64,000 nt of DNA from NCBI GenBank assembly GCA_944390045.1, contig CALXOO010000008.1, forward strand, positions 1-64,000, in the 5' to 3' direction. Positions within the stretch are counted from its first letter, which is position 1. Every line of letters starts with the position of its first letter. The notes under the pieces are model-generated. The model made no database searches and was not told the DNA's origin. It was given only the letters and a program-made list of their open reading frames with translations. The DNA comes from an uncultured Spirochaetales bacterium (GTDB taxonomy: Bacteria; Spirochaetota; Spirochaetia; Sphaerochaetales; Sphaerochaetaceae). Of this stretch, positions 1 through 64,000 are shown piece by piece. The translations under genes were made by a program, and so were the position numbers.

Positions 1-98
1 TTCTTCTCCTTGTTCCAGACATGCGACTTCTGGATGTATGCATATTTACGGCCGTTGACCTCGTTGATGTAATAGCCGGTTTTCTCGTCCTTTCTCAT
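1..98 (-). CDS. Partial N-terminus, possibly an IS transposase
   Basis: An ATG at 98-96 opens a minus-strand frame that runs off the left edge, so only 32 complete codons are visible. The peptide contains VNGRKYAYIQKS followed by WNKEKK. This resembles the N-terminal strand and 'WDKEKK' pattern seen in some IS4/IS1634-type transposases; that is recall, not a search result. No clear Shine-Dalgarno site precedes it. The adjacent AT-rich, gene-poor stretch fits a mobile element edge. The rest of the gene is needed to decide. Confidence 0.4.
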   Translation of the reverse strand, partial: MRKDEKTGYYINEVNGRKYAYIQKSHVWNKEK

Positions 99-847
99 AG
101 TTATTAATATTACTATGAAAACAAGAAACACACAAGCCTGTTTTGATAGACAATTTCAAAAAATACATGGAATTAATCTTGAATGGGCATTTGCTGCATA
201 GTTATTATGCCAGAATTCAGGTTAATATATTTTACTAAAGGCGTTGTTCTTTCTTTTTTTGTCCTTAATCGTGACTTCTGGTATTGAAGTTGGACTTTGA
301 CTGACTTGGCTGAATTCGTGGACAATGATCCGAGCCATTAATTGTGTTCTTCTTGTTTTTGACGGCTACTTTTGCGCACTTGCAAGGTAGTCAGACGCGA
401 TCATAAAGCTTATTTCGGCAGTCTGCTTCTGCATATCTCAGATTATGCTGATTGTCACTTGGAATTAAGCTTTCGAATGCAGGTGTGCTTGAGCTGTGGG
501 TGATTTGTGCAGGCTTCAAGCGAGTTGAGGTACAAGTGATACAGAAGGGAACGTTACATATGGCAATCTGCAGTTTGGCAAGACTGCAATTTGATACGAT
601 TTGCAAATGAATGCAAGAAATCCTTGAGAATAATTCAGAATAGACGGCAGTCCGCAAGAAAATGCACCATATGGATGCAGGCATGGTTTTCATGGACTGC
701 TCATCGACGGGATGCCAACATAATGTTTAAGTGAGCTGTTTTGTTCACGGCCTTGCTGGGAACCTCCCGTGTGGAGGTTTTTGCAAAAGGGTGTGTACTG
801 TGGATGTATATGTTTATTATGTTGAAAGAATATAAAAAAATAAAAAA
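99..847. other. Gene-poor, AT-richer interval
   Basis: I see no convincing gene in this ~750 bp. Several open frames of 60-100 codons exist on both strands, but they overlap each other, lack ribosome-binding sites and match no family I know. Base composition is more AT-rich than the rest of the window. It may be the decayed flank of the insertion element whose start lies at the left edge. Confidence 0.5.
761..782 (+). terminator. Weak hairpin plus T-run
   Basis: AACCTCC (761-767) pairs with GGAGGTT (773-779) around a short loop, followed by a run of five T (778-782). It is shaped like a plus-strand Rho-independent terminator, but no plus-strand gene is recognised upstream, so its role is unclear. 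Confidence 0.35.
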
Positions 848-919
848 TACCCGCAGGCAGAATCGAACTGCCATCCTGCCCTCCGGAGGGGCATGCACTA
901 TCCATTATGCTATGCGGGC
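848..919 (-). tRNA. tRNA-Arg (anticodon CCG)
   Basis: Read on the minus strand, the 72-nt sequence folds as a cloverleaf. The 7-bp acceptor stem GCCCGCA/TGCGGGT ends in a G-U pair. The D-arm has stem GCAT/GTGC, and the anticodon stem TGCCC/GGGCA holds the loop CTCCGGA. The T-arm is GGCAG-TTCGATT-CTGCC, and the discriminator is A. The anticodon CCG reads CGG (Arg). CCA is not encoded. A T-rich run follows the 3' end, and a sigma70-like promoter lies just upstream, at the end of the LysE-type gene. Confidence 0.93.
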
Positions 920-932
920 ACTGCTGGAATAG

Positions 933-961
933 AATCTATCAGTTTGGGCGATTATAGTCAA
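933..961 (-). promoter_or_regulatory. Promoter of tRNA-Arg
   Basis: On the minus strand TTGACT (961-956) and TAGATT (938-933) are separated by 17 bp. The predicted start is about 7 nt further on, some 8-10 nt before the tRNA 5' end. The -35 box overlaps the 3' end of the LysE-type gene, so the tRNA can be transcribed independently of the operon before it. Confidence 0.6.
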
Positions 962-1524
962 AGGACTGTCCTGAAGGCGCACCAGAGCAGCAGGAAGCAG
1001 AAGATCAGGCTGAAAAACCTCCTGTGGCGGGTGAAGGCTGAGCTGAGCAGACTCCCTGCAATCGCCCATGCCAGGCCTGAGATAAAGCAGATCAGCGGAA
1101 TGAGCATTGTCAGTGCGAGTCTTCCGGCAGGAGAGACTTCCATCGGCATTATGTAACTGGACAGACCCGTGAGGGCCAGAAAATATACCTTGACGTTGAC
1201 AAGCTGAAGCAGCAGCCCTTTTACAAAGCCCTGTCCTGCGGCCTCTGCTTCAGATACCGGTGTCATCAGCATCCGGACAGCAAGGTACACTAGGTAGGCA
1301 AATGCCAGGAGCTTCATGGCAGTCTCTGCCTGTGGAATGACCGCATACAGGATCTCAAGCGACAGCAGTGAGAGCAGAGAGACTATCGTGATGCCGGCAA
1401 GCATGCCAAGGTTCAGCCTGATGCCTCTCCTGAAACCGACGGCTGCCGCGTTGGCCATGGAGAGGATCGTGTTCGGGCCGGGCGTGACCGACATCACGAC
1501 AAGGTAGACCAGCAGGTCAGTCAT
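958..1524 (-). CDS. LysE/RhtB-family amino acid exporter
   Basis: This ~188-residue inner-membrane protein has about six hydrophobic segments. The N-terminal 'TPGPN' motif in the first helix is the hallmark of LysE/RhtB/EamB efflux proteins. The family exports amino acids or small metabolites by proton antiport; the substrate here is unknown. I chose the ATG at 1524-1522 because it overlaps the stop of the upstream LarA-like gene (ATGA) and has an AAGGAC site before it. An in-frame ATG five codons earlier is possible. It is the last gene of the amino-sugar operon. Confidence 0.85.
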   Translation of the reverse strand: MTDLLVYLVVMSVTPGPNTILSMANAAAVGFRRGIRLNLGMLAGITIVSLLSLLSLEILYAVIPQAETAMKLLAFAYLVYLAVRMLMTPVSEAEAAGQGFVKGLLLQLVNVKVYFLALTGLSSYIMPMEVSPAGRLALTMLIPLICFISGLAWAIAGSLLSSAFTRHRRFFSLIFCFLLLWCAFRTVL

Positions 1525-2960
1525 CAGTCCTTCATGCACAGATGGACGCTTGCCGTCTTGAAGGTGAGGGGCAGGGCCAGTATGTTCGGCCTGTCTCCGG
1601 TGTACTTCTTCATGGCATCCTCAAGTGCCTCCTCGATTGTCGCGCGGGTCTTGAAGCCCATGGCCCTGGCGTAGCCGGGGTCCTTGGCTCCCGTGATGTA
1701 GATCGCGCTCGTGTTCATCTCCGCGATATGGGCGCAGCTGATCATCGAGAAGCCGTGGAATGGATGGAAGGCATTGGCATAGCGGTACATCCTGACATAT
1801 TCCTCATTCGTGGCGTAGTACTCCCCGAGTCTGTTCATGTCAGGCAGGATGTTCATCTCGTCATGCTTGAACTGTTCGAACATCTGTCTGGTATAGGGCC
1901 ACAGCGCATCGTTGAAGAATCCGTTGCACAGGCTCTGGCAGATTATCACACACCTGTCGCTCATCACGCGCTTGAGACGGATGACCTGCGCTGAGAGGGC
2001 CTGGGCCATCATTATCGGATTCGTGCCCATCCCGTCGCCGTAGTGGAAGAACTGGGGCATGCCGAAGACGAGGATGTCATACTTCTTCTCAGCCCATTTG
2101 ACATAGGTCCTTCTGTCCGCATCTTCCCAGCTGGGCGGCATCATCTCTGCCGCATAGCCGGACCAGATGCTGATCTGGCGGCTCCTGGAATCCAGCACCG
2201 CATCGCAGCAGAAGAATTTCTTGCCCATGCACTTCTCCATGTGCATTCCGATCTGGTTGAACTTCTGCCTCATCAGAGAGTGTCCGCTGACCGGCGTGAA
2301 ATCATCCCGGTGCATGACGGACGGAACATGATGGCTCGCTATGCTCCTCCAGTGCGTTATTCCGGTAGCGCAGTGCTTATAGCCGCCTGAGTAGCCGCCA
2401 TAGGGATTGCCCTGGACATGTCCGATGAGGATGGCTATGTCGCTTTCATAGACATATCTGTTCATCAGGACCGGATCACCCTGGTCAGTGCAGCCCAGGT
2501 CGACGAGGTGCTCGTAGTCCTCGCTGTCGTGGTTGATGATCTGGTGGCATGGCCAGAACTCATTGAAAAGCTCATCTCCGAGGACTCCCCTGATCTCCTT
2601 CTCAGTGTTCTTGCGGTGCAGTCCGTTGGAGCAGATCAGCAGGATGTCCTTCTTCTCGACTCCGGCGCTGTAGAGTTCCTTCAGAATGAGAGGGATCGAA
2701 ACCTTGCGGTGACTTGTGGCCTGCTCTCCGCCCTTCACCCGGTCCGGGAAGACGATGGTGACCTTCGCTCCGGGTCTGGCCAGCTGTGAGAGGGGAGGCA
2801 TCCCGATCGGATTCCTCAGGCTTTTCAGCGTCTCCTCCTCAAGTCTATCTTCCGGAATGCATGGCGGGTCCGGAACGGTCACGCCAGGTATGAAGACATC
2901 TGTATAGTCCGGCAGATTCGTCGCCACAGTTCCCTGTCCGTATTCAAAGTCCAAAAGCAT
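1524..2960 (-). CDS. LarA-like (lactate racemase family, DUF2088) protein
   Basis: This 478-residue protein belongs to the nickel-pincer racemase family. Visible landmarks are VFPDR (70-74, matching the family D-x-TR region), the 'NGLHR' loop with H115, NHD at 143-145, and the GYSGGYK loop. K195 in that loop aligns with the lysine that anchors the nickel-pincer nucleotide in LarA. LarA inverts a 2-hydroxy acid; homologues act on many substrates, so lactate cannot be assumed. The cofactor makers LarB, LarC and LarE are not in this window. The ATG has a GGAGGAG site and starts 2 nt after the TIM stop, so it is co-transcribed with the sugar genes. Confidence 0.85.
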   Translation of the reverse strand: MLLDFEYGQGTVATNLPDYTDVFIPGVTVPDPPCIPEDRLEEETLKSLRNPIGMPPLSQLARPGAKVTIVFPDRVKGGEQATSHRKVSIPLILKELYSAGVEKKDILLICSNGLHRKNTEKEIRGVLGDELFNEFWPCHQIINHDSEDYEHLVDLGCTDQGDPVLMNRYVYESDIAILIGHVQGNPYGGYSGGYKHCATGITHWRSIASHHVPSVMHRDDFTPVSGHSLMRQKFNQIGMHMEKCMGKKFFCCDAVLDSRSRQISIWSGYAAEMMPPSWEDADRRTYVKWAEKKYDILVFGMPQFFHYGDGMGTNPIMMAQALSAQVIRLKRVMSDRCVIICQSLCNGFFNDALWPYTRQMFEQFKHDEMNILPDMNRLGEYYATNEEYVRMYRYANAFHPFHGFSMISCAHIAEMNTSAIYITGAKDPGYARAMGFKTRATIEEALEDAMKKYTGDRPNILALPLTFKTASVHLCMKD

Positions 2961-2962
2961 AA

Positions 2963-3817
2963 TCAGTTCTCCTCCTGCTTGCGCCCGAGGTAGAGGCGCA
3001 CGATGTTAAGAAACTCATCACAGTAGAATCCTATCTCACCTGTGAAGCGGGTGAGGGCGACCAGCCCTCCGTCAATTTCGCTGATGGAGGCCAGCATTTC
3101 TGCGTTCTCCTCCTTCAAGCCGCCGCCGTACACGACGGGCACATCACCCAGAGTATTCTTGATCAGTCTGGCGACTTTTGTGATGTACTCCTTTCCCGCC
3201 GGCGTCTTTCCCGGCCCGATCGACCAGACCGGCTCGTATGCGACAGTTACTGAGGAAAGGTCTGCACCGGCCAGTCCGTCCCTGAGCTGTGCGGTGATGA
3301 CTCTGTCCCAGTCTCCGACCTCATCAGCCCTCTCTCCGACACAGTAGAGCACTGACATGCCCCTGGACTGGGCACACAGCACTTCCTCGTTCAGCACACG
3401 GCTGATGCAGCTGAAGCCGGTGACACCGGCTGTCTCAAGAAGGGCGCGCATTCCGTTGCGTTCCTCACAGTGTCCGATGATCGCCGACCTGACGCCCATG
3501 GCCGCCATGGCTGCGGCAGGACGCAGCGTGGTGAAGGCACCGAAGTTGCCACCCTTTGAGACATCTGACCTGCAGACACCCTGACAACCAATCTCTATCC
3601 TGTCAGATGAGCCCAGTGCGCCGAGAGCGCCGAAGAGCTGGCTTTCCGGGAAGTACATTGCAAAGCGCACGCTCTCACTGTCATAGGCAGACAGGCCGGG
3701 CAGTGTTCCGCTGATGATCCTCTCCGCCCAGCCGGAGACATCCCCCCGGTTCACGCCCCCGAGGCTGGCAGGTACGTCAAAGCGCTTGAAATTGACGAAA
3801 ATGTGCTGACGTCTCAT
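2963..3817 (-). CDS. tpiA: Triosephosphate isomerase family protein
   Basis: This 284-residue TIM-barrel enzyme should interconvert dihydroxyacetone phosphate and glyceraldehyde-3-P. Catalytic residues are in place: N9 and K11 in VNFKR, H116 in GHCEER, and E195 in AYEPVWSIG. Loop 6 and the phosphate-binding YGGG (230-233) are also present. The sequence is divergent (GHCEER rather than GHSERR, GCQG rather than GAQN), as in TpiA paralogues carried in sugar operons. It overlaps the aldolase stop (ATGA) and has a GGAGG site. A second housekeeping TpiA elsewhere is likely but not visible. Confidence 0.85.
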   Translation of the reverse strand: MRRQHIFVNFKRFDVPASLGGVNRGDVSGWAERIISGTLPGLSAYDSESVRFAMYFPESQLFGALGALGSSDRIEIGCQGVCRSDVSKGGNFGAFTTLRPAAAMAAMGVRSAIIGHCEERNGMRALLETAGVTGFSCISRVLNEEVLCAQSRGMSVLYCVGERADEVGDWDRVITAQLRDGLAGADLSSVTVAYEPVWSIGPGKTPAGKEYITKVARLIKNTLGDVPVVYGGGLKEENAEMLASISEIDGGLVALTRFTGEIGFYCDEFLNIVRLYLGRKQEEN

Positions 3818-4968
3818 TTCTCCTCCTTCAGGTAGAAGTCCCTCATTTCCTCAAGAGTCTTCTGCTGGACGAAACGGGCCTTACCGATCTGGTCGAACTC
3901 GACCAGCAGGCGTCCGATTCCCTCCATCACGCCGTCCTTCACCGCATCGACAAGCAGCTGGACGCTTGCACTCGGAATGTCATTGTACATCACCGTATCC
4001 ATCACCGCGGCGAGGTATACCCTCGGATCAAAGGCCGACGGATTGGCCTCGATAAGGTCCCAGACAGGTCCCAGCTTCTCGTCCTTCCTGAGTTCCGGAT
4101 GCCGGCTGAACAGCAGTCTCACGTTTCTTGTGACGGCCAGTCTTATGTCCGTGTCAACATTGATCTTGGCAATTCCCAGATGACCGACTTCCTTCAGCTG
4201 GTCAAGGCTGATGCCGTGGCTGTCCGTGAGCTTTCCGCCCAGGTCGTTGATCTCATCGACGATATAGCCCGGAACTGTTGACGAGCCGTGACTGACCAGA
4301 TAGCCCTCAATCCCCTCATGTCTGAGCAGCTCCTTGATTGCGATCGCAATTTCCTTGCGCACCTTTGCATCCTTGCCCTTGTTAGCCCCGTGCATAGTGC
4401 CGTAGCTGATGGCGAGGGCATCCACACCTGTCTGCCTGAAGAAGCGCAGTGCATCCAGAGGACGCGTGTATGTGGATGAAAGCGAGAAGACATGATCCTC
4501 AACGCCTGCCAGGACACCAAGCTCTCCCTCGACTGTTACGCCGAAACCGTGAGCGTATTTCACGACCTCGCGAGTGAGCTCGATATTTTCCTCAAGCGGC
4601 AGACTGGAGCCGTCGATCATGACTGATGTGTAGCCCGCATCGATCGCTGCCTTGACCGAGTCGAAATCACGTCCGTGATCCAGATGGAGCGCGACGGGAA
4701 TGGGGCTGTCCTTCGCGATCCGGGCCACAGCCTCGGCAATGTTCCTCGCACCCCGTCTCTTGTCCTCAAGGGTTGCGTTCATGAAGTCCCTGCGGCCTCC
4801 CATGAAGCCGTTTGCCAGGTCAGCTCCCTGCAGTACGGCGGGGCAGTGGAAGATCTCGTGGATCCTTATCGCGGCCTCCGCCTGACAGACGGCGTTCACG
4901 TTGAAGGCGCCGACAGCGTAGTTGAGTCTCTCAGTAGTCTCCAGTATCGGTCTGAGTGGTACAAGCAT
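3814..4968 (-). CDS. Class II fructose-bisphosphate aldolase family protein
   Basis: This 384-residue zinc-dependent aldolase cleaves a ketose bisphosphate (probably fructose-1,6-bisphosphate) to DHAP and an aldehyde. The pattern HLDHG at 95-99 supplies the catalytic D97 and zinc ligand H98. Further ligands are H193 (TMHGANKG) and H227 (SHGSST). The phosphate-binding NVDTD lies at 270-274. At 384 residues it is longer than GatY/KbaY-type aldolases. It sits between nagA (1 nt gap) and the TIM gene, which argues for fructose-bisphosphate rather than tagatose-bisphosphate, but this is not proven. Confidence 0.85.
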   Translation of the reverse strand: MLVPLRPILETTERLNYAVGAFNVNAVCQAEAAIRIHEIFHCPAVLQGADLANGFMGGRRDFMNATLEDKRRGARNIAEAVARIAKDSPIPVALHLDHGRDFDSVKAAIDAGYTSVMIDGSSLPLEENIELTREVVKYAHGFGVTVEGELGVLAGVEDHVFSLSSTYTRPLDALRFFRQTGVDALAISYGTMHGANKGKDAKVRKEIAIAIKELLRHEGIEGYLVSHGSSTVPGYIVDEINDLGGKLTDSHGISLDQLKEVGHLGIAKINVDTDIRLAVTRNVRLLFSRHPELRKDEKLGPVWDLIEANPSAFDPRVYLAAVMDTVMYNDIPSASVQLLVDAVKDGVMEGIGRLLVEFDQIGKARFVQQKTLEEMRDFYLKEEK

Positions 4969-4969
4969 A

Positions 4970-6103
4970 TCAATCTCCTTTGCAATAGACCGGTTTCCCG
5001 GCCACGACAGTCTTTACAATCTCGCCGGACTTATCCAGCAGGACATAGTCAGCGCGCTTCCTGATCTCTATCACGCCCCGGTCGTTCAGATGGAGCATGC
5101 GGCATGCGTTGCCGGACAGCGCCCGGCTGATGTTGCAGGGATTCGCACCAGTGAATCTGATGAGGTTCCTGTACGCCCTGTCCAGTGTCAGTGTGGAGCC
5201 GGCACGCACACCGTCCGGCAGTTTCGCATCCCCGTCAGCACCGACGATCACATCATTGACGCCGAGCTTGTAGCTGCCGGCCGGCAGACCGGTCGCCATG
5301 ATGGAGTCGCTCACCGCCACGATCCGGTTCCATCCCTTTGTCTTGGCTATGAGGCGGATTGTAGCGGGGTGGAGGTGGAAACCGTCAGCAATTATCTCGC
5401 ACATCACCTCATCGCGTTCGAGTGCCGCTCCGCTGATTGCCGGGCGGTGCATGTGAAAGAGCTTCATCGCGTTGAAAAGGTGGGTCGCACTGGTCACACC
5501 CTCTTCTACAGCCTGCACTGCCGTCTCATACTCAGCGCTGCTGTGGCCCATTGAGATCACAATGCGCCGGTGGTTTTTTCTGATGTGACGGATGAGGTCC
5601 ATGACTCCCTCTACTTCCGGCGCAAGCGTGACATAGCGTATCCGGCCTCCGCCGGCACTCACCAGCTGGTCGAAAAAGCCGCAGTCTCCCTTGAGCACGA
5701 GACTGGCAGGCATGGCACCTTTGTATTCCTGGCTGAGGAAGGGCCCTTCAAGGTGGATGCCCGCGATCTGGGCTCCCTCCACCGGCTTCTCCAGCGCCTG
5801 CGCTATGACAGAGACGAGTTCGAGCATCCTCTCCCTGGTGTCGGTCATGACTGACAGAAGGGCAGTCGTGACACCGTGTGAGGCATAGAACAGAGAAAGC
5901 CTGTTCACATCGTCCCAGCCGGTGATATGGTTCACGTCAATCATGTCGGCGCCGTGCGTGTGGACATCGACGAAGCCCGGAAGCATGATGTTCCGCCCCT
6001 TTCTGGTGGTGGGCTCCACAGCAACGAATCTTCCGTCTGCGATGTCGACACGGCAGTCCGTCAGGCCGCCGTGCACGGGTATCTTCACATACTCACTGTT
6101 CAA
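4970..6103 (-). CDS. nagA: N-acetylglucosamine-6-phosphate deacetylase
   Basis: This amidohydrolase removes acetate from GlcNAc-6-P to give glucosamine-6-P. It shows the metal-binding HTH (VDVHTHG near residue 50), HLEGPFL, GHSSA, HLFNAM with HRP downstream, ADGFHLHP and the VSDS active-site aspartate near the C-terminus. I chose TTG at 6103-6101 because GGAGG lies 6 nt upstream and the overlap with nagB is only 11 nt. An ATG at 6133 would extend the overlap to 41 nt without a good ribosome-binding site. The gene follows nagB in the operon. Confidence 0.9.
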   Translation of the reverse strand: MNSEYVKIPVHGGLTDCRVDIADGRFVAVEPTTRKGRNIMLPGFVDVHTHGADMIDVNHITGWDDVNRLSLFYASHGVTTALLSVMTDTRERMLELVSVIAQALEKPVEGAQIAGIHLEGPFLSQEYKGAMPASLVLKGDCGFFDQLVSAGGGRIRYVTLAPEVEGVMDLIRHIRKNHRRIVISMGHSSAEYETAVQAVEEGVTSATHLFNAMKLFHMHRPAISGAALERDEVMCEIIADGFHLHPATIRLIAKTKGWNRIVAVSDSIMATGLPAGSYKLGVNDVIVGADGDAKLPDGVRAGSTLTLDRAYRNLIRFTGANPCNISRALSGNACRMLHLNDRGVIEIRKRADYVLLDKSGEIVKTVVAGKPVYCKGD

Positions 6104-6914
6104 AGGCCACCTCCGCTGCAATGTCATTGACATAAATCAGTGCATCCGGATGGCCCTGGAGAAGTGTGACAGGGAAGTGGCCGGATGGCTCGTCGAAGAT
6201 TGCCTGTCTGACGACAGCCCTGTGCCAGGTGCGGAAGACTCCCAGGCGTATCCTGCCAGCCTTCAGTATCTCGCTCATTCCGATCGTGACGGCATATTTC
6301 GGCATCGCGTCAATCGCTCCTCCGAGATCTCCGATGGCGTTCGCGCAGCGCGTCTCCCTGCTTATTGTGATCACACGCGTCGTGCGGGTCGCGAAATCCC
6401 AGGCAGGGACCTCTTCCGCCTCATTGAAGGCCAGGTGTCCGTTGATCCCGATTCCGCCGAAGCAGATATCGATCTTGCCCAGTTCCTCCACGAGCTCCGT
6501 CAGGCGGGAAGGTCTGGCCGGATCCGGGAAGATCCTCTGCTGGCGGGGCACGTTCAGCTCGTCAGGAATTCTTGAGTAGACGTTCCTGTCCATGAAGCCC
6601 CGGAAGGACAGCGGAGATGAATCATCGATCCAGTTCAGGTCGTCATCAAGATACTCGTCCATGTTGATCAGCCAGGTGTCCTTGAGGCTTATTCTCCTGC
6701 TGAGCACCTGGTCGACGAAATGCGGGTACTGGCCCACAGGCCCCACAGGGACGATGAAGACTGTCTTCTCTCCTTTTCTGTTGTTCTCCTCTATCGTGTC
6801 AGCCATCTGTGTGGCCATTGCCCTGAACACGGCATCACTGCTCTCAAGGACCTTTGTGGGGATTCTGCCCCTGTAGAACTGCGAACTGTCGCATGTGTAG
6901 TATTTTCTGTCCAT
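6093..6914 (-). CDS. nagB: NagB-like glucosamine-6-phosphate deaminase/isomerase
   Basis: This 273-residue protein should convert glucosamine-6-P to fructose-6-P plus ammonia. It keeps NMDEYL, with the catalytic Asp, and GIGINGHLAFNE, with the ring-opening His. The usual N-terminal phosphate loop (GSTP-type) is replaced by VPVGPVGQYP, so the substrate pocket is not standard. The start is the ATG at 6914, preceded by GGAGG. A longer frame to 7001 would overlap the phosphofructokinase gene and has no site. Its neighbours nagA and the phosphofructokinase gene support the assignment. Confidence 0.82.
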   Translation of the reverse strand: MDRKYYTCDSSQFYRGRIPTKVLESSDAVFRAMATQMADTIEENNRKGEKTVFIVPVGPVGQYPHFVDQVLSRRISLKDTWLINMDEYLDDDLNWIDDSSPLSFRGFMDRNVYSRIPDELNVPRQQRIFPDPARPSRLTELVEELGKIDICFGGIGINGHLAFNEAEEVPAWDFATRTTRVITISRETRCANAIGDLGGAIDAMPKYAVTIGMSEILKAGRIRLGVFRTWHRAVVRQAIFDEPSGHFPVTLLQGHPDALIYVNDIAAEVAFEQ

Positions 6915-6930
6915 GACTTCCTCCTTTTTC

Positions 6931-8076
6931 TCAAATGAATGTGGTGAACTGTCCGAGCTCATCCTCTCTGACAAGGGGTCTGATCCAGGACAGATAGTCA
7001 TCTGTCACACCGAATCCGGTGTGGAATTCCTGTGGAAGCATCCGCTCCTCAAGAATCTCACTGCTTATTGCGACAAGCCCGGCACTGGACTCATACGGGC
7101 TGTCTGAAAGCCTTCTGATCACGCTCATGACAGCGTTCTGTCCATCCAGCGCGGCCCTTGCGCTGGCCGCACCGCACTCAAACGCCTCCTTCCTGTCCAG
7201 GACGCTCTGCCAGGCGATGGATGAGCGCGAGAGGATGCCAGGCTTCTCGCTGCGGCTCTTGATGCCCAGCCGTCTTGTGATCAGCTGGCTGAGGTGGCTG
7301 GACACATCTCCGAAGTAGACACTGCGACCGACCTGGAAAACCGGTTCGACAATTGGTCTGCCGTCCCTGTAGTGCAGGCCTTCGCTGGCAACCACCAGTG
7401 CATGTCCTTTCTCTTTCCAGACTTCCTCCACCCTGGAGAGGAATGCATCCTCGTCGAAGTCGCACTCCGGGAGCAGAATCAGGTCAGGGCCGGCTACATC
7501 CACGGTTCCGGCCAGGGCACTTGCCGCTGTTATCCAGCCTGCATTGCGCCCGAAGGCCTCGATGACTACTACATGGATGGGCAGTCCGTTCAGGTCGTAG
7601 AGGGCCTCGCGGCAGCTGGCCGCCATGTAGAGGGCCGCAGAAATGTAGCCCGGGCTGTGGTCAGTCGCTGACAGGTCGTTGTCCATTGTCTTGGGAATTC
7701 CGGTCACTGTGATGCCGAGTTTTCCGCATTCTCCTGCCAGGCGGACTGTCGTGTCCATGGTTCCGTTGCCGCCGGATGAGATCACATAGTCATAACCCAG
7801 CTCTGACAGGCGCTTTGCGATCAGCCGGTAGTCTTCCGGTTCGAGATGGTCTCTTCCGCTTCCTATCGCGCTTCCCGGGGAACGCGAAAGTCTGTCAAGT
7901 GCGGCCTGGTCCATTGTGTCTATGGTCTTTATCCTGCCGTCCATGACATGTGCAATGCCGCAGATGGCGGCATCAGTGCGCACTCCGGCCTGTTGCAGGA
8001 CACTGAGTGCGCCTGCAAGAGAACTGTTGAGGACGGCCGTCGGCCCCCCTCCATGGAACAGCAGTGCCTTTTTCAT
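6931..8076 (-). CDS. Phosphofructokinase, probably pyrophosphate-dependent
   Basis: This 381-residue PFKA-family enzyme phosphorylates fructose-6-P to fructose-1,6-bisphosphate. GGNGTMD lies at 102-108 and PKTMDND at 128-134. The lysine of PKT is the signature of PPi-using enzymes (ATP enzymes have PGT), while the Gly after GGN is the ATP-type residue (PPi enzymes usually have Asp). The donor is therefore not certain. EAFGRNAGW matches the substrate-binding MGR region. The ATG overlaps the LacI stop (ATGA) and follows AAAGGAGG. It is the second gene of the operon. Confidence 0.85.
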   Translation of the reverse strand: MKKALLFHGGGPTAVLNSSLAGALSVLQQAGVRTDAAICGIAHVMDGRIKTIDTMDQAALDRLSRSPGSAIGSGRDHLEPEDYRLIAKRLSELGYDYVISSGGNGTMDTTVRLAGECGKLGITVTGIPKTMDNDLSATDHSPGYISAALYMAASCREALYDLNGLPIHVVVIEAFGRNAGWITAASALAGTVDVAGPDLILLPECDFDEDAFLSRVEEVWKEKGHALVVASEGLHYRDGRPIVEPVFQVGRSVYFGDVSSHLSQLITRRLGIKSRSEKPGILSRSSIAWQSVLDRKEAFECGAASARAALDGQNAVMSVIRRLSDSPYESSAGLVAISSEILEERMLPQEFHTGFGVTDDYLSWIRPLVREDELGQFTTFI

Positions 8077-9086
8077 GTTTTGGCCTCCTTTGTCGATTGC
8101 CTGATGACGAGAGTGAAGGGGAGGGTGAGCTGGACATTGTAGTTCCTCCCGCTCTCACATTTCTCCAGTGCGAGCAGCATGGCAAAGCGCCCGAGCTCAC
8201 GCTTTGGAACATCCATCGTCGTCAGCGGTATGTTGAGATAGGCCGAAGCCTCTATGTTGTCGAAGCCCACAAGGGAGACATCATCCGGCACCCTTATGCC
8301 TGAGTCTGTCAGCCACTTCAGCGCCCCGATCGCGAGATTGTCATTCGCACAGATGACTGCACTGGGTCTGGCCACGGAGAACAGAGCACCGGCCTTGGCA
8401 TAGCCGTCCTCGCTTGTCAGGTATGAGTCGACTGCGAGGTCAGGGTCAAATGCGATGCCGTGGCGGGCGAGAGCGTCAAGGTAGCCGTCGAAGCGGAATT
8501 CGTTCTCTATCTCATCGTGTCCGCAGGGGCCGATGAATGCAATCTTCCGGTGTCCGAGCCCGTACAGATGGTCGAAGACCTGGCCTGTGCCCTTTCTCGC
8601 ATCACAGATGACCTCATCCATTCCTCCCACCGGATTGAGTCCCGCGTAGATCAGTCTTGTCTGGGAAGAACGCACCCTGTCCAGCACCTGGCGGCGGGAG
8701 CGTCCGAGTATGATGGCGGTGTCGAATGAGCCTGCCTCAAAGCTTTCGAAGAAGTCATCGTCATAGTGGGAGAGGACTTTCAGATCAACGTCATATGACT
8801 GGCTTGAGGCTGCAGTGTCCCTAATCCCTTCGAGTATGTCGTCGAAGAAGGGCGAGAGCATGCTCTCATGGTCGGAGAGGAAGAGGACTGCCACAGAAAG
8901 CGGCTTGAGAATGCGTGCCCCCTCGATGCGCGAGCGGAACCAGCCCAGCTCTTCAGCTGTCCTGATGATCATGTCGCGTTTCTCCTCACTCGTCTTCCTC
9001 GTCTTGTCTCCTGAGAGAACCCGCGATACGGTGGAGACGCTGGTGCCACAGCGCGTGGCGATGTCTGACAGGAGCACTTTAGCCAT
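8073..9086 (-). CDS. LacI-family transcriptional regulator
   Basis: This ~337-residue regulator has an N-terminal helix-turn-helix (LLSDIATRCGTSVSTVSRVL, residues 5-24) and a periplasmic-binding-like sensor domain. It is the first gene of the amino-sugar operon and so probably controls it and itself in response to a sugar phosphate or amino sugar. I use the ATG at 9086; an in-frame TTG lies two codons earlier. A TATGAT -10 box lies upstream, as does a palindromic site in the shared divergent region with yqeC. Confidence 0.92.
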   Translation of the reverse strand: MAKVLLSDIATRCGTSVSTVSRVLSGDKTRKTSEEKRDMIIRTAEELGWFRSRIEGARILKPLSVAVLFLSDHESMLSPFFDDILEGIRDTAASSQSYDVDLKVLSHYDDDFFESFEAGSFDTAIILGRSRRQVLDRVRSSQTRLIYAGLNPVGGMDEVICDARKGTGQVFDHLYGLGHRKIAFIGPCGHDEIENEFRFDGYLDALARHGIAFDPDLAVDSYLTSEDGYAKAGALFSVARPSAVICANDNLAIGALKWLTDSGIRVPDDVSLVGFDNIEASAYLNIPLTTMDVPKRELGRFAMLLALEKCESGRNYNVQLTLPFTLVIRQSTKEAKT

Positions 9087-9122
9087 AGCCAAATATTTGC
9101 CTAAGCATCTACCTCCATTTCC

Positions 9123-9152
9123 ATCATAGCACGGTAAAATTCGAACTGAAAA
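9123..9152 (-). promoter_or_regulatory. Promoter of the LacI/amino-sugar operon
   Basis: Minus-strand TTTTCA (9152-9147) and TATGAT (9128-9123) are 18 bp apart and upstream of the LacI-type gene. The -10 is a good match; the -35 is weak, which suits a regulated promoter. Confidence 0.45.
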
Positions 9153-9163
9153 GGAAAATTTTC

Positions 9164-9179
9164 ATCCAAATTTTTGGAT
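9164..9179. promoter_or_regulatory. Candidate operator palindrome
   Basis: ATCCAAA (9164-9170) and TTTGGAT (9173-9179) form a perfect 7-bp inverted repeat with a 2-bp centre, between the divergent LacI-type gene and yqeC. Its size suits a dimeric HTH regulator, but it is not a classic LacI-type CG-centred operator, so the binder is unknown. Confidence 0.35.
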
Positions 9180-9202
9180 TACATCTTTTCCCCCTGCTGT
9201 GG

Positions 9203-9208
9203 TAGAAT
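9203..9208 (+). promoter_or_regulatory. -10 box placing yqeC start at its ATG
   Basis: TAGAAT lies only 6 nt before the yqeC ATG (9215), so transcription would begin at or next to the start codon. No Shine-Dalgarno sequence is visible. This is the layout of a leaderless mRNA. The matching -35 region is poor. Confidence 0.35.
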
Positions 9209-9214
9209 CTGGCT

Positions 9215-9916
9215 ATGGAAAAACTCACTCAAACGCTTGCCTCACTTCTGACCAGTGACGGAAAAGGCGTCATCTCCCTGACCGGAGCGGGAGGAAAGAC
9301 CAGCACGCTGAAAGGTCTGGGCGCATATTACCGCAGCCTCGGCATGAGCGTGCTGCTGACGACGACAACCAAGATACAGAGTCCGAAGTTCTTTGATTTC
9401 GGGGTGGATCATGCCTTCATGTCAGAGGAGGAAGTCCTGGTCCACAGTCCGGCAAAGGGGGAGAGCGTCTTCTATGCCGAGCGTCACATCATGGATCCAA
9501 AGAAGATGACGGCACCCAGGATGGAGGTCCTGGATGTGCTGATTGACCGATATGATGTCGTGATAATAGAGGCGGACGGTTCAAGACAGCTGCCGCTGAA
9601 GTACCATACCCAGAGGGATCCTGTGATCAACGGGCGCACCAGTGCCACGCTCGCCGTGATGGGTGCATCCGCCTACGGACAGTGCATTGACAATGTCTGC
9701 TTCGGCTTTGACAGCACGAAAACTGTCGACACTGCCTTTCTCAATTTCCTGATAGCCGATGGACAGGGGCTGCTCAAGGGCGCTGCCGGCAGGACGGCCG
9801 TGCTCGTGAACCAGGCAGATCTCATCCGGATCCCGCTGGCTGAGCTGGACTGCCCGGTGCCGGTGGTGCTTGGTTCCATCCTGAAGGATGAGGTGTATGA
9901 GATCAGGAATGTTTGA
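9215..9916 (+). CDS. yqeC: Selenium-dependent hydroxylase accessory protein YqeC
   Basis: This 233-residue P-loop protein has GAGGKTS near residue 28, followed by LTTTTKI. It belongs to the YqeC family, a conserved companion of selenium-dependent molybdenum hydroxylases. Its exact reaction is unknown; it is thought to help make or insert the selenium-modified molybdenum cofactor. The IEADGS motif after the central strand fits a Walker B-like site. It overlaps the downstream XdhC-YqeB gene by about 20 nt and is divergent from the LacI operon. The target hydroxylases are encoded 24-37 kb away in the same window. Confidence 0.9.
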   Translation: MEKLTQTLASLLTSDGKGVISLTGAGGKTSTLKGLGAYYRSLGMSVLLTTTTKIQSPKFFDFGVDHAFMSEEEVLVHSPAKGESVFYAERHIMDPKKMTAPRMEVLDVLIDRYDVVIIEADGSRQLPLKYHTQRDPVINGRTSATLAVMGASAYGQCIDNVCFGFDSTKTVDTAFLNFLIADGQGLLKGAAGRTAVLVNQADLIRIPLAELDCPVPVVLGSILKDEVYEIRNV

Positions 9917-11399
9917 GCGTGCCGCCCTGCTGGAACGCCTCAACAGGGCCTTCGCGGTAGTCACGATCATCTCCACGAGCGGAGCCGTGCCCCGCAAGTC
10001 AGCACGCATGCTGGTCGAGGAGGACGGAGCTGTCACCTCGACAATAGGAGGCCATCTGATCGAGAGGCAGGCCGCAGCCGAGGCCGTGAAGGCCATCAGA
10101 CGCGGCAGCGGAGGCGTGGTGGAAGTTGAGAACGGACGCTCAGGAGGGCGTATTTCTCTTATGATAGATGTTGTTAATCCGGTAAGGCGTGCCTACATCC
10201 TGGGCTTCGGGAATGTCGGGCGCAGTATTGCACAAGTCCTGCATTCTGTAGGTTATGAGATCCATGTCTTCGATGCCGCAGGAGCTGACTGTCCCTTCGC
10301 CTGCGAGGTCAGGGTCGGACCCTGGGACGAGATTCTCTCCGGTCTGACCGTGGACGAATACAGTGCGCTTGTCGTGACCTGCCATGACTGGGAGAGCCTT
10401 CTGCAGAAGACTGACCACAGCAGGGCATTCTATGTGGGTGCGATCTCCTCCAGAGTCCGTGTGATACCCCGCAAGGGGCTTTCCGTTCCGATGGGACTGG
10501 ACATAGGGGGAGAGAGTCCTGAGGAAATCGCAGTCGCGGTCGCGGCTGAGATCATGCGTGCCTGCAGCAGGCATAGCGGTCAGTCCCTGTCCCGCCGCCG
10601 TGAGCGTCTTGTCATTGTCCGCGGAGCCGGTGATCTGGCCACAGCGACAATCATTAAACTCTCAAGGGCGGGCTATGATGTGCTGGCGCTTGAGACACAA
10701 GAGCCCACACAGGTCAGGAGGAATGTCAGTTTCGCGGAGGCGGTCTATGAGGGAAGACACAGCGTGGACGGTCTTGAGGCTGTCAGGATTGACAGCCTGG
10801 AAGATGCATTCAGGGCATTTGACTCAGGGCTTGTCCCTGTCCTGGTCGATCCGCAGGCAGAGAGCATCACAAGACTGCACCCTGCAGTCGTCGTCGATGC
10901 GATAATAGCAAAGCGCAATCTGGGAACGCGCATTGACATGGCTCCCCTGACAATAGCCCTGGGACCAGGCTTTACGGCAGGCACCGATGTCGATGTCGTC
11001 ATAGAGACGCAGCGCGGCCACAATCTCGGGCGTATCATACGGTCCGGACAGGCTGCCGCGAACACCGGAGTGCCCGGAATCATCGCAGGCTATGGAGCGG
11101 AGCGTGTGGTGAGAAGCAGCTGCGGGGGAATCTTCAGGGGCCTCAGGACCTTCGGCGACATTGTCAGGAAGGGTGATGTGATAGCCTATACAGGCGATCA
11201 GCCCCAGACTGCCCCGATAGACGGAATGATCAGGGGTATGCTTCACAGCGGTCTGTCCGTGCCTGAGGGCTTCAAGATAGCCGACATAGATCCGCGGGGG
11301 GAGGGCATTGAATACGACAGCCCCTCCGACAAGGCAAGATGCATCGCAGGGGCTGTGCTTGAGGCTGTCGACTCCTTCTTTGCCTCGCAGCCTATCTGA
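9897..11399 (+). CDS. yqeB: XdhC-YqeB fusion, selenium-molybdenum hydroxylase maturation
   Basis: This ~500-residue protein joins two normally separate families. The N-terminal part (about 1-230) is XdhC/CoxI-like: a VVTIISTSGAVPRKSARM stretch and TIGGHLIE, then a Rossmann segment (ILGFGNVGRS) and an HDWE-VGAISS region. XdhC binds and hands over sulfurated molybdenum cofactor. The C-terminal part (about 240-500) is YqeB, with RGAGDLATA, ETQEPTQVRR and FAEAVYEG. YqeB belongs to the selenium-dependent hydroxylase system. Starts at 9888, 9897 and 9909 are possible; 9897 has the best-spaced site (AAGGA). The fusion suggests cofactor transfer and selenium modification are coupled. Confidence 0.87.
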   Translation: MRSGMFERAALLERLNRAFAVVTIISTSGAVPRKSARMLVEEDGAVTSTIGGHLIERQAAAEAVKAIRRGSGGVVEVENGRSGGRISLMIDVVNPVRRAYILGFGNVGRSIAQVLHSVGYEIHVFDAAGADCPFACEVRVGPWDEILSGLTVDEYSALVVTCHDWESLLQKTDHSRAFYVGAISSRVRVIPRKGLSVPMGLDIGGESPEEIAVAVAAEIMRACSRHSGQSLSRRRERLVIVRGAGDLATATIIKLSRAGYDVLALETQEPTQVRRNVSFAEAVYEGRHSVDGLEAVRIDSLEDAFRAFDSGLVPVLVDPQAESITRLHPAVVVDAIIAKRNLGTRIDMAPLTIALGPGFTAGTDVDVVIETQRGHNLGRIIRSGQAAANTGVPGIIAGYGAERVVRSSCGGIFRGLRTFGDIVRKGDVIAYTGDQPQTAPIDGMIRGMLHSGLSVPEGFKIADIDPRGEGIEYDSPSDKARCIAGAVLEAVDSFFASQPI

Positions 11400-12495
11400 C
11401 CTTGACCAGAGTATAGTCCCTGGTTCCGAGTCCTATCGATTCGGCATACTCCAGACCCTGTTTCCAGGATGTGTCCGGATGGATGTCGTGGAAGTGGTCT
11501 CCTGTATGCTCCTTTGCCTCCGCCAGCATTGAGAGCCTGTTCTCAGGCATTGCGTTGACGGCATCGGCGCAGGCCTGGTCCAGTGCCACCGGATCGAATG
11601 ATGCGAAGAGCCCCACGTTGTTAGTGATCGGCGCATCGTTCTCTGCATGACAGTCGCAGTTGGGTGAGATGTCGACAGCGATCGAGATGTGGAAGCAGGG
11701 CCTGCCCTGGAGCACAGCCTTCGCATACTCCATCATCCTGCAATTGAGGATCTCGTTGCTGTTGGACACGCCTTCGCTGATCGCATCAACCGGACAGACT
11801 CCGATGCACCTTCCGCATCCCACGCACTTTGTAAGGTCTATGTGACACTTTCCGTTTTCGAATGAAGGGGCTGCGTGGGCGCAGATGCGCTCGCAGCGGC
11901 GGCATCCAATGCACTTTCCGGCATCGGCGACAGGCTTTCCCTGACTGTGCATGTCCATCTTGCCGGCACGTGAGCCGCAGCCCATGCCGATGTTCTTGAG
12001 CGCACCGCCGAAGCCTGTGGCCTCATGTCCCTTGAAGTGGTTGAGTGATATGAATATGTCAGCATCCATCACCGCACGTCCGATATGGGCCTGCTTCACA
12101 TAGTTGCCGTCTACCGGGACATCAACCTCATCCGTACCCTTCAGTCCGTCGGCGATGATGATCTGACAGCCCGTCGTCAGCGGATTGAAGCCGTTGAGAT
12201 TCGCGCTGTCCAGATGGTCGAGCGCGTTCTTCCTTCCTCCGACATAGAGCGTGTTGCAGTCGGTGAGGAAGGGTTTTCCGCCCAGTCTCTTCACTTCATC
12301 CGCGACGCATCTGGCCCAGTTCGGCCTCAGAAAGGCCAGGTTGCCCGGCTCTCCGAAGTGCATCTTGATGGCGGCATAATGGTTTTTGAAGTCAATCGTG
12401 CCGATTCCGGCCTCCCTGATCAGGCGCGTGAGCTTGTCAAGAAGGGAATTGTTGAAACCGGTCCTCAGATCAGTATAGTAGACAGTGCTTGGCAT
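11392..12495 (-). CDS. DUF362 protein with 2x[4Fe-4S] ferredoxin domain
   Basis: This 367-residue protein has an N-terminal DUF362 domain and a central ferredoxin pair with cysteine motifs CIGCRRCERIC and CVGCGRCIGVCP (about 195-240). DUF362 proteins of this kind are common in anaerobes; most have no known substrate. It is probably cytoplasmic, since no signal peptide is seen. The ATG follows GGAGG at good spacing. The gene converges on the XdhC-YqeB gene with an 8-nt overlap of their 3' ends. A role as an electron carrier for the hydroxylases is possible but only guessed from position. Confidence 0.85.
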   Translation of the reverse strand: MPSTVYYTDLRTGFNNSLLDKLTRLIREAGIGTIDFKNHYAAIKMHFGEPGNLAFLRPNWARCVADEVKRLGGKPFLTDCNTLYVGGRKNALDHLDSANLNGFNPLTTGCQIIIADGLKGTDEVDVPVDGNYVKQAHIGRAVMDADIFISLNHFKGHEATGFGGALKNIGMGCGSRAGKMDMHSQGKPVADAGKCIGCRRCERICAHAAPSFENGKCHIDLTKCVGCGRCIGVCPVDAISEGVSNSNEILNCRMMEYAKAVLQGRPCFHISIAVDISPNCDCHAENDAPITNNVGLFASFDPVALDQACADAVNAMPENRLSMLAEAKEHTGDHFHDIHPDTSWKQGLEYAESIGLGTRDYTLVKVR

Positions 12496-12572
12496 ATGTC
12501 ATCCTCCACGGTGAGTGAGAGTATCAGAAGGGACCGGTCTTGTCCAACTGCGGTGAGGGGAGTGGAGATGCG

Positions 12573-12604
12573 ACTCGCATACATTAAGATATGTTTCTGC
12601 GAGT
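12573..12604. repeat. Inverted repeat between divergent genes
   Basis: ACTCGCA (12573-12579) and TGCGAGT (12598-12604) are perfect complements around an AT-rich 18-nt spacer that itself contains partly complementary ACAT and ATGT. It lies between the DUF362 gene and the Big_2 lipoprotein gene. It could be an operator or an RNA hairpin. Confidence 0.35.
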
Positions 12605-12660
12605 TTAGACCAACCAGCAGAACATCAGCAGAATTTTAATGTCCAGCTGGTGATGAAATA

Positions 12661-12689
12661 TTGACGGGGGGGGGGTAACCATATATCCT
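12661..12689 (+). promoter_or_regulatory. Promoter with G10 tract in its spacer
   Basis: TTGACG (12661-12666) is followed by a run of ten G (12666-12675) and, 17 bp after the -35 box, by TATCCT (12684-12689). The homopolymer fills over half the spacer, so slipped-strand changes of one or two G would change promoter spacing and strength. An AT-rich alternative -10 (TATATC) overlaps at shorter spacing. GGGGAGGG precedes the ATG. Confidence 0.6.
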
Positions 12690-12712
12690 GAAAGAAAAAG
12701 GGGAGGGAAAAT

Positions 12713-14884
12713 ATGGCTAAGCCAAAATTTACTGAAATAGTATCATTGTTTCTTCTGTTGATCTTAATGCTGTTCATCTCATCCTGTGGACAAGATACGC
12801 CTGAACCACCGGTCATTGCAGTTGAGAGCGTGAAAATCCAGAGTACTACCACGACAGTGCAAGCTGGAGGCACTCTTAAACTGGAAGTGACAGTGCTTCC
12901 AGCAGATGCAAGCGATAAAACTGTCATTTGGTCAAGTTCTGATGCCTCTGTTGCGAGTGTTGACAGCTCAGGTCTCGTCACTGCTCACAAAGTTGGAAAT
13001 ACAAAAATAACTGCAGCCAGTGGGAAAGCAAGCGACAGCGTTGATCTAAAAATCATTGCTGAGGCAAAACCTGTTACTGCTCTTGAGTTTAAATCAGGTA
13101 CACTGATGCTGGCTCGAGGGACAACAAGTACTACTCCAGAAATTGTAATCACACCAATAGACACAACAGATTCAGTGGTACTGACATCCGACAATCCTGA
13201 CGTTCTGATAGTATCCGGAGGTAGTATTGTCGCGCTGAATGTCGGAACAGCCACACTTACTGCTACAGCCACGTCAGGAGTGAGTGATACATGTTCTGTG
13301 ACCGTGATTGAGCCGATTGTCGAACTGACCTTCAACTATGATGAGGAGTTTGTCCTTCCGCTGACTGGAGAGCCTTATGATATCAGGTCCATACTTGAGG
13401 TTAAGCCTGCAGGATACACCGGAAGTGACCTTGCTTTCTCATCAAGTGATGAAAAAGTCTTCACAGTCGATGAAGACGGTCTGGTGACTGCCATGGGTGT
13501 TGGACAGGGTATTCTGACTGCATCAGGTGGGTTTAATGATGTGTCCGGCCAGCTTATCATAAATGTCACCGATGATAAGATTGAAGCGGAAATCACTCTG
13601 GACAAGACATCTATCTCAATTGAGAACGGCATGGCTGGCAAACTTTCCGCAACTGTCACCGGCACAGCCCTGAGACCTGTCTGGTCTTCAGAGGACCCTG
13701 ATATCGCAGAAGTGGACAGTGAAGGCAACCTGACAGCCAGAGGTGTGGGGACGACAACTGTCACGGCATCTATTCCGGCTGCAGGAGTTTCTGCTTCCTG
13801 CGAAGTCACTGTGAGGCCGGCGCATGTGTTATCTGTAAGTATGGACCAGACTTCGCTTACGGTCACAGAAGGTGATACGGCACAGCTCAGAGTTCTAATC
13901 ACTCCAGAGACCGCAGTGGGAAATGAGGTAACATGGTCGAGTTCCGATGAAGCCGTTGCCTCTGTATCAGATACTGGTCTTGTTACGGCAAAAAGCACAG
14001 GCCAGACAACAATTACGGCAGAGGCGGATGAGAAGAGTGCCAGCTGCGTGGTTACAGTTGCCAGAGCCGGTGATTTGGGAACTGAACGCCTGGTTCCGCC
14101 AGATTGGGCTATAGGAACGTTCAATGGTCAAGTTGACTTTAATCTTGGAACCGGTGCGGTCACAACATATCTAGTCGTTGAGGAAGATAACTTTGATCTG
14201 TTTATTGAAACGGATCCTAATATATATATGTCTGGTGTGGAGTCATTCTACAATGGCCGGTACATAATTGTTGAGCAGTATAAGGCAGAAGGTGATTATC
14301 ATCTTTCAATAAAACCAGAGAACACTGAAGGTGCAGCCGGCCTTATCACGGATATCACGCTCGCCGAAGCGGAGAATGGCGTGCACATGACGTATGTGAC
14401 GCATTACTCTGAAAGCGGAGAACAGAGTTATTCTTATGATGCCTACATGAGTGAGGATACAGATTTTGTTGCTCCCCTGACCTTTGCGAGACTTGAGCGT
14501 ATTTTTGAGGAAAGCAATTCAAAGCCTAGTGAATCACTTGTCGTTCCGGATTGGTTCAAAGGCTATGGCGCAGATGGAAAGTACATTGATATTATTGATG
14601 GTAAGCTGATGTTCGGTGAAGATGGGGAAAGCGGTATTATATGGAGTAATATGACAGAGGGTGTTCCAATATCTGATGTTGAAAGCATTCTTTATCAGTA
14701 CAATGACAGGTATTTCATGACAGATATTTCTGGTTATGAGCCAAGTGTTAACGAATTACTGCATGTCCGCATAGTAATAGAGAACCTCAGTGATGGCAGT
14801 GCTATGTTCAGAATTTGTCCACAAAAAGGCGATGAGCGTCTTTATAGTGCACAGTATGATATACGGATGTATGCGATGACATGA
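12713..14884 (+). CDS. Surface lipoprotein with five Big_2 Ig-like repeats
   Basis: This 723-residue exported protein has a hydrophobic signal ending in lipobox FISSC, so it should be lipid-anchored. Residues about 38-450 hold five bacterial Ig-like (Big_2) repeats of about 80 residues, marked by 'WSSSD-AS-D--G-VTA---G-TTITA' patterns. The remaining ~270 residues look like two copies of one beta-rich domain, each opening with a 'VPDW--G' motif (about residues 461 and 606) and sharing a 'VESF-NGRY' segment. Big_2 proteins are commonly adhesins or cell-surface scaffolds. The gene is visibly more AT-rich than its neighbours, has its own promoter and terminator, and may be a recent acquisition. 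Confidence 0.85.
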   Translation: MAKPKFTEIVSLFLLLILMLFISSCGQDTPEPPVIAVESVKIQSTTTTVQAGGTLKLEVTVLPADASDKTVIWSSSDASVASVDSSGLVTAHKVGNTKITAASGKASDSVDLKIIAEAKPVTALEFKSGTLMLARGTTSTTPEIVITPIDTTDSVVLTSDNPDVLIVSGGSIVALNVGTATLTATATSGVSDTCSVTVIEPIVELTFNYDEEFVLPLTGEPYDIRSILEVKPAGYTGSDLAFSSSDEKVFTVDEDGLVTAMGVGQGILTASGGFNDVSGQLIINVTDDKIEAEITLDKTSISIENGMAGKLSATVTGTALRPVWSSEDPDIAEVDSEGNLTARGVGTTTVTASIPAAGVSASCEVTVRPAHVLSVSMDQTSLTVTEGDTAQLRVLITPETAVGNEVTWSSSDEAVASVSDTGLVTAKSTGQTTITAEADEKSASCVVTVARAGDLGTERLVPPDWAIGTFNGQVDFNLGTGAVTTYLVVEEDNFDLFIETDPNIYMSGVESFYNGRYIIVEQYKAEGDYHLSIKPENTEGAAGLITDITLAEAENGVHMTYVTHYSESGEQSYSYDAYMSEDTDFVAPLTFARLERIFEESNSKPSESLVVPDWFKGYGADGKYIDIIDGKLMFGEDGESGIIWSNMTEGVPISDVESILYQYNDRYFMTDISGYEPSVNELLHVRIVIENLSDGSAMFRICPQKGDERLYSAQYDIRMYAMT

Positions 14885-14920
14885 CAGCCCGGCTGTCAGC
14901 TGTACATTGCCGCTTTTCGG

Positions 14921-14955
14921 GGCTCCTCAGCAGGGGAGCCTCTCTTATATTTCTC
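14921..14955 (+). terminator. Terminator after the Big_2 lipoprotein gene
   Basis: GGCTCCTC (14921-14928) pairs with GGGGAGCC (14933-14940) around an AGCA loop, followed by a T-rich TCTCTTATATTTCT. It separates the lipoprotein gene from proA. Confidence 0.75.
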
Positions 14956-14959
14956 CCGA

Positions 14960-14988
14960 TTGTTTCTTGATCACAAAACAATTATCCT
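14960..14988 (+). promoter_or_regulatory. Candidate proA promoter
   Basis: TTGTTT (14960-14965) and TATCCT (14983-14988) are 17 bp apart. The predicted start is at about 14995-14997, on the proA ATG, and no Shine-Dalgarno site is visible, suggesting a leaderless transcript. Both boxes are weak matches. Confidence 0.4.
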
Positions 14989-14996
14989 AATGAATC

Positions 14997-16295
14997 ATGA
15001 GTGTTGACAGTTCCAGGATGGAATACAGGGCGGTAAGAAAGGCGGCCATGTCCCTTTCCCTGCTCAGTGATGATGAGAGATCAGCCATGCTGCTGAGGAT
15101 GGCTGACGGACTTCAGCGGAACAGGGACAGGATCTTCCAGGCAAACGGTGAGGACCTTGCCCAGGCAGTGAGCGGTGGAACGCCGGATGCCCTGCTGCAC
15201 CGTCTGAAGCTTGACGGATCAAAGCTTGAGGGCGCGCTTGAAGGTGTGCGCACAGTTGCATCTCTTCCCTGTCCGGTCGGAAGGGTGAGGGAAAGACGGC
15301 TTCTGGACGAAGGTCTTCTCCTGGAGAAGGTCACGTACCCGATAGGCGTCATAGGAATGGTGTTCGAGGCAAGACCTGATGCCCTGATCCAGATCGTCTC
15401 CCTTGCGGTGAAAAGCGCGAACGGTATCATCCTGAAGGGCGGACGCGAGGCCATGAGGACCAATTCTGTCCTTGTCGAGATCATCAGGGAAAGCCTTGAC
15501 GGGGCACCCTTCCTGATGCTGCTCTCCAGTCATTCGGATGTGGATACGATGCTGTCGATGGAGGGTGATGTCGACCTGATCATCCCGCGCGGAAGCAACG
15601 CCTTTGTCCGCTACTGCATGGATCACACCCACATCCCGGTGCTCGGGCATGCGGATGGAATCTGCAGTGTCTATGTTGACAGATCGGCGGATCTGGATCT
15701 GGCAGTGAAAGTCGCTGTTGACAGCAAGGTGCAGTACCCCGCGGCCTGCAATGCGGCGGAGACAGTCCTGGTGCATGAGGGCATTGCCGGGGATTTCATT
15801 CCGGCATTCAGGGCAGAACTGGACAGATACGGTGTCATCATCCATGCGGATGACAGGAGTCTGGCCATACTTGGCGGTGAGAGTGGAAATGTCGTTCGTG
15901 CACTCGAGGATGACTTCCATACCGAGTTCCTGTCGCTGCAGCTTGCGCTCAAGGTCGTGGACGGAATAGACGAGGCCATTGCCCACATTGCCTCCCACGG
16001 CTCACATCATACAGACGCGATAATAACATCCGACGAGACAAGCAGAAGACGTTTTTTCAGCGAGGTTGATTCAGCTGATGTCTTTTCCAACTGCTCGACA
16101 CGCTTCGCTGACGGCTTCCGCTTCGGCCTCGGCGCGGAGGTGGGAATCTCCACGGGAAAGATCCACGCCCGCGGCCCTGTCGGACTGGAAGGGCTGACGA
16201 CAACCAAGTGGCAGCTGTCCGGAAGCGGGCAGACCGTGGCTGAGTACTCCGGTTCTGATGCCCGCCGCTTCATGCACAAGGACCTGCCGCTATGA
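14997..16295 (+). CDS. proA: Gamma-glutamyl phosphate reductase
   Basis: This 432-residue NADPH-dependent enzyme reduces glutamyl-5-phosphate to glutamate-5-semialdehyde, the second step of proline synthesis. It has the aldehyde-dehydrogenase fold with VIGMVFEARPDA near residue 115 and the catalytic cysteine in YPAACNAAET (about residue 250). The length is normal for the family. The ATG at 14997 has no visible ribosome-binding site; a second in-frame ATG lies seven codons on. proB starts inside its stop codon (ATGA), so the two are translationally coupled. The gene order proA-proB is the reverse of E. coli. Confidence 0.95.
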   Translation: MSVDSSRMEYRAVRKAAMSLSLLSDDERSAMLLRMADGLQRNRDRIFQANGEDLAQAVSGGTPDALLHRLKLDGSKLEGALEGVRTVASLPCPVGRVRERRLLDEGLLLEKVTYPIGVIGMVFEARPDALIQIVSLAVKSANGIILKGGREAMRTNSVLVEIIRESLDGAPFLMLLSSHSDVDTMLSMEGDVDLIIPRGSNAFVRYCMDHTHIPVLGHADGICSVYVDRSADLDLAVKVAVDSKVQYPAACNAAETVLVHEGIAGDFIPAFRAELDRYGVIIHADDRSLAILGGESGNVVRALEDDFHTEFLSLQLALKVVDGIDEAIAHIASHGSHHTDAIITSDETSRRRFFSEVDSADVFSNCSTRFADGFRFGLGAEVGISTGKIHARGPVGLEGLTTTKWQLSGSGQTVAEYSGSDARRFMHKDLPL

Positions 16296-17419
16296 GGGAT
16301 TTCTCAAAGGTAAGGCGCATAGTCGTGAAAGTCGGCACCAACCTGCTGTCCAGCGAGGAGGGAATAGATGCCGGACGGGTCTCGGATATCTGCAGCCAGA
16401 TAGCAGAGCTCAGGAATCTGGGCTATCAGGTCATCCTCGTATCATCCGGAGCGGTTGGTCTCGGAGCCCGGGAGCTCGGACACAGGAACAGGGTCGTCTA
16501 CATTCCCATGAGACAGGCCTGTGCCGCGATCGGACAGCCGGTGCTGATGAGCCATTATCGTGAGGCCTTCCGGGAACACGGAATAATTGCGGCCCAGGTC
16601 CTGCTGACCCGCAATGACCTGAACAACCGCAAGACATACAACAATCTGCGTGCCAGTGTGTCCACGCTCCTGTCCATGGGTGTCGTTCCCGTATTCAACG
16701 AGAATGATGTCGTCTCCATCGCGGAGATTGGCACTGCATTCGGTGACAACGACAGAATGAGCGCGATGGTCGCGAGCAAGATCGACGCCCAGCTGCTGGT
16801 GTTGCTCACGGACATCGATGGCCTGTATACCGGAAATCCGAAGACCGATCCACAGGCACGCAAGCTGGATGAGATAGACAGCGTCAGCGATGAGGTGATG
16901 TCTTTTGCCAGAGGGGCCGGGTCCACGTTCTCCACCGGGGGCATGAAGACCAAGCTGATGGCTGCGAAAATCGCTGCCATGGCGGACTGTGCCACTGTGA
17001 TCGCATCCGGCTATGACCGCAATGTGCTGGTCTCGATCCTGAGCGGAGAGAATACCGGGACATACATACATCCCTCAATCCGTCTGACCCAGCGTCAGCG
17101 CTGGATAATAAACAACAGCCATTCCGGCGCTGTCGTGATCGACGACGGTGCGGTGCAGGCTCTGGAAAAACACAGATCACTGTTGCCAAGCGGCGTCATC
17201 GGTGTTTCAGGAGTGTTTGAGAGTGGTGATGTCATACAGGTCCGGAAGGCTGACGGAAGCCTGTTCGGAAAGGCCGTGAGCTATTTTGACAGCACCATGA
17301 TTTCAATGATGATGGGCAAGCAGAGCGGCGAGCTTGACGCCCTGCTTGGAAATGATCATAAAGACTGTATCTTCCGTCCGGAGGACTTGGTGGTGGTGAA
17401 AGATGATAGCTCATTATAA
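16292..17419 (+). CDS. proB: Glutamate 5-kinase
   Basis: This 375-residue enzyme phosphorylates glutamate at the gamma carboxylate, committing it to proline. The amino-acid-kinase domain (about 1-255) shows VVKVGTNLLSS, LVSSGAVGLGARELG and the FGDNDRMSA substrate loop. The C-terminal ~100 residues match a PUA domain (GVIGVSGVFESGDV region), the typical two-domain form. It overlaps proA by 4 nt. Feedback inhibition by proline is usual for this enzyme. Confidence 0.95.
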   Translation: MRDFSKVRRIVVKVGTNLLSSEEGIDAGRVSDICSQIAELRNLGYQVILVSSGAVGLGARELGHRNRVVYIPMRQACAAIGQPVLMSHYREAFREHGIIAAQVLLTRNDLNNRKTYNNLRASVSTLLSMGVVPVFNENDVVSIAEIGTAFGDNDRMSAMVASKIDAQLLVLLTDIDGLYTGNPKTDPQARKLDEIDSVSDEVMSFARGAGSTFSTGGMKTKLMAAKIAAMADCATVIASGYDRNVLVSILSGENTGTYIHPSIRLTQRQRWIINNSHSGAVVIDDGAVQALEKHRSLLPSGVIGVSGVFESGDVIQVRKADGSLFGKAVSYFDSTMISMMMGKQSGELDALLGNDHKDCIFRPEDLVVVKDDSSL

Positions 17420-18326
17420 GACAGTTCAGCGCAGACAGGATGTCGGCATGAGGATCAGTGCCCTGTACAGACAGCAGCAGCTCTCCATCGGAATACTGGA
17501 CGTGGCAAGCGCGGAGGTGCTGTGCGGCACGCTCGACTGGTACATGGCCAACATGAACTGCACACTGCATGTCATTACGCTGGAGGATACATTCGAGCAG
17601 GAGGAGCTCGGGCAGAAATATCCAGACGTGACATTCATCTGCTTCAACAGCCTGGTGAGCGTGGGGGAGATGATCAATGCCTTCGCCGATGAGTGCTATG
17701 CCACCTGGTTCCTGGTCGTGCGCTCTGACATGCAGATGATAGGCTTTGACGGATCCCAGCTGATGAGGCTGATGGGAGAGAAGAGTCATCCTGCAATGAT
17801 CACTCCGATTGCCCTTAACCAGAACGGGGAGGTGATGCCGACAATCAGGGCGCCATACCTCAAGGGCAAGGAGCTTGATCCGCTTTCCTTCATGCCCCCT
17901 GTCGAGCCGGGGCGTCTTGTCTCAAATCTCTATCCGGTGATGGGGCTCGGTCTCTACGACAGGGCACTGTTCCAGCGCCTCAGAGGCTATGACGGACAGA
18001 TCAGCGGAGAGTTCTATCAGCTTCTGGATTTCGGCATACGCTGCCATCTGTACGGTTTCCCGATCTTCACCAGCAGTGATTTCGCGATCCTTTTCGGGGC
18101 CAAACAGTCCATTGTCGAGGACAGAAGCCGCTGCGAGGGAATGGAGAGATGCTACACCAAGGCCCTGTCCATTCACAGGATTGCAGGAAAGAATGTGGTT
18201 GAGAAGTGGAAGCCATATGTGGACAAGGTGCTGCTGAAGACAGAGGTCAGGACAAAGCAGATCATCCTCCAGAAGACTGACTTCTTCACTCTGATGAAGG
18301 AGTGGAAGAATCCGGAGGAGACCTGA
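17403..18326 (+). CDS. Putative GT-A-like glycosyltransferase
   Basis: This 307-residue soluble protein has no clear named family. Alternating hydrophobic strands in the first half (LSIGILDVAS, CTLHVITLE, VTFICFN, TWFLVVRSDM) and an 'MGLGLYDRALFQRLRGYD' segment, which recalls the GGFDE-type region of family 2 glycosyltransferases, suggest a nucleotide-sugar transferase-like fold. The RSDM motif could stand in for DxD. The start at 17403 overlaps proB; an ATG at 17448 with an AGGA site is an equally good choice. It is tightly followed by a cell-wall amidase, so an envelope role is plausible. The assignment is weak. Confidence 0.45.
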   Translation: MIAHYKTVQRRQDVGMRISALYRQQQLSIGILDVASAEVLCGTLDWYMANMNCTLHVITLEDTFEQEELGQKYPDVTFICFNSLVSVGEMINAFADECYATWFLVVRSDMQMIGFDGSQLMRLMGEKSHPAMITPIALNQNGEVMPTIRAPYLKGKELDPLSFMPPVEPGRLVSNLYPVMGLGLYDRALFQRLRGYDGQISGEFYQLLDFGIRCHLYGFPIFTSSDFAILFGAKQSIVEDRSRCEGMERCYTKALSIHRIAGKNVVEKWKPYVDKVLLKTEVRTKQIILQKTDFFTLMKEWKNPEET

Positions 18327-19036
18327 TGAGGCATCTTGCGGCAATCATGCTACTCCTGGTCCAGTCCTGGATCCTGTGGGCTAACCCGTATTCCGGGCCT
18401 GTCTCCCTTGTGGTGATCGACGCAGGCCACGGCGGCAGGGATCCCGGCGCCGTCTCAGGCCGGCTGGAAGAGAAGGACCTGACTCTTTCGATTTCCCTGG
18501 AACTGGAGCGCGAACTCGAGGCGAGGGGCTATGAGGTTTACATGACCCGGGACGAGGATGTCTTCCTGGAGCTGCAGGAGCGCTGCGACGCAGCCAACAG
18601 CCAGGATTTTGACATCAGCGGCTATCCCGTCTTCATTTCCATACACATAAACTCCTCGGCAGGAGGGGATGCAAGCGGTTTCGAGGTCTATGTGAGACAG
18701 ACAGAGAGGGATGTCGCCTTTCTCAGCGCCGCAACCTCCGATACGCTGGCGCTCAAGTATTCAAGCTACACGAACAGGCAGCTCAATGCCTACGAGGCGC
18801 GTGTCAGCAGCGAGCTGGCTGAGGCCATATGCCGCAATTTCTCGCAGGAATTCCCCCGGGTTCCGATGCGCGGGGTGAAGAGCGGTGATCTCTGGGTCCT
18901 TAACGGTACATGGATGCCATCGGTACTGGTCGAGGCCGGCTTCATCTCCAATGATGAGGAAGCTGACAGGATGGCATCGGACAGTTTCCAGAAGCAGCTT
19001 GCCGTGGTGATCGCCGATGCGCTCCAGGAACTCTGA
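18326..19036 (+). CDS. N-acetylmuramoyl-L-alanine amidase (Amidase_3)
   Basis: This 236-residue exported zinc amidase cleaves the bond between MurNAc and the stem peptide. A signal peptide (RHLAAIMLLLVQSWILWA) precedes the catalytic domain. Zinc ligands and the active site are visible: IDAGHGGRDPG (His), HINSS (His) and the VLVEAGFISN glutamate near the C-terminus. The ATG at 18326 overlaps the preceding stop (TGATG) and has GGAGGAG upstream; a GTG at 18302 is less likely. It has no separate cell-wall-binding domain, so it is the compact form. Confidence 0.92.
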   Translation: MRHLAAIMLLLVQSWILWANPYSGPVSLVVIDAGHGGRDPGAVSGRLEEKDLTLSISLELERELEARGYEVYMTRDEDVFLELQERCDAANSQDFDISGYPVFISIHINSSAGGDASGFEVYVRQTERDVAFLSAATSDTLALKYSSYTNRQLNAYEARVSSELAEAICRNFSQEFPRVPMRGVKSGDLWVLNGTWMPSVLVEAGFISNDEEADRMASDSFQKQLAVVIADALQEL

Positions 19037-19855
19037 TCAGAGGTCCAGCGTCATCTCCCACTGCATTGCAGCCGGCCTGAAGCCGAGGTGGAGCAGAAAG
19101 CCGTACAGACCCTCATCACCGACATTGTTCATCCTGAGCCGTCCTGTATTAGAGAGACTCTGTGCCGCGGCGGTCAGGGCCCTGCCGATGCCAAGACCTC
19201 TCATGTCCCTGCGCACGGCAAGCTGACAGAGCGATCCTCCGGGGGATGATGCCGCATAACCGATCAGTCCGCTGTCGTCTCTTGCCTCAAGGAAGATCCA
19301 CCTGCCGGGGAAGGGGAGGAGGGAGTCGAAATCATACTGCCAGGAAGGGCCCTGGCCGTCCCACAGCTGCCTGCACTCATCCCTGTCCAGCGATGCTGTC
19401 CTGCTGACGGGCCAGCCGGACGGTTCCACCCGTCCTCCGGATACTGTGCACTTCAGCTCCCTACTTATCCTGAAACCCCTGCCGGTGTAGAGCCTGACAG
19501 CCGCCTCATTTTCCTGCAGCACTTCCAGTACACACTGTCTTATGCCGGCGTCTCTGGCAAGAGGAAGCAGACTGTCGAAGAGCCTGCCACCAAGTCCGCA
19601 GCCCCGGTGACTGGCCAGAATGCCTGTGCCGCAGTCATAGAGTCTGTCTTTCCTCCGTCCGCTGAGGATGAAGCCTGCAAGGCCGTCTTGTGTGAATGCG
19701 CCCAGGGAGAGGGAGGGCAGGTAGCTGTTTGATTCAAGATGGTGAGTGAAGGCGTCCAGCGGCATGTCCATCGGAACCTGGTAATCGCTGAAGGCAGACA
19801 GAAAGGCCCTGTGGATTTCCACAAGGCCCGTGTCTTCCAGCGTTGCGATTCTCAT
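19037..19855 (-). CDS. GNAT-family N-acetyltransferase (two GNAT-like halves)
   Basis: This 272-residue protein carries two acetyltransferase-like halves. The first (about 1-140) has ILASHRGCGLGGRLFDSLL, an acetyl-CoA loop of Q/R-x-x-G-x-G/A type. The second (about 150-272) has VRRDMRGLGIGRAL. Such tandem GNAT proteins often use only one half for catalysis. The substrate is unknown. It overlaps pncB by 4 nt (ATGA) and is the last gene of the proC-serS-pncB operon. Confidence 0.82.
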   Translation of the reverse strand: MRIATLEDTGLVEIHRAFLSAFSDYQVPMDMPLDAFTHHLESNSYLPSLSLGAFTQDGLAGFILSGRRKDRLYDCGTGILASHRGCGLGGRLFDSLLPLARDAGIRQCVLEVLQENEAAVRLYTGRGFRISRELKCTVSGGRVEPSGWPVSRTASLDRDECRQLWDGQGPSWQYDFDSLLPFPGRWIFLEARDDSGLIGYAASSPGGSLCQLAVRRDMRGLGIGRALTAAAQSLSNTGRLRMNNVGDEGLYGFLLHLGFRPAAMQWEMTLDL

Positions 19856-21288
19856 ACGGCTCCGCGGACCTTGAGGATGAGGTCCATCTTGAGGTCTCTC
19901 AGGCGCTTGGAAAGCGAGACCTTGTAGATGTGCGGATTGATCTGTCGCTTGTAGCTCTTGTGCAGATGCTCAAGAGCTGAGAGCGCGTAAGCCTGGATGT
20001 CTTTCAGCTCACGTCTCTCACTGACGCGGCGTCCGGCTTCCATCTTCTTTCCCAGCAGCGGGCGCACATACTTGTATGCGTCCTTTCTCATGACAAAGAA
20101 GTCACCCATGCTGAATGGATGGAAGAATGTGTGGTTCACGCCTTCCTGGACAGTCTCGTTATCAAGAGTGATGAGATCCGCAAGGGCGTTGTCATTCGCG
20201 TCGTAGAATCTGTACACCTGCTTGATGCCGGGGTTTGTTGTCTTCTCGAAGCTGTTTGAGACCTTGAGAGTCGGCTCGAAGATGCCGTTCTCCTCCTTCG
20301 CGGCGAGTTTGTACACGCCGTTGAGCGAGCTCTGGGTGCCGCCCGTGACGAGATGCGTGCCGATGCCCCAGCTGTCTATCGGGACTCCGTCAGACACCAG
20401 AGTCTGTATGATTTCCTCTGTAAGGTCGTTGGAGACACAGATCGTCGCATCCTCAAGTCCGGCACTGTCCAGACGTTCGCGGATGACGCGAGGCAGGTAG
20501 TTGAGGTCTCCTGAGTCGATTCTCACCCCGATCTTCTTGCCCCTGGCCTTCTGCTCCAGCCCGATTCTGATCGCCGCCTCTATTCCGCTTCCCAGCGTGT
20601 CATAGGTGTCGATCAGCAGCACGCAGTTGTCAGGATAGATGGAGGCGTAGGCCCTGAAGGCCTCCTCCTCGCTGTCGAAGCTCATGATCCAGGAGTGGGC
20701 CATGGTGCCGCTGACCGGTATGCCGTATTTCTTTCCGGCATAGGTGTTGCTCGTTACCCTGGTTCCTCCTATGAATGAGGCGCGGCTAGCCGCATGGGCA
20801 CCGTTCTCACCCTGTGCCCGTCTGAGGCCGAACTCCATGATCGCACCTCTGCCCCTGGTCGCATATACCATGCGGTTTGCCTTGGTGGCAATGAGTGTCT
20901 GGAAGTTCAGCTTGTTGAGTATGAAGGCCTCGACAAGCTGGCAGTCCATGAGCGATGACTCGACCCTGACCAGCGGTTCGCCCGGGAAGGCGGGAGTGCC
21001 CTCCTCAAAGGCGTAGAGATCACCGCTGAAGCGGTAGCCTTCCAGATAATCGAGGAAGGTGGAGTCGAAGTAGTCAAGGCTCCTGAGATAGGCAATGTCC
21101 TCATCCGAGAAGCGGAACTCCTCCAGCTCATCAATGAGCTCCTCCAGTCCTGCGAAGACGGTGTAGCCGCCGTTGAAGGGATTGTTCCTGTAGAAGACAT
21201 CGAAGACGACCCGCGGGTTGTGCTTCTTCAGGAAGTAGCCCTGCATCATTGTCAGTTCGTAAAAGTCGGTAATCAGGGCGGAAGTCAT
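19852..21288 (-). CDS. pncB: Nicotinate phosphoribosyltransferase
   Basis: This ~478-residue enzyme makes nicotinate mononucleotide from nicotinate and PRPP, salvaging NAD precursors. The N-terminal TDFYELTMMQGYF and the GTRVTSNTYAGKKYGIPVSG region are typical. TMAHSW holds the histidine that is phosphorylated in the catalytic cycle, and VRIDSGDL binds the phosphoribosyl group. I use the ATG at 21288, which has AGGAGG upstream; a GTG two codons earlier overlaps the serS stop. Confidence 0.93.
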   Translation of the reverse strand: MTSALITDFYELTMMQGYFLKKHNPRVVFDVFYRNNPFNGGYTVFAGLEELIDELEEFRFSDEDIAYLRSLDYFDSTFLDYLEGYRFSGDLYAFEEGTPAFPGEPLVRVESSLMDCQLVEAFILNKLNFQTLIATKANRMVYATRGRGAIMEFGLRRAQGENGAHAASRASFIGGTRVTSNTYAGKKYGIPVSGTMAHSWIMSFDSEEEAFRAYASIYPDNCVLLIDTYDTLGSGIEAAIRIGLEQKARGKKIGVRIDSGDLNYLPRVIRERLDSAGLEDATICVSNDLTEEIIQTLVSDGVPIDSWGIGTHLVTGGTQSSLNGVYKLAAKEENGIFEPTLKVSNSFEKTTNPGIKQVYRFYDANDNALADLITLDNETVQEGVNHTFFHPFSMGDFFVMRKDAYKYVRPLLGKKMEAGRRVSERRELKDIQAYALSALEHLHKSYKRQINPHIYKVSLSKRLRDLKMDLILKVRGAV

Positions 21289-21290
21289 AG

Positions 21291-22568
21291 TCACCTCCTG
21301 GTGATCCTGTCGAATCCGGTGTAGGGTACCAGGGCCGGCGGGATGGAGATGCTTCCATCCTCGTTCTGGTAATTCTCGATGATCGCGACCATGGCTCTTG
21401 AGAGGGCGACGGCCGTTCCGTTGAGCATGTGCACGTATTTGATCTTTCCGTCATCATCGCGGTAGCGGATGTTCAGGCTGCGTGCCTGATAGTCCGTGCA
21501 GTTGCTTGTGCTCGTGACCTCGCCGTACTCGCCTTCCTCTCCGCGGCCGGGCATCCAGGCCTCGATGTCGAACTTGCGGTAGGCAGGGGCTCCCAGATCT
21601 CCCGTCGCCGTGTCAACGACACGGTAAGCCAGGCCGAGTCCGCTGAAGATCTCCTCCTCGATCGAGAGAATCTCCTGGTGGAACTTGTCACTCTCCTCGG
21701 GCAGGCAGTAGATGAACATCTCCAGCTTGCTGAACTGGTGGACGCGGTACAGACCCTTGGAGTACTGTCCGGCGCCTCCGGCCTCGCGGCGGAAGCAGTG
21801 GGAGAGTCCTGTCATGCGGATCGGCAGCATGGACTTGTCAAGGATCTGGTTCTGATAGTAACCGCCAAGCGTGATCTCCGCCGTGCCGACCAGACAGGTT
21901 CCGGTTCCCTCAATCGTGTAGATGTTGCTCTCCTCGCCGCGCGGGTTGAAGCCGATGCCCTGGAGAATCTCCTCCTTTGCTATGTCCGGTGTGATGAAGG
22001 GGGTGAAACCGTGCTTCAGTACTATGTCCATCGCATAGCGCTCAAGGGCCATCTGGAGAATGACTGCCTGATTCTTTATGTAGTAGAATTTCTGGCCTGC
22101 GACCTTGGCCCCGCTGTCGAAGTCGAGGATATCAAGCTCCTCACCGAGCTGGACATGATCCTTTGGACTGAAGGGGAACTTCTTCGGTTCGAGGTGGAAC
22201 CTGATAGCGAGCGAGTCCTTGTCCTCCTTGCCGACCGGAGCATCCGGGTGTGCGTAGTTTGGTATTGTGCGCACCTCTGCCTGGTAAACTCTGTCGGCCT
22301 CGGTGAATTCGGCCTCCTTCTGAGCCAGTGTGTCCTTGAGTGCCTTGCCTTCCGCGATGAGGGCCTGCCTGGTCTCAATGTCAAGCCTGCCCTTCATTTT
22401 CGCGGCGTTCTCGTTTCTCTTCGCCCTGAGTCCCTCTACCTCGAGAAGAATGGCTGCACGCCTGTCCTGGTCGGCAATGATCCTGTCCAGATCGACATTC
22501 ATGTAGCGGTTCTCGATATTCTTCTTGATCTCTTCGTAACGTGTCTTGAGTTCCCTTGCGTCAATCAT
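21291..22568 (-). CDS. serS: Seryl-tRNA synthetase
   Basis: This 425-residue class II synthetase charges tRNA-Ser. An N-terminal coiled-coil arm (about 1-110, rich in charged residues) is followed by the catalytic domain with motif 2 (CFRREAGGAG and VHQFSKLEMF) and motif 3 (LNGTAVALSRAMVAIIENYQ). It overlaps proC by 8 nt. The ATG has AAAGGA upstream. Long open frames on the opposite strand are shadows of this gene. Confidence 0.97.
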   Translation of the reverse strand: MIDARELKTRYEEIKKNIENRYMNVDLDRIIADQDRRAAILLEVEGLRAKRNENAAKMKGRLDIETRQALIAEGKALKDTLAQKEAEFTEADRVYQAEVRTIPNYAHPDAPVGKEDKDSLAIRFHLEPKKFPFSPKDHVQLGEELDILDFDSGAKVAGQKFYYIKNQAVILQMALERYAMDIVLKHGFTPFITPDIAKEEILQGIGFNPRGEESNIYTIEGTGTCLVGTAEITLGGYYQNQILDKSMLPIRMTGLSHCFRREAGGAGQYSKGLYRVHQFSKLEMFIYCLPEESDKFHQEILSIEEEIFSGLGLAYRVVDTATGDLGAPAYRKFDIEAWMPGRGEEGEYGEVTSTSNCTDYQARSLNIRYRDDDGKIKYVHMLNGTAVALSRAMVAIIENYQNEDGSISIPPALVPYTGFDRITRR

Positions 22569-23358
22569 TGTCCTTTCTCTCCAATGCTTCCTTTTCCAGT
22601 GTAATGCTTCTTTCTGTTGCCGATTTCACCGCCCCGATGACAGCGCTGTCAAAGCCGCCCGAAGCCAGTGTGTTCATTCCTCTTATCGTAGTGCCGCCGG
22701 CGGAGCAGACCATGCTGGCGAGCTCAACTGGATTCCTGCCGCTCTCCTTGACCAGCGTGATGGCGCTGTCCATCGTGTCGGCGGCGATCTCGACGGCCCT
22801 CTGATAGGGAATTCCCTCCTCGACTGCGCCCATGGCCAGTGCATGGATGAACTGGAATACGTAGGCTATTCCGCTTCCTGACAGTCCGATGAAGGCGGGA
22901 AAGAGCCTTTCGTCCAGGACGAAGGCGCTTCCGAATGCGCTGGCGATCTCGAAGGCATCCTTCCTGAATTCCTCATCGCAGGCGGCGGAGTAGGCGATGG
23001 CAGTGACGGCCTTCCGGCTCTGTGCCGCGATATTCGGCATGAAACGTGCTATGTTGTCAGCGTCGAGCTTGTATTCCAGCACTTCGAGCGGGACTCCCGC
23101 AAGAATGGATATATAGCTCTTGTCGTTGTATTCCCCGACGACGTCGTAAAGATCAGGGATGACCTGCGGCTTGACGGCAAGCACCACTATGTCGGCGTCA
23201 GACAGCGCTTCCTCAAGACTACCGGCGCACTTCAGCGCGAGGCCCTCAGTCCTGGTCCTGTCGATGTCGTAGATTTCAAGATCCCACTTGCCGGCGGCCT
23301 CAAGCGCCCTGGCTATCGCACCGCCCATGTTGCCGCAACCTATTATGGAAACTCTCAT
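22561..23358 (-). CDS. proC: Pyrroline-5-carboxylate reductase
   Basis: This 265-residue NAD(P)H enzyme performs the last step of proline synthesis. It has the N-terminal Rossmann motif IIGCGNMGGAI, VVLAVKPQ, and the C-terminal helical domain with LSGSGIAYVFQFIHALAMGAVEEG, ending in the TTIRGMNTL substrate region. The ATG follows GGAGG. It begins a minus-strand operon (proC-serS-pncB-GNAT), about 6 kb from proA-proB on the other strand. Confidence 0.95.
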   Translation of the reverse strand: MRVSIIGCGNMGGAIARALEAAGKWDLEIYDIDRTRTEGLALKCAGSLEEALSDADIVVLAVKPQVIPDLYDVVGEYNDKSYISILAGVPLEVLEYKLDADNIARFMPNIAAQSRKAVTAIAYSAACDEEFRKDAFEIASAFGSAFVLDERLFPAFIGLSGSGIAYVFQFIHALAMGAVEEGIPYQRAVEIAADTMDSAITLVKESGRNPVELASMVCSAGGTTIRGMNTLASGGFDSAVIGAVKSATERSITLEKEALERKDND

Positions 23359-23503
23359 AAGTCCTCCAGACTGGCACCAAGTTTAGCAAAACTGCGGGCC
23401 TTGGAGAAGATATTCCCGCACGGGCATCCGGGATGATGTTTTTGTGTCCAGCAATTCCTTTCAACTTGGGGAGAAAAAACTTCGGTATTGTCATGAATAC
23501 ACC

Positions 23504-23532
23504 TTGCATCAATATGCAAAAGGTTGTATAAG
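23504..23532 (+). promoter_or_regulatory. liv promoter with overlapping palindrome
   Basis: TTGCAT (23504-23509) and TATAAG (23527-23532) are 17 bp apart. TTGCAT-caat-ATGCAA (23504-23519) is a perfect 6-bp inverted repeat that covers the -35 box, so a bound protein would block or replace RNA polymerase contact. It is a good candidate operator for amino-acid control of the transporter. Confidence 0.6.
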
Positions 23533-23575
23533 ACTAGCAAATCTGCTTTGTTTGAACAGGAGGAGCAAATTTAAT

Positions 23576-24748
23576 ATGAAGAAAACCATTGCACTGCTTC
23601 TTGTCCTTGTCCTGGCCGCTGCCGGCCTCTTCGCCGGCGGTGCGGGGGAGAGCACGGGCGCTGACAGCAGCACTTATGTCATCGGCTTCATCGGGCCTCT
23701 CACGGGAGACAATGCCAACTACGGCATCAGGTGCTCCAACGCGGCACGCCTGGCAATTGACGAGATCAATGCCGCGGGAGGTGTCGACGGCAAGCAGCTC
23801 CAGCTGATCGCCGAGAACAGCCTCGGAACAGTTGACGGCGCCATCGCCGCCTACGAGAAACTTGTCTACAGCGACAATGTATGCGCGATTATCGGACCTG
23901 TCTTCACATCACCGGCGCTCGCCGTCGCACAGCGCTGCTATGAGGACGGAATCGCAATGATCACACCGTCAGCCACACACAGGGATGTCACCAGCGTGGG
24001 CGACTATGTTTACAGGACAGTTCCCTCCGACAGTCTCCAGGCTGAGGTCGCGGCACACTATTTCTATGAAGTCCTGGGCTACAGGAACATCGCCTGTCTC
24101 TATGCGATGAATGACTACAGCCAGGGCCTTGCCGAAGGAGTTGAGGAGATCTTCACGGAGCTTGGCGGAACCGTCAGCGCGATGGAGACATGCATGGTCG
24201 GCGACAGGGACTTCAGGACACAGCTGGGCGCCATCAGGAGCACGGATGCCGAGGCCATCTATATCCCGAACTACACTGTCGAGGATGCACAGATCCTGGA
24301 GCAGGCCTACCAGCTTGGAATGGATCTTCCCTTCCTGTCCTCCGACGGATTCTCCGATCCCGAGATCTACAACCTGGCTCCCGACTTCACTGACGGAGTC
24401 ATCTATGTCGGACCTGCACAGGCAGAGGCCAGCACGACTCTCTCCGATTTCCAGGCCGCATATTCCGCTGCCTACAACGGAGACCAGCCTGACAGCTTCG
24501 CCACCAATGCCTATGATGCCCTCTACATCCTCGCAGCTGCCATCGACAGGGCAGGCAGCGCGGATCGTGAGGCCATCAACACTGAGATCAAGGCCACAAC
24601 TGATTTCAGCGGCGCCAACGGAATCATCAACTTCGCCGCCAACGGCGACATGATCGCAAGCCAGGGCGTCTATGAGGTCGAGGGCACGACACCCGTCTAC
24701 GTCGGTTCTTTCCAGGTCGTTGACGGAAGCATCGTCCAGGTCGACTGA
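23576..24748 (+). CDS. livK: Branched-chain amino acid ABC transporter, substrate-binding protein
   Basis: This 390-residue exported binding protein begins with MKKTIALLLVLVLAAAGLFA and a likely cleavage before GGAG; no lipobox cysteine is present. The mature part has the type I periplasmic-binding fold, with YVIGFIGPLTGDNANYGI and NAAGGVDGKQLQLI typical of Leu/Ile/Val receptors. A frame open back to 23444 is spurious; AGGAGGAG precedes the ATG at 23576. It is first in the liv operon. The family also contains amide, urea and aromatic acid binders, so the ligand is inferred. Confidence 0.9.
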   Translation: MKKTIALLLVLVLAAAGLFAGGAGESTGADSSTYVIGFIGPLTGDNANYGIRCSNAARLAIDEINAAGGVDGKQLQLIAENSLGTVDGAIAAYEKLVYSDNVCAIIGPVFTSPALAVAQRCYEDGIAMITPSATHRDVTSVGDYVYRTVPSDSLQAEVAAHYFYEVLGYRNIACLYAMNDYSQGLAEGVEEIFTELGGTVSAMETCMVGDRDFRTQLGAIRSTDAEAIYIPNYTVEDAQILEQAYQLGMDLPFLSSDGFSDPEIYNLAPDFTDGVIYVGPAQAEASTTLSDFQAAYSAAYNGDQPDSFATNAYDALYILAAAIDRAGSADREAINTEIKATTDFSGANGIINFAANGDMIASQGVYEVEGTTPVYVGSFQVVDGSIVQVD

Positions 24749-24770
24749 TCAATCTGCTGAAGAGACAACG

Positions 24771-24802
24771 GCTGTCCCAGAGCCTCAGGGCTAGGGGACA
24801 GC
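24771..24802 (+). terminator. Intra-operon hairpin after the binding-protein gene
   Basis: GCTGTCCC (24771-24778) pairs with GGGACAGC (24795-24802), and AGCC/GGCT pair inside the loop. No strong T-run follows. Such hairpins protect or partly terminate the transcript so that binding protein is made in excess over the permeases. Confidence 0.55.
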
Positions 24803-24902
24803 TGTGTTCGTTTGGACAAGCGGTGGATGACAAGCATCATGATCTTTATGTAAGCTCATGCTGGTTGTAATCCACTGACAGAAAAAAAACGGAGGAACTG
24901 TT

Positions 24903-25823
24903 TTGGCTACCCTCGTACAGTATCTTCAATACCTGCTCAACGGCATCACCCTGGGCTCGATCTATGCTCTGATCGCCCTGGGCTACACGATGGTCTACGG
25001 CATATTGAAGTTCATCAACTTCGCACACGGTGACATCCTGATGGTCGGCGCATATACCGGGCTGCTGACCTATACGGCACTGCTCGGAGACAGCACTAAC
25101 CCGGTCTGGATGCTTACTGCGTTCTTCATCGCGATGCTGGTCTCCATGGCCTTCTGCGCCGCGCTTGGCATGTTCATCGAGCGCGTCGCCTACAAGCCCC
25201 TGCGCTCTGCCAACAGGCTGGCTCCGCTGCTCAGCGCAATCGGAGTGTCCTTCATCCTCTCCAACGGTGCCGCCTGGATCTTCGGTGCCCAGTCCAGAAG
25301 GTTTCCGTATCCCTTTGACGACACGCCGATCGTGATTGCCGGGCTTTCCATCACCCCGCACCAGATCCTGACAATAGTGGTCTCTGTCGTGATGATGGTG
25401 GTCCTGACACTCTTCGTCAACCGGACCAGGATGGGCAAGGCCATGAGGGCCACAAGCCTGGATCAGAGCACAAGCGAGCTGATGGGAATTGATGTCAACA
25501 GGATAATCTCCATGACATTCGCCATCGGAAGCGCACTGGCCGCAGTAGGCGGCATCCTGTGCTCATTTGACTTCCGTGTCTACGCCTCGATGGGAACGAT
25601 GACAGGTCTCAAGGCCTTTGTCGCGGCGGTCATCGGCGGCATTGGCAACATCCAAGGAGCCATGATCGGAGGTCTGCTGCTCGGCGTGCTCGAGAGCATC
25701 GGTGCCCCGCTTCTGGGCATACCGTCCGCACTCAGGGACACAATCGCCTTCGCGGCGCTGATCATCATCCTCCTGGTACGCCCGGAGGGCATTCTCGGAA
25801 AGAACGAGAGGGAGAAGGTATAA
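24903..25823 (+). CDS. livH: Branched-chain amino acid ABC transporter permease LivH
   Basis: This 306-residue inner-membrane permease has about eight hydrophobic segments. ALIALGYTMVYGILKFINFAHGD and the VIGGIGNIQGAMIGGLLLGVLES loop are LivH signatures. The start is TTG with GGAGGAAC upstream; no in-frame ATG lies nearby with a site. It forms the translocation pore with LivM. It is separated from the binding-protein gene by a hairpin-containing gap of ~150 bp. Confidence 0.93.
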   Translation: MATLVQYLQYLLNGITLGSIYALIALGYTMVYGILKFINFAHGDILMVGAYTGLLTYTALLGDSTNPVWMLTAFFIAMLVSMAFCAALGMFIERVAYKPLRSANRLAPLLSAIGVSFILSNGAAWIFGAQSRRFPYPFDDTPIVIAGLSITPHQILTIVVSVVMMVVLTLFVNRTRMGKAMRATSLDQSTSELMGIDVNRIISMTFAIGSALAAVGGILCSFDFRVYASMGTMTGLKAFVAAVIGGIGNIQGAMIGGLLLGVLESIGAPLLGIPSALRDTIAFAALIIILLVRPEGILGKNEREKV

Positions 25824-26762
25824 ATGTTGAATTTCTTCCAGCTGATCATAATCTACGCGGGCATTTATGCCCTCATGGCAATCGGACAGAACTGCATCAC
25901 CGGCAACACGGGAATGCTCTCGCTGTGTCATGCAGGCTTTTTCTGCATCGGCAGCTACGCGACCGCAATCATCTGCAAGACCTTCGGGCTTCCGTTCTGG
26001 TTCTCGCTTCCCGTCGCCGCCCTGGCAAGCGGCATCGTGGGCTTCCTCATCGGTGTGCCGACACTGCGTCTGAAGGGCGACTATCTGTGTATTGCGACAC
26101 TGGGTCTGGGCGAGATCATCCGCAACATAGCGACCAACGTCAATCCGGTCGGAATGATGAGCGTTCCACGTGCCCAGCTCTTCGGTTACCAGTTCTCAAG
26201 CCGCAACAAGTTCACTTTCATCCTGCTCATCTGGTTCTTCGTTCTGATCGCCTACATCCTTTTCCGCCAGCTGGCACATTCCAGACTGGGACGCGCGATG
26301 GTCGCTGTCAGGGAGGACGAGGTGGCAGCCGCATCAAACGGCATCAACGTGACAAAGTACAAGATAGGAGCCTTCACTCTCGGCGCCGCGGTCGGCGGAA
26401 CGGCTGGCTGTTTCGCAACCGCCTACACACTGACAGTGCAGCCCAGCAGCTTCACCTTCATGGTCTCGGTCATGGTGCTGTGCATGGTGGTCCTGGGCGG
26501 AATGGGCAACCTGCTTGGCGTCATTCTGGGCGCCTTCATCATTGAGTTCATCTCATACTTCCCCCAGCTCGTCGGCCTGTCCAGCGTCATTCCGGCACAG
26601 GCCAGCCAGATCATCTACGGTCTGGTCCTGGTCGTGATGATGATCTGCCGTCCCCAGGGAATCCTGGGCCGCGACAAGTACCGCTATGGTGATCCCCGCA
26701 GCACCTTCTCAAAGCTGCGGGATGCCGTCAAGTCCAGAAAGGGCGGGGAGGTGAAGGCATGA
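25824..26762 (+). CDS. livM: Branched-chain amino acid ABC transporter permease LivM
   Basis: This 312-residue permease partners LivH. It has N-terminal NCITGNTGMLSLCHAGFFCIGSY-type sequence and the MVVLGGMGNLLGVILGAF loop of the family, which contacts the ATPases. It begins at the base after the LivH stop and overlaps LivG by 4 nt (ATGA). Confidence 0.93.
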   Translation: MLNFFQLIIIYAGIYALMAIGQNCITGNTGMLSLCHAGFFCIGSYATAIICKTFGLPFWFSLPVAALASGIVGFLIGVPTLRLKGDYLCIATLGLGEIIRNIATNVNPVGMMSVPRAQLFGYQFSSRNKFTFILLIWFFVLIAYILFRQLAHSRLGRAMVAVREDEVAAASNGINVTKYKIGAFTLGAAVGGTAGCFATAYTLTVQPSSFTFMVSVMVLCMVVLGGMGNLLGVILGAFIIEFISYFPQLVGLSSVIPAQASQIIYGLVLVVMMICRPQGILGRDKYRYGDPRSTFSKLRDAVKSRKGGEVKA

Positions 26763-27538
26763 GGATACTCGAGACTCAGCAGGTCAGCAAGATCTTCGGA
26801 GGTGTCGTTGCGGTCAACAAGGTGGACTTCAACGTGGAGCAGGGTCTGGTCAACGGACTGATCGGTCCCAACGGGGCCGGCAAGACGACTCTCTTCAACC
26901 AGATCACAGGCATGGATGTCCCCACGAGCGGCAAGATCATCTTCGACGGACGCGACATTACAGGTCTTCCTGCCTGGAAGATCAGCCGCTACGGAATTGC
27001 ACGTACCTTCCAGAACATAAGGCTCTACTGCGATCTCACCGTTGTCGAGAACGTGATGATGGGCCTTCACTTCAAGGTGGGTGCGGAACCTTTCAGGGGC
27101 CGCTTCGTACAGGCAGTCAAGAGCTACTTCAATGCCAGGAGCGAGAACAGGGAGCTTTACGAGAAGGCCCTTTCCTGGCTCGAGTTCTTCAACCTGGAAG
27201 GGCTTAAGGACGAGTTCGCCCGCAATCTTCCGTACGGGAACCAGAGAGAGCTTGAGATCGCGCGTGCCATGGCAAGCGGACCCAAGATCATCTTCCTGGA
27301 CGAGCCCGCTGCCGGAATGAACCCGGCCGAGACCGAGCATCTGATGGGGATCATTAACCGCATCAGGGAGCACGGTGTCACGGTTGTGCTCATCGAGCAC
27401 GACATGAAGCTCGTCATGAACATCTGCGACAACATAACGGTCCTGAGCTTCGGACAGAAGATAGCCGAGGGCACTCCGGAGCAGATCAGGACGAACCCCG
27501 AGGTCATTGAGGCCTATCTCGGCAAGGAGGATGACTGA
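26759..27538 (+). CDS. livG: Branched-chain amino acid ABC transporter ATPase LivG
   Basis: This 259-residue ABC ATPase has Walker A GPNGAGKTT, the ABC signature in LPYGNQRELEIARAM, and Walker B IIFLDEPAAGMNP. The long helix-rich insert after the Q-loop and the C-terminal EVIEAYLG are LivG features. It overlaps livM (ATGA) and livF (TGATG), so the whole set is translationally coupled. Confidence 0.94.
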   Translation: MRILETQQVSKIFGGVVAVNKVDFNVEQGLVNGLIGPNGAGKTTLFNQITGMDVPTSGKIIFDGRDITGLPAWKISRYGIARTFQNIRLYCDLTVVENVMMGLHFKVGAEPFRGRFVQAVKSYFNARSENRELYEKALSWLEFFNLEGLKDEFARNLPYGNQRELEIARAMASGPKIIFLDEPAAGMNPAETEHLMGIINRIREHGVTVVLIEHDMKLVMNICDNITVLSFGQKIAEGTPEQIRTNPEVIEAYLGKEDD

Positions 27539-28275
27539 TGTCCAGACTGTTGAGCATTGATGGAATCAGTGTGCGCTACGGGGCCATTGAGGCTCTCCAC
27601 CAGGTGTCCATGAGCGTGGAGGAGGGCGATATCGTCGCCCTGATCGGGGCGAACGGAGCCGGAAAGAGCACCCTGCTCAAGGCTATTGTGGGGCAGGTCC
27701 CGCTGTGCGAGGGCTCAATCTCCTTCAGGGATGAGGTCGTCTCAACCAGCGAGAAGCACAGGAAGAGTCTTCCCACACACATGCTGGCACGCATGGGGAT
27801 CGCCCTTGTTCCGGAGGGCCGTCATGTCTTTGCCGACATGACTGTTGAGGAGAACCTGGACATGGGAGCCTTCTTTGTCAGGGATGCGTCTCTTGTGGCG
27901 AGGAAGAAGGAGGAGATGTTTGATTTCTTCCCCATCCTCGGTGCCAGGCGGAAGCAGAAGACACGTTCCCTTTCCGGCGGAGAGCAGCAGATGATGGCAA
28001 TAGCGCGCGCCCTGATGAGCAGCCCGCACATGCTCCTGCTTGACGAGCCGGGACTCGGGCTTGCACCTCTGGTAGTCCAGGACATTTTCCAGAAGATCAA
28101 GCTGATAAACAGCGAGGACAAGGTGACGGTCTTCCTGGTGGAGCAGAACGCCCGCATGGCCCTCAGGTCGAGTGACCGGGGTTACTGCCTGGAGAACGGA
28201 AGGATAGTCCTCTCGGATGCCTCATCGGCACTGCTTGAGAACGACAGGGTCCGTCAGGCCTATCTCGGCGAATAA
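27538..28275 (+). CDS. livF: Branched-chain amino acid ABC transporter ATPase LivF
   Basis: This 245-residue second ATPase of the transporter has Walker A GANGAGKST, signature LSGGEQQMMAIARALM and Walker B MLLLDEPGLGLAP. It pairs with LivG as a heterodimer. It ends with VRQAYLGE, as is usual for LivF. It completes the operon; the next gene starts 55 nt later. Confidence 0.94.
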   Translation: MSRLLSIDGISVRYGAIEALHQVSMSVEEGDIVALIGANGAGKSTLLKAIVGQVPLCEGSISFRDEVVSTSEKHRKSLPTHMLARMGIALVPEGRHVFADMTVEENLDMGAFFVRDASLVARKKEEMFDFFPILGARRKQKTRSLSGGEQQMMAIARALMSSPHMLLLDEPGLGLAPLVVQDIFQKIKLINSEDKVTVFLVEQNARMALRSSDRGYCLENGRIVLSDASSALLENDRVRQAYLGE

Positions 28276-28330
28276 AACTGTGGGAAAACTGCGAATCAGC
28301 TGTTAATATGAACTATAAGGAGTCAGCCTC

Positions 28331-28975
28331 ATGATTATAGAGAGAAGAATGACCAAGAACCCGGTGACCATAGGTCCCGATGCCAATATCGCGGAAGCCA
28401 GCGAGCTGATGAAGAAGGAGAAGGTCCACCGCCTGCCTGTCCTCGACAAGGACAAGAACCTTGTGGGTGTGATCACGGAGAAGGACATCCTCTTCGCCTC
28501 TCCGTCGCCCGCTTCCAGCCTCTCGATCCATGAGATGGCCTACCTTCTGAGCAAGCTCACTGTCAGGAAGCTGATGACGAAGGATCCGGTGACCATCACG
28601 AAGGACACGACAGTGGAGGAGGCGGCCAGGCTGATGGTTGACCAGGATCTCTCCTGTCTGCCTGTCGTGGAAGACGGCAAGCTGGTGGGAATCGTCTCAA
28701 AGAGCGATATGTTCAAGATTCTCCTGGAGCTCTTCGGTGCCCGTCACTTCGGTGTCCGTCTCTCCTTCCTTGTCGATGACAAGCCGGGAACAATCGCCAG
28801 GATAAGCCAGGCCGTGGCACAGGCCGGATGGGACATCATTTCCTTTGGAACTTTCATGGGCACTGACCCCAGCAATGCGATCTGCACGATCAAGGTCGAG
28901 GGCTGTGGCCAGAACGAGCTAGTACAGCTCATGCGCCCCATGGTCAGGGAAATCCTGGATGTCAGGGAAGCCTGA
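28331..28975 (+). CDS. CBS-pair protein with C-terminal ACT-like domain
   Basis: This 214-residue cytoplasmic protein has two CBS domains (about 1-60 and 75-130; RRMTKNPVTI and KLMTKDPVTI mark their starts) and a C-terminal ACT-like segment (RLSFLVDDKPGTIARISQAVAQAG, about 140-214). CBS pairs bind adenine nucleotides; ACT domains commonly bind amino acids. AcuB-type proteins have this layout. AAGGAG precedes the ATG. It directly follows livF, so it may sense energy state and amino acid level together, perhaps for the liv transporter; that link is inference. Confidence 0.85.
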   Translation: MIIERRMTKNPVTIGPDANIAEASELMKKEKVHRLPVLDKDKNLVGVITEKDILFASPSPASSLSIHEMAYLLSKLTVRKLMTKDPVTITKDTTVEEAARLMVDQDLSCLPVVEDGKLVGIVSKSDMFKILLELFGARHFGVRLSFLVDDKPGTIARISQAVAQAGWDIISFGTFMGTDPSNAICTIKVEGCGQNELVQLMRPMVREILDVREA

Positions 28976-28977
28976 GC

Positions 28978-30405
28978 GTGGCAAGGAACAGACGCGGACA
29001 GAAGAGGGCCCAGGAGTCCTCAGACAGCAGCAGGAAGCCGGGGGATGGACAGCCGTCATCCCCCTTTGCCTCTATTGTCCTGAAGGAGAAGAAGGAGCCG
29101 GAGAAGAAGAGTGAGCCTGCTGTCCGTCCGAAGAAGCCGGGTCAGATCGTCCAGGGCTATAATCCCTCTGACTCTTTTGCGGACATTCTCTATAACTGGG
29201 AGCATACCGGAAACCCGTATGCGATGCCCCATGAAAAAAAGCGCGGCGGAAATGGAGCGGAGGAAAAGAGCCGGAAGAGCTTCGGCGACATCCTCGCCGC
29301 CTGGGAGGGCAGGAGCGGGAAGAAGGAGGAGAAGGGCGCGTACAGGCGCGTCAGTCCTTCTTACAGTCCAAGTAAGGACTTCGGTTCCATCCTTGCGGCA
29401 TTTGAGGGGGATGACGGGAAGCCGGCTTCTTCCGGCAGAGTGCGCCCGTCAGGAAAGAGTGAGGGCGTGAGTGCACATCCCACTGAGGCGGCCTCTGCTG
29501 AACCTGATGAGACAGGGAAGGAAGCTGACAAGCCGACAGTCAGCCTCTTCAAAAAGATGGAGGATGACGACGAGATCCCGTCAGCAGTCTCCTGGTCTGT
29601 CTTCAGGGGAGCACGGGAGATTGAGCGCCCTGAGCCTTTGCAGGAGGAAGAGAAGAAGGCTGTGAGCAAGACTCCGGACAGGCCCCGCGGCGCCGGCTAT
29701 CAAGCCTCTGTCAGCTTCGGTGAGATCCTCAGGCGCTATGATGAGAGCCGCACTCCGGTGAGGCAGCAGAAGAAGATCGCGGAGCCGGAGGCAGGTGTGC
29801 CGGAGGGCGCCACTGTCGATCTTTTCAGGAAGATGGAGGATGATGACGTCATCCCGGACAATGTCAGCTGGTCCGTCTTCAAGGGGCCGCAGGAGATTGC
29901 CAGACCCGCACCTGCGCGTCAGGAAGAGAGAGAAGAGCGGCCACAGGCGGAAGAAGGGCACAGACATGTTCCCGTGAGGAAGAGTCCTTCTTTCATCAGG
30001 GAGGCCTCAAAGCCGGTAAGGAGTTTTGATGAGATCCTGAAGGAGAAGGGGGACCTTCTCTCCGTCCGGCGTGAGCGGACGATCAGCGAGCTGAGGCTGA
30101 TGCTGCCGCAGAGCACGCTCGATCTGCATGGAATGAGTGCTGATGAGGCGCACAGTGCGCTGGTCTCATTCATCAGGGACGCACAGGAGGCAGGTCTCGA
30201 GAAGATCGCGGTCATCCACGGCAAGGGACTGCACAGCGAGGACGGACTCGGTGTGCTGCGGAATGTCATGACAGGCGTGCTGGAAGAGCTGGGCTGTGCC
30301 CGCGAGTACAGTCATGCCAAGGCCTCACACGGCGGAAGCGGTGTGACCTGGATCATACTGAAAAAGACTAATGAGGGGACGGGAGAAGGAAAACAGGGAG
30401 GATGA
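28978..30405 (+). CDS. Smr-domain protein with repeated SF-x-x-IL linear motifs
   Basis: This 475-residue protein starts with GTG two bases after the CBS-ACT stop. The C-terminal ~85 residues are an Smr domain with TLDLHGMSADEA and IHGKGLHS; Smr domains nick or bind DNA/RNA. The first ~350 residues are low-complexity, charged and probably disordered. They carry five short repeats of type [SD]F-x-x-IL-x-x-[WFY] (SFADILYNW, SFGDILAAW, DFGSILAAF, SFGEILRRY, SFDEILKEK) and two ~35-residue copies starting LF[KR]KMEDDD. Such motifs look like docking sites for a partner. No known family explains this N-terminal part. Confidence 0.82.
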   Translation: MARNRRGQKRAQESSDSSRKPGDGQPSSPFASIVLKEKKEPEKKSEPAVRPKKPGQIVQGYNPSDSFADILYNWEHTGNPYAMPHEKKRGGNGAEEKSRKSFGDILAAWEGRSGKKEEKGAYRRVSPSYSPSKDFGSILAAFEGDDGKPASSGRVRPSGKSEGVSAHPTEAASAEPDETGKEADKPTVSLFKKMEDDDEIPSAVSWSVFRGAREIERPEPLQEEEKKAVSKTPDRPRGAGYQASVSFGEILRRYDESRTPVRQQKKIAEPEAGVPEGATVDLFRKMEDDDVIPDNVSWSVFKGPQEIARPAPARQEEREERPQAEEGHRHVPVRKSPSFIREASKPVRSFDEILKEKGDLLSVRRERTISELRLMLPQSTLDLHGMSADEAHSALVSFIRDAQEAGLEKIAVIHGKGLHSEDGLGVLRNVMTGVLEELGCAREYSHAKASHGGSGVTWIILKKTNEGTGEGKQGG

Positions 30406-30624
30406 TCATCTCTCCCTGTATACTATTCTCCCCTTTGTCAGATCGTAGGGTGAAAGCTCGACTTTGACGATGTCGCCCGGGACGATCCTGATGTAGTGCT
30501 TGCGCATCTTGCCAGACAGATGGGCGAGGATCACAAGCTTGTTCTGAAGTTCGACTCTGAATCTTGTGTTGGGAAGGGCCTCCTTGACGACTCCCTCCAC
30601 TTCAATTGCTTCTTCTTTGGCCAC
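30406..30624 (-). CDS. infA: Translation initiation factor IF-1
   Basis: This 72-residue S1/OB-fold protein ([19 protein letters not shown] at the start, [17 protein letters not shown] in the middle) is standard IF-1, which occupies the ribosomal A site during initiation. I chose the GTG at 30624 because GGAGG precedes it and it yields the exact family length; the open frame extends ten codons further back without a site. It converges end-to-end with the Smr gene. Confidence 0.95.
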
Positions 30625-30664
30625 ATTTCCTCCGATTAAGTGCTTTTGCCTCAAGGCTTCACGA

Positions 30665-30693
30665 ATTATATTTCATAGGTGGACACGCGTCAA
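30665..30693 (-). promoter_or_regulatory. infA promoter
   Basis: Minus-strand TTGACG (30693-30688) and a perfect TATAAT (30670-30665) are 17 bp apart, about 40 nt before the infA GTG. It is one of the strongest promoter matches in the window, as expected for a housekeeping gene. Confidence 0.75.
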
Positions 30694-30775
30694 CATCGCC
30701 CCGTACGGCCGGAAAGGGCTTATAGAAATGTTACGAAAAGCCCTCCGGCTTGCCGATGGGATGAAAGCGGCAGCC

Positions 30776-31354
30776 TCAGAATGAGATAGTTGCATGCTTG
30801 CCATCAATCCAGAGCACTGCCTCCTGTGTGGAGAATCTGATAAGGCAGTAGTTCCCATCGCATGGCCCGTCAGGGTAGTAGTGGAAGAAGAAATCCTTCC
30901 AGAATCGTCTGAGCGTGTCATTATCAGTAATGACTTCAGCTTTCCCGGTGAGACTTGCACTGTCAGCTTCCCTGACGAAAGCGACTCCGGCTTTCTGATT
31001 TCTCTGCAGATGCCTTGCCTTCGCCGAGTTGCGGTATGTTGTCATCCATATCTGTCTAATCCCATCATGTGCTATGACATCCATTGCGACAGGACGGGGA
31101 AATCCATGTTCGTCGACAGTCGAAAGTGTTACATAGCCGCATCTGTCAAGGATCCAGGATGCCTTGTCCTCATCCTTCATCCACCGCTTGAGGTCTGAAC
31201 GCAGTTGCGTGGCATTCTGATTGCAGGTGAATACACCGTTCTCATAGCAGTGTATGCAGTAGTCCTCGTTCCTGTGCCCGTCGCCATGAGTTCCGAACTG
31301 TTCTGGGGAATTGATGTTCATTCCGCAGCTCTGGCAGAAATGCTTTTCTTCCAT
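30776..31354 (-). CDS. Zinc-ribbon plus PPOX-family flavin-binding protein
   Basis: This 192-residue protein has a Cys4 zinc-ribbon-like N-terminus (CQSCG near residue 7 and CIHCYENGVF near residue 34), then a pyridoxamine-phosphate-oxidase-like split barrel (LSTVDEHGFPRPVAMDV, MTTYRNSAKARHLQRNQKAGVAF). Such proteins bind FMN or related cofactors and act as small reductases or general-stress proteins. The open frame extends to 31597, but the ATG at 31354 opens the zinc ribbon and matches the family. No ribosome-binding site is visible. Confidence 0.8.
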   Translation of the reverse strand: MEEKHFCQSCGMNINSPEQFGTHGDGHRNEDYCIHCYENGVFTCNQNATQLRSDLKRWMKDEDKASWILDRCGYVTLSTVDEHGFPRPVAMDVIAHDGIRQIWMTTYRNSAKARHLQRNQKAGVAFVREADSASLTGKAEVITDNDTLRRFWKDFFFHYYPDGPCDGNYCLIRFSTQEAVLWIDGKHATISF

Positions 31355-31609
31355 GCTGGAATGATGGCACTGGAAGATGTGGAAGGCAAGGGAAAAGCTC
31401 CGGGCTGCAGAAAACAAGTGAGATGCTGAGAATGTGGGACAAACTTGTCCTGTATCTTCTGTCAGAATGTACTTACAGACAGAAAGTGCAGATGCAAAGA
31501 AGCTGGTCAATGCATGTACCCGTGATCGGGGCTGACATGGCCGTGGATGGTGTGCGGACAAGATACAGGCCTGTTGATCAGAATCCCGCAGGCTCACCTG
31601 TGGGAGCAG

Positions 31610-31918
31610 TCAGTTGCCGTTTTCATTCAGCCCGGTCTTGAGCAGGTATTCCGTGATTGCCTGGAGCTGGTAGAGCGCGTTCTGTGTGCCCACTTCCTCA
31701 TCATGAGGACTCATGAGCGCTTGAGGAGTGACGTTTATCGCCCGGCAGATCTTCTCGAAATTGCGCATCGTGAGGTTCTCGGCTCCACGCTCAATCTCGG
31801 CGACAGTGCCCGCGCTCAGCTTCACGAGCTGTGCGAACTGCCTCTGGCTGAGATTGTTCAGCCGCCTGAAGCGCCTGATGTTGTGTGCCAAGAGCTCCAA
31901 TGTGTCGAACCTGTCCAT
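31610..31918 (-). CDS. XRE-family transcriptional regulator
   Basis: This ~102-residue single-domain regulator has a helix-turn-helix (LSQRQFAQLVKLSAGTVAEIERG, about 24-46) followed by LTMRNFEKICRAINVTPQ. The ATG at 31918 has AGGAC upstream; a TTG nine codons earlier is possible. The target is unknown. It is divergent from glyA, so control of glyA or of itself is possible. Confidence 0.88.
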   Translation of the reverse strand: MDRFDTLELLAHNIRRFRRLNNLSQRQFAQLVKLSAGTVAEIERGAENLTMRNFEKICRAINVTPQALMSPHDEEVGTQNALYQLQAITEYLLKTGLNENGN

Positions 31919-31972
31919 ATGTCCTGAGCGCGTCTCCCGGATCAAAGAAATTGCTTTTTAAGCCTAAAGGAT

Positions 31973-32001
31973 TATCCAGATAATGTATATAAAACTATAC
32001 T
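31973..32001 (+). promoter_or_regulatory. Possible glyA promoter
   Basis: TATACT (31996-32001) is a good -10 match, with a weak -35 (TATCCA, 31973-31978) 17 bp upstream. This would leave a leader of about 100 nt before glyA, containing a small GCTC/GAGC hairpin at about 32012-32030. I could not match the leader to a known riboswitch. Confidence 0.35.
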
Positions 32002-32107
32002 ATGTCATTTGCTCGCTGATGGTGAGCAGAACAGGCATTCTCCGACGCTTGAAACTGCCGCTCGTTCGGTGCGATACTTTGCCCATATTTCTTCCAGGGG
32101 GATCGCC

Positions 32108-33625
32108 ATGGATGCATTGAGGCGCTATCTTGAAAAGGCCGGAAGCGCGATGACGCTTGAGACTGTGAACTGGGTTTCATCCCTTTCTCTCGTTGCTGAG
32201 GTCAGCCCGCAGATCGCGGCCTCCATCGTGAAGGAGCTTGAGGACCAGCGCTGCAACTACCTGAAACTGATTGCAAGCGAGAACTTCTCCTCACTCTCTG
32301 TCCAGGCGGCCATGGCGAACCTGCTGACGGACAAGTACGCCGAGGGCTACCCATACCACCGTTTCTATGCCGGATGTGACAATGTTGACGCAGTGGAGTC
32401 TCTGGCGGTGGAGAAGGCGAAGGAGCTTTTCGGCGCCGAGCATGCCTATGTCCAGCCTCACAGCGGAGCAGACGCAAACCTGTGTGCATACTGGGCCATC
32501 CTGAACACACGTGTCCAGATGCCTTCGCTTCAGGAGATGGGCGTGTCGAATGTCAGCGACATGAGCCGCGAGGACTGGAACCGGATCCGCAGTGCCTGTC
32601 ACAATCAGCGCCTGCTCGGTCTGGACTACTATTCCGGCGGTCATCTGACACATGGCTACAGGCAGAACATCTCCGCACAGCTCTTTGACGCCTACTCATA
32701 CACAGTTGATGAGAAGACGATGCTGCTTGACTACGACGACATCGAGCGGAAAGTCAGGCAGATCAGGCCGTTGATTCTTCTGGCGGGCTACTCAGCTTAT
32801 CCCCGGAAGATCGATTTCAGACGCCTGTCGCAGATCGCACATGACAACGGAGCGGTCTTCATGGTTGACATGGCGCACTTCGCGGGCCTTGTGGCCGGAG
32901 GCGTCTTCACCGGAGAGTACAATCCGGTCCCATGGGCTGATGTCGTCACAAGCACGACTCACAAGACCCTGCGCGGACCGCGCGGCGGCCTCATTCTCTG
33001 CAAGGAGGAATTCAGGGAATCAGTCGACAAGGGCTGTCCTCTGGTCATCGGCGGGCCTCTTGGGCATGTCATCGCGGCCAAGGCCCTCTGCTTCATCGAG
33101 GCCCTGCGTCCGGAGTACAGGGAATACGCCCACAGGATCGTCGCAAATGCCCAAGATCTGGCTCTGGCGCTGAAGGAGGAGGGCTGCAGGATCCTCACCG
33201 GAGGAACGGACAACCACCTGATGCTGCTTGACGTCTCCCCGTTCGGGCTGAACGGGCGGCAGGCAGAGAGCCTGATGAGGGAGTGCGGCATCACGCTCAA
33301 CCGCAATGCGCTGCCATTTGACAAGAACGGTCCCTGGTACACCAGCGGACTGCGCCTCGGCACTCCAGCCCTCACGACGCTGGGAATGGGGGAGGCAGAG
33401 ATGAAGGAGATCGCCTCGATCATCGCCCTCGTGCTCAAATCCGCACAGCCGGTCAGGCTCACAAAGGGACCAAAGGCAGGACAGCTGAGCCGCAACAGGG
33501 CAAAGGTGTCACAGCAGGTGCTGGAGGAGGCCAGAGGCCGCGTCAGCGCCCTGCTCGCTGCCTTCCCGCTCTATCCCGAGCTTGACCTTGACTTCCTCAG
33601 GCAGGAATTCGCACTCAGTGAATGA
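32108..33625 (+). CDS. glyA: Serine hydroxymethyltransferase (long form)
   Basis: This 505-residue PLP enzyme converts serine and tetrahydrofolate to glycine and methylene-THF. YLKLIASENFSS, the HSGADANLCAYWAIL region and STTHKTLRGPRGG, with the PLP lysine, are all present. At 505 residues it is longer than the ~417-residue E. coli enzyme. The long form, with an insert around residues 155-200, is typical of spirochaetes and chlamydiae and supports the organism call. The ATG at 32108 follows AGGGGG; a frame open to 32009 is not used. Confidence 0.95.
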   Translation: MDALRRYLEKAGSAMTLETVNWVSSLSLVAEVSPQIAASIVKELEDQRCNYLKLIASENFSSLSVQAAMANLLTDKYAEGYPYHRFYAGCDNVDAVESLAVEKAKELFGAEHAYVQPHSGADANLCAYWAILNTRVQMPSLQEMGVSNVSDMSREDWNRIRSACHNQRLLGLDYYSGGHLTHGYRQNISAQLFDAYSYTVDEKTMLLDYDDIERKVRQIRPLILLAGYSAYPRKIDFRRLSQIAHDNGAVFMVDMAHFAGLVAGGVFTGEYNPVPWADVVTSTTHKTLRGPRGGLILCKEEFRESVDKGCPLVIGGPLGHVIAAKALCFIEALRPEYREYAHRIVANAQDLALALKEEGCRILTGGTDNHLMLLDVSPFGLNGRQAESLMRECGITLNRNALPFDKNGPWYTSGLRLGTPALTTLGMGEAEMKEIASIIALVLKSAQPVRLTKGPKAGQLSRNRAKVSQQVLEEARGRVSALLAAFPLYPELDLDFLRQEFALSE

Positions 33626-33708
33626 CCCTGCGGCATGAGACCATTGTCTGCGCTTTTGTTCGTCAAACGGCCCTCAGACTTGTAAAACAGTCAAAAAGGG
33701 CCAGCAAT

Positions 33709-33759
33709 GTTGCAATTTGTTGCAATTAATGTTGACTTCCCGCGATAGTGGTTTACAAT
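33709..33759 (+). promoter_or_regulatory. ygfK promoter with upstream direct repeats
   Basis: TTGACT (33732-33737) and TACAAT (33754-33759) are 16 bp apart. Immediately upstream, GTTGCAATT occurs twice exactly 10 bp apart (33709-33717 and 33719-33727), one helical turn, each containing the palindrome TTGCAA. This looks like an activator site for the hydroxylase operon. Confidence 0.6.
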
Positions 33760-33792
33760 TCTCCTTAGACAGCCTCAGCAAGGAGAGTACAC

Positions 33793-36700
33793 ATGTCCGA
33801 CAAAATGAGAAGCGTTCCTTTCCGGAATCTTTTGAAGAGGGTCTTCGGAGAGCTTGCCAGCCATGATTCGATCTTCTCGATCAGGAGGGATTCATTCCGT
33901 CTGGGAAGAACCGGCGGCGATGTTGGTGTTTTCAGCCAGAAGGCGTCCTGCCCGCTGGGGCCTGCTGCCGGTCCGCACACACAGCTTGCCGGCAACATCA
34001 TAACGAGCTATCTGGCGGGAGCACGCTTCATCGAGCTCAAGACTGTCCAGATCATGGACACGCTTGAGATAGCCAAGCCCTGCATTGACGCGAGGGACGA
34101 GGGCTACAATGTCGAGTGGAGTACGGAGTACACCCTCCCGAAGGCCTATGATGAATACCTCAAGGCCTGGATCATCGTCCACATGCTTGACATGCTGGGA
34201 CAGGAGGACTGGAAGGAACCCTCATTCATCTTCAACATGTCTGTCGGATACAACCTTGAAGGCATAAAAAAGGAAAGGATGCAGCATTTCATCGACAGTA
34301 TGAAAGATGCGTCCGTTGACGGCCGTTTTGACGCTTATATCGACACTGCGCAGAGGCTCGTCGCAGACGGACTGCTCAGGGGTACTGCCTTCGAGGGCTG
34401 CGAGGAGCGTATCCTCAGCCGCCTGCCGCTGATCAGCAGGTGCATATCTCCCTCAGTCACACTCTCGACCATGCACGGCTGCCCCCCTGAGGAGATAGAG
34501 GCGATCTGCTCATACATGCTCACTGAGAAGGGACTTGACACCTTCGTCAAGCTCAACCCGACCCTGCTCGGCTATGATGAAGTGAGGTCGATTCTCGACA
34601 GCCTGGGTTACGATTATGTCGTCCTGAAGAGAGAGAGTTTCCTTCACGATCTCCAGTGGAATGACGCTGTCTCCATGCTTCACCGTCTGGCCGATCTGGC
34701 AGGGAAAAACGGCAGGGGCTTCGGGGTCAAGCTCACGAACACTCTCGGAAACGTCAATGACCAGGCGGTCCTCCCAGGGGAGGAGAGGTATATGTCAGGC
34801 CGCGCGCTCTTCCCGATATCGACGACAGTGGCGCTCCGGCTCAGCCAGGAGTTTGACGGACGCCTTCCCATCTCCTACTCAGGAGGTGTGAGCGCCATGA
34901 ATGTGGCCGCGCTTTATGAGACGGGCATCCATCCGATCACGGTCGCAACCGACATGCTCCATCCGGGCGGCTATATGAGGCTTTCCCAGATGGCCGACCT
35001 GGTCAGCCACAGCGCTGCCGGCAGCTATGACCATGTCGACACCGCCCTTCTGGAGAAGCTGTGCAGTGATGCCAGAAGACCTGACTCCATTTACCGCAAG
35101 GACTACAGGGGAGAGGACAACGTGAAGCTCGGCAAACAGCTGCCGATGAATGACTGTTATGTGGCCCCCTGTGTCGCCTCCTGCCCGATCCATCAGGACA
35201 TTCCCGAATATGTCTGCCTAATGGGCGAGGGACGCTACGCCGAGGCCCTGGCCGTGATCCTGGACAAGAATGCGCTGCCGAACATAACCGGCTGGATCTG
35301 CGACCACCAGTGCCAGCGCCACTGCAGCAGAATGGACTACGAGGGGGCAATCGCTATAAGGAAGATCAAGCGTCTGGCCTGTGAGCTGGGTGAGAAAGAG
35401 TATATGGAAGAGATCTGGACCTCTCCAGGTGAGCCTGCTGACGTGCGCGCTGCCGTCGTCGGTGCGGGACCCGCCGGTCTGTCAGCGGCATTCTTCCTGG
35501 CCCGTGCGGGGTTCAACGTGACGCTGTTTGAGCGTGAGGAGAAGGCAGGCGGTGTTGTCGCCAATGTGATCCCGGAGTTCAGGATACCTGAGCAGGTCGT
35601 ACAGAAGGATGTTGACTTCATCGCTCAGAACGGAGTGTCGATGATCTTCGGTGCGGATCCTTCCACGCTTGATGTCAGCAGTCTCAGGGCCGAGGGCTAT
35701 GACTGGATCTTCTATGCAGTCGGAGCCGAGAAGCCCAGAAAGGCCGCGATCAGCGGAAATGGTCCTGTCATAAGCGCCACTGAGTTCCTCAGGACGGCGA
35801 AGGAGGGTGAGGTCCCGCTTGGCTGGAAGATCGTCGTCATGGGCGGCGGAAACACGGCCATGGACGCCTGCCGTGCGGCTGCAAGGGCAGGAAACACTGT
35901 CACCTGCGTCTACAGGCGCAGCAGGGGCGAGATGCCCTGCGACAGGGAGGAGTTCGAGGCCGCCTGCGAGGATGGAGTGGAGTTCAGGCTTCTGACCAAT
36001 CCAAAGGACTTCACTGACGGCGTGCTCACGCTGGACGTGATGGAGCTCGGTGAAAGGGATGCCTCAGGAAGACGCAGGCCGGTTGCCAGCGGCGAGAGCG
36101 TGACAATCAGCTGCGACCTGCTGATCAGTGCCATCGGTGAGGAGACTGACAGTGTACTGCTGAAGGACCTCGAGACGGAGGCGGAGGAAGACTACAGGAT
36201 CGGAGATCACGTCTTTGTCGTGGGCGACAGTGTCAGCGGACCTTCGACTGTCGTGCGAGCCATGGCCAGCAGCCGGCATGCGGTGGACAGATGCATCGAC
36301 CTGGTCCTCGATGAGCTTGAGGAAGAAGATGATGATGAGTGCTGCGGGCATGAGCATGACGATGAGTGCTCCTGCGGCTGTCATGATCACGAGCACGGCC
36401 ATGATGATGAGTGCGCCTGTCATGATCATGATGATGAGGACGAAGATGAGGATGAAGATACTCTCCGAAGAAAGGAGGATGAGTACTTTGCCATGATCGA
36501 GGGCAAGAAGGCCTCACTTATTCCAGAGGGCGGAGAAGACTTCCTGAAACATGAGGCCTCGCGCTGTCTTGAGTGCTCATATCTGTGCAACAAGTGTGTT
36601 GATGTCTGTCCCAACAGGGCCAACATAGCACTTGATCTGAGAGACAGCGGACTTTTCGAGGATCCTTTCCAGATCCTGCACATCGATGCCTACTGCAACG

Positions 36701-36978
36701 AGTGCGGCAACTGTGAGACCTTCTGTCCATACGACGGAGGCCCGTACAGGAAGAAGTTCACGCTCTTCTCCAGCAGAAAGGACTTCCTCGACAGCACGAA
36801 TGACGGTTTCTACTATGATGACGGGCTGGTCACTGTCAGGCTCGGCGACAGGATAGAGAGCGGAAGGATAGATGAGAACGGAGACCTCGAGCTCGACATT
36901 CCAGAAGAGGTCCTGGCCATGATCAGTGAGGTGTTCATCAGCTGCAGGTATCTGCTAAATGAAGTGGATGAGGACTGA
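33793..36978 (+). CDS. ygfK: YgfK, putative selenium-linked iron-sulfur flavoprotein
   Basis: This 1061-residue protein is annotated in other genomes as a putative selenate reductase subunit, but is now linked to anaerobic purine breakdown. It has an N-terminal TIM-barrel-like half (about 1-430) and GltD-type Fe-S helices with CVASCP and CDHQCQRHC (about 458-515). A FAD-binding VVGAGPAGLSAA (about 552) and an NAD(P)H-binding VVMGGGNTAMDA (about 678) follow. A C-terminal ferredoxin pair holds CLECSYLCNKCVDVCP and CNECGNCETFCP (about 920-980). Between them residues 843-889 form an acidic insert with 7 Cys and 8 His. AAGGAGAG precedes the ATG. It probably moves electrons between NAD(P)H and a hydroxylase. 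Confidence 0.9.
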   Translation: MSDKMRSVPFRNLLKRVFGELASHDSIFSIRRDSFRLGRTGGDVGVFSQKASCPLGPAAGPHTQLAGNIITSYLAGARFIELKTVQIMDTLEIAKPCIDARDEGYNVEWSTEYTLPKAYDEYLKAWIIVHMLDMLGQEDWKEPSFIFNMSVGYNLEGIKKERMQHFIDSMKDASVDGRFDAYIDTAQRLVADGLLRGTAFEGCEERILSRLPLISRCISPSVTLSTMHGCPPEEIEAICSYMLTEKGLDTFVKLNPTLLGYDEVRSILDSLGYDYVVLKRESFLHDLQWNDAVSMLHRLADLAGKNGRGFGVKLTNTLGNVNDQAVLPGEERYMSGRALFPISTTVALRLSQEFDGRLPISYSGGVSAMNVAALYETGIHPITVATDMLHPGGYMRLSQMADLVSHSAAGSYDHVDTALLEKLCSDARRPDSIYRKDYRGEDNVKLGKQLPMNDCYVAPCVASCPIHQDIPEYVCLMGEGRYAEALAVILDKNALPNITGWICDHQCQRHCSRMDYEGAIAIRKIKRLACELGEKEYMEEIWTSPGEPADVRAAVVGAGPAGLSAAFFLARAGFNVTLFEREEKAGGVVANVIPEFRIPEQVVQKDVDFIAQNGVSMIFGADPSTLDVSSLRAEGYDWIFYAVGAEKPRKAAISGNGPVISATEFLRTAKEGEVPLGWKIVVMGGGNTAMDACRAAARAGNTVTCVYRRSRGEMPCDREEFEAACEDGVEFRLLTNPKDFTDGVLTLDVMELGERDASGRRRPVASGESVTISCDLLISAIGEETDSVLLKDLETEAEEDYRIGDHVFVVGDSVSGPSTVVRAMASSRHAVDRCIDLVLDELEEEDDDECCGHEHDDECSCGCHDHEHGHDDECACHDHDDEDEDEDEDTLRRKEDEYFAMIEGKKASLIPEGGEDFLKHEASRCLECSYLCNKCVDVCPNRANIALDLRDSGLFEDPFQILHIDAYCNECGNCETFCPYDGGPYRKKFTLFSSRKDFLDSTNDGFYYDDGLVTVRLGDRIESGRIDENGDLELDIPEEVLAMISEVFISCRYLLNEVDED
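36317..36459 (+). other. Segment coding a Cys/His/Asp-rich insert in YgfK
   Basis: Codons 842-889 of ygfK encode a low-complexity stretch. It contains Cys 850, 851, 859, 861, 863, 874 and 876, His 853, 855, 864, 866, 868, 870, 877 and 879, and a closing Asp/Glu run. It resembles metal-storage or metal-delivery tails. The DNA is a GATGA/CATGA-rich simple repeat, so it can expand or shrink by slippage. Confidence 0.8.
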
Positions 36979-36989
36979 AGGAGGAGCGA

Positions 36990-38333
36990 ATGTCAAGAAT
37001 TCTTATTGAGAACGTGACTGTCATCCAGACCCTTCCTCCATTCGAGGTGCAGGAGGGGCGTGACGTCCTGATCGAGGACAGCCGTATTGTCTCGACCGGA
37101 CCGGCCGGAAGCCACGCGGAGGCGGAGCGCGTCATTGACGGGCGCGGGAAGTACCTCATCGCCGGCAATGTCTGCTCGCATCACCATTATTATTCCGGTC
37201 TCTCCCGCGGCATGCTGATCAGCGCCGGTCCCCAGACGGACTTCATACAGGTCCTCAAGGAATGGTGGTGGCGTCTTGACAGGGCCCTGGACGAGGAGGC
37301 CTGCTACTACTCATCCCTCATCTGCTCGATGGATGCGGTGGCAAGCGGCACAACCTGCTGCGTGGATCACCATGCAAGCCCGTCCTATATTGACGGATCC
37401 CTCTCCACGATAGCTCGCGGAATGCGGGAAGTGGGGTTGCGCGGAGTCACCTGCTATGAGGTGACTGACCGGAACGGAGGAATGAGGGAAGTCGAGAAGG
37501 GCGTCGAGGAAAACGTCCGTTTCGCCAGACAGATCGACGAAGAGAGGCGCAGCAATCCTCATCCGATGGTAGAGGCAATGATCGGAGGGCATGCCCCGTT
37601 CACGCTCCCGGACGGAGCGCTTGAGCTGATGGGTGAGGCTGTCAGGAGCACAGGCCGCGGGATCCACCTTCATGTGGCGGAGGACAAGTACGATGTCGTG
37701 CACAGTCATCACCATTACAACAAGGACATCGTCACGAGGCTTGAGGAGCACGGACTGATCACGGACAGATCGCTCCTGGTCCATGCGCTCCACCTTTCAC
37801 AGGATGAGATTGACATCATCAACAGCCGTGATGCCTTCCTGGCACACAACCCGAGGAGCAACATGAACAACCATGTGGGCTACCTGAAGAACATCGCCAG
37901 GGTCAGGAACCTTGTCATCGGAACCGATGGCTGCGGCGGGAATATGTTCGAGGAAGTCAAGCTGGGCTTCTTCAAGCATAAGGACGAAGGCGGTCTCTTC
38001 TGGCCGGCTGACTTCGTCACGGCCCTTACCCGCGGCAACAGGCTTGTGGAGCGCTGCTTCGCTGACGGAAGGAAGTGGGGCAGGGTCGAGGCCGGCTACA
38101 CAGCCGATCTGGTTCTGCTGGACTACAGGGCGCCGACGCCTGTAGTTGATGAGAATGCCGCCGGGCATTTCGTCTGGGGCATGGGAAGCGGAAACGTGCA
38201 CAGCGTCATAATCGACGGCAGGCTGGTGTATGACAATCATGCCTTCACCGGCATTGACGCCGAGGCGGTGTACAGAAGGGCCCGCGAAGTTGCGCGCGAG
38301 GTCTGGAAACGTGCGGACAAAATCAAATCATAA
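36990..38333 (+). CDS. ssnA: SsnA-type amidohydrolase
   Basis: This 447-residue amidohydrolase-fold protein of the SsnA family is always found with YgfK-type clusters. Metal-binding features are SHHHYYSGLSRG (about 60), CVDHHASP (about 125), LHVAEDKYD (about 228), HALHLSQDE (about 268) and GTDGCGGNM (about 311). By family it should be a deaminase or ring hydrolase acting on a purine-derived compound; the reaction is not proven here. GGAG precedes the ATG, 11 nt after ygfK. Confidence 0.92.
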   Translation: MSRILIENVTVIQTLPPFEVQEGRDVLIEDSRIVSTGPAGSHAEAERVIDGRGKYLIAGNVCSHHHYYSGLSRGMLISAGPQTDFIQVLKEWWWRLDRALDEEACYYSSLICSMDAVASGTTCCVDHHASPSYIDGSLSTIARGMREVGLRGVTCYEVTDRNGGMREVEKGVEENVRFARQIDEERRSNPHPMVEAMIGGHAPFTLPDGALELMGEAVRSTGRGIHLHVAEDKYDVVHSHHHYNKDIVTRLEEHGLITDRSLLVHALHLSQDEIDIINSRDAFLAHNPRSNMNNHVGYLKNIARVRNLVIGTDGCGGNMFEEVKLGFFKHKDEGGLFWPADFVTALTRGNRLVERCFADGRKWGRVEAGYTADLVLLDYRAPTPVVDENAAGHFVWGMGSGNVHSVIIDGRLVYDNHAFTGIDAEAVYRRAREVAREVWKRADKIKS

Positions 38334-38349
38334 AACAATGGAGATAAGC

Positions 38350-39573
38350 ATGAGCATTCAGAAGACAATCAGGGAAATGGCTGAGAAGTACCGTGACTAC
38401 ACGGCCGAGACACTGTCCAAGCTGGTCAGGACCAAGAGCTACTCATCAAAGGAGGAGGATGTCTGCCGCCTCATCGTGAAGCTCTGCCAGGAGGCGGGAT
38501 TCGACGAAGTCAGGATTGACGGACTTGGATCTGTCGTTGCCAGAATAGGCAGCGGACCGAAGACACTGGCCTTTGATGCGCACATCGACACAGTGGAAGT
38601 CGGTAACCTCAAGAACTGGACTTTCGATCCCTTCTGCGGAGACATCAAGGACGGAAAGGTCTGGGGCAGGGGTGCCAGTGACCAGAAGGGCGGCGCCGCG
38701 AGCATGATCGCCGCAGGCCGCATGCTGAAGGAGCTGGGCTACAAGGGCGAGTACTCCGTCTATTTCACCTTCACCGTAATGGAGGAGGACTGCGACGGAA
38801 TGTGCTGGAAGTACCTCATCGAGGAGGAAGGCTTCAAGCCTGACCTCATTGTCTCCACAGAGCCCACAAGCTGCCGTATCTACCGCGGTCACAGAGGCAG
38901 AATGGAGATCAGGATCATACTGCGCGGAATTTCCTGCCACGGATCCGCTCCGGAACGCGGAGTCAGCGCCGCATACAAGGCGGCCCGCGCCGCGCTTGCC
39001 ATAGAACAGCTGAACAAGGACCTGCAGCCGGATGAGGACAACTTCCTCGGAAAGGGCACGATCACCGTCAGCCAGATCGACGTCAAGGGACCCAGCCAGT
39101 GTGCGGTTGCCGACTACGCCATGCTGTACTGCGACAGGCGTCTCACCTGGGGCGAGGATGCCGATCTCGCTATCAGTCAGGTCCGTGAGTACGTGTCCAA
39201 GGCGACAGGGGATGATCCTGACTCGATCATCGTCGAGATGCCGAACTACGAGAAGATCGGATGGACCAACAAGGAATACTCCCAGGAGCTTTACTTCCCG
39301 ACCTGGAAGCTGGATGCGGATCATCCGCTTGTCAGGGCGGCGGTCGCTGACTATGAGGCCCTGTACGGCAAAGAGCCCGTCGTGGACAAGTGGACCTTCT
39401 CCACGAATCTGGTCGCCACCACAGGAAGGCACAAGATCCCGGCAATCGGCTTCGGCCCCGGTGACGAGGCACAGGCACATGCGCCGAACGAGATCAACAG
39501 GGTGGAGGATCTGGTGATCTGCTCCGGATTCTATACGCTGCTTCCCTATGCTCTGGAGGGAAGACTGGATTGA
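38350..39573 (+). CDS. ygeY: YgeY-family M20 hydrolase
   Basis: This 407-residue M20 metallohydrolase is of the YgeY type, linked to selenium metabolism clusters. Zinc-binding signatures are FDAHIDTVEVG, GRGASDQKGGA, VMEEDCDG and STEPT; the C-terminal HAPNE supplies the last histidine. It should cleave an amide or carbamoyl bond in a small purine-breakdown product such as a diaminopropionate derivative. The open frame extends to 38230 inside ssnA, but the ATG at 38350 has GGAGA upstream. It completes the ygfK-ssnA-ygeY operon. Confidence 0.9.
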   Translation: MSIQKTIREMAEKYRDYTAETLSKLVRTKSYSSKEEDVCRLIVKLCQEAGFDEVRIDGLGSVVARIGSGPKTLAFDAHIDTVEVGNLKNWTFDPFCGDIKDGKVWGRGASDQKGGAASMIAAGRMLKELGYKGEYSVYFTFTVMEEDCDGMCWKYLIEEEGFKPDLIVSTEPTSCRIYRGHRGRMEIRIILRGISCHGSAPERGVSAAYKAARAALAIEQLNKDLQPDEDNFLGKGTITVSQIDVKGPSQCAVADYAMLYCDRRLTWGEDADLAISQVREYVSKATGDDPDSIIVEMPNYEKIGWTNKEYSQELYFPTWKLDADHPLVRAAVADYEALYGKEPVVDKWTFSTNLVATTGRHKIPAIGFGPGDEAQAHAPNEINRVEDLVICSGFYTLLPYALEGRLD

Positions 39574-39596
39574 GCCGGCATGCCCGGTGTTGCTCA

Positions 39597-39625
39597 GGGG
39601 CCGGATCATAACCGGCCCCTTCAAC
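39597..39625 (+). terminator. Terminator after ygeY
   Basis: GGGGCCGG (39597-39604) pairs perfectly with CCGGCCCC (39612-39619) around ATCATAA, followed by a short T-containing tail. It separates ygfK-ssnA-ygeY from the xdh unit, which has its own promoter just downstream. Confidence 0.65.
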
Positions 39626-39631
39626 TTTGAT

Positions 39632-39660
39632 TTGGCAAAGTCACGCTGTGGTAGTATAAT
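39632..39660 (+). promoter_or_regulatory. Strong promoter of the xdh operon
   Basis: TTGGCA (39632-39637) and a perfect TATAAT (39655-39660) are 17 bp apart. The predicted start at about 39667 leaves a leader of about 65 nt that contains a long perfect inverted repeat. Confidence 0.75.
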
Positions 39661-39694
39661 TGCACTGGAAAATGAATTTCATGAACAATTCACC

Positions 39695-39716
39695 ATTATA
39701 CAACAAATTGTATAAT
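39695..39716. promoter_or_regulatory. Candidate operator, 9-bp perfect inverted repeat
   Basis: ATTATACAA (39695-39703) and TTGTATAAT (39708-39716) are perfect complements around CAAA. The site lies about 30 bp downstream of the predicted transcription start and just before the ribosome-binding site. It fits a repressor roadblock for a dimeric regulator; at the RNA level it could also sequester translation initiation. Confidence 0.55.
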
Positions 39717-39733
39717 GATTAAGGAGCAGTGTC

Positions 39734-41860
39734 TTGGTCAGGATAGACGACAGAATCAGAAGGATAGATGCCATTGAGAAGGCCAGCGGAAAGGCAAAGT
39801 ACCTTTGCGACATCAGCCTTGACGGCATGCTTTATGCACGCATGGTGCGCTCCACGATAGCACGTGGAAGAATAGTGTCAATCAACGTGCCTCCCCTGCC
39901 GGAGGGCTACTACTTCGTCACGGCGGATGACATTCCTGAAGGCTGTGCCAACAGCCTCTGGATGATTGCCAAGGACTGGAGATGCTTCGCCAGCGGTGAC
40001 GTGCGCTACGTCGGTGAGACAATAGGCCTCCTGGTGGGTCCGAGCCTTGCCGTGCTGAAGGCGCTTGAGGAGTCTGTCAGAATAGAATACGAGGAGATGG
40101 AGGCGGCCATCAGCATTGACGATGCCATTGCGGTCAAGGGCGGGCCCATTCTAGAGAAGGACGATATCCACTGCTCGCTGACGAGCCAGAAGGGAGGAGA
40201 CATTGATCAGATCCTCTCAGGCGCTGCCCAGATTGTCGAGGAGACAATTGAGACAGGCTTCCAGGAGCATGTTCACCTGGAGACGAATGCCGCCATCTGC
40301 ACGATCGAGGACGGCCGGTACACCTTCTACATCTCCTGTCAGTGTCCCTTCTATGTGCGCAAGAGCGTTGCCGGACTGCTGGGACTCAGACCTGAGGACA
40401 TACGCGTCAAACAGACGACGACAGGCGGAGCCTTCGGAGGGAAGGAGCATTTCCCTGACGTCCTCGCCGGGCCGCTCCTGGTTGCGGAGCACAAGATCCG
40501 CAAGCCGATCAAGCTTGTCTTTGACCGTGAGGAGGACATGATCTATTCGGTCAAGAGGCATCCTTCGAAGATAGTCCTCAAGACAGGACTTGACAGTGAG
40601 GGAAACATACTTGGCAGCGACATCCGCGTCTATTACAACTGCGGCGCATATCTCTCATCAAGCTATGTCGTGCTCCAGCGCGGAGTCTTCCACGCAAACG
40701 GAGTGTACAACTTCCCTGCGACCCGCATCAGGGGCTATGGGATGGCGACCAACACCTTCCCAAGCGATGCCTTCCGCGGCTTCGGAGCCCCTCAGACACT
40801 CTTCGCGATCGAGACCCATCTGGACCATATCGCCGCGAAGCTCAAAGTTGATCCGGTGGAGTACAAGAGACGCTATTTCCTCAGACAGGGAGATGAGACC
40901 GTCACTGAGGGCCACATAGTGGAGAAGGTCGTCCTTGAGGAGATGCTCAATCAGGTGGCAGAGAAGAGCGGCTATTTCAGAAAGGCCGCCGAGTACAGGC
41001 GTGGCAGCGGACGCGGTATCGGAATGAGCTTCTACAACCACGGAGGAGCCTTCACCGGAAACGGGGAACAGAGCATCATCAAGGCTCATCTCAGACTTGT
41101 CAAGGACGGTGACCGGTTCACGATCCTGTGCGGACAGACAGAGATGGGACAGGGCTTCAGGACCATTCTCAGGAAGATTGTCGCAAGCGTGCTTGAGGTT
41201 GACATGGATGACATAGTCTACGACAACCCTGACACTGATCTCGTGCCGGACAGCGGACCGACTGCTGCCAGCCGCTCGACCATGATCGTTGGCAGACTCG
41301 CCGAGGAGGCCGCGATGCAGATGAAGGAGCGCATGTCGGAAGAGCATGTCGAGATTGAGACCGAGTACAAGCATCCGGAGGGCCACCCCTGGGACCAGGA
41401 CACCTTCAAGGGCGATGCCTACCTGGGATACGGCTGGGGCTGTGCCTGTGTCGAAGTGGAAGTGGACAAGCTGACGAATGAGGTAAAGGTTGTCGGCATC
41501 TGGTCAAGTCATGATATCGGGCGTGCGATCGATGAGCTGATCGTTCACGGCCAGGTCAACGGTGGCATTGTCCAGTCGCTTGGCTATGCCTCAATGGAGA
41601 AGATGGAGAACCGCGGCGGCCATTTCCGCCAGACAAGCATGAGCGACTACGTCGTTCCGACGAGCATGGACTTCCCCAGACAGGAATGGGGACTGGTCGA
41701 CAATCCTTACGAGTGGGGTCCTTTCGGAGCCAAGGGCATGGGCGAGCTGGTCTTCAACGGAGCAGATGCCGCATACATTGACGCGCTTGAGAGGGCGCTT
41801 GATGTGACCATCACCAGGATACCGATGCCGGTTGAGGACATTGAAGGAGCAAGGGCATGA
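39734..41860 (+). CDS. xdhA: Molybdenum hydroxylase, molybdopterin-binding subunit
   Basis: This 708-residue large subunit of a xanthine-dehydrogenase-type enzyme binds the molybdopterin cofactor and substrate. Cofactor loops TTTGGAFGGKEHF (about 230), AFRGFGAPQ (about 346) and GQTEMGQGFR (about 469) and the active-site glutamate in GPFGAKGMGEL (about 662) are present. The start is TTG with AAGGAG 7 nt upstream. The separate [2Fe-2S] and FAD subunits follow. Next to ygfK/xdhD and yqeB/yqeC it is likely a selenium-dependent purine or nicotinate-type hydroxylase; the substrate is not determined. Confidence 0.9.
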   Translation: MVRIDDRIRRIDAIEKASGKAKYLCDISLDGMLYARMVRSTIARGRIVSINVPPLPEGYYFVTADDIPEGCANSLWMIAKDWRCFASGDVRYVGETIGLLVGPSLAVLKALEESVRIEYEEMEAAISIDDAIAVKGGPILEKDDIHCSLTSQKGGDIDQILSGAAQIVEETIETGFQEHVHLETNAAICTIEDGRYTFYISCQCPFYVRKSVAGLLGLRPEDIRVKQTTTGGAFGGKEHFPDVLAGPLLVAEHKIRKPIKLVFDREEDMIYSVKRHPSKIVLKTGLDSEGNILGSDIRVYYNCGAYLSSSYVVLQRGVFHANGVYNFPATRIRGYGMATNTFPSDAFRGFGAPQTLFAIETHLDHIAAKLKVDPVEYKRRYFLRQGDETVTEGHIVEKVVLEEMLNQVAEKSGYFRKAAEYRRGSGRGIGMSFYNHGGAFTGNGEQSIIKAHLRLVKDGDRFTILCGQTEMGQGFRTILRKIVASVLEVDMDDIVYDNPDTDLVPDSGPTAASRSTMIVGRLAEEAAMQMKERMSEEHVEIETEYKHPEGHPWDQDTFKGDAYLGYGWGCACVEVEVDKLTNEVKVVGIWSSHDIGRAIDELIVHGQVNGGIVQSLGYASMEKMENRGGHFRQTSMSDYVVPTSMDFPRQEWGLVDNPYEWGPFGAKGMGELVFNGADAAYIDALERALDVTITRIPMPVEDIEGARA

Positions 41861-42324
41861 TTGAGTTTGTATTGAATGGAAGACAGGTGCGCTTCAGCGG
41901 CAACCCGCTGACCCGCCTGATTGACGTGCTGAGGGAGGACTTCGGACTCACCGGCACGAAAGAGGGCTGCGGAGAGGGTGAGTGCGGAGCCTGCTCAGTA
42001 CTCAGGAACGGAAAGCTCACCACCAGCTGCCTGATCCCTGTCGGCGCGGTTTGCGGAGACGAGATCGTGACTATCGAGGGACTTCGCGAGACAGAGCAGG
42101 GCAAGTGCCTGATTGACTGTTTCGCAGAGGCCGGCGCAGTGCAGTGCGGCTTCTGCATTCCGGGAATGGTGATGGCGGCCCAGGCCCTTCTGCTGTGCAA
42201 CAGCCATCCGGATGAAGACGACGTCAGACTGGCCATCAGCGGAAATATCTGCCGCTGTACGGGTTATGACCTGATTGTTGACGCCATTATCATGGCAAGT
42301 GAGAAGGGGGCGGGACTGTGGTAG
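41857..42324 (+). CDS. Molybdenum hydroxylase, [2Fe-2S] subunit
   Basis: This 155-residue small subunit has two [2Fe-2S] centres. C38, C43, C46 and C58 form the plant-ferredoxin-type cluster, and C97, C100, C132 and C134 (QCGFC and CRC) form the second, helical-domain cluster. It passes electrons from the molybdenum site to FAD. The ATG overlaps the stop of the large subunit (ATGA). All eight ligands are intact, unlike in XdhD downstream. Confidence 0.95.
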   Translation: MIEFVLNGRQVRFSGNPLTRLIDVLREDFGLTGTKEGCGEGECGACSVLRNGKLTTSCLIPVGAVCGDEIVTIEGLRETEQGKCLIDCFAEAGAVQCGFCIPGMVMAAQALLLCNSHPDEDDVRLAISGNICRCTGYDLIVDAIIMASEKGAGLW

Positions 42325-43181
42325 AGAAATGCTTTATTCCGACCTCCCTGGCGGAGGCACTTGAGATCAGGAAGGAGACAAAGGCCCGTCCTCTCGCCGG
42401 AGGAACAGACCTCATGGTCCAGTACAAACAGGGACAGGGCATCACCCCTGTCTTCCCCTGGCCTGTGATGATCATCAGCTCAATCGGAGAGCTGAGGGGC
42501 ATTGAGAAAGGTGAGGACGGATCAGTGCTGATCAGGGCCCTCACCACGCCATATGAGATCGCGAACTGTCAGGATGTTCCCTATCCTGTCCGTGAGGCGG
42601 CCTCACGCATGGGTGCGGTTGCGCTTCGCAACAGCGCGACCATAGGCGGCAACATCGGAAACGCATCCCCAAAGGGGGATCTGCCACAGCCGCTGATACT
42701 TCTGGATGCCACGGTCGTGCTCAAGAGCCTTGACGGTGACAGGGAAGTGCTGCTTGATGACTTCATCCTGGGCAGCAAGAAGACTGACCTGAGGGACGAT
42801 GAGATCATCTATGCCGTGCGCATACCGAAAGTTGAGTACACACACGTCTTCTACCGCAAGATCGGCACCAGGAGGGCAAATGCGATCTCGAAGCTGTCCC
42901 TGAGCTGTCTGATCAGGGTTGAGGACGGAGCCGTGACTGACTTCCGCGCCTCATCAGGAGCAGCCGGCCCCAAGGTCATAAGGAGCAGGGAGACCGAGGC
43001 CATACTCAAAGGCAGGCGGCTTGAGGACGTCAAGTCGCTGATACCTGAAGTCCTTGACGGCTGGAACAGGGCCATCAGTCCCCATGCCATGCCTGAGTAC
43101 AGGAGAAACACGACCAGGAGAATGCTTGAGCACTTCCTCCTGGAGTCGGTCAGCGCTTCATCGGAGTGCATCATCCACTAG
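42318..43181 (+). CDS. Molybdenum hydroxylase, FAD-binding subunit
   Basis: This 287-residue subunit (FAD-binding PCMH type 2 plus CO-dehydrogenase flavoprotein C-terminal domain) has ARPLAGGTDLMVQ near residue 24 and TIGGNIGNASPKGDLPQPL near 109 for FAD binding. It starts with GTG within the end of the [2Fe-2S] gene. It completes a three-subunit hydroxylase and probably reduces NAD+ or another acceptor. Confidence 0.93.
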   Translation: MVEKCFIPTSLAEALEIRKETKARPLAGGTDLMVQYKQGQGITPVFPWPVMIISSIGELRGIEKGEDGSVLIRALTTPYEIANCQDVPYPVREAASRMGAVALRNSATIGGNIGNASPKGDLPQPLILLDATVVLKSLDGDREVLLDDFILGSKKTDLRDDEIIYAVRIPKVEYTHVFYRKIGTRRANAISKLSLSCLIRVEDGAVTDFRASSGAAGPKVIRSRETEAILKGRRLEDVKSLIPEVLDGWNRAISPHAMPEYRRNTTRRMLEHFLLESVSASSECIIH

Positions 43182-43190
43182 GAGGTGAAT

Positions 43191-43907
43191 GTGAGACGGA
43201 TCATAGTCGCCAAGACAATGGAGGAGGCCTACAAGGCCAGAAGGGACAGTGCCGGAGCCGTCTATCTGACGGGAGGAACCGAAGTACTGCGCCTGGGCGG
43301 CCGGGCGGATGCCGGCAGCACGATCATAGACATTTCGTCCTTCCTTCCGGCTGACATCAGTCTGGACAGGGATAAGAATCTGGTGATAGGGGCCGCGGCC
43401 ACCTTCCAGGATGTCATTGACAGTCCCCTGACACCTGAATGGCTCAGGAAGGCCTGCCGCTACATGGCAAGTCTCAGCCTGAGGATGCAGGCGACCGTGG
43501 GCGGCAACATCGCCTCTTTAAGGGATGACAGCTATCTGATCCCGACACTGCTTGCAGCCGGAGCCAGGCTGAAGACCTATGGCAACAGGGGCTTTATGGA
43601 AGGCAGCCTCCAGGACTATGTGTCCAACGGCGGCTCACGCTATGCAATACTCTCCGTCACAGTTGACAGGGATGCCTGTGTGGCAAGCAGGCGGATCGCC
43701 CGTTCTTCTTCAACACACAGCGCGCTCAACATCGCGCTCGGCAGGGGAAGAGGCTTCTTTGCCGCGCTGAAGGGCAGCGGGATCCTTCAGGGCATTGAGG
43801 CGATCAATGCCTGCGAGCCTGTCGATGACCTGACCGGATCCGCCGGATACAAGCGCTACATCATCGGCCAGTGTGCCGGACTGCTTTCACAGGAGGTGGA
43901 GGAATGA
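43191..43907 (+). CDS. ygfM: YgfM-like FAD-binding protein
   Basis: This ~238-residue FAD-binding subunit differs from the preceding one and corresponds to YgfM, the partner of XdhD in E. coli. It has VYLTGGTEVLRL and VGGNIASLRDDSYLIPTLLA. It is shorter, ending soon after the flavoprotein domain. The start is GTG at 43191 with GGAGG 5 nt upstream; a GTG two codons earlier is possible. It overlaps xdhD by 4 nt (ATGA), so the two are coupled. Confidence 0.85.
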   Translation: MRRIIVAKTMEEAYKARRDSAGAVYLTGGTEVLRLGGRADAGSTIIDISSFLPADISLDRDKNLVIGAAATFQDVIDSPLTPEWLRKACRYMASLSLRMQATVGGNIASLRDDSYLIPTLLAAGARLKTYGNRGFMEGSLQDYVSNGGSRYAILSVTVDRDACVASRRIARSSSTHSALNIALGRGRGFFAALKGSGILQGIEAINACEPVDDLTGSAGYKRYIIGQCAGLLSQEVEE

Positions 43908-46777
43908 TCACATTCACCTTGAACGGAAAGAGAATCGAGACGGAACTGGACAAGGACATGAGGCTGCGTGATGCGCTCTATGCCCTTGGCTGTACCAGCG
44001 TGCGTGACAGTGATGACCATGAAGGCTTCACCGGCAGTGACATCATTATCTTCAACGGAAAGCCGAGATCATCAAACCTCACTCTGCTTTATAAGGCTGA
44101 AGGCGCCGAGATCAGGACGGCCGAGAGCCTCAGGAATGGCAGGGACATCAACTGGGTCCAGAAGGCCATGATCAGGGCCGGTGTCGTCCAGAGTGCCTAT
44201 AACTCCCCGACAGTCGCCCTCCTGCTGACCTGGCTGCTGGAGAACAAGCCGGATGCTGGACGTGAGGATGTGAAGGAGATCCTGTCCAGCGTATTCATCA
44301 GAGACGCCGGATATGAGCACTTCTATCTTGCGGTGAAGCTTGCCCAGGAGATGGCCCGGTACGGCGAGTACCGCAGTGCGGTCTCCCCTTCATTCCGCGA
44401 GAATCTGGAGTACATCGGAAAGCCCATGGACAAGGTCGACGGAGTCTCTCTGGTCGCCGGCGAGAAGGTCTACGTCGAGGACAAGGTGGAGGAGGGAAGC
44501 TGCGTGCTCGCAATTCTCCGTTCCCCCTATGCCATGGCATATATCAAGAGCATTGACACTTCTGAGGCCGAGGCGCTTGAAGGAGTCGAGGCCGTCATCA
44601 CGTATCTCAACTGTCCTGACATCTACTACATGCAGGCCGGACAGGGAGAGCCCGAGCCGAGCCCGTATGACAGGAGGCTCTTCAACCGCAAGGTGCGCCA
44701 TGTGGGCGACAGAGTCGCCGGAATAGTCGCGCGCGACCGTAAGACGGCTGACAGGGCAATGGAACTTATCAGGGTCGAGTATGAGCCGCTCAGGCCGGTG
44801 CTGTCGGTTGAGGACGCCATGGCCGTGGACGCGCCGCTTGTCCACAACGGAAAGGTGGAATACGTCTCAGGAGCTCCGGATGATCTTGATGAGTACAACA
44901 GGAATTATGACGAGAGGGACGGCAAGGTCATATACCAGTTCCCGCTCCACGGAGACATAAGGCACAACATCGCGGCCGGAGCCCACGGAGGAATCGGAGA
45001 TGTTGAGAAGGCCTTCAGGGAGGCGGATGCCGTGGTTGAGGCCACATACAGGACGAGCCAGGTCCAGTGCACCCCGCTTGAGCCCCATGTCTGCTGGTCC
45101 AAGCTGGAAAACGGCAGGCTCGTGCTGCACTGTTCCACACAGGTTCCATACCATGTCAGAAGGATCGTCGCCAAGGTCTGCCAGATCCCGGAGAACAAGG
45201 TCCATGTCATCAAGGAACGTGTGGGCGGCGGCTATGGCAGCAAGCAGGATATCCTGGTCGAGGACCTGTGCGGCTATGCCACCTGGCTGACAGGAAAGCC
45301 CGTCTATTTCCGCAACAGCCGTGCGGAGGAGTTCTATGCCAACAGCACGCGCCATCCGATGAGGCTGACAGTGAAGATGTCGGGCATGAAGGACGGCACG
45401 ATAACAGGAATCTACATGGATGTCAGGGCAAATACCGGGCCATATGGTAACCACTGCCTCACTGTTCCGATGAACGCCAGCAGCAAGACGCTGCCGCTTT
45501 TTGCGGTTCAGAACATGTACTATGACCTCAACACCTATTACAGCAATATCCCGCCGGCCGGAGCCTATCAGGGATATGGTGCTCCGAAGGGCTACTTCGC
45601 CATCATGAGCTGCATGGATGAGCTGGCGCATAAGCTCGGTGTGGATCCGCTGGAGATGGCACTGAAGAATGTCGTCGACGAGGGCTATATGCTTGAGATT
45701 CTCAAGGGCCTCGGAGAGGGCAGGGAAGGTGCTGTCGTGCCTGTCGGATCCTGCGGTGTCAGGCAGGCGCTTCTCAAGGGTGCCGAGATGATCAACTGGG
45801 GACACAGGGAGGTCAGTGAAGATCCTGACTGGGCAATCGGAAAGGGCTTTGCCATGATCCAGCAGGGATCAGGACTTCCCGGTCTGGACCAGTCCAATGC
45901 TCAGTGCAAGCTCCTTCCGGACGGAAGCATTGTCCTGCTCTCAGGAGGTGCTGATATCGGAACAGGGCTGGACACGATCAGTGCCAAGATCGCCTGTGAA
46001 CTGCTGAAGGTTGATCCGTCCAGAGTCAGCGTAGTATCCGGAGACACCGATTCGTGCCTCTTTGACACCGGTGCCTATGCCTCAAGCGGAACTTATTTCT
46101 CCGGAAATGCAAGTCTCAATGCGGTGCGTGATCTCAGGTCCAGAATGCTTGCAGAGGCTGCCAGGCAGATGGGTGAGGATGCTTCTGGCCTCGATCTGGA
46201 GTCTCCCGGTTACGTTGTCTCGGGAAAGACCGGGAAAAAACTCAGCTACCAGAAGCTGAGTCATGATGCCCTTGCCGGCGACGGTACAGGTGCAATTGTC
46301 GGAACAGGCAGTTTCGCGACTTCCAACAGCGCGATACCCTACGGCGCACACTTCGCCCAGGTGGCGGTAAACAGACGCACTGGTGAGATCAGGGTACAGA
46401 AGTTCTACGCGCTGCAGGATGCCGGTACTCCTATCAATCCTGAGCTCGCGCTCTGCCAGATGTACGGTGCCGCGATGAAGTCCATCGGACACACTCTCTA
46501 TGAGGACATGGTCCTGGACAAGAACGGCAGGTGCATAAATGCGAACTTCACGGACTACTGTGTTCCGATGGTCGCGGAGGCACCGGAAGATTTCAAGGCA
46601 GTTCTCATCGACGTGAACGATCAGTACGGCCCCTTCGGAGCCAAGAGCATCTCTGAGATCGCAACCAACGGTGCGGCTCCCGCTATCGCCAATGCGATCT
46701 ACGATGCGGTGGGTGCCAGGGTGCGCTCCTGGCCGATCACCCCGGAGAAAATTCTCCACGAACTGGGAAAGTTCTGA
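43904..46777 (+). CDS. xdhD: XdhD, selenium-dependent molybdenum hydroxylase with cluster-less [2Fe-2S] domain
   Basis: This 957-residue protein matches E. coli XdhD (956 residues as I recall) in length and order. Residues about 1-160 have the shape of a [2Fe-2S] domain (SVRDSDDHEGFTGSDIIIFNG, then VVQSAYNSPTVALLLTWLL), but none of the eight cluster cysteines is present. The molybdenum domain follows, with VGGGYGSKQDI (about 440), GAYQGYGAPKG (about 553), GGADIGTGLDT (about 682) and GPFGAKSISEI, with the catalytic glutamate, near 912. The ATG at 43904 overlaps the ygfM stop; the frame open to 43871 is not used. It must take or give electrons through another protein, with YgfK as the obvious candidate. 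Confidence 0.92.
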   Translation: MITFTLNGKRIETELDKDMRLRDALYALGCTSVRDSDDHEGFTGSDIIIFNGKPRSSNLTLLYKAEGAEIRTAESLRNGRDINWVQKAMIRAGVVQSAYNSPTVALLLTWLLENKPDAGREDVKEILSSVFIRDAGYEHFYLAVKLAQEMARYGEYRSAVSPSFRENLEYIGKPMDKVDGVSLVAGEKVYVEDKVEEGSCVLAILRSPYAMAYIKSIDTSEAEALEGVEAVITYLNCPDIYYMQAGQGEPEPSPYDRRLFNRKVRHVGDRVAGIVARDRKTADRAMELIRVEYEPLRPVLSVEDAMAVDAPLVHNGKVEYVSGAPDDLDEYNRNYDERDGKVIYQFPLHGDIRHNIAAGAHGGIGDVEKAFREADAVVEATYRTSQVQCTPLEPHVCWSKLENGRLVLHCSTQVPYHVRRIVAKVCQIPENKVHVIKERVGGGYGSKQDILVEDLCGYATWLTGKPVYFRNSRAEEFYANSTRHPMRLTVKMSGMKDGTITGIYMDVRANTGPYGNHCLTVPMNASSKTLPLFAVQNMYYDLNTYYSNIPPAGAYQGYGAPKGYFAIMSCMDELAHKLGVDPLEMALKNVVDEGYMLEILKGLGEGREGAVVPVGSCGVRQALLKGAEMINWGHREVSEDPDWAIGKGFAMIQQGSGLPGLDQSNAQCKLLPDGSIVLLSGGADIGTGLDTISAKIACELLKVDPSRVSVVSGDTDSCLFDTGAYASSGTYFSGNASLNAVRDLRSRMLAEAARQMGEDASGLDLESPGYVVSGKTGKKLSYQKLSHDALAGDGTGAIVGTGSFATSNSAIPYGAHFAQVAVNRRTGEIRVQKFYALQDAGTPINPELALCQMYGAAMKSIGHTLYEDMVLDKNGRCINANFTDYCVPMVAEAPEDFKAVLIDVNDQYGPFGAKSISEIATNGAAPAIANAIYDAVGARVRSWPITPEKILHELGKF

Positions 46778-46798
46778 TCCTTTCCTCTTCATCATCAC

Positions 46799-46834
46799 GG
46801 GGGCTGGCACAGGCTGTGTCCAGCCCCCTGTTTT
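46799..46834 (+). terminator. Terminator of the xdh operon
   Basis: GGGGGCTGG (46799-46807) pairs perfectly with CCAGCCCCC (46820-46828), followed by TGTTTTAT. It is a strong Rho-independent terminator after xdhD. Confidence 0.85.
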
Positions 46835-46927
46835 ATGCATTGAAACTTTTTCCGCTGTCTCTTGAAAAGTCTTCATCAAAGGTGCAATCATAGCCCCTGC
46901 ATCCGTGTGCAAGGAGGCGGACAGTCC

Positions 46928-48919
46928 ATGATTAGTGTCGTGACAAGGCAGCTGAGAGGAAGCGGGAGACTGGAGTGCAACCGTCTGCCGAAATTCAGGG
47001 CAAAGGAGCACTCACAAACCCTTGATTCATCCCTGCTGAGGGAAGACGAGCGGGAAGGCTATGGCTACGAGACAGGCTTCAGGGTCCTGCCTTATCTGCT
47101 GCAGGACAGCTTTACCCGTGACCGCAGATTGGTGGATGTCAAGACTGTCGTGCTGGAAAACAGACATCTGAGGGCCGAATTCTGGCCTCAGTACGGTGCC
47201 AGACTTGCCAGCCTCTATGACAAGGATGCAGACCGTGAGATACTCTACTCCAACAAGGTCCTGCAGTTTGCTGACCTCGCCATACGCAAGGCCTGGTTCA
47301 GCGGCGGCATTGAGTGGAATATCGGACAGCTCGGACATACTTTCACTACCTGTGATGACGTTTTCATGGCAGTGGTTGACGGGCCTGAGGGGCAGTTCCT
47401 CAGGGCCTGGGAGTACGAGAGGTGCAAGGGCCTGTTCTGGAATATCGACTTCCATCTCGCGGACGATGATGACTTCCTCTCTGTCTACGTCCGTGCCGTT
47501 AATCCCCGTGATGTCCCGGTGCCATTTTACTGGTGGACGAACACTGCTGTGCCGGAGGAGAAAGGCATGAGGGTCTTCTCAGGTACTGACGGGATCATCT
47601 ATATCGACCATTCCTCACTCACAGGTGCAAATGCCTGGCGGCTGATGGCACACGGCTGCCTGCCGCAACTGGATGGCAGACATCCCGGACGGGACTATTC
47701 ATATCCTGAAAGCTTTGATGAGTATTCAAATGAGTACTTCTTCCAGAACAGACACTCACTGGATGAGACCTGGGAGGGGGCAGGCTACAGGGACGGAAGG
47801 TTGTTTTTCGAGCGCTCAAGCACACAGCTGTGCTACCGCAAGCTCTTCTGCTGGGGAGGTCATCAGGGAGGGCGCCACTGGCGTGACTACCTGTCTGACC
47901 CGGGAGAGGGAGACTATGTGGAACTGCAGGCCGGATTCTGCAGGACACAGCTCCACGGCATGGACATTGCCGCTTCCAGTCAGCTTGACTTCGTGCAGTT
48001 CTTCGGTTCCGCCAGTCTGGACGGATCTGTTTTCGACGGAGAATGGAAAGATGCGAGGGACAGAGTCTATGCCGCTATCGATGAGCGGCTTGACGGACGG
48101 ATTGTCAATGAGCGCCTCGAGCTCTACAGGAGCCTGCAGAATGCCGTGCCTGAAAGGATCCTGCACACAGGCAGCGGCTGGGGAAGGCTTGAGCTTGAAA
48201 GAGGACTTCAGTGTCCGCAGGGACTTGTCTTCCCGCCTGAGAGCATCACAGTGCAGCAGCTGCCCTGGCTTGGCCTGCTGAAGGGACAGAGAATGGCCGG
48301 GGCAGAGATTCCTGTCTCGTTCATCACGGATCTGTCCTGGAGACCGCTTCTCGAGAGTGCCTGTGACGGGAGTGCGACAATGCTGAACCTGCTTGGAGTC
48401 ATGCTTCTCGAAAACGGGCTTGACAGCGAGGCAGAAGCTTCCTTTGAACGTGCGCTGCAGGTCAGAGCGAATACCTTTTCCCTGCGCTGTCTTTCTCAGT
48501 GTGCGCTCCGGAACGGAGATGAGGAGAGGGCCATGTCCTTCATGGACCGCTGCTGCAGTCTCTCACAAGAGAGGGAATACGCTGAGGAATATCTGGACCT
48601 CCTCTGCTCCTGCGGACGCTGGGACGCTGCCTGGGCCTTCTACTCATCGCTTGGCTGTGAGCTGAAGGCTAACGAGAGGATAATGCATGCAGTCCTTCCG
48701 GCCGCGCTTGAGAAGGCTGAGTACGGTTTTCTCAGGGACATTTACAGCCATGAGCCTGCGGTCATCAGGGAAGGAAACAGAGTCTATTCCGACGGCTGGT
48801 TCGTCTACCAGGCACTGGAGAAGGCAAAGAGGGAAGGAACTGAGTTTTCCCCGCAGCTTGTCCAGGAGTGCAGGGATGCGGACGACATGCCTTTCTCTGT
48901 TGATTTCAGACAGGGCTGA
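46928..48919 (+). CDS. DUF5107 domain-containing protein with C-terminal repeats
   Basis: This 663-residue protein has a DUF5107 region over about 60-320. It is beta-sandwich-like, with FWPQYGARLASLYDKD, GGIEWNIGQLGH and FYWWTNTAVPEEKGMRVF, similar to galactose-mutarotase-like folds. The C-terminal ~200 residues are helical with TPR-like periodicity (ESACDGSATMLNLLGVMLLE and later repeats). Members often sit with carbohydrate genes and may bind sugars; the function is unknown. The ATG at 46928 has GGAGG upstream; the frame to 46862 is not used. It converges on the AraC gene. Confidence 0.75.
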   Translation: MISVVTRQLRGSGRLECNRLPKFRAKEHSQTLDSSLLREDEREGYGYETGFRVLPYLLQDSFTRDRRLVDVKTVVLENRHLRAEFWPQYGARLASLYDKDADREILYSNKVLQFADLAIRKAWFSGGIEWNIGQLGHTFTTCDDVFMAVVDGPEGQFLRAWEYERCKGLFWNIDFHLADDDDFLSVYVRAVNPRDVPVPFYWWTNTAVPEEKGMRVFSGTDGIIYIDHSSLTGANAWRLMAHGCLPQLDGRHPGRDYSYPESFDEYSNEYFFQNRHSLDETWEGAGYRDGRLFFERSSTQLCYRKLFCWGGHQGGRHWRDYLSDPGEGDYVELQAGFCRTQLHGMDIAASSQLDFVQFFGSASLDGSVFDGEWKDARDRVYAAIDERLDGRIVNERLELYRSLQNAVPERILHTGSGWGRLELERGLQCPQGLVFPPESITVQQLPWLGLLKGQRMAGAEIPVSFITDLSWRPLLESACDGSATMLNLLGVMLLENGLDSEAEASFERALQVRANTFSLRCLSQCALRNGDEERAMSFMDRCCSLSQEREYAEEYLDLLCSCGRWDAAWAFYSSLGCELKANERIMHAVLPAALEKAEYGFLRDIYSHEPAVIREGNRVYSDGWFVYQALEKAKREGTEFSPQLVQECRDADDMPFSVDFRQG

Positions 48920-48971
48920 GCCTGTGCCGGATACAGGATGGAGCACAAGGTCCTGCCTGCAGTTAAGTACA

Positions 48972-48990
48972 CAGGAAAAAGCCTTTCCTG
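48972..48990. terminator. Possible bidirectional terminator hairpin
   Basis: CAGGAAA (48972-48978) and TTTCCTG (48984-48990) form a 7-bp stem between the convergent DUF5107 and AraC-type genes. T-runs are short on both strands, so activity is uncertain. Confidence 0.35.
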
Positions 48991-49033
48991 CTGTTAGCCC
49001 GGATTCTGGACACCTGTGCCCAGAAAAAGGCCT

Positions 49034-49987
49034 TTACCGGACCAGCCCGCGCTCGCTGTAAGCCCTGAGTCTGTCCAGAATCATGCTGCTTCGGGGATCC
49101 TCCAGTGTCCTTGACTCAATGCTCTCCGCCTTTTCCGCGTCCTTAATTATTTCCCTGTAGCCTGAGGGTGTGATGTGGAAGTTCGCCTTGAAGATTGAGG
49201 CAAAGGTCTTCAGGTCACTGAAGCCGTTGTCGAGCGCCGTAGCTGTCATAGGCTTGTCTGTATATGCCAGATCACTCAGACTGTGCTTGAGTCTGATCCT
49301 TGTCAGATACTCATGGAAGTTCAGTCCCGTGTTGGTCTTGAAGAATGTCGAGAGATATGTCCTGTTGTAGCCGGTGAACTCAGAAAGGTCCTCAAGTGAA
49401 ATCTTGTCCTGATAGTGCGACTCAAGGAAATCAACCACGGCACTTGCGGCAATCGGAGAGAGGTCTCCCCTGCGGCTGTCCGGCCTCGCTGCAGGGCCGA
49501 AGTATCTCATGAGACAGGGAAGCAGGAGATTCGCATGGCTGTCCAGAGCCTGTTCTGACAACGGCGAGTCATCAAGGACTGAGAGCATTATGTCTGCGAT
49601 TATCGCTCTGAGAAGTCTGAAGTGATGGCTGTACCTGTCCTCTTCACTGCTGTGCCAGTGGCTGAAAGAGAGAATGCTGCCTGCATCAGCAAGTCCTGCC
49701 ACGGCATTCGAGTCGAAGTAGAGCGTTATTGTCGTGGTGCCGCTCTCGAGGGAGAGCGAGGCATGACCCATCAGCGGCTCTATGATGATCACATCGTCTG
49801 CTGCCAGCTCGACCGTCTCACCGCCGCGGCTGTATATGGCCCGTCCTGTGAGGACTGTCGTGATCTCATATTGTGACTCGTGCCAGTGATAGCGGTAGTT
49901 GAGAATCCTGTTGGTGAAGATCTCCATGCCCATCCTACGGCCGTTGCCCGGTATCCTGATGGTCTCAAAGCCCTTGTTCTCAAGCAT
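49034..49987 (-). CDS. AraC-family transcriptional regulator
   Basis: This 317-residue regulator has an N-terminal cupin sensor (YRYHWHESQYEITTVLTG, with metal- or sugar-binding histidines, about 33-50) and a C-terminal double HTH of AraC type (ISLEDLSEFTGYNRTYLSTFFK and KPMTATALDNGFSDLKTFAS, about 195-275). It is divergent from the SLC13-type permease gene and probably controls the acid-sugar genes to its right. Its inducer is unknown. Confidence 0.92.
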   Translation of the reverse strand: MLENKGFETIRIPGNGRRMGMEIFTNRILNYRYHWHESQYEITTVLTGRAIYSRGGETVELAADDVIIIEPLMGHASLSLESGTTTITLYFDSNAVAGLADAGSILSFSHWHSSEEDRYSHHFRLLRAIIADIMLSVLDDSPLSEQALDSHANLLLPCLMRYFGPAARPDSRRGDLSPIAASAVVDFLESHYQDKISLEDLSEFTGYNRTYLSTFFKTNTGLNFHEYLTRIRLKHSLSDLAYTDKPMTATALDNGFSDLKTFASIFKANFHITPSGYREIIKDAEKAESIESRTLEDPRSSMILDRLRAYSERGLVR

Positions 49988-50199
49988 GTAATGATTTTCT
50001 CACACCTGAATTTTTTCCTCAAGCAGAATGGCATATTCCTGGAGAAGATTGCACATCGGTGTGACAGTTCTGTGATTCTGGGCGATTGTTTTCCGTTCAT
50101 ACTGACCAGCAGCCTTTCAGTTTTGCCTGAATATTTTCCTTTCGCACACCTCCTTATGGCCTGAAACTTGGCCCAGCAAAACAAATACGGAGGTATGTA

Positions 50200-51489
50200 A
50201 TGAGCACCCAACTCATAATCTGTCTCGTCATATTCGTGGCGACGCTGGTAAGCTTCATTCTCAACAAGATCCCTCTCTGGGTCACTGCGATGACCTCACT
50301 GGGACTTCTCTATCTGACAGGCTGTCTGACTTCGGCTGAAGCTCTCTCCGGCTTCGGCAACAGCAACACGATTGTTCTGGTGTGCATGCTGCTAATTGCA
50401 GCGGGTTTCCAGAAATCCAGCTTCGTGGACAGAATGTGCGACAAAATAATCAGTCTTGCAGGTGGTTCATTCACCAAGGCCTATGCTGTCTACATAATTC
50501 TGGCCGTGCTGCTTGCAAACTTCATCTCGAGCCCGGTTGCCTGCTACACAATCATCTGTCCTCTGATCGGCAGCCTCTGCGACAGGATGAATGTCAGCAG
50601 AAGCAAGGTCATGTTCCCTGCAATGGTCGTTGTCGTCGGCTGCTGCGGCGTACTCCCTCTTGCGACGGCGGTTCAGCAGGCTGCACAGTCCAACGGCTTC
50701 CTGGAAGCCTATGGCTTTGATGTCCAGATGAGCGCGATGGACTATTTCAAAGGCATGTGGCCCATGCTCCTGCTGCTTCCGCTCTGGGCTATCTTCATCG
50801 GTCCCAAGCAGACACCTGACATCAGGCTTGAGAAGGCTGTCGCCTCACAGAGTACGGGAAAGGGTGCAGGCAGGGAGCTGTCCAGGTTCCAGGACATAGC
50901 TGCTGTCGTGATCTTCTTCGCCGATCTGGTCTGCCTCATCTTCGCCAACCAGCTTGGTCTTGAAGTCTGGTTCATCGCCTTCGCAGGTGCTCTCCTGATG
51001 ATTCTCACTGGAGTACTCGATCACAAGACCTGCATGAAGAACGTCGCCTGGGATATGGTGCTGCTGTATGTCGGCTCACTCGGACTTGGCACTGCGCTGA
51101 ACAGCACAGGTGCAGGAGATGTCGTCGGAAACCTTGTCGCAAGCCTTGTCGGCGGAACGACCAACAACTACATCCTCGGAGCAGTCTTCTTCCTGGTGCC
51201 CTTCATCATCACGCAGTTCATGCTCAACCGGGCTGTCATCGCGGTGTTCACTCCGATCTGCCTGATGACCTGCCAGTCGATGGGCGCAAACCCGATCGGA
51301 CTCATCGTACTGGTCACCGCCGGCTCCCTTGCCGCCTTCCTCACTCCGATGGCGACTCCTGCGGTTCCCGTGGCCATGGAGCAGGGCGGATACAGCATCA
51401 AGGATCTGTTCAAGTCAGGCTGGCTTATAACGCTCCTGATTGCTGTAGTCTATATCTTCTATACGATGACCGTCCTTCCCGCCTTCTGA
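50200..51489 (+). CDS. SLC13-type permease
   Basis: This 429-residue inner-membrane protein has about 11 hydrophobic segments. The SSPVACYTIICPLI and LTPMATPAVPVAM repeat-like loops, in opposite halves, fit the SLC13/DASS fold, which takes up anions such as dicarboxylates, sulfate or sugar acids. GGAGG precedes the ATG. It lies between an AraC-type regulator and an enolase-superfamily dehydratase, so a sugar acid is a likely substrate. The exact ligand cannot be read from sequence. Confidence 0.82.
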   Translation: MSTQLIICLVIFVATLVSFILNKIPLWVTAMTSLGLLYLTGCLTSAEALSGFGNSNTIVLVCMLLIAAGFQKSSFVDRMCDKIISLAGGSFTKAYAVYIILAVLLANFISSPVACYTIICPLIGSLCDRMNVSRSKVMFPAMVVVVGCCGVLPLATAVQQAAQSNGFLEAYGFDVQMSAMDYFKGMWPMLLLLPLWAIFIGPKQTPDIRLEKAVASQSTGKGAGRELSRFQDIAAVVIFFADLVCLIFANQLGLEVWFIAFAGALLMILTGVLDHKTCMKNVAWDMVLLYVGSLGLGTALNSTGAGDVVGNLVASLVGGTTNNYILGAVFFLVPFIITQFMLNRAVIAVFTPICLMTCQSMGANPIGLIVLVTAGSLAAFLTPMATPAVPVAMEQGGYSIKDLFKSGWLITLLIAVVYIFYTMTVLPAF

Positions 51490-51655
51490 TGCAGACAATG
51501 GAGCTTACGGCTGTCTTCTGCCGTTATGTCCTGCATCATGGGGGGCAGACCGGAGCTTTCAGCCGCGCTTCCATCACGGTTTCTCAGCTCAGCGCAGAGA
51601 TATTTGACGATATGCTGGCAAGCAACGGATAGATGTCAGCCGGAGGATACGAATT

Positions 51656-52801
51656 ATGAAAGTAACAGGATACAGAATCAGATATGCAAAACATTATCTC
51701 TTTGTCGAGATAGAGACGGATGAGGGCATCACCGGTCTTGGAGAGGCAGGCAACTGGACCTTCCTCAAGCCCACCGCCGAGGCCATACGCGAGATGTGTG
51801 ACTACATGATAGGAAAGGATCCCTCGCGGATCGAAGACTGGAACCAGAACTTCTACCGTGCCCAGTATTTCCGCGGTTCGGTGGTCATGAGCGCGATCAG
51901 TGCGATTGACATCGCCCTGTGGGACATCAAGGGTAAGAAGCTTGGGGTTCCCGTCTATGAACTGCTTGGCGGCAGGACCCGCGACAAAGTCCGCTGTTAT
52001 ACATCTCCGATGCAGACAGTCGAAGGGAATGGGGCCCTTGAGAAAAGCTATCTCGAGCTGAAGAATATGGGATTCACTGCCGCAAAGATTTTTGTCAATG
52101 GACCTGTGTCCTCACCTGACGGCACTGGCGAGTTCTACGCATCGAGAATCGAAAGCGAGCTTGAGAAGGTTGCGACAGTCAGAAATGCTGTCGGAAAGGA
52201 CTTCGATCTCGTGCTTGAGGTGCACCGTGGAATGAACAAGGCGGAGGCCATCGCCTTCGGCCGCGCCGTGGAGCAGTACCGCCCGATGGTTCTTGAGGAC
52301 CCAGTCGCACCGGACAACTACGAGACCATGGCGGAGGTCGCATCAAAGGTCGCCGTACCAATCGCCTCAGGAGAGCGTTTCATCTCGCTCAGAGAGTTCG
52401 AGATGCTGATGAGAACCAATGCCGTCTCCTATGTCAGGCCGGATGTCTGTGCAATCGGAGGCATCACCACCGCAAGAAAGGTCGCGGCCCTTGCAGAGGC
52501 CCACGATGTGCTTGTCATTCCGCACAATCCGCTCGGACCTGTCTCTTCCGCTGCCTGTCTCCAGCTTTGTGCATGCATCCCCAATCTGGGGATCCAGGAG
52601 CTTCCTGGGTTCTGCCTGAACGGAAAGGAGGACAGGATGGTTGACAGGCCGGTCAGCTTCCATGACGGTTTCCTGACAATCCCTGACGGACCGGGCATCG
52701 GCCTGTCCCTCAGCCGGGAGGCAGAGGAACTCTATCCTGCAGTCTGCAGGGGAGGCATGGCTGCAAAGCGCGCCTGTGACGGATCGGTCAAGGACTGGTG
52801 A
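51656..52801 (+). CDS. Enolase-superfamily acid-sugar dehydratase
   Basis: This 381-residue mandelate-racemase/muconate-lactonizing-type enzyme has metal ligands E188 (LEVHR), E214 (VLEDP) and E240 (SGERF), plus H190 and a C-terminal H290 (IPHNPLGP) for acid-base chemistry. This is the arrangement of D-galactonate or related sugar-acid dehydratases, except that the first ligand is Glu rather than the usual Asp. GGAGG lies before the ATG. It follows the SLC13-type permease gene, suggesting uptake and dehydration of one sugar acid. No 2-keto-3-deoxy kinase or aldolase is adjacent. Confidence 0.85.
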   Translation: MKVTGYRIRYAKHYLFVEIETDEGITGLGEAGNWTFLKPTAEAIREMCDYMIGKDPSRIEDWNQNFYRAQYFRGSVVMSAISAIDIALWDIKGKKLGVPVYELLGGRTRDKVRCYTSPMQTVEGNGALEKSYLELKNMGFTAAKIFVNGPVSSPDGTGEFYASRIESELEKVATVRNAVGKDFDLVLEVHRGMNKAEAIAFGRAVEQYRPMVLEDPVAPDNYETMAEVASKVAVPIASGERFISLREFEMLMRTNAVSYVRPDVCAIGGITTARKVAALAEAHDVLVIPHNPLGPVSSAACLQLCACIPNLGIQELPGFCLNGKEDRMVDRPVSFHDGFLTIPDGPGIGLSLSREAEELYPAVCRGGMAAKRACDGSVKDW

Positions 52802-53065
52802 TAATTCTCCTTGTACATTATGAGGCATCCTGAAACGGGATGCCTCACTCTGCTTCTTCTGTGTAAGTATTCTGAAGTTTAGAATCCGAAAACGGAATCT
52901 TAATATCAGATTATACTTAACTGCCCTGTTTTTCTGTGCATATGAAGTCTAGGCCGTGCAGTCCTCAATGGTACTTTGACAGTGCTGTCAGCATCATACA
53001 GCTTGCTCTTCAGCTGACTGTAAATGCTTTCTCCTGTGAAATGGAAGTGTAATGAATGAGGTGAC
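52802..53065. other. Intergenic region with hairpins, no gene seen
   Basis: I see no gene here. The region holds a terminator (52821-52847) and a small hairpin AGAATCCG-AAAA-CGGAATCT (52881-52900, one mismatch). It also holds a perfect TTGACA (52976-52981) inside the palindrome TGACAG-tg-CTGTCA, but without a -10 box at normal spacing. Confidence 0.5.
52821..52858 (+). terminator. Terminator after the dehydratase gene
   Basis: TGAGGCATCC (52821-52830) pairs with GGATGCCTCA (52838-52847), a perfect 10-bp stem, followed by a C/T-rich tail. Confidence 0.7.
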
Positions 53066-53106
53066 TGAAAAAAAGCGCCATGCCGGTGATTGTTGCGGCA
53101 TGGCGC
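53066..53106 (-). terminator. glnS terminator
   Basis: On the minus strand GCGCCATGCC and GGCATGGCGC form a perfect 10-bp stem followed by seven T. It is a strong Rho-independent terminator about 27 nt after the glnS stop. Confidence 0.9.
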
Positions 53107-53132
53107 GTTGTGCGGCTTATGGTCTGCAGGAC

Positions 53133-54824
53133 TCAGAGTCCCATCTTAGCCTTCTGCTTTGCCCAGGAGTCCTTGAGTGTCACTGTCCTGTTGAAGACCA
53201 TGTGCTCCGGTCTGCTGTCCTTGCTGTCCACACAGTAGTAGCCGTTGCGGATGAACTGCAGGTAGTCACCCGGCTTCGCCTTCGCCGCCTCTTCCTCGAT
53301 GACAGCATCGTTAAGGACGATGAGTGAGTCAGGATTGAGATCATCCAGGTAGTTTCCAGTTGCGGCTCCGGGGTTCTCTGCCTTGAAGAGCTTGTCATAC
53401 TGTCTGACCTCTGCCCTCAGGCAATGGTCTTTTGATACCCAGTGGCTTGTGCCCTTGACCTTGCGTCCGTCCGGGCTGTCGCCGCCGCGTGAGAGCGGAT
53501 CATAGGTCGCATGGATCAGAGTGATGCGGCCATTCTCGTCCTTCTCGACAGCTGTTGCCGTGATGTAGTAGGCGTACTTCAGTCTGATCTCGTTTCCGAT
53601 GTAGAGTCTGTGGTAACCCTTCACCGGCACTTCCATGAAGTCCTCACGCTCAATGTAGACATGCTTCGAGAATGCTACGGGATGTGAGCCCGCATTCTCA
53701 TCCTCAGGGTTGTTCACGGCCTCGAAATACTCGACCTGTCCTTCAGGATAGTTGTCGATTACGACCTCAACCGGATCCAGCACGGCCATGATCCTCTTTG
53801 CCCTCTTGTTCAGGTCCTCCCTGACGCAGAACTCCATCAGAGAATAGTCAACGACACCCTCGACCTTGGCGACGCCCACACGGCTGACGAAATCCTTCAT
53901 GGACTCAGGAGAGTATCCTCTTCTCCTGATTCCGGCGACAGTCGGCATCCTCGGGTCATCCCAGCCGCTGACAAAGTTGTTGTTGACAAGGTACAGCAGC
54001 TTGCGCTTGCTCATCAGGCAGTAGTTTATGTTCAGTCTTGCAAACTCATACTGATGAGGCGTGTGCTCGATTCCGTCTATGCTGGTGGCCCAGTCGTAAG
54101 CAGGTCTGTGATCCTCGAACTCAAGCGTGCAGATTGAGTGCGTGATGCCCTCGATCGCATCGCTGATGGGGTGGGTGAAGTCGTACATCGGATAAATGCA
54201 CCACTTGTCGCCTGTGCGCGGATGAGTGGCGAACTTGATCCTGTAGAGCGCCGGATCCCTGAGATTGATGTTGGGACTTGCCATGTCGATCTTCGCCCTG
54301 AGCGTGTAACTGCCTTCAGGATGCTTTCCCTGCCTCATCTCCTCAAAGAGTCGGAGATTCTCCTCAATGCTCCTGTCCCTGTCCGGGCTGTTCTTTCCGG
54401 GTTCTGTAAGTGTGCCGCGGTATTCCCTCATCTGCTCGGCGGAGAGGGAGTCGACATAGGCCTTGCCTTCCCTGATCAGGCGTACGGCGATCTCATACAG
54501 CTGATCGTAATAGTCCGAGGCATAGTATTCGTGCTCACCCCAGTCAAAACCCAGCCAGTGGATATCGTCCTTGATCGCATCGATGTACTCATTCTCCTCC
54601 TTTGCCGGATTGGTGTCATCCAGGCGGAGATGACAGCGTCCGTGGTACTTCTCCGCCAGGGAGAAGTTGAGACAGATGCTCTTGATGTGTCCGATGTGAA
54701 GGTAGCCGTTGGGCTCCGGGGGAAAACGTGTGACAATCTCGTTGTTTGGTACACGTCCGTTTTTAAGGTCGTCCTCGATGATCTTCTCTATGAAGTTCAG
54801 CGGGCGTTCAGCATTCTCAGCCAT
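53133..54824 (-). CDS. glnS: Glutaminyl-tRNA synthetase
   Basis: This 563-residue class I synthetase charges tRNA-Gln directly. The HIGH-type motif is PNGYLHIGHIKS (about 36) and the KMSKS-type motif is LMSKRKL (about 265). DTNPAKEENEYIDAI and LMEFCVRE fit GlnRS rather than GluRS, and the C-terminal half is the anticodon-binding beta-barrel pair. GGAGG precedes the ATG. Direct GlnRS means this organism need not use the GatCAB route for Gln-tRNA, although it may still have it. Confidence 0.96.
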   Translation of the reverse strand: MAENAERPLNFIEKIIEDDLKNGRVPNNEIVTRFPPEPNGYLHIGHIKSICLNFSLAEKYHGRCHLRLDDTNPAKEENEYIDAIKDDIHWLGFDWGEHEYYASDYYDQLYEIAVRLIREGKAYVDSLSAEQMREYRGTLTEPGKNSPDRDRSIEENLRLFEEMRQGKHPEGSYTLRAKIDMASPNINLRDPALYRIKFATHPRTGDKWCIYPMYDFTHPISDAIEGITHSICTLEFEDHRPAYDWATSIDGIEHTPHQYEFARLNINYCLMSKRKLLYLVNNNFVSGWDDPRMPTVAGIRRRGYSPESMKDFVSRVGVAKVEGVVDYSLMEFCVREDLNKRAKRIMAVLDPVEVVIDNYPEGQVEYFEAVNNPEDENAGSHPVAFSKHVYIEREDFMEVPVKGYHRLYIGNEIRLKYAYYITATAVEKDENGRITLIHATYDPLSRGGDSPDGRKVKGTSHWVSKDHCLRAEVRQYDKLFKAENPGAATGNYLDDLNPDSLIVLNDAVIEEEAAKAKPGDYLQFIRNGYYCVDSKDSRPEHMVFNRTVTLKDSWAKQKAKMGL

Positions 54825-54896
54825 GGTTCCTCCTTATCCAGCCCTTCAGAGGGGCTGCTTTGGAATTTTGTGCTGATAATACCACCTTGGTGTGGA

Positions 54897-55334
54897 TCAT
54901 GAAAAGATGAAAGTGGTCTGTCCTCCGCCTTTTGCCCAGAAAGAGATCGATGCGCTGGCTGCGATGGAGGGGAAGGTCAGGCTGTAGAGCCTCTGCTGTC
55001 CGCGCAGGAAGCTGATCGTGTCCGCCTGTTTCTCAACAGTCAGCGGGACTGAAGCGCCGGCAGGCCACTGCTCTGCAGTCCGGATGCCAAGAAAGTCCAG
55101 CTCAAGCCGCGTCATCTCCCCGTCATCAAAGATCCTAAGTCCCTGGTCCAGTGAGAAGATCACGGCAATGCCGCAGCATGCTTCGCCTGTGTGGCTGAAT
55201 GTGATCCTCTCGTCCTCATCCGTCGTCCAGACGAGGTGATGTTCTCCGTCGCAGACGAATGCGAGCTCCCGTGATGAGAGTATCCTCACTTTCTCAGGCT
55301 TTCTGATCCACTGGCATTTCCTAATCTTGACCAT
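54897..55334 (-). CDS. Hypothetical protein, beta-rich
   Basis: This 145-residue protein has no family I recognise. It is rich in predicted strands, with no signal peptide or membrane segment, and contains an ACCG pair of cysteines and many aromatics near the C-terminus. No clear ribosome-binding site precedes the ATG. It lies between glnS and a divergent kinase-like gene. Codon use resembles its neighbours, so I judge it real. Confidence 0.55.
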   Translation of the reverse strand: MVKIRKCQWIRKPEKVRILSSRELAFVCDGEHHLVWTTDEDERITFSHTGEACCGIAVIFSLDQGLRIFDDGEMTRLELDFLGIRTAEQWPAGASVPLTVEKQADTISFLRGQQRLYSLTFPSIAASASISFWAKGGGQTTFIFS

Positions 55335-55386
55335 AGTGGCTATCTTTTCAGAAACTTGAGATAATTTCCATAGGAGGAAGAGTGGA

Positions 55387-56097
55387 ATGATATACCTTGC
55401 CGGCGTGTTGGAGTGTCATCTTGTGATTGACAGCGGCAGTGTGAGCCTGGCTCCGGGAGGAGTGCTTTATGACACCGCAGTCATGGTCAGACGGTCAGTT
55501 GATCCGCGTGTGTCCGTCTTCTCACGTCTTGCCAATGACGGACCGGGACGCATCCTGCTTGAGGCGCTGGTCAGGGAGAGAATCGTATTTGATCCGAATC
55601 TTGTCTGTGAGTCGCTTCCCTCGTACCTGGTCGTAGAGGACAGAGAGGGCCGGAGTGTGACCTATTCAGGCTCGACAAGCCAGGTATGCGCCCAGAGCGG
55701 GGAGATGTCGAATGCCCTTGCCGGCAACAGCGATGTCGACATTGTCTCTGTCCTGGGCGGAGGACTGTACTACCAGCCGCTCTTCTCATCCATTCTTGAC
55801 AGTGTGACCTTCCTTCCACAGAAGCCGTATCTCGTGCTGGATCCGGCAAGCGGCAGTTTCGAGCATCCGGACCTTCCGCGCTACGTCCGTCAGATCAGGA
55901 CGGCGCTTGAGTATGCGGATGAGCTCATCCTCTCACAGGAGGACCTTGGACTTTTCCCTGACTGCGAGCTGTCCTCCCTGGCCCCTGTCGTGAACATTGT
56001 CCGCAGCGGACATGTCGTCCGTTACCAGGCGGGGGAAAAGGAGGAGTTCGAGGGCGGCAGGCAGGCTGTGTACAGGAGACTCTCACAGCGGATGTGA
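55387..56097 (+). CDS. Short PfkB/ribokinase-like protein, probably inactive
   Basis: This 236-residue protein resembles the N-terminal two-thirds of a PfkB sugar kinase: an opening LAGVLECHLVID strand, LAPGGVLYDTAV in place of the GG-N/A substrate loop, and VFSRLANDGPGRILLEAL. The family's C-terminal GAGD motif, which carries the catalytic aspartate and anion hole, is absent, and the protein is ~70 residues short. It may be a decayed or regulatory relative. AGGAGG precedes the ATG. Its end overlaps the convergent GGDEF gene by 15 nt. Confidence 0.6.
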   Translation: MIYLAGVLECHLVIDSGSVSLAPGGVLYDTAVMVRRSVDPRVSVFSRLANDGPGRILLEALVRERIVFDPNLVCESLPSYLVVEDREGRSVTYSGSTSQVCAQSGEMSNALAGNSDVDIVSVLGGGLYYQPLFSSILDSVTFLPQKPYLVLDPASGSFEHPDLPRYVRQIRTALEYADELILSQEDLGLFPDCELSSLAPVVNIVRSGHVVRYQAGEKEEFEGGRQAVYRRLSQRM

Positions 56098-57777
56098 GCT
56101 CTTGTGCCGGTTCTTCTCCCTGTACATCCTGCTGTCTGCATCCCTTATTCTGGAGATGATGTCCTGCCTTGTGCTTGCGCTCCAGCGCACCGCTCCTGCC
56201 GAGAAACCGTAACCCATTCCATTGCGCTTTCTGAAGTTCTCCCTGAGGTTCGTGATTATGCGCTGGGTGTCAAAGGGGGAGTCCTCTTCGACCATCAGCA
56301 GGAACTCGTCTCCGCCATAGCGGAAGATGTAGCAGTTGAGTCCGGTCGTCGTCTCCCTGAGACTTTCAGCGAAATCCACGAGCAGCCTGTCTCCGGCGGC
56401 ATGGCCGAAGTTGTCATTGCATTCCTTCATTCCGTCGATGTCGAACATGAAGATGTACAGGGTGCCTGCACGTCTCACCTCACGCCCCAGGGCGCTTATC
56501 CTGTTGTCGAGTGCCGCGCGGTTCAGCAGGCCTGTCAGCGAGTCACTGTATGCCAGTGAGAATATTTTCCTTCTCTCTTCGCTGGAGTGTGAGTTCTTCA
56601 TGCTCTCGGCGAAAGCCCTGAGCAGGAAGATCAGGATGGCCAGGTAGAAAGGTACATAGAGCACAAGCTGGATCTGAAGCGGCTGGTTGCTTCCCATCAG
56701 GATCTGTTCGATCACGACCGGGAAGATGTACAGGATCATTCCTGTGATCAGGAAGGGGCCTCCGTCATAGCGGTTCCTTATCCAGGTCACTGTGCATACG
56801 GCTGCAAGCGAGAGCAGGTGGAGCATGAGCAGCATTGAGACAGCGAAGAGTATGTTGTCGTATGGAATGTGGAAGAACACATACAGCGTATACATGAGGA
56901 TGTAGAGCGCGATGATTCCATAAGAGGCATGCTCGAAGACACGGTAGGCTGCGGTAAGGCCCGTGTCATAGTTTTTCCTGATGTAGTGCAGCATTGAGAG
57001 CGGAAGGAGAGCCATCATGAGATAGGACAGATCCAGCGCGATTGTCACATTGTCCATCACGAGCTGCTTGCTCCAGTTCTGTGTCAGGATCCACAGTCCG
57101 GTTATCATGACAAGTGCAAATGAGGAGATCAGGTTGCTTCGCGCGGTCTTGTTGCCGAGTATCAGGGCCAGCAGCGTTATCACGACCGAGAGGGTGATGA
57201 CTGACAGCGCGATCAGCAGAGATACGCTGTTCTGTGCCACGATGCCGGCGACCAGGGCGGTCTTGTTGCCGAAATACACCGGATAGAAGTTATGTCCGCT
57301 GCTGTCATAACTCGTGACATAAATGATCCTGACAGTGCTTTCTCCCTCCATTCCGTCATCAAGCGGCATGAGATTGTAGCGGCCGCCGTCATAGGATGCC
57401 GGCTCATAGCCTCCCTGCCTGGATGTGAGCTCGTAGATAAGCTCGTCGTCCTGATAGACACGGACGCTGGCCCCGCTGCTTCTGAAGCAGAGTGTCGGAT
57501 CCGTATAGCCGGCTGCGCCGGCATCAACAGTGGTGACAAACTCATATGTGGAGCTGAATGCGGTTGATTCCGTGTCCTTCCACATGGCCGTACTGCTGTC
57601 GCTTGTGACAAGTTCTCCGTTCAGATATATGTCAAAGCCTTCAAGCTCCTCATAGCCACCGTAAAAGCCCCAGGTTAGTTCCTGCGGAAGTCTCAGCGTG
57701 GCAAATATCAGCATGGCGGACAGGATCAGGGTGAGGATGATTGAGATGAGCGTGATCAGTCTGAAATACTTTCTCAT
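56083..57777 (-). CDS. Membrane GGDEF protein (diguanylate cyclase)
   Basis: This 564-residue protein has an N-terminal transmembrane helix, an extracytoplasmic beta-rich sensor (about 30-170), about seven membrane segments (180-390) and a C-terminal GGDEF domain. The layout is that of 7TM-DISM sensors. DSLTGLLNRAAL, DIDGMKECNDNFGH and YGGDEFLLM show an intact catalytic site, so it should make cyclic di-GMP. The inhibitory RxxD site is absent. It overlaps the next GGDEF gene by 4 nt. Confidence 0.88.
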   Translation of the reverse strand: MRKYFRLITLISIILTLILSAMLIFATLRLPQELTWGFYGGYEELEGFDIYLNGELVTSDSSTAMWKDTESTAFSSTYEFVTTVDAGAAGYTDPTLCFRSSGASVRVYQDDELIYELTSRQGGYEPASYDGGRYNLMPLDDGMEGESTVRIIYVTSYDSSGHNFYPVYFGNKTALVAGIVAQNSVSLLIALSVITLSVVITLLALILGNKTARSNLISSFALVMITGLWILTQNWSKQLVMDNVTIALDLSYLMMALLPLSMLHYIRKNYDTGLTAAYRVFEHASYGIIALYILMYTLYVFFHIPYDNILFAVSMLLMLHLLSLAAVCTVTWIRNRYDGGPFLITGMILYIFPVVIEQILMGSNQPLQIQLVLYVPFYLAILIFLLRAFAESMKNSHSSEERRKIFSLAYSDSLTGLLNRAALDNRISALGREVRRAGTLYIFMFDIDGMKECNDNFGHAAGDRLLVDFAESLRETTTGLNCYIFRYGGDEFLLMVEEDSPFDTQRIITNLRENFRKRNGMGYGFSAGAVRWSASTRQDIISRIRDADSRMYREKNRHKSSHPL

Positions 57778-59486
57778 TCACTCCTCCTCACAAGTCTTGC
57801 CGTGCCGCTCTTTATCTCCTTTTTCATGCGGTACATCGCCCTGTCCGCCTGTGCCAGAAGCCTCTCGAAGTCAGCCTTTCCGCTGCCTTCGTAGAGTGTC
57901 CACCCGTATGATATCGAAGTGGAGTAGGGCGCTTTCTCGCTGTAACGGGCGGCAAAGGAGGAAAGGAAGGCCTCCATGTCGCCATTTACCGACTCCGGCG
58001 GGATTATGCTGACAAACTCGTCGCCTCCCTGACGGAATGTCCGGCTCTCAGCAGGCAGCTCTAGGCGGATGAAGGAACCGAAGTATGAGAAGACCTTGTC
58101 TCCCTCCCTGTGGCCGAAACAGTCGTTTACCAGCTTGAGATCGTTGATGTCCATCTCCACAATGTAGAAACTGTCAGCCAGGCTTTCCGGATCACTGCGG
58201 AACCGGTCCAGGTTCCTCCGGTTCAGGCAGCCCGTCAGACTGTCCTTGTACAGCAGGTCGTCAAGCTCGATCTGTCCGATTATTATCCTCTCGCGGCTGA
58301 GGTATTCTGAGATGGCGAAGATGATGTAGTTGATGGTCGCGATGAGGCGCAGCATTCCACCTGCCAGGCGGAGGACTGTGTAGAACCTCAGCTCAGGCAC
58401 GCTGGACAGCTCTGATGCCATGGCAAGGGCCACAAGCAGTGGGCTGGTCAGATGGTACCAGGTGACGGATCCTGACTCTGAAGTCCTCTTCTCAATCAGC
58501 ATCGTGATGATGTAAACGAATGTGACTGCCAGCGAGAGCGGCTTCGTCAGATGGAAGACGGTATGCATGAAGTGCGGCAGAAGACCGCTGGCTGCCAGAC
58601 TGATCATTACGACAAACAGAGGCAGGAGTGCTAGGACACGGTAACGGGTCTTTTCCAGGCCGCTGTTTCCAGTGCTCTTGCATAGCAGGGCATAAAGCGT
58701 CAGGGACCAGAAGGCGCTGGTCAGCTGGTCAAGCACCTGCCACAGCTGTTCATTCTGTACAAGCAGCATTCTGACCGGGCTGTTCACAAGGCTCTGGAGC
58801 ATGAGCAGCAGCTCGAGAGCGAGGATCAGGGCGACATGGGCTGTCGAGTACTGCCTGTGCATGAGTATGATGACCATGATTGTGAGGAATTCCAGTGTGA
58901 AGAAGGCCACCATGATGAAGAGGCAGATCATCCCCTCATCCTTCATAAGTGAGATGATGTCGAAGCTTGAGCCGGCTATCAGGCCGTTTATGGTCACTGG
59001 AGTCGGTACTCCTCTTGACGGGTTCTCGAACTCGACCGCAATATCATGGACAACTGTTCCGTCCGGCAGTCTTCCCACATGCACGAGCTCGCTTGAGTGA
59101 TAGTCACCGAAGAAGGTGGATCCGCTTGAGGCGCTTCCTCCTGTGGCGACGAGCTCACCATTTATGTATATCCTGAAAAGCGGTGCATCAGTAGCGATCA
59201 GGTAGGCCCTCCTGTGTTCCAGCAGCGAGCTGTCCACAGTTCCCTCAAGACGCAGGACATCACCCTTCGAGAGCGTCACCATCATCGGCAGCTCTCCCTC
59301 ATCCGCTATCACTGTCCTGTTCAGGCTTATGCTGGCTCTCTGCGGAACCAGAACTGTTCCGTCGTGGTAGATTGAAGGTGAGATGATCGAGGAGTGAAGA
59401 AATGCCGAAGTCAGCATGAGCGCCACAGCGGCGGCGATTATGCATGCCCTCACAATCTTCAACAGACCCGGCTTCCTGCTTTCCAT
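57774..59486 (-). CDS. Membrane GGDEF protein (diguanylate cyclase), paralogue
   Basis: This 570-residue protein has the same layout as its downstream neighbour: a signal-anchor helix, an extracytoplasmic beta-sandwich sensor with RIYINGELVATGG (about 110-125), seven membrane segments and a GGDEF domain. DSLTGCLNRRNL, DINDLKLVNDCFGH and RQGGDEFVS are intact; no RxxD inhibitory site is seen. The ATGA overlap suggests one operon and coordinated levels. The two are clearly paralogues, so this is an old tandem duplication. Confidence 0.88.
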   Translation of the reverse strand: MESRKPGLLKIVRACIIAAAVALMLTSAFLHSSIISPSIYHDGTVLVPQRASISLNRTVIADEGELPMMVTLSKGDVLRLEGTVDSSLLEHRRAYLIATDAPLFRIYINGELVATGGSASSGSTFFGDYHSSELVHVGRLPDGTVVHDIAVEFENPSRGVPTPVTINGLIAGSSFDIISLMKDEGMICLFIMVAFFTLEFLTIMVIILMHRQYSTAHVALILALELLLMLQSLVNSPVRMLLVQNEQLWQVLDQLTSAFWSLTLYALLCKSTGNSGLEKTRYRVLALLPLFVVMISLAASGLLPHFMHTVFHLTKPLSLAVTFVYIITMLIEKRTSESGSVTWYHLTSPLLVALAMASELSSVPELRFYTVLRLAGGMLRLIATINYIIFAISEYLSRERIIIGQIELDDLLYKDSLTGCLNRRNLDRFRSDPESLADSFYIVEMDINDLKLVNDCFGHREGDKVFSYFGSFIRLELPAESRTFRQGGDEFVSIIPPESVNGDMEAFLSSFAARYSEKAPYSTSISYGWTLYEGSGKADFERLLAQADRAMYRMKKEIKSGTARLVRRSE

Positions 59487-59566
59487 AGCCTTAGATTAAG
59501 GCCTGCGCAGATGCTCTTCAAGCGGAAAAGTTGATCATATGCCGGAATTGGACTAGGATGCGGCTC

Positions 59567-60532
59567 ATGAAGACCAGAGTCCTGCCACTTGTCATGGCCA
59601 TCGTCATCCTTCTTTCCTCCTGCTCAGGCGGTTCATACACAGAGTATGAGTTCATGATGGATACCAACTGTTCCATCACTGTCTACAGCAGGGCGGACAG
59701 GGATGCGGTTGCACCTGTCTTCGCCAGACTCAGGGAACTGGACAGGGCTCTGGACCGCTTCAACGCATCAGGCGATGTGGCACGGGTGAATCTGAGCGCA
59801 GGGCAGTCGCCCGTGGAGGTATCCCCTGAGGTCTTCGGCCTGATCTCGCGGGCGAAGGAACTCTGCGAAATGACCGCAGGAGCCTTCAATCCGCTGCTGG
59901 GTGCCGTATCCGACCTGTGGGGATTCGACAGGGCGGAGCATGAGTCAGTCCCGTCTCAGACAGAGATTGCAGGACTCCTGGAGGCTTGTGACATCAGCAA
60001 CCTGGTGCTGGATGCTGACAGCTGCAGCGTATACATTGCTGATGAGAGGGCCAGACTGGATCTTGGTGCCATAGCCAAGGGCTATGCGGGACAGGTGGCA
60101 TCACAGCTGCTGGCAGAGCTCGGCGTGGAGAGGGCCATTGTGAATCTCGGCGGAAATGTCACCGTACTCGGAAGCCGGGAAGACGGCAGGCCCTGGCGGG
60201 TGGGCATACAGAATCCGGAGGCGGATGAGGGAGGCTACTTCGCCACTGTCGACTGTAGCGACACATCTGTGGTCACCTCAGGCGCCTATCAGCGCTACTT
60301 CGATCTCGACGGGGTCCGCTACCACCACATTCTGGATCCCTCGACCGGATATCCTGCAGAGAGTGATATATCATCCGTCACCATAATAAGTCCTGATGGT
60401 GCGCTTGCTGATGCACTCTCCACTGCCTGTTTTGTCCTGGGAAGCCGGAATGCGGAGGAACTCTGCCGGCGCTGCGGAGTGCAGGCACTGATCCTCACCA
60501 CCTCAGGAGAGATCATCAGGCTTGAGCAGTAG
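59567..60532 (+). CDS. apbE: ApbE-type FAD:protein FMN transferase lipoprotein
   Basis: This 321-residue exported lipoprotein has signal LPLVMAIVILLSSC with a lipobox cysteine. The ApbE domain shows MDTNCSITVYS, LDLGAIAKGYA and NLGGN, and a C-terminal HILDPSTGYPA. It attaches FMN covalently to threonine of partner proteins such as RnfG/NqrC outside the cytoplasm. The ATG at 59567 has AGGA upstream; a TTG at 59531 and an ATG at 59558 are alternatives. It converges with the methyltransferase gene with a 30-nt overlap. No flavinylation partner is adjacent. Confidence 0.92.
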   Translation: MKTRVLPLVMAIVILLSSCSGGSYTEYEFMMDTNCSITVYSRADRDAVAPVFARLRELDRALDRFNASGDVARVNLSAGQSPVEVSPEVFGLISRAKELCEMTAGAFNPLLGAVSDLWGFDRAEHESVPSQTEIAGLLEACDISNLVLDADSCSVYIADERARLDLGAIAKGYAGQVASQLLAELGVERAIVNLGGNVTVLGSREDGRPWRVGIQNPEADEGGYFATVDCSDTSVVTSGAYQRYFDLDGVRYHHILDPSTGYPAESDISSVTIISPDGALADALSTACFVLGSRNAEELCRRCGVQALILTTSGEIIRLEQ

Positions 60533-61285
60533 CATCGTCATATAGCAGTCCTGTATGAAGGAGTCAACCGGCTCAAAGCCGCTTTTCTCACTGAAGTAGT
60601 CAAGCAGCACGAGTCCCGAGTGAAGAAGTCCTCCCAGGACAGAATCGAGAGTATGGCTGAATTCGAAGGTTCCGCCGCTGGAGGCAAGTCGCGCTCTCTG
60701 CCTTTCTGACAGGCTCTTGCCGGAAGAGAAGGGGAGCGTGTAGCGAATCTTCATTTTCCCCCTTTCCAGTGCGGGAACATCGAAAATGTACATCACCGGG
60801 TTCGCGATGCTCAGCATGAAATGTCCGCCGGGCTTCAGGACGCGCACGACTTCGCTGATCACCTGTGCGATGTGCGCTGTGAAGTTGAGTGAGACCGGAT
60901 TGATGACAGTGTCAAAGGAAGCGGAGCCGAAGACAGACAGATCCGCCATGTCGCCGCGCACGGTCTCCAGCCGCAGTGAGTATTTATGGGCTGTGGCTCT
61001 GTCCTGCTCCAGTTGCCTTTGCGAGATATCGAACACGACGACATCCCTTCCGCTTGCGGCGAGAATCGGTCCCTGCTGTCCTCCTCCCGAGGCCAGGGCC
61101 AGCACACGCTTTCCAATTAGCCTTGTCCAGCTGTCAGGCAGCTTCTTCTCAGGCCCCAGCGAGATTTCAGGATGTCCTTTCCGGGCCTCCGCCATTTTCT
61201 CCTCGTCAGCGGGAATCGTCCACCAGTTGTGTCTTGAGACCTCTTCGTCCCAGGCTGCCGCATTGAGCTCTTCGATGCTACTCAT
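60503..61285 (-). CDS. SAM-dependent class I methyltransferase
   Basis: This 260-residue protein has the methyltransferase motif I variant VLALASGGGQQG (about 64-75), then DVVVFDISQRQLEQD (motif II), RGDMADLSVF and a VVRVLKPGGHFMLSI segment. The substrate is unknown. The ATG at 61285 opens the domain cleanly; a longer frame to 61336 runs into the glgC terminator. It lies just after that terminator and so probably has its own promoter. Confidence 0.85.
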   Translation of the reverse strand: MSSIEELNAAAWDEEVSRHNWWTIPADEEKMAEARKGHPEISLGPEKKLPDSWTRLIGKRVLALASGGGQQGPILAASGRDVVVFDISQRQLEQDRATAHKYSLRLETVRGDMADLSVFGSASFDTVINPVSLNFTAHIAQVISEVVRVLKPGGHFMLSIANPVMYIFDVPALERGKMKIRYTLPFSSGKSLSERQRARLASSGGTFEFSHTLDSVLGGLLHSGLVLLDYFSEKSGFEPVDSFIQDCYMTMLLLKPDDLS

Positions 61286-61303
61286 GTGCAGGATTATAGC
61301 ATA

Positions 61304-61334
61304 CGAAAAGGCCCACGCTTTTGTGACGTGGGCC
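61304..61334 (-). terminator. glgC terminator
   Basis: On the minus strand GGCCCACG and CGTGGGCC form a perfect 8-bp stem, followed by TTTTCGT. It lies about 26 nt after the glgC stop. Confidence 0.8.
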
Positions 61335-61359
61335 AAAGTGTTTCCTTCTTCTCCTGGTT

Positions 61360-62658
61360 TTAGAGCACTGTACCGCTCTTTATGATTGCGTTCTTGTTGA
61401 TGACAATGATACCGTCGTGGACGGAGTACATCTCGTAGTCCCCCTCAGGCCGCGGGATGTCGTCAATGCCGATCCTGCAGCCGTCACCGATTCTCACGTT
61501 CTGGTCGATGATGGCCTTGCGGATGATGGTTCCCTTACCGATTCCGATGTTGGGGATTCCCTTCCTTGCGTTCTCGGCTTTCTCTTCCTCGGTCTCATAG
61601 TGGCTGGCGCCCATGTAGTAGACACCGTCCAGAGAGGCTCCGGATTCGATAATTGTCCTGACACCAACAATGGAGTTGACAATGTAGGCATTTGTGATGA
61701 TCGAGCCCTCGCTGGCAAGCGAGTATGAGATGTTGCAGAAGTTCATCTTCGTCGCCGGCAGGTGGCGGCGGTGCGTGTAGATCGGCATCTCCTCGTTGTA
61801 GAAGTTGAAGCTCGGGTTGATTGAGGCCAGGTTGAGGTTTGTCTCATAGAAGGCCTTTATCGTTCCGATATCCTCCCAGAAGTCGTCGAAGAGGTAGGCA
61901 GCAACTGGACGTGTCTTGATGACCTCGGGGATGATCTCCTTGCCGAAATCGGTCTCGTCGTTGTTCAGGACCTCCTCCATGACCTTGGTGTTGAAGATGT
62001 AGATGCCCATGCTGGCAAGATACTCATTTGAGGCATCAACCTTCTTTCCCAGCTGGTCCATCATCAGCTTGTCCGCGGTCCTGTACTCGCTGATGTCCAT
62101 GTCCGGTGCCGGCTTCTCGTAGAATTTCTTGATCATGCCGTTCTCATCGGCTCCGATGATTCCCAGTCCGGTGGCCTGCTGGCGGCTGATGGGCTTCGCT
62201 GCGATTGTGAGGTCGGCTCCGGCCTCGATGTGGCGCTCGAGCATCTTTCCGAAGTCCATGCTGTACAGCTGGTCTCCGGAAAGGATGACATAGTAGTCCG
62301 CCTGCTGGTCGGAGAAGTGTTTCAGGTTCTTCCTGACGGCGTCTGCGGTTCCCTGGTACCAGGATTCAGAGGCATAGGTCTGCTCTGCGGCCAGGATCTC
62401 GACGAATCCGCCGGAGAACTGGTCGAACTGGTAGGTGTTCACAATGTGGTTGTGAAGGGATGCCGTGTTGAACTGGGTCAGGACGTAGATCTTGTTGATG
62501 CCGCTGTTGATACAGTTCGAGATTGGGATGTCCACCAGACGGTACTTTCCCGCAAATGGAACGGCAGGCTTGGAACGGTCCATCGTAAGGGGGTAGAGCC
62601 TCGTGCCCCTTCCTCCACCGAGAATGATGGCGATTACTTTCTTTCCTTTCTGAATCAT
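61360..62658 (-). CDS. glgC: Glucose-1-phosphate adenylyltransferase
   Basis: This 432-residue enzyme makes ADP-glucose for glycogen. The N-terminal nucleotidyltransferase domain has ILGGGRGTRLYPLTMDRSKP and SNCINSGI, with YYVILSGDQLYSMD for metal binding. The C-terminal left-handed beta-helix region has IGKGTIIRKAIIDQNVRIGDG. Allosteric control by glycolytic intermediates is usual. The ATG overlaps the glgA stop (ATGA), so the pair is coupled. Confidence 0.95.
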   Translation of the reverse strand: MIQKGKKVIAIILGGGRGTRLYPLTMDRSKPAVPFAGKYRLVDIPISNCINSGINKIYVLTQFNTASLHNHIVNTYQFDQFSGGFVEILAAEQTYASESWYQGTADAVRKNLKHFSDQQADYYVILSGDQLYSMDFGKMLERHIEAGADLTIAAKPISRQQATGLGIIGADENGMIKKFYEKPAPDMDISEYRTADKLMMDQLGKKVDASNEYLASMGIYIFNTKVMEEVLNNDETDFGKEIIPEVIKTRPVAAYLFDDFWEDIGTIKAFYETNLNLASINPSFNFYNEEMPIYTHRRHLPATKMNFCNISYSLASEGSIITNAYIVNSIVGVRTIIESGASLDGVYYMGASHYETEEEKAENARKGIPNIGIGKGTIIRKAIIDQNVRIGDGCRIGIDDIPRPEGDYEMYSVHDGIIVINKNAIIKSGTVL

Positions 62659-64000
62659 GTCTGATTTCCTCCTAATGCGTTCTTGTATATCGATTCGTAA
62701 GTTTGTGCTGATTTCTTCCAGGAGAAGTCGCAGGCCATTGCATTGACTCTGGCCCTGTGCAGGGCGTCCTTGTCGCGGTAGAAGTCCAGGGCTCTGTTGA
62801 CTGTCTGGATGATCTCGTCACAGTAGACGTTGTCAAAGAGGAAGCCGTCCCCGTGTTCAGGATCCTCCCCAAGATCCGTTATCGTGTCTTTCAGGCCGCC
62901 TGTGCGGTGGGCGATGGGAAGTGTCCCGTAGCGGAGCGAGTACATCTGGTTCAGGCCGCATGGCTCGTACTTGCTGGGCATGAGGAAGAAGTCAGAGCCC
63001 GCCTCGACCACATGGCTCAGCGCCTGTGAGAAGACGATGTTCACGCTGATGTTCCGGTGCCGTGATGCGATCTGCCTGAGCTTCTCCTCATAGCGTCCGT
63101 CTCCGGTGCCGATCACGATGAACTGGCAGCGTCCTCCCTCAAGCAGGCGCTCGAGCGTGCATTGTCCGCCTTCCAGCATCGGGCCGAATCCCTTCTGCTC
63201 GGCAAGCCTGCTGATCATCGCGACAAGAGGAATGTCCGGATCCTCATCCAGACCGAACTGCCGCTGGATCTCCGCCTTTGCCCTGGCCTTTCCTCCAAGG
63301 TCCTTGCTGGAGAAGTGGGCGGATGTGAATGCGTCCTTTTCCGGATCCCATTCATCTGTGTCAATTCCGTTGATCACGCCGGAGAGAATGCCTGCCTTCT
63401 GCCTCAGCAGCCAGTCAATGCCGCAGCCCTGTTCCGGCTCCTGTATCTCTTTCGCATAACTGGGAGACACTGTGGTGATCCTGTCAGCATACTCAAGCCC
63501 CGTCTTGAGGAAGTTGACGCGCCGCATCAGACCGCTGCCGCTGAGCATCCTGCCGCTGGGCCGGATCGCAGCACGGAGGGCGTCAAGCCTCGGGAAGTCT
63601 CCCATGTAGGCCAGGTTGTGGATCGTCATGACAGTCCTGCACCTGAGTCCGGCCTCTTTTGCCAGGTATACCGCAGGCCCTGCAGTCCAGTCATGGGCAT
63701 GGAGGATCTCGACTTTGTCCCTTCTGGCTATCTCCACGGCGGCCTTGCACATCAGACAGAAGCGGTAGAGATTGTCAGGGTAGGGGGCGAATGATGTGTC
63801 TCCATAGATTCCCTTCCGTCCGGTGAAAAGCGGGTGCGAGAGCGCGAGATAGCTGACTCCGTCAAGCTGGTGGCGCATCACGCGCACTGTTTCCGTCTTG
63901 CCGAGCATTGGCAGGCGCAGACGTGCATATTCACTGAAGGAAGAGGCGTCAATGGAACCGTAAAGCGGCATGAAGACGCTGACAGTATTACCGAGATTTG
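62655..64000 (-). CDS. glgA: Glycogen synthase, N-terminus beyond the window
   Basis: This GT5-family ADP-glucose-dependent synthase extends glycogen chains. An ATG at 63971 is internal: the frame stays open to the window edge and reads LGNTVSVFMPLYGS there, the known early region of GlgA, so the true start lies outside. Visible motifs are ILHAHDWTAG, TIHNLAYMGDF, NGIDTDEWDP, MISRLAEQKGF and the ADP-binding MPSKYEPCGLNQMYSLRYG. It comes before glgC in the operon. Confidence 0.95.
   Translation of the reverse strand, partial: NLGNTVSVFMPLYGSIDASSFSEYARLRLPMLGKTETVRVMRHQLDGVSYLALSHPLFTGRKGIYGDTSFAPYPDNLYRFCLMCKAAVEIARRDKVEILHAHDWTAGPAVYLAKEAGLRCRTVMTIHNLAYMGDFPRLDALRAAIRPSGRMLSGSGLMRRVNFLKTGLEYADRITTVSPSYAKEIQEPEQGCGIDWLLRQKAGILSGVINGIDTDEWDPEKDAFTSAHFSSKDLGGKARAKAEIQRQFGLDEDPDIPLVAMISRLAEQKGFGPMLEGGQCTLERLLEGGRCQFIVIGTGDGRYEEKLRQIASRHRNISVNIVFSQALSHVVEAGSDFFLMPSKYEPCGLNQMYSLRYGTLPIAHRTGGLKDTITDLGEDPEHGDGFLFDNVYCDEIIQTVNRALDFYRDKDALHRARVNAMACDFSWKKSAQTYESIYKNALGGNQT

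Follow-up and report, generated by a model that had tools for sequence, protein, structure and literature searches.

The 64-kb window (the whole stretch of DNA analysed, from a draft genome of 2.0 Mb and 62 contigs) contains a run of ten G in the putative promoter of a gene for a lipoprotein with Big_2 Ig-like domains. We conclude that this run very probably serves as a hypermutable spacer in a sigma-70-type promoter and that the lipoprotein is very probably phase-variable by spacer slippage. Phase variation had been proposed in a sequence-only reading of the locus. Comparison with relatives lends it support, via a lineage-wide promoter layout, a bias toward lipoproteins among the downstream genes, differences in length, and tracts that fall within codons elsewhere.

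The putative promoter and its gene in the window

The locus reads ATATTGAC-G10-TAACCATATATCCT, then GGGGAGGGA, then the ATG at 12713. The following features were recognized:

12661-12666, + strand: -35-like hexamer TTGACG (consensus match); the G tract begins at its sixth base
12666-12675, + strand: G10 tract, the proposed slippage (contingency) tract and the sole G or C run of at least 7 in the window
12667-12683, + strand: spacer between TTGACG and TATCCT, 17 nt
12684-12689, + strand: -10-like hexamer TATCCT (consensus match), 17 bp after TTGACG
12700-12708, + strand: Shine-Dalgarno-like GGGGAGGGA, assigned from the sequence
12713-14884, + strand: lipoprotein gene with Big_2 Ig-like domains (Pfam), 723 aa, lipobox near LFISSC
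14919-14942, + strand: terminator-like stem-loop past the lipoprotein gene (a consensus match only, of a kind whose number was not above that in shuffles)

A long mononucleotide tract is thus present between -35 and -10 boxes that are themselves consensus matches only. The initial description of TTGACG followed by ten G needs a small correction, as the sixth base of the hexamer counts among the ten: nine G follow TTGACG, and exactly ten follow TTGAC. The 17-bp spacing given for TATCCT agrees with the coordinates above; an alternative -10, TATATC, stands at 15 bp. This copy is atypical in that G10 abuts the -35 and 8 bases separate the tract from the -10.

The lipoprotein has three Big_2 stretches (Pfam, E 2.5e-48). 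Its gene was correctly described as AT-richer, with a GC content of 46% versus 56% around it, in the lowest 0.2% of equal-sized windows. Given the terminator-like stem-loop, a switch would affect the lipoprotein gene alone. No close orthologue was found; identity to the best relatives, where stretches could be matched, is 36-46%, and a genome-contig search gave one distant Big_2 match only. The gene is flanked by a DUF362-like ferredoxin-type gene (11392-12495) and by proA/proB-like genes (14997-17419). Among the relatives examined, the neighbor of the DUF362-like gene is mostly a phosphodiesterase-like gene, not this lipoprotein, and the site between the DUF362-like and proA/proB-like genes may be an insertion spot.

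The claim that G10 is the only long tract of its kind was borne out: the next longest G or C run in the 64 kb is 6. Runs of at least 10 on either strand are expected 0.11 times in the window under a dinucleotide model and about 0.009 times under a third-order model. G8 alone showed no excess in the window (3 overlapping matches versus 2.7 expected in a shuffle control), and the promoter boxes alone were at chance level (8 matches in 3.5 kb versus 4.1 in shuffles). The case for the promoter is therefore made by comparison with relatives. It is the recurrence of the full arrangement there, not the boxes in the window, that exceeds chance.

Recurrence of the arrangement in related genomes

We collected 98 distinct tracts of at least nine G from 16 congeneric genomes. 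In 28 of them the G strand carries TTGAC no more than 17 nt upstream, where 1.5 would be expected (P about 7e-28); TTGAC is downstream in 2. TA directly follows the tract in 25/28 cases with TTGAC versus 30/70 of the others. Most congener tracts with upstream TTGAC have the common layout TTGACA-N(4-12)-G8-13-TANNNT. At promoter sites with a readable downstream gene, a median of 32 nt lies between the end of the -10 and the start codon.

More broadly, TTGACN{0,12}G9 was found in 51 of 139 genomes of the family, with about 320 placements versus about 7 for the reversed pattern; the placements were summed by hand and are not loci, as tracts longer than nine G count repeatedly. Up to about 20 match placements occur per genome. 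The stricter TTGACN{0,14}G6+TANNNT has 25 sites in the genus itself; in another genus (g31), about 80 were counted across 13 genomes. Reversed controls gave none. Tract position is therefore non-random relative to promoters in this lineage (28/98 versus 1.5; about 320 versus 7). Class-wide, the layout is present in 97 of 395 genomes and in more than one family; the same search of 395 genomes did not reveal it in family f19 (0.9-1.9-Mb genomes).

Within the genome that includes the window, G9+ tracts occur at seven places (six G9 and one G10) and an exact G8 just once, whereas run lengths that simply decay would show the opposite. Lipoprotein genes follow three of these tracts, at a distance of 32-38 nt:

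window: G10, before the Big_2 lipoprotein gene
C1: before a Big_2 paralogue (TTGACACGAAGGGGGGGGGTATATCCT)
C54: before a third lipoprotein, C9 (TTGAACCTACCCCCCCCCTCCATGCTACTCT)

The promoter of the C1 paralogue (L001/L148) reads TTGACACGAA-G9-TATATCCT. It has ATTGAC and TATATCCT in common with the window promoter, and little else is alike around the tract. Elsewhere in the genome (C49:4200-4208; L151 near 3001), a G9 joins two overlapping frames, ...GIDGKSGGGG upstream and GGDSPVMIFIDIELD... downstream (199 aa). This tract is possibly a frame switch that is now out of frame.

Genes downstream of the tract promoters

The analysed DNA contains 105 distinct promoter sites, and the downstream gene was readable for 95. 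Predicted lipoproteins account for 80 of these 95 versus 2 of 53 window genes (Fisher P about 2e-23), as called by a simple motif rule (a similar one for the window genes) at sites that are not a random sample but come from the genus itself, g31 and a few other genomes. About ten further downstream genes have signal-peptide-like starts. The genes that follow these tracts thus encode mainly surface or secreted proteins, as judged by the 80/95 predicted lipoproteins, and the window gene, with its LFISSC lipobox, conforms. The downstream proteins are otherwise diverse, including Big_2 proteins, BspA-type leucine-rich repeats, Pectate_lyase_5, List_Bact repeats and beta-barrels, and many have no Pfam match.

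Insertion-sequence-like ends were found at some tract promoters. All four copies found of one such end in genome G001 (inward TGAACTGACCCCCTGAAGG...; L124, L126, L127 and L128, at contig ends) stop exactly 4 nt before G9, as if the element targets G-tract promoters. In five G-tract promoters (L256-L259 in G066, L265 in G074), TTGACA is preceded at about 14-16 nt by a different such end. It encodes an inward IS3-type OrfA-like start (MPKRYPRQFRKMVAELICVQNEGTIKTAEEF...) that has no Pfam match.

Differences in tract and spacer length

The length differences described here come from relatives, and homopolymer lengths in metagenome-type assemblies are consensus values. In one genome (G062), two contigs differ in upstream sequence but match exactly around the promoter and for ~140 nt after it, except that one has G10 and the other G9. 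Two orthologues that are 90% identical (L210 and L220) have spacers of 16 and 15 bp, whereas G12 and a 21-bp spacer are found in a 70% identical relative of the pair (L186). Some homologues of the window protein also have promoter tracts: G9 for the two in G013, with spacers of 16 and 19 bp, and G13 for the one in G015, with a spacer of 21 bp.

A further homologue of the window protein, in G005, has G9 within its signal-peptide codons (MEKIRRSILMGGGKTLLLG...). Intragenic tracts are also present in other lipoproteins, in frame in L043 and L130 and out of frame in the assembly in L092 and L139. A tract that is found now in the spacer, now in the reading frame of one protein class would be expected for switching. 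Judged from these sequences, such a distribution would be hard to explain by a fixed binding site.

Genes of other kinds contain intragenic G9 as well. L049, L050 and L094 are DPPY-motif, DNA-methyltransferase-like genes with such tracts, with weak Pfam support (N6_N4_Mtase, E 5e-4, in L050 only), and a DUF1156 protein (L140) also contains a tract. L050, out of frame in the assembly, is a possible phase-variable modification gene. Switching of surface sugars is a possibility raised by the tracts of L119, a glycosyltransferase (Pfam), and of two more genes (L113 and L114, the latter out of frame).

Proposed mechanism and alternatives

Slipped-strand mispairing at replication would add G to the tract or remove it, and the changed count would alter the distance from -35 to -10. 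At 17 bp, the assembled G10 state, good binding by RNA polymerase is predicted; at 15 or 19 bp, binding is predicted to be poor. The population would contain both lipoprotein-ON and lipoprotein-OFF cells, and the window promoter would be one of a large lineage set driving different lipoproteins. We infer that the tract slips in living cells of the source species, that the boxes are used, that G10 is the ON state and that the protein is exposed at the surface.

Two observations do not fit a model of distance alone: the near-restriction of the tract to G on the coding strand, together with its usual contact with the -10, and the spacer modes of 16 and 19 bp. On the first, poly-C was considered as an equal alternative to poly-G and was rejected, as TTGAC..C9 is at background family-wide (24 versus 27), although some C tracts still precede lipoproteins. 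The preference for G over C is not accounted for by spacer length alone. The tract in relatives also usually touches the -10, which places G at -14. On the second, assembled spacers, counted with a pattern that admits up to 21 bp, peak at 19 bp, not 17, in g31 (54/96) and at 16 bp in the genus itself (12/27). This would follow if many of the promoters (most of them, in g31) happened to be in a low state when assembled, if the preferred spacing is different, or if a G-specific contact also contributes. The spacing of TTGACA-N-TATAAT in the genus is at background relative to the reversed pattern, with a small peak at 16 bp.

An alternative is that the G tract changes expression via regulator binding or DNA shape and not via the distance from -35 to -10. 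The strong strand preference, the G always found at -14 where the tract abuts the -10 in most relatives, and the different spacer modes of the two genera all favor such an explanation, and binding of a CRP homologue at tprE/G/J and the opc model provide precedents (PMC7864442). Nevertheless, TTGAC and TANNNT are consistently found on the two sides of the tract, which would be expected if spacing is what counts, and a few C-tract versions do precede lipoproteins (L111, L137 and L147). We consider this explanation unlikely, and prefer slippage in a promoter spacer.

It is still less probable that the window tract is a fixed run that arose by chance and does not take part in switching this gene. 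The chance-level frequency of the boxes and the atypical layout of this copy would be consistent with such a run, but it is the sole one in 64 kb and stands before one of the window's two lipoprotein-like genes, and a paralogue in the same genome has its tract at the corresponding position, between flanks that are unrelated. An error of sequencing or assembly in the G count, conceivable for a draft of 62 contigs, is very nearly discounted by the recurrence of this class of tract, at the same position, across many independent genomes; controls were at or near zero.

Significance and comparison with known systems

Poly-G promoter switching is a subject of study in pathogens, among them T. pallidum and Neisseria. 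The literature searched included no paper joining Sphaerochaeta with phase variation, and no survey of homopolymer promoters in spirochaetes. The mechanism is already known; the family-wide lipoprotein set appears to be undescribed in that literature. Going beyond the window, we see an even chance that several families of the class share a standard phase-variable cassette, TTGACA-N(4-12)-G8-13-TANNNT, which each lineage has placed before dozens of surface lipoprotein genes unrelated to one another, with the G strand and the -10 contact constrained, and which is repeatedly targeted by insertion sequences. If true, this would reveal a lipoprotein-switching repertoire in little-studied relatives. 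The recurrence of the layout in several families, mostly before lipoproteins where downstream genes were read, would suggest that phase variation of surface lipoproteins is a general trait in what is probably the class of Treponema, and not a pathogen trick. The sequence pattern lets switch genes be found and their tract lengths be read from existing metagenome reads.

The analogy with Treponema drawn in the sequence-only reading is apt, but the closest cases are tp0126 and porA, not the tpr genes generally. The window protein is itself not a Tpr, as it has Big_2 Ig-like domains (Pfam) and is not porin-like as Tpr proteins are. In T. pallidum, tp0126 encodes an OmpW homologue and has poly-G between -35 and -10, with a reported optimum of 17 bp (PMC7864442). 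Like the window promoter, it combines a poly-G spacer with an envelope-protein gene, in an organism of probably the same bacterial class. It differs in that its product is a porin-like outer-membrane protein, not a lipoprotein, while the window promoter is part of a set of dozens; switching was measured in tp0126, whereas we infer it for the window promoter. The porA gene of Neisseria meningitidis has a poly-G of 9-11 between -35 and -10 and graded expression (PMC3639595). It too has poly-G in a promoter spacer, but the organism and gene are unrelated and it is a single locus.

Other systems are less close. At tprE/G/J and tprL of T. pallidum, single isolates contain poly-G tracts of different lengths, and reporter output changes with the length; tprE/G/J are permissive with no more than 8 G, and a CRP homologue may take part, beyond spacing (PMC7864442). 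These are poly-G tracts at surface-protein promoters, as in the window, but their mechanism may not be spacing alone. The poly-C of opc in N. meningitidis overlaps the -35 region, and the window tract likewise runs into its -35; opc differs in having C in place of G and in its regulator-binding model.

Follow-up and report, generated by a model that had tools for sequence, protein, structure and literature searches.

The closest described counterpart of the protein segment considered here is the C-terminal tail of the prolyl isomerase SlyD in E. coli and H. pylori, which is about 50 residues long, unstructured, rich in Cys, His, Asp and Glu, supplied with CxC and HxH motifs, and variable between species. 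The E. coli tail binds up to seven Ni(II) ions with micromolar or better affinity, and the H. pylori tail also binds Zn(II) (PMC7055735). Variable His-rich segments of HypB and UreE have been proposed as metal stores (PMC7055735). The protein that carries the segment, YgfK, has only recently been assigned as the reductase that dearomatises the purine ring when urate is degraded anaerobically, a process with medical relevance to gout. A study of 2025 describes E. coli YgfK as a flavin/Fe-S reductase whose substrate is yanthine (2,8-dioxopurine), the product of uric acid reduction by XdhD; YgfK dearomatises this compound, and acted on it only in the presence of SsnA, in assays that had added ZnCl2 (PMC12507026). 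A commentary restates this role in yanthine dearomatisation (PMC12990295). YgfK itself is reported to serve uric acid breakdown as a flavin/Fe-S reductase, and to be neither a selenate reductase nor a Se/Mo enzyme; the label of its family profile, TIGR03315, still reads putative selenate reductase subunit.

The window analysed is a stretch of 64,000 nucleotides from an uncultured Spirochaetales bacterium, and its relevant features are collected in Table 1. Its YgfK matches TIGR03315 (Se_ygfK) with 1249 bits against a curated cut-off of 835.3, over profile positions 1-1012 and hence the full length, and both this match and the neighbourhood of ssnA, ygeY and xdhD place it in the family. The presence of SsnA, YgeY, the XdhD-type enzyme and YqeB/YqeC marks the window as a locus for reductive urate breakdown that also includes genes for the selenium-molybdenum cofactor. 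The original prediction that the partners of YgfK need molybdenum and selenium agrees with this content, namely an XdhD-type Se/Mo hydroxylase, YqeB and YqeC. The listed ygeY reading frame shares 104 bp with ssnA; its true start is probably internal, at about residue 45, because the family match begins there. Among the loci of relatives that were scanned, ssnA adjoins ygfK in at least 35 of 38, with or without the arm described below. E. coli YgfK belongs to the same family and has the same ssnA and xdhD neighbourhood, with a short plain linker instead of the arm. The FeS-FAD-NAD(P)H half of YgfK (residues 453-845) is homologous to dihydropyrimidine dehydrogenase and to FAD subunits of the NfnA/GltD type, from which YgfK differs in domain order, the FMN domain coming first; phmmer matches to solved structures of NfnA, GltD and dihydropyrimidine dehydrogenase end at or before residue 845, before the arm. 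To our knowledge, no such arm occurs in dihydropyrimidine dehydrogenase or in NfnA/GltD-type FAD subunits. The host enzyme family is a known one, and what is new is a real, selected, lineage-specific arm of a metal-binding type.

Table 1. Features of the window around the YgfK arm, with positions counted from the first nucleotide of the window.
Feature	Position	Strand	Evidence or details
YgfK, 1061 aa, NAD(P)H/FAD/FMN/[4Fe-4S] reductase of the reductive uric acid pathway	33793..36978	+	TIGR03315; Pyr_redox_2, Fer4_20 and 4Fe-4S dicluster domains
Cys/His/Asp/Glu-rich arm, YgfK residues 843-889, EEEDDDECCGHEHDDECSCGCHDHEHGHDDECACHDHDDEDEDEDED	36319..36459	+	7 C, 8 H, 15 D, 12 E; three CxC, five HxH
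C-terminal [4Fe-4S] dicluster domain of YgfK, Cys 925-978, directly 3' of the arm	36565..36738	+	Fer4_7/Fer4_10 matches at 931-986; Cys invariant in the alignment
SsnA amidohydrolase, works with YgfK; start 11 bp past the end of ygfK	36990..38333	+	TIGR03314, 531.9 bits (cut-off 455.5)
YgeY family hydrolase	38230..39573	+	TIGR03526, 478.8 bits (cut-off 321.5)
FAD-binding subunit resembling YgfM	43185..43907	+	TIGR03312, 81.9 bits, under the cut-off of 241.5
XdhD-type molybdopterin oxidoreductase (in E. coli, urate to yanthine reductase)	43871..46777	+	TIGR03313, 1173.9 bits (cut-off 1101.9)
YqeC, selenium cofactor biosynthesis	9215..9916	+	TIGR03172, 129 bits (cut-off 73)
YqeB, selenium-dependent molybdenum cofactor biosynthesis	9888..11399	+	TIGR03309, 344.8 bits (cut-off 220)

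The arm connects the FAD/NAD(P)H half of YgfK to its C-terminal [4Fe-4S] pair. The residue numbers and the counts of Cys and His originally predicted for this segment, along with its dense Asp/Glu run, were matched exactly, and its placement between the NAD(P)H-binding half and the C-terminal ferredoxin pair is borne out by the domain matches. The densest stretch of 47 residues in YgfK holds 16 Cys and His together, against a maximum of 8 elsewhere in the protein, and 10,000 shuffles of YgfK gave a mean maximum of 7.4 per 47 residues and a highest value of 13. The Cys, His and acidic content of the arm is far beyond chance. The description of the underlying DNA as a simple GATGA/CATGA repeat holds in part: there is a marked codon skew, with Asp encoded by 13 GAT and 2 GAC codons in the arm versus 25 and 54 in the rest of YgfK, and His likewise skewed to CAT, but the repeat itself is only weak and degenerate, TRF reporting an 18-bp period with 2.7 copies and 66% matches plus a 27-bp 12-mer array. 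The Cys codons of the arm (5 TGC, 2 TGT) are used as elsewhere in the protein.

No in-frame TGA that might encode selenocysteine was found in the arm, and selenocysteine was also rejected for the arms of relatives, in which TGA is either an ordinary stop (G033, G065) or lies outside the arm; the latter is the case in the near-closed relative G058 (locus L031), whose ygfK frame is broken by an in-frame TGA at residue 550, through either a sequencing error or decay to a pseudogene. Pfam gave no match for six of seven arms and only sub-threshold ones for the seventh (E 0.11 or worse), and a search of the PDB with the arm gave none. A metallothionein or other known metal-binding domain was accordingly set aside, neither a curated profile nor a solved structure matching the arm. 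In an AlphaFold model built from a six-sequence alignment (mean pLDDT 60, and below 50 at residues 844-892), residues 848-887 form a low-confidence coil between helices 819-847 and 888-907, which weakly suggests that the arm is disordered.

At the position of the arm, YgfK proteins of E. coli, Salmonella, Enterococcus, Collinsella and many other spirochaete families have a plain linker of some 12-20 residues. In the window's own family, the linker ranges from 19 to 85 residues and contains up to 19 Cys, with at least seven Cys and His together in 40 of 59 genomes and at least three in 51 of the 59. Neighbouring families (f3, f4 and f17) have smaller arms, some of them with His only. On a tree made without the linker, the arm is clustered in one clade, requiring 8 changes against 21.1 in shuffles, and none of 500 shuffles was as low. 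This distribution is consistent with one main gain followed by several losses or erosions, a history in which the tree alone cannot separate gain from loss. The arm has been lost completely, and YgfK kept, in three members of the window's own genus (G004, G007 and G014) and in G052, G062 and G070, and in G024 the linker has seven Cys and no His. Lineage specificity of the insert was originally put forward as a point to check, and its length was expected to vary perhaps; alignment confirms both, since YgfK proteins outside this spirochaete clade are without it and it is no universal module of the family. The linkers of L046 and L056 are metallothionein-like, with 19 Cys within 75-85 residues.

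Locus L050 repeats near-identical CDCGCHDHDDE units and L017 has a CAC GAT run, which shows that duplication or slippage lengthens the arm. The longer the linker, the more Cys and the more His it contains (rho 0.84). In seven close pairs for which it could be computed, the dN/dS of the linker was 0.05-0.12 in six, including the ungapped pairs L007/L008 and L028/L029, and 0.33 in the seventh (L025/L026). These values are not neutral, which removes the arm as a functionless product of DNA slippage. The change in length is mutational, and the composition of the arm, including the identity of its Cys and His, is held by purifying selection. As originally proposed, the segment is an arm joined to a redox protein; it sits in YgfK and is selected at the protein level.

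A rival reading is an acidic flexible spacer, whose length, charge and disorder would let the ferredoxin domain reach its partner, and into which Cys and His would have drifted by GAT/CAT slippage without a role of their own. The linker that remains in arm-less relatives, about 27-38 residues long, is acidic, and the GAT/CAT codon skew of the arm and its lengthening by slippage or duplication in L017 and L050 would also fit, and part of the selection on the arm may concern acidity or disorder alone. We nevertheless regard a spacer as an unlikely account of the arm, given how the residues of the arm have been kept. Retention over the cells of 17 aligned pairs is 95% for Cys, 90% for Asp/Glu as a class, and 85% both for His and for 'other' residues. 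Cys is two changes away from Asp, yet is five times more frequent than codon-position shuffles of the linkers predict (215 observed, 42 expected), while Tyr (22 observed, 120 expected) is below expectation, as are Asn, Val, Gln and Arg; the same shuffles predict 74 stop codons where there are none, a zero that is trivial for coding sequence, unlike the Cys and Tyr counts. CxC motifs are enriched about 4-fold in the linkers (103 observed against 27 expected) and are present in 33 of 39 aligned family sequences. Both the composition counts and the CxC counts include shared ancestry and tandem units such as those of L050. Divergence at synonymous sites is about equal or higher in the linker compared with the remainder of ygfK, while the residues of the linker have been held.

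We lean, by a small measure, towards a different account, in which the arm is a disordered, selected, multi-site metal-binding segment in a loop of YgfK, restricted to one spirochaete lineage and perhaps acting as a local buffer. Its similarity in kind to the SlyD tail points to the binding of several metal ions of the soft or borderline class. The proportions of Cys and His are 15% and 17% in the YgfK arm against 12% and 29% in the tail of E. coli SlyD, which is far less acidic (16% Asp/Glu, compared with 57% in the arm). Sequence homology between the two was not detected, and SlyD has its tail at the C-terminus of a prolyl isomerase, whereas the putative metal binder in YgfK is internal to an Fe-S flavoenzyme; membership of the SlyD family was rejected, the host being YgfK and having no FKBP domain. 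The segments of HypB and UreE resemble the arm in being variable and attached to a working protein, and differ in being carried by nickel chaperones. Bacterial metallothioneins are comparable to the arms of L056 and L046 in Cys content, but the arm differs from them in having no Pfam match, no conserved spacing and far more Asp/Glu and His, and in not being a separate protein.

The metal on such an arm in the cell would most likely be Zn(II), since HypB is missing from the window's own genome and from most relatives and since the YgfK-SsnA assays were run with ZnCl2; Cu(I), Ni(II) and Co(II) might also bind in vitro. More tentatively, the arm may buffer metal locally, next to SsnA and to the low-potential [4Fe-4S] clusters. 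It could then shield the clusters of YgfK from thiophilic metals and keep SsnA metallated, SsnA being a hydrolase of the metal-dependent type whose own reaction has to drive that of YgfK forward. The number and density of ligands would matter for a buffer of this kind, and their exact geometry would not; the fast turnover of arm length and of the Cys:His ratio favours a buffer over a catalytic site or fixed cofactor. In the loci of the arm-less relatives L034, L037, L048 and L049, ssnA still adjoins ygfK, and as these relatives keep both proteins, the arm is a dispensable accessory that SsnA does not require. The occurrence of a selected arm across a spirochaete family suggests that the supply or protection of metal (or selenium) limits the urate pathway in these anaerobes. 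Natural orthologues with and without the arm within one genus, beside the partner hydrolase, offer a clear test system.

Selenium offers another use for clustered thiols: they could bind selenide or Se(0), in the form of R-S-Se(-) or of a metal selenide, for delivery to the Se-dependent Mo hydroxylase system, XdhD, YqeB and YqeC being encoded in the same locus. On this reading, CxC motifs would be kept along with selD and eroded where selD has been lost. A CxC arm is found in 45 of 50 genomes with selD and in 2 of 9 without (Fisher p 7e-5, a raw value without phylogenetic control), or, among genomes that are at least 90% complete, in 38 of 41 and 0 of 4, respectively; missing selD is an uncertain call in draft genomes, and the selD-negative G069 is a single contig. 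With phylogeny taken into account, there are too few independent contrasts for the link to be significant: of five, a mean of 1.8 agree, 0.3 run the opposite way and 2.9 show no difference. There are exceptions in both directions, with 19 Cys in G026, in which neither selD nor YqeB was detected (the assembly is 88% complete), and with selD but no CxC in G004, G016, G027, G052 and G062. Furthermore, E. coli has SelD/SDMH genes yet is without the arm, the arm is dominated by His and Asp/Glu, and YgfK is not the Se enzyme. We thus consider the transfer of selenium by the arm, and a role in loading the Se-dependent Mo hydroxylase step with Se or metal selenide, improbable, and treat the correlation of selD with CxC as a lead only, not as evidence of function. 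The original idea of a metal- or selenium-handling arm is left with a lineage-specific, ligand-rich segment; its selenium half loses the selD correlation under phylogenetic control.

The window's own genome (G000) has selD at contig C1:165077-165997 and no selA above threshold, and its SelD is therefore presumably not used for selenocysteine; this orphan-SelD pattern is in line with SelD serving a selenium-dependent Mo hydroxylase. A link of the arm to selA was rejected, as selA is present in only 4 of 59 genomes and follows no pattern, and no clear link was seen to YqeB, which is present in the arm-less G007 and was not found in the arm-rich G026. YqeB has been stated to occur only with selD (PMC2276186, from 2008). 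Contrary to this, six relatives (G007, G050, G059, G069, G070 and G072) have YqeB (TIGR03309) and no detectable selD, G069 among them as a single contig.

The abundance of CxC motifs, and the position of the arm between the electron-donating and Fe-S halves of YgfK, may also suggest a redox switch, in which CxC disulfides formed on oxidation would change how freely the C-terminal Fe-S domain moves and stop electron flow in air. We give this little credence, as it would leave unexplained the 8 His and 27 acidic residues of the arm, the His-only arms of L059 and L060, and the His/Asp run of L017. Storage of nickel for a nickel enzyme, as proposed for the His-rich tails of HypB and SlyD, would suit the SlyD-like composition of the arm but is highly improbable: in a search that covered [NiFe]-hydrogenase through HypB, neither the window's genome nor most relatives with an arm had HypB above its cut-off, and the annotated genes of the window include no recognised Ni enzyme gene.

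Among 65 matches to CAYGANCAYGAN in the window's genome, a C/H/D stretch similar to the arm occurs outside YgfK in a single protein, where it forms the tail of a TPR protein. This 428-aa TPR-type protein is encoded on contig C45 (L153:1295-2581, minus strand), and its tail, EEHHHEDDCHCHDHDSGHSHQHHGDEGED, is a second one rich in Cys, His and Asp; the gene adjoins TsaE/TsaB-like genes.
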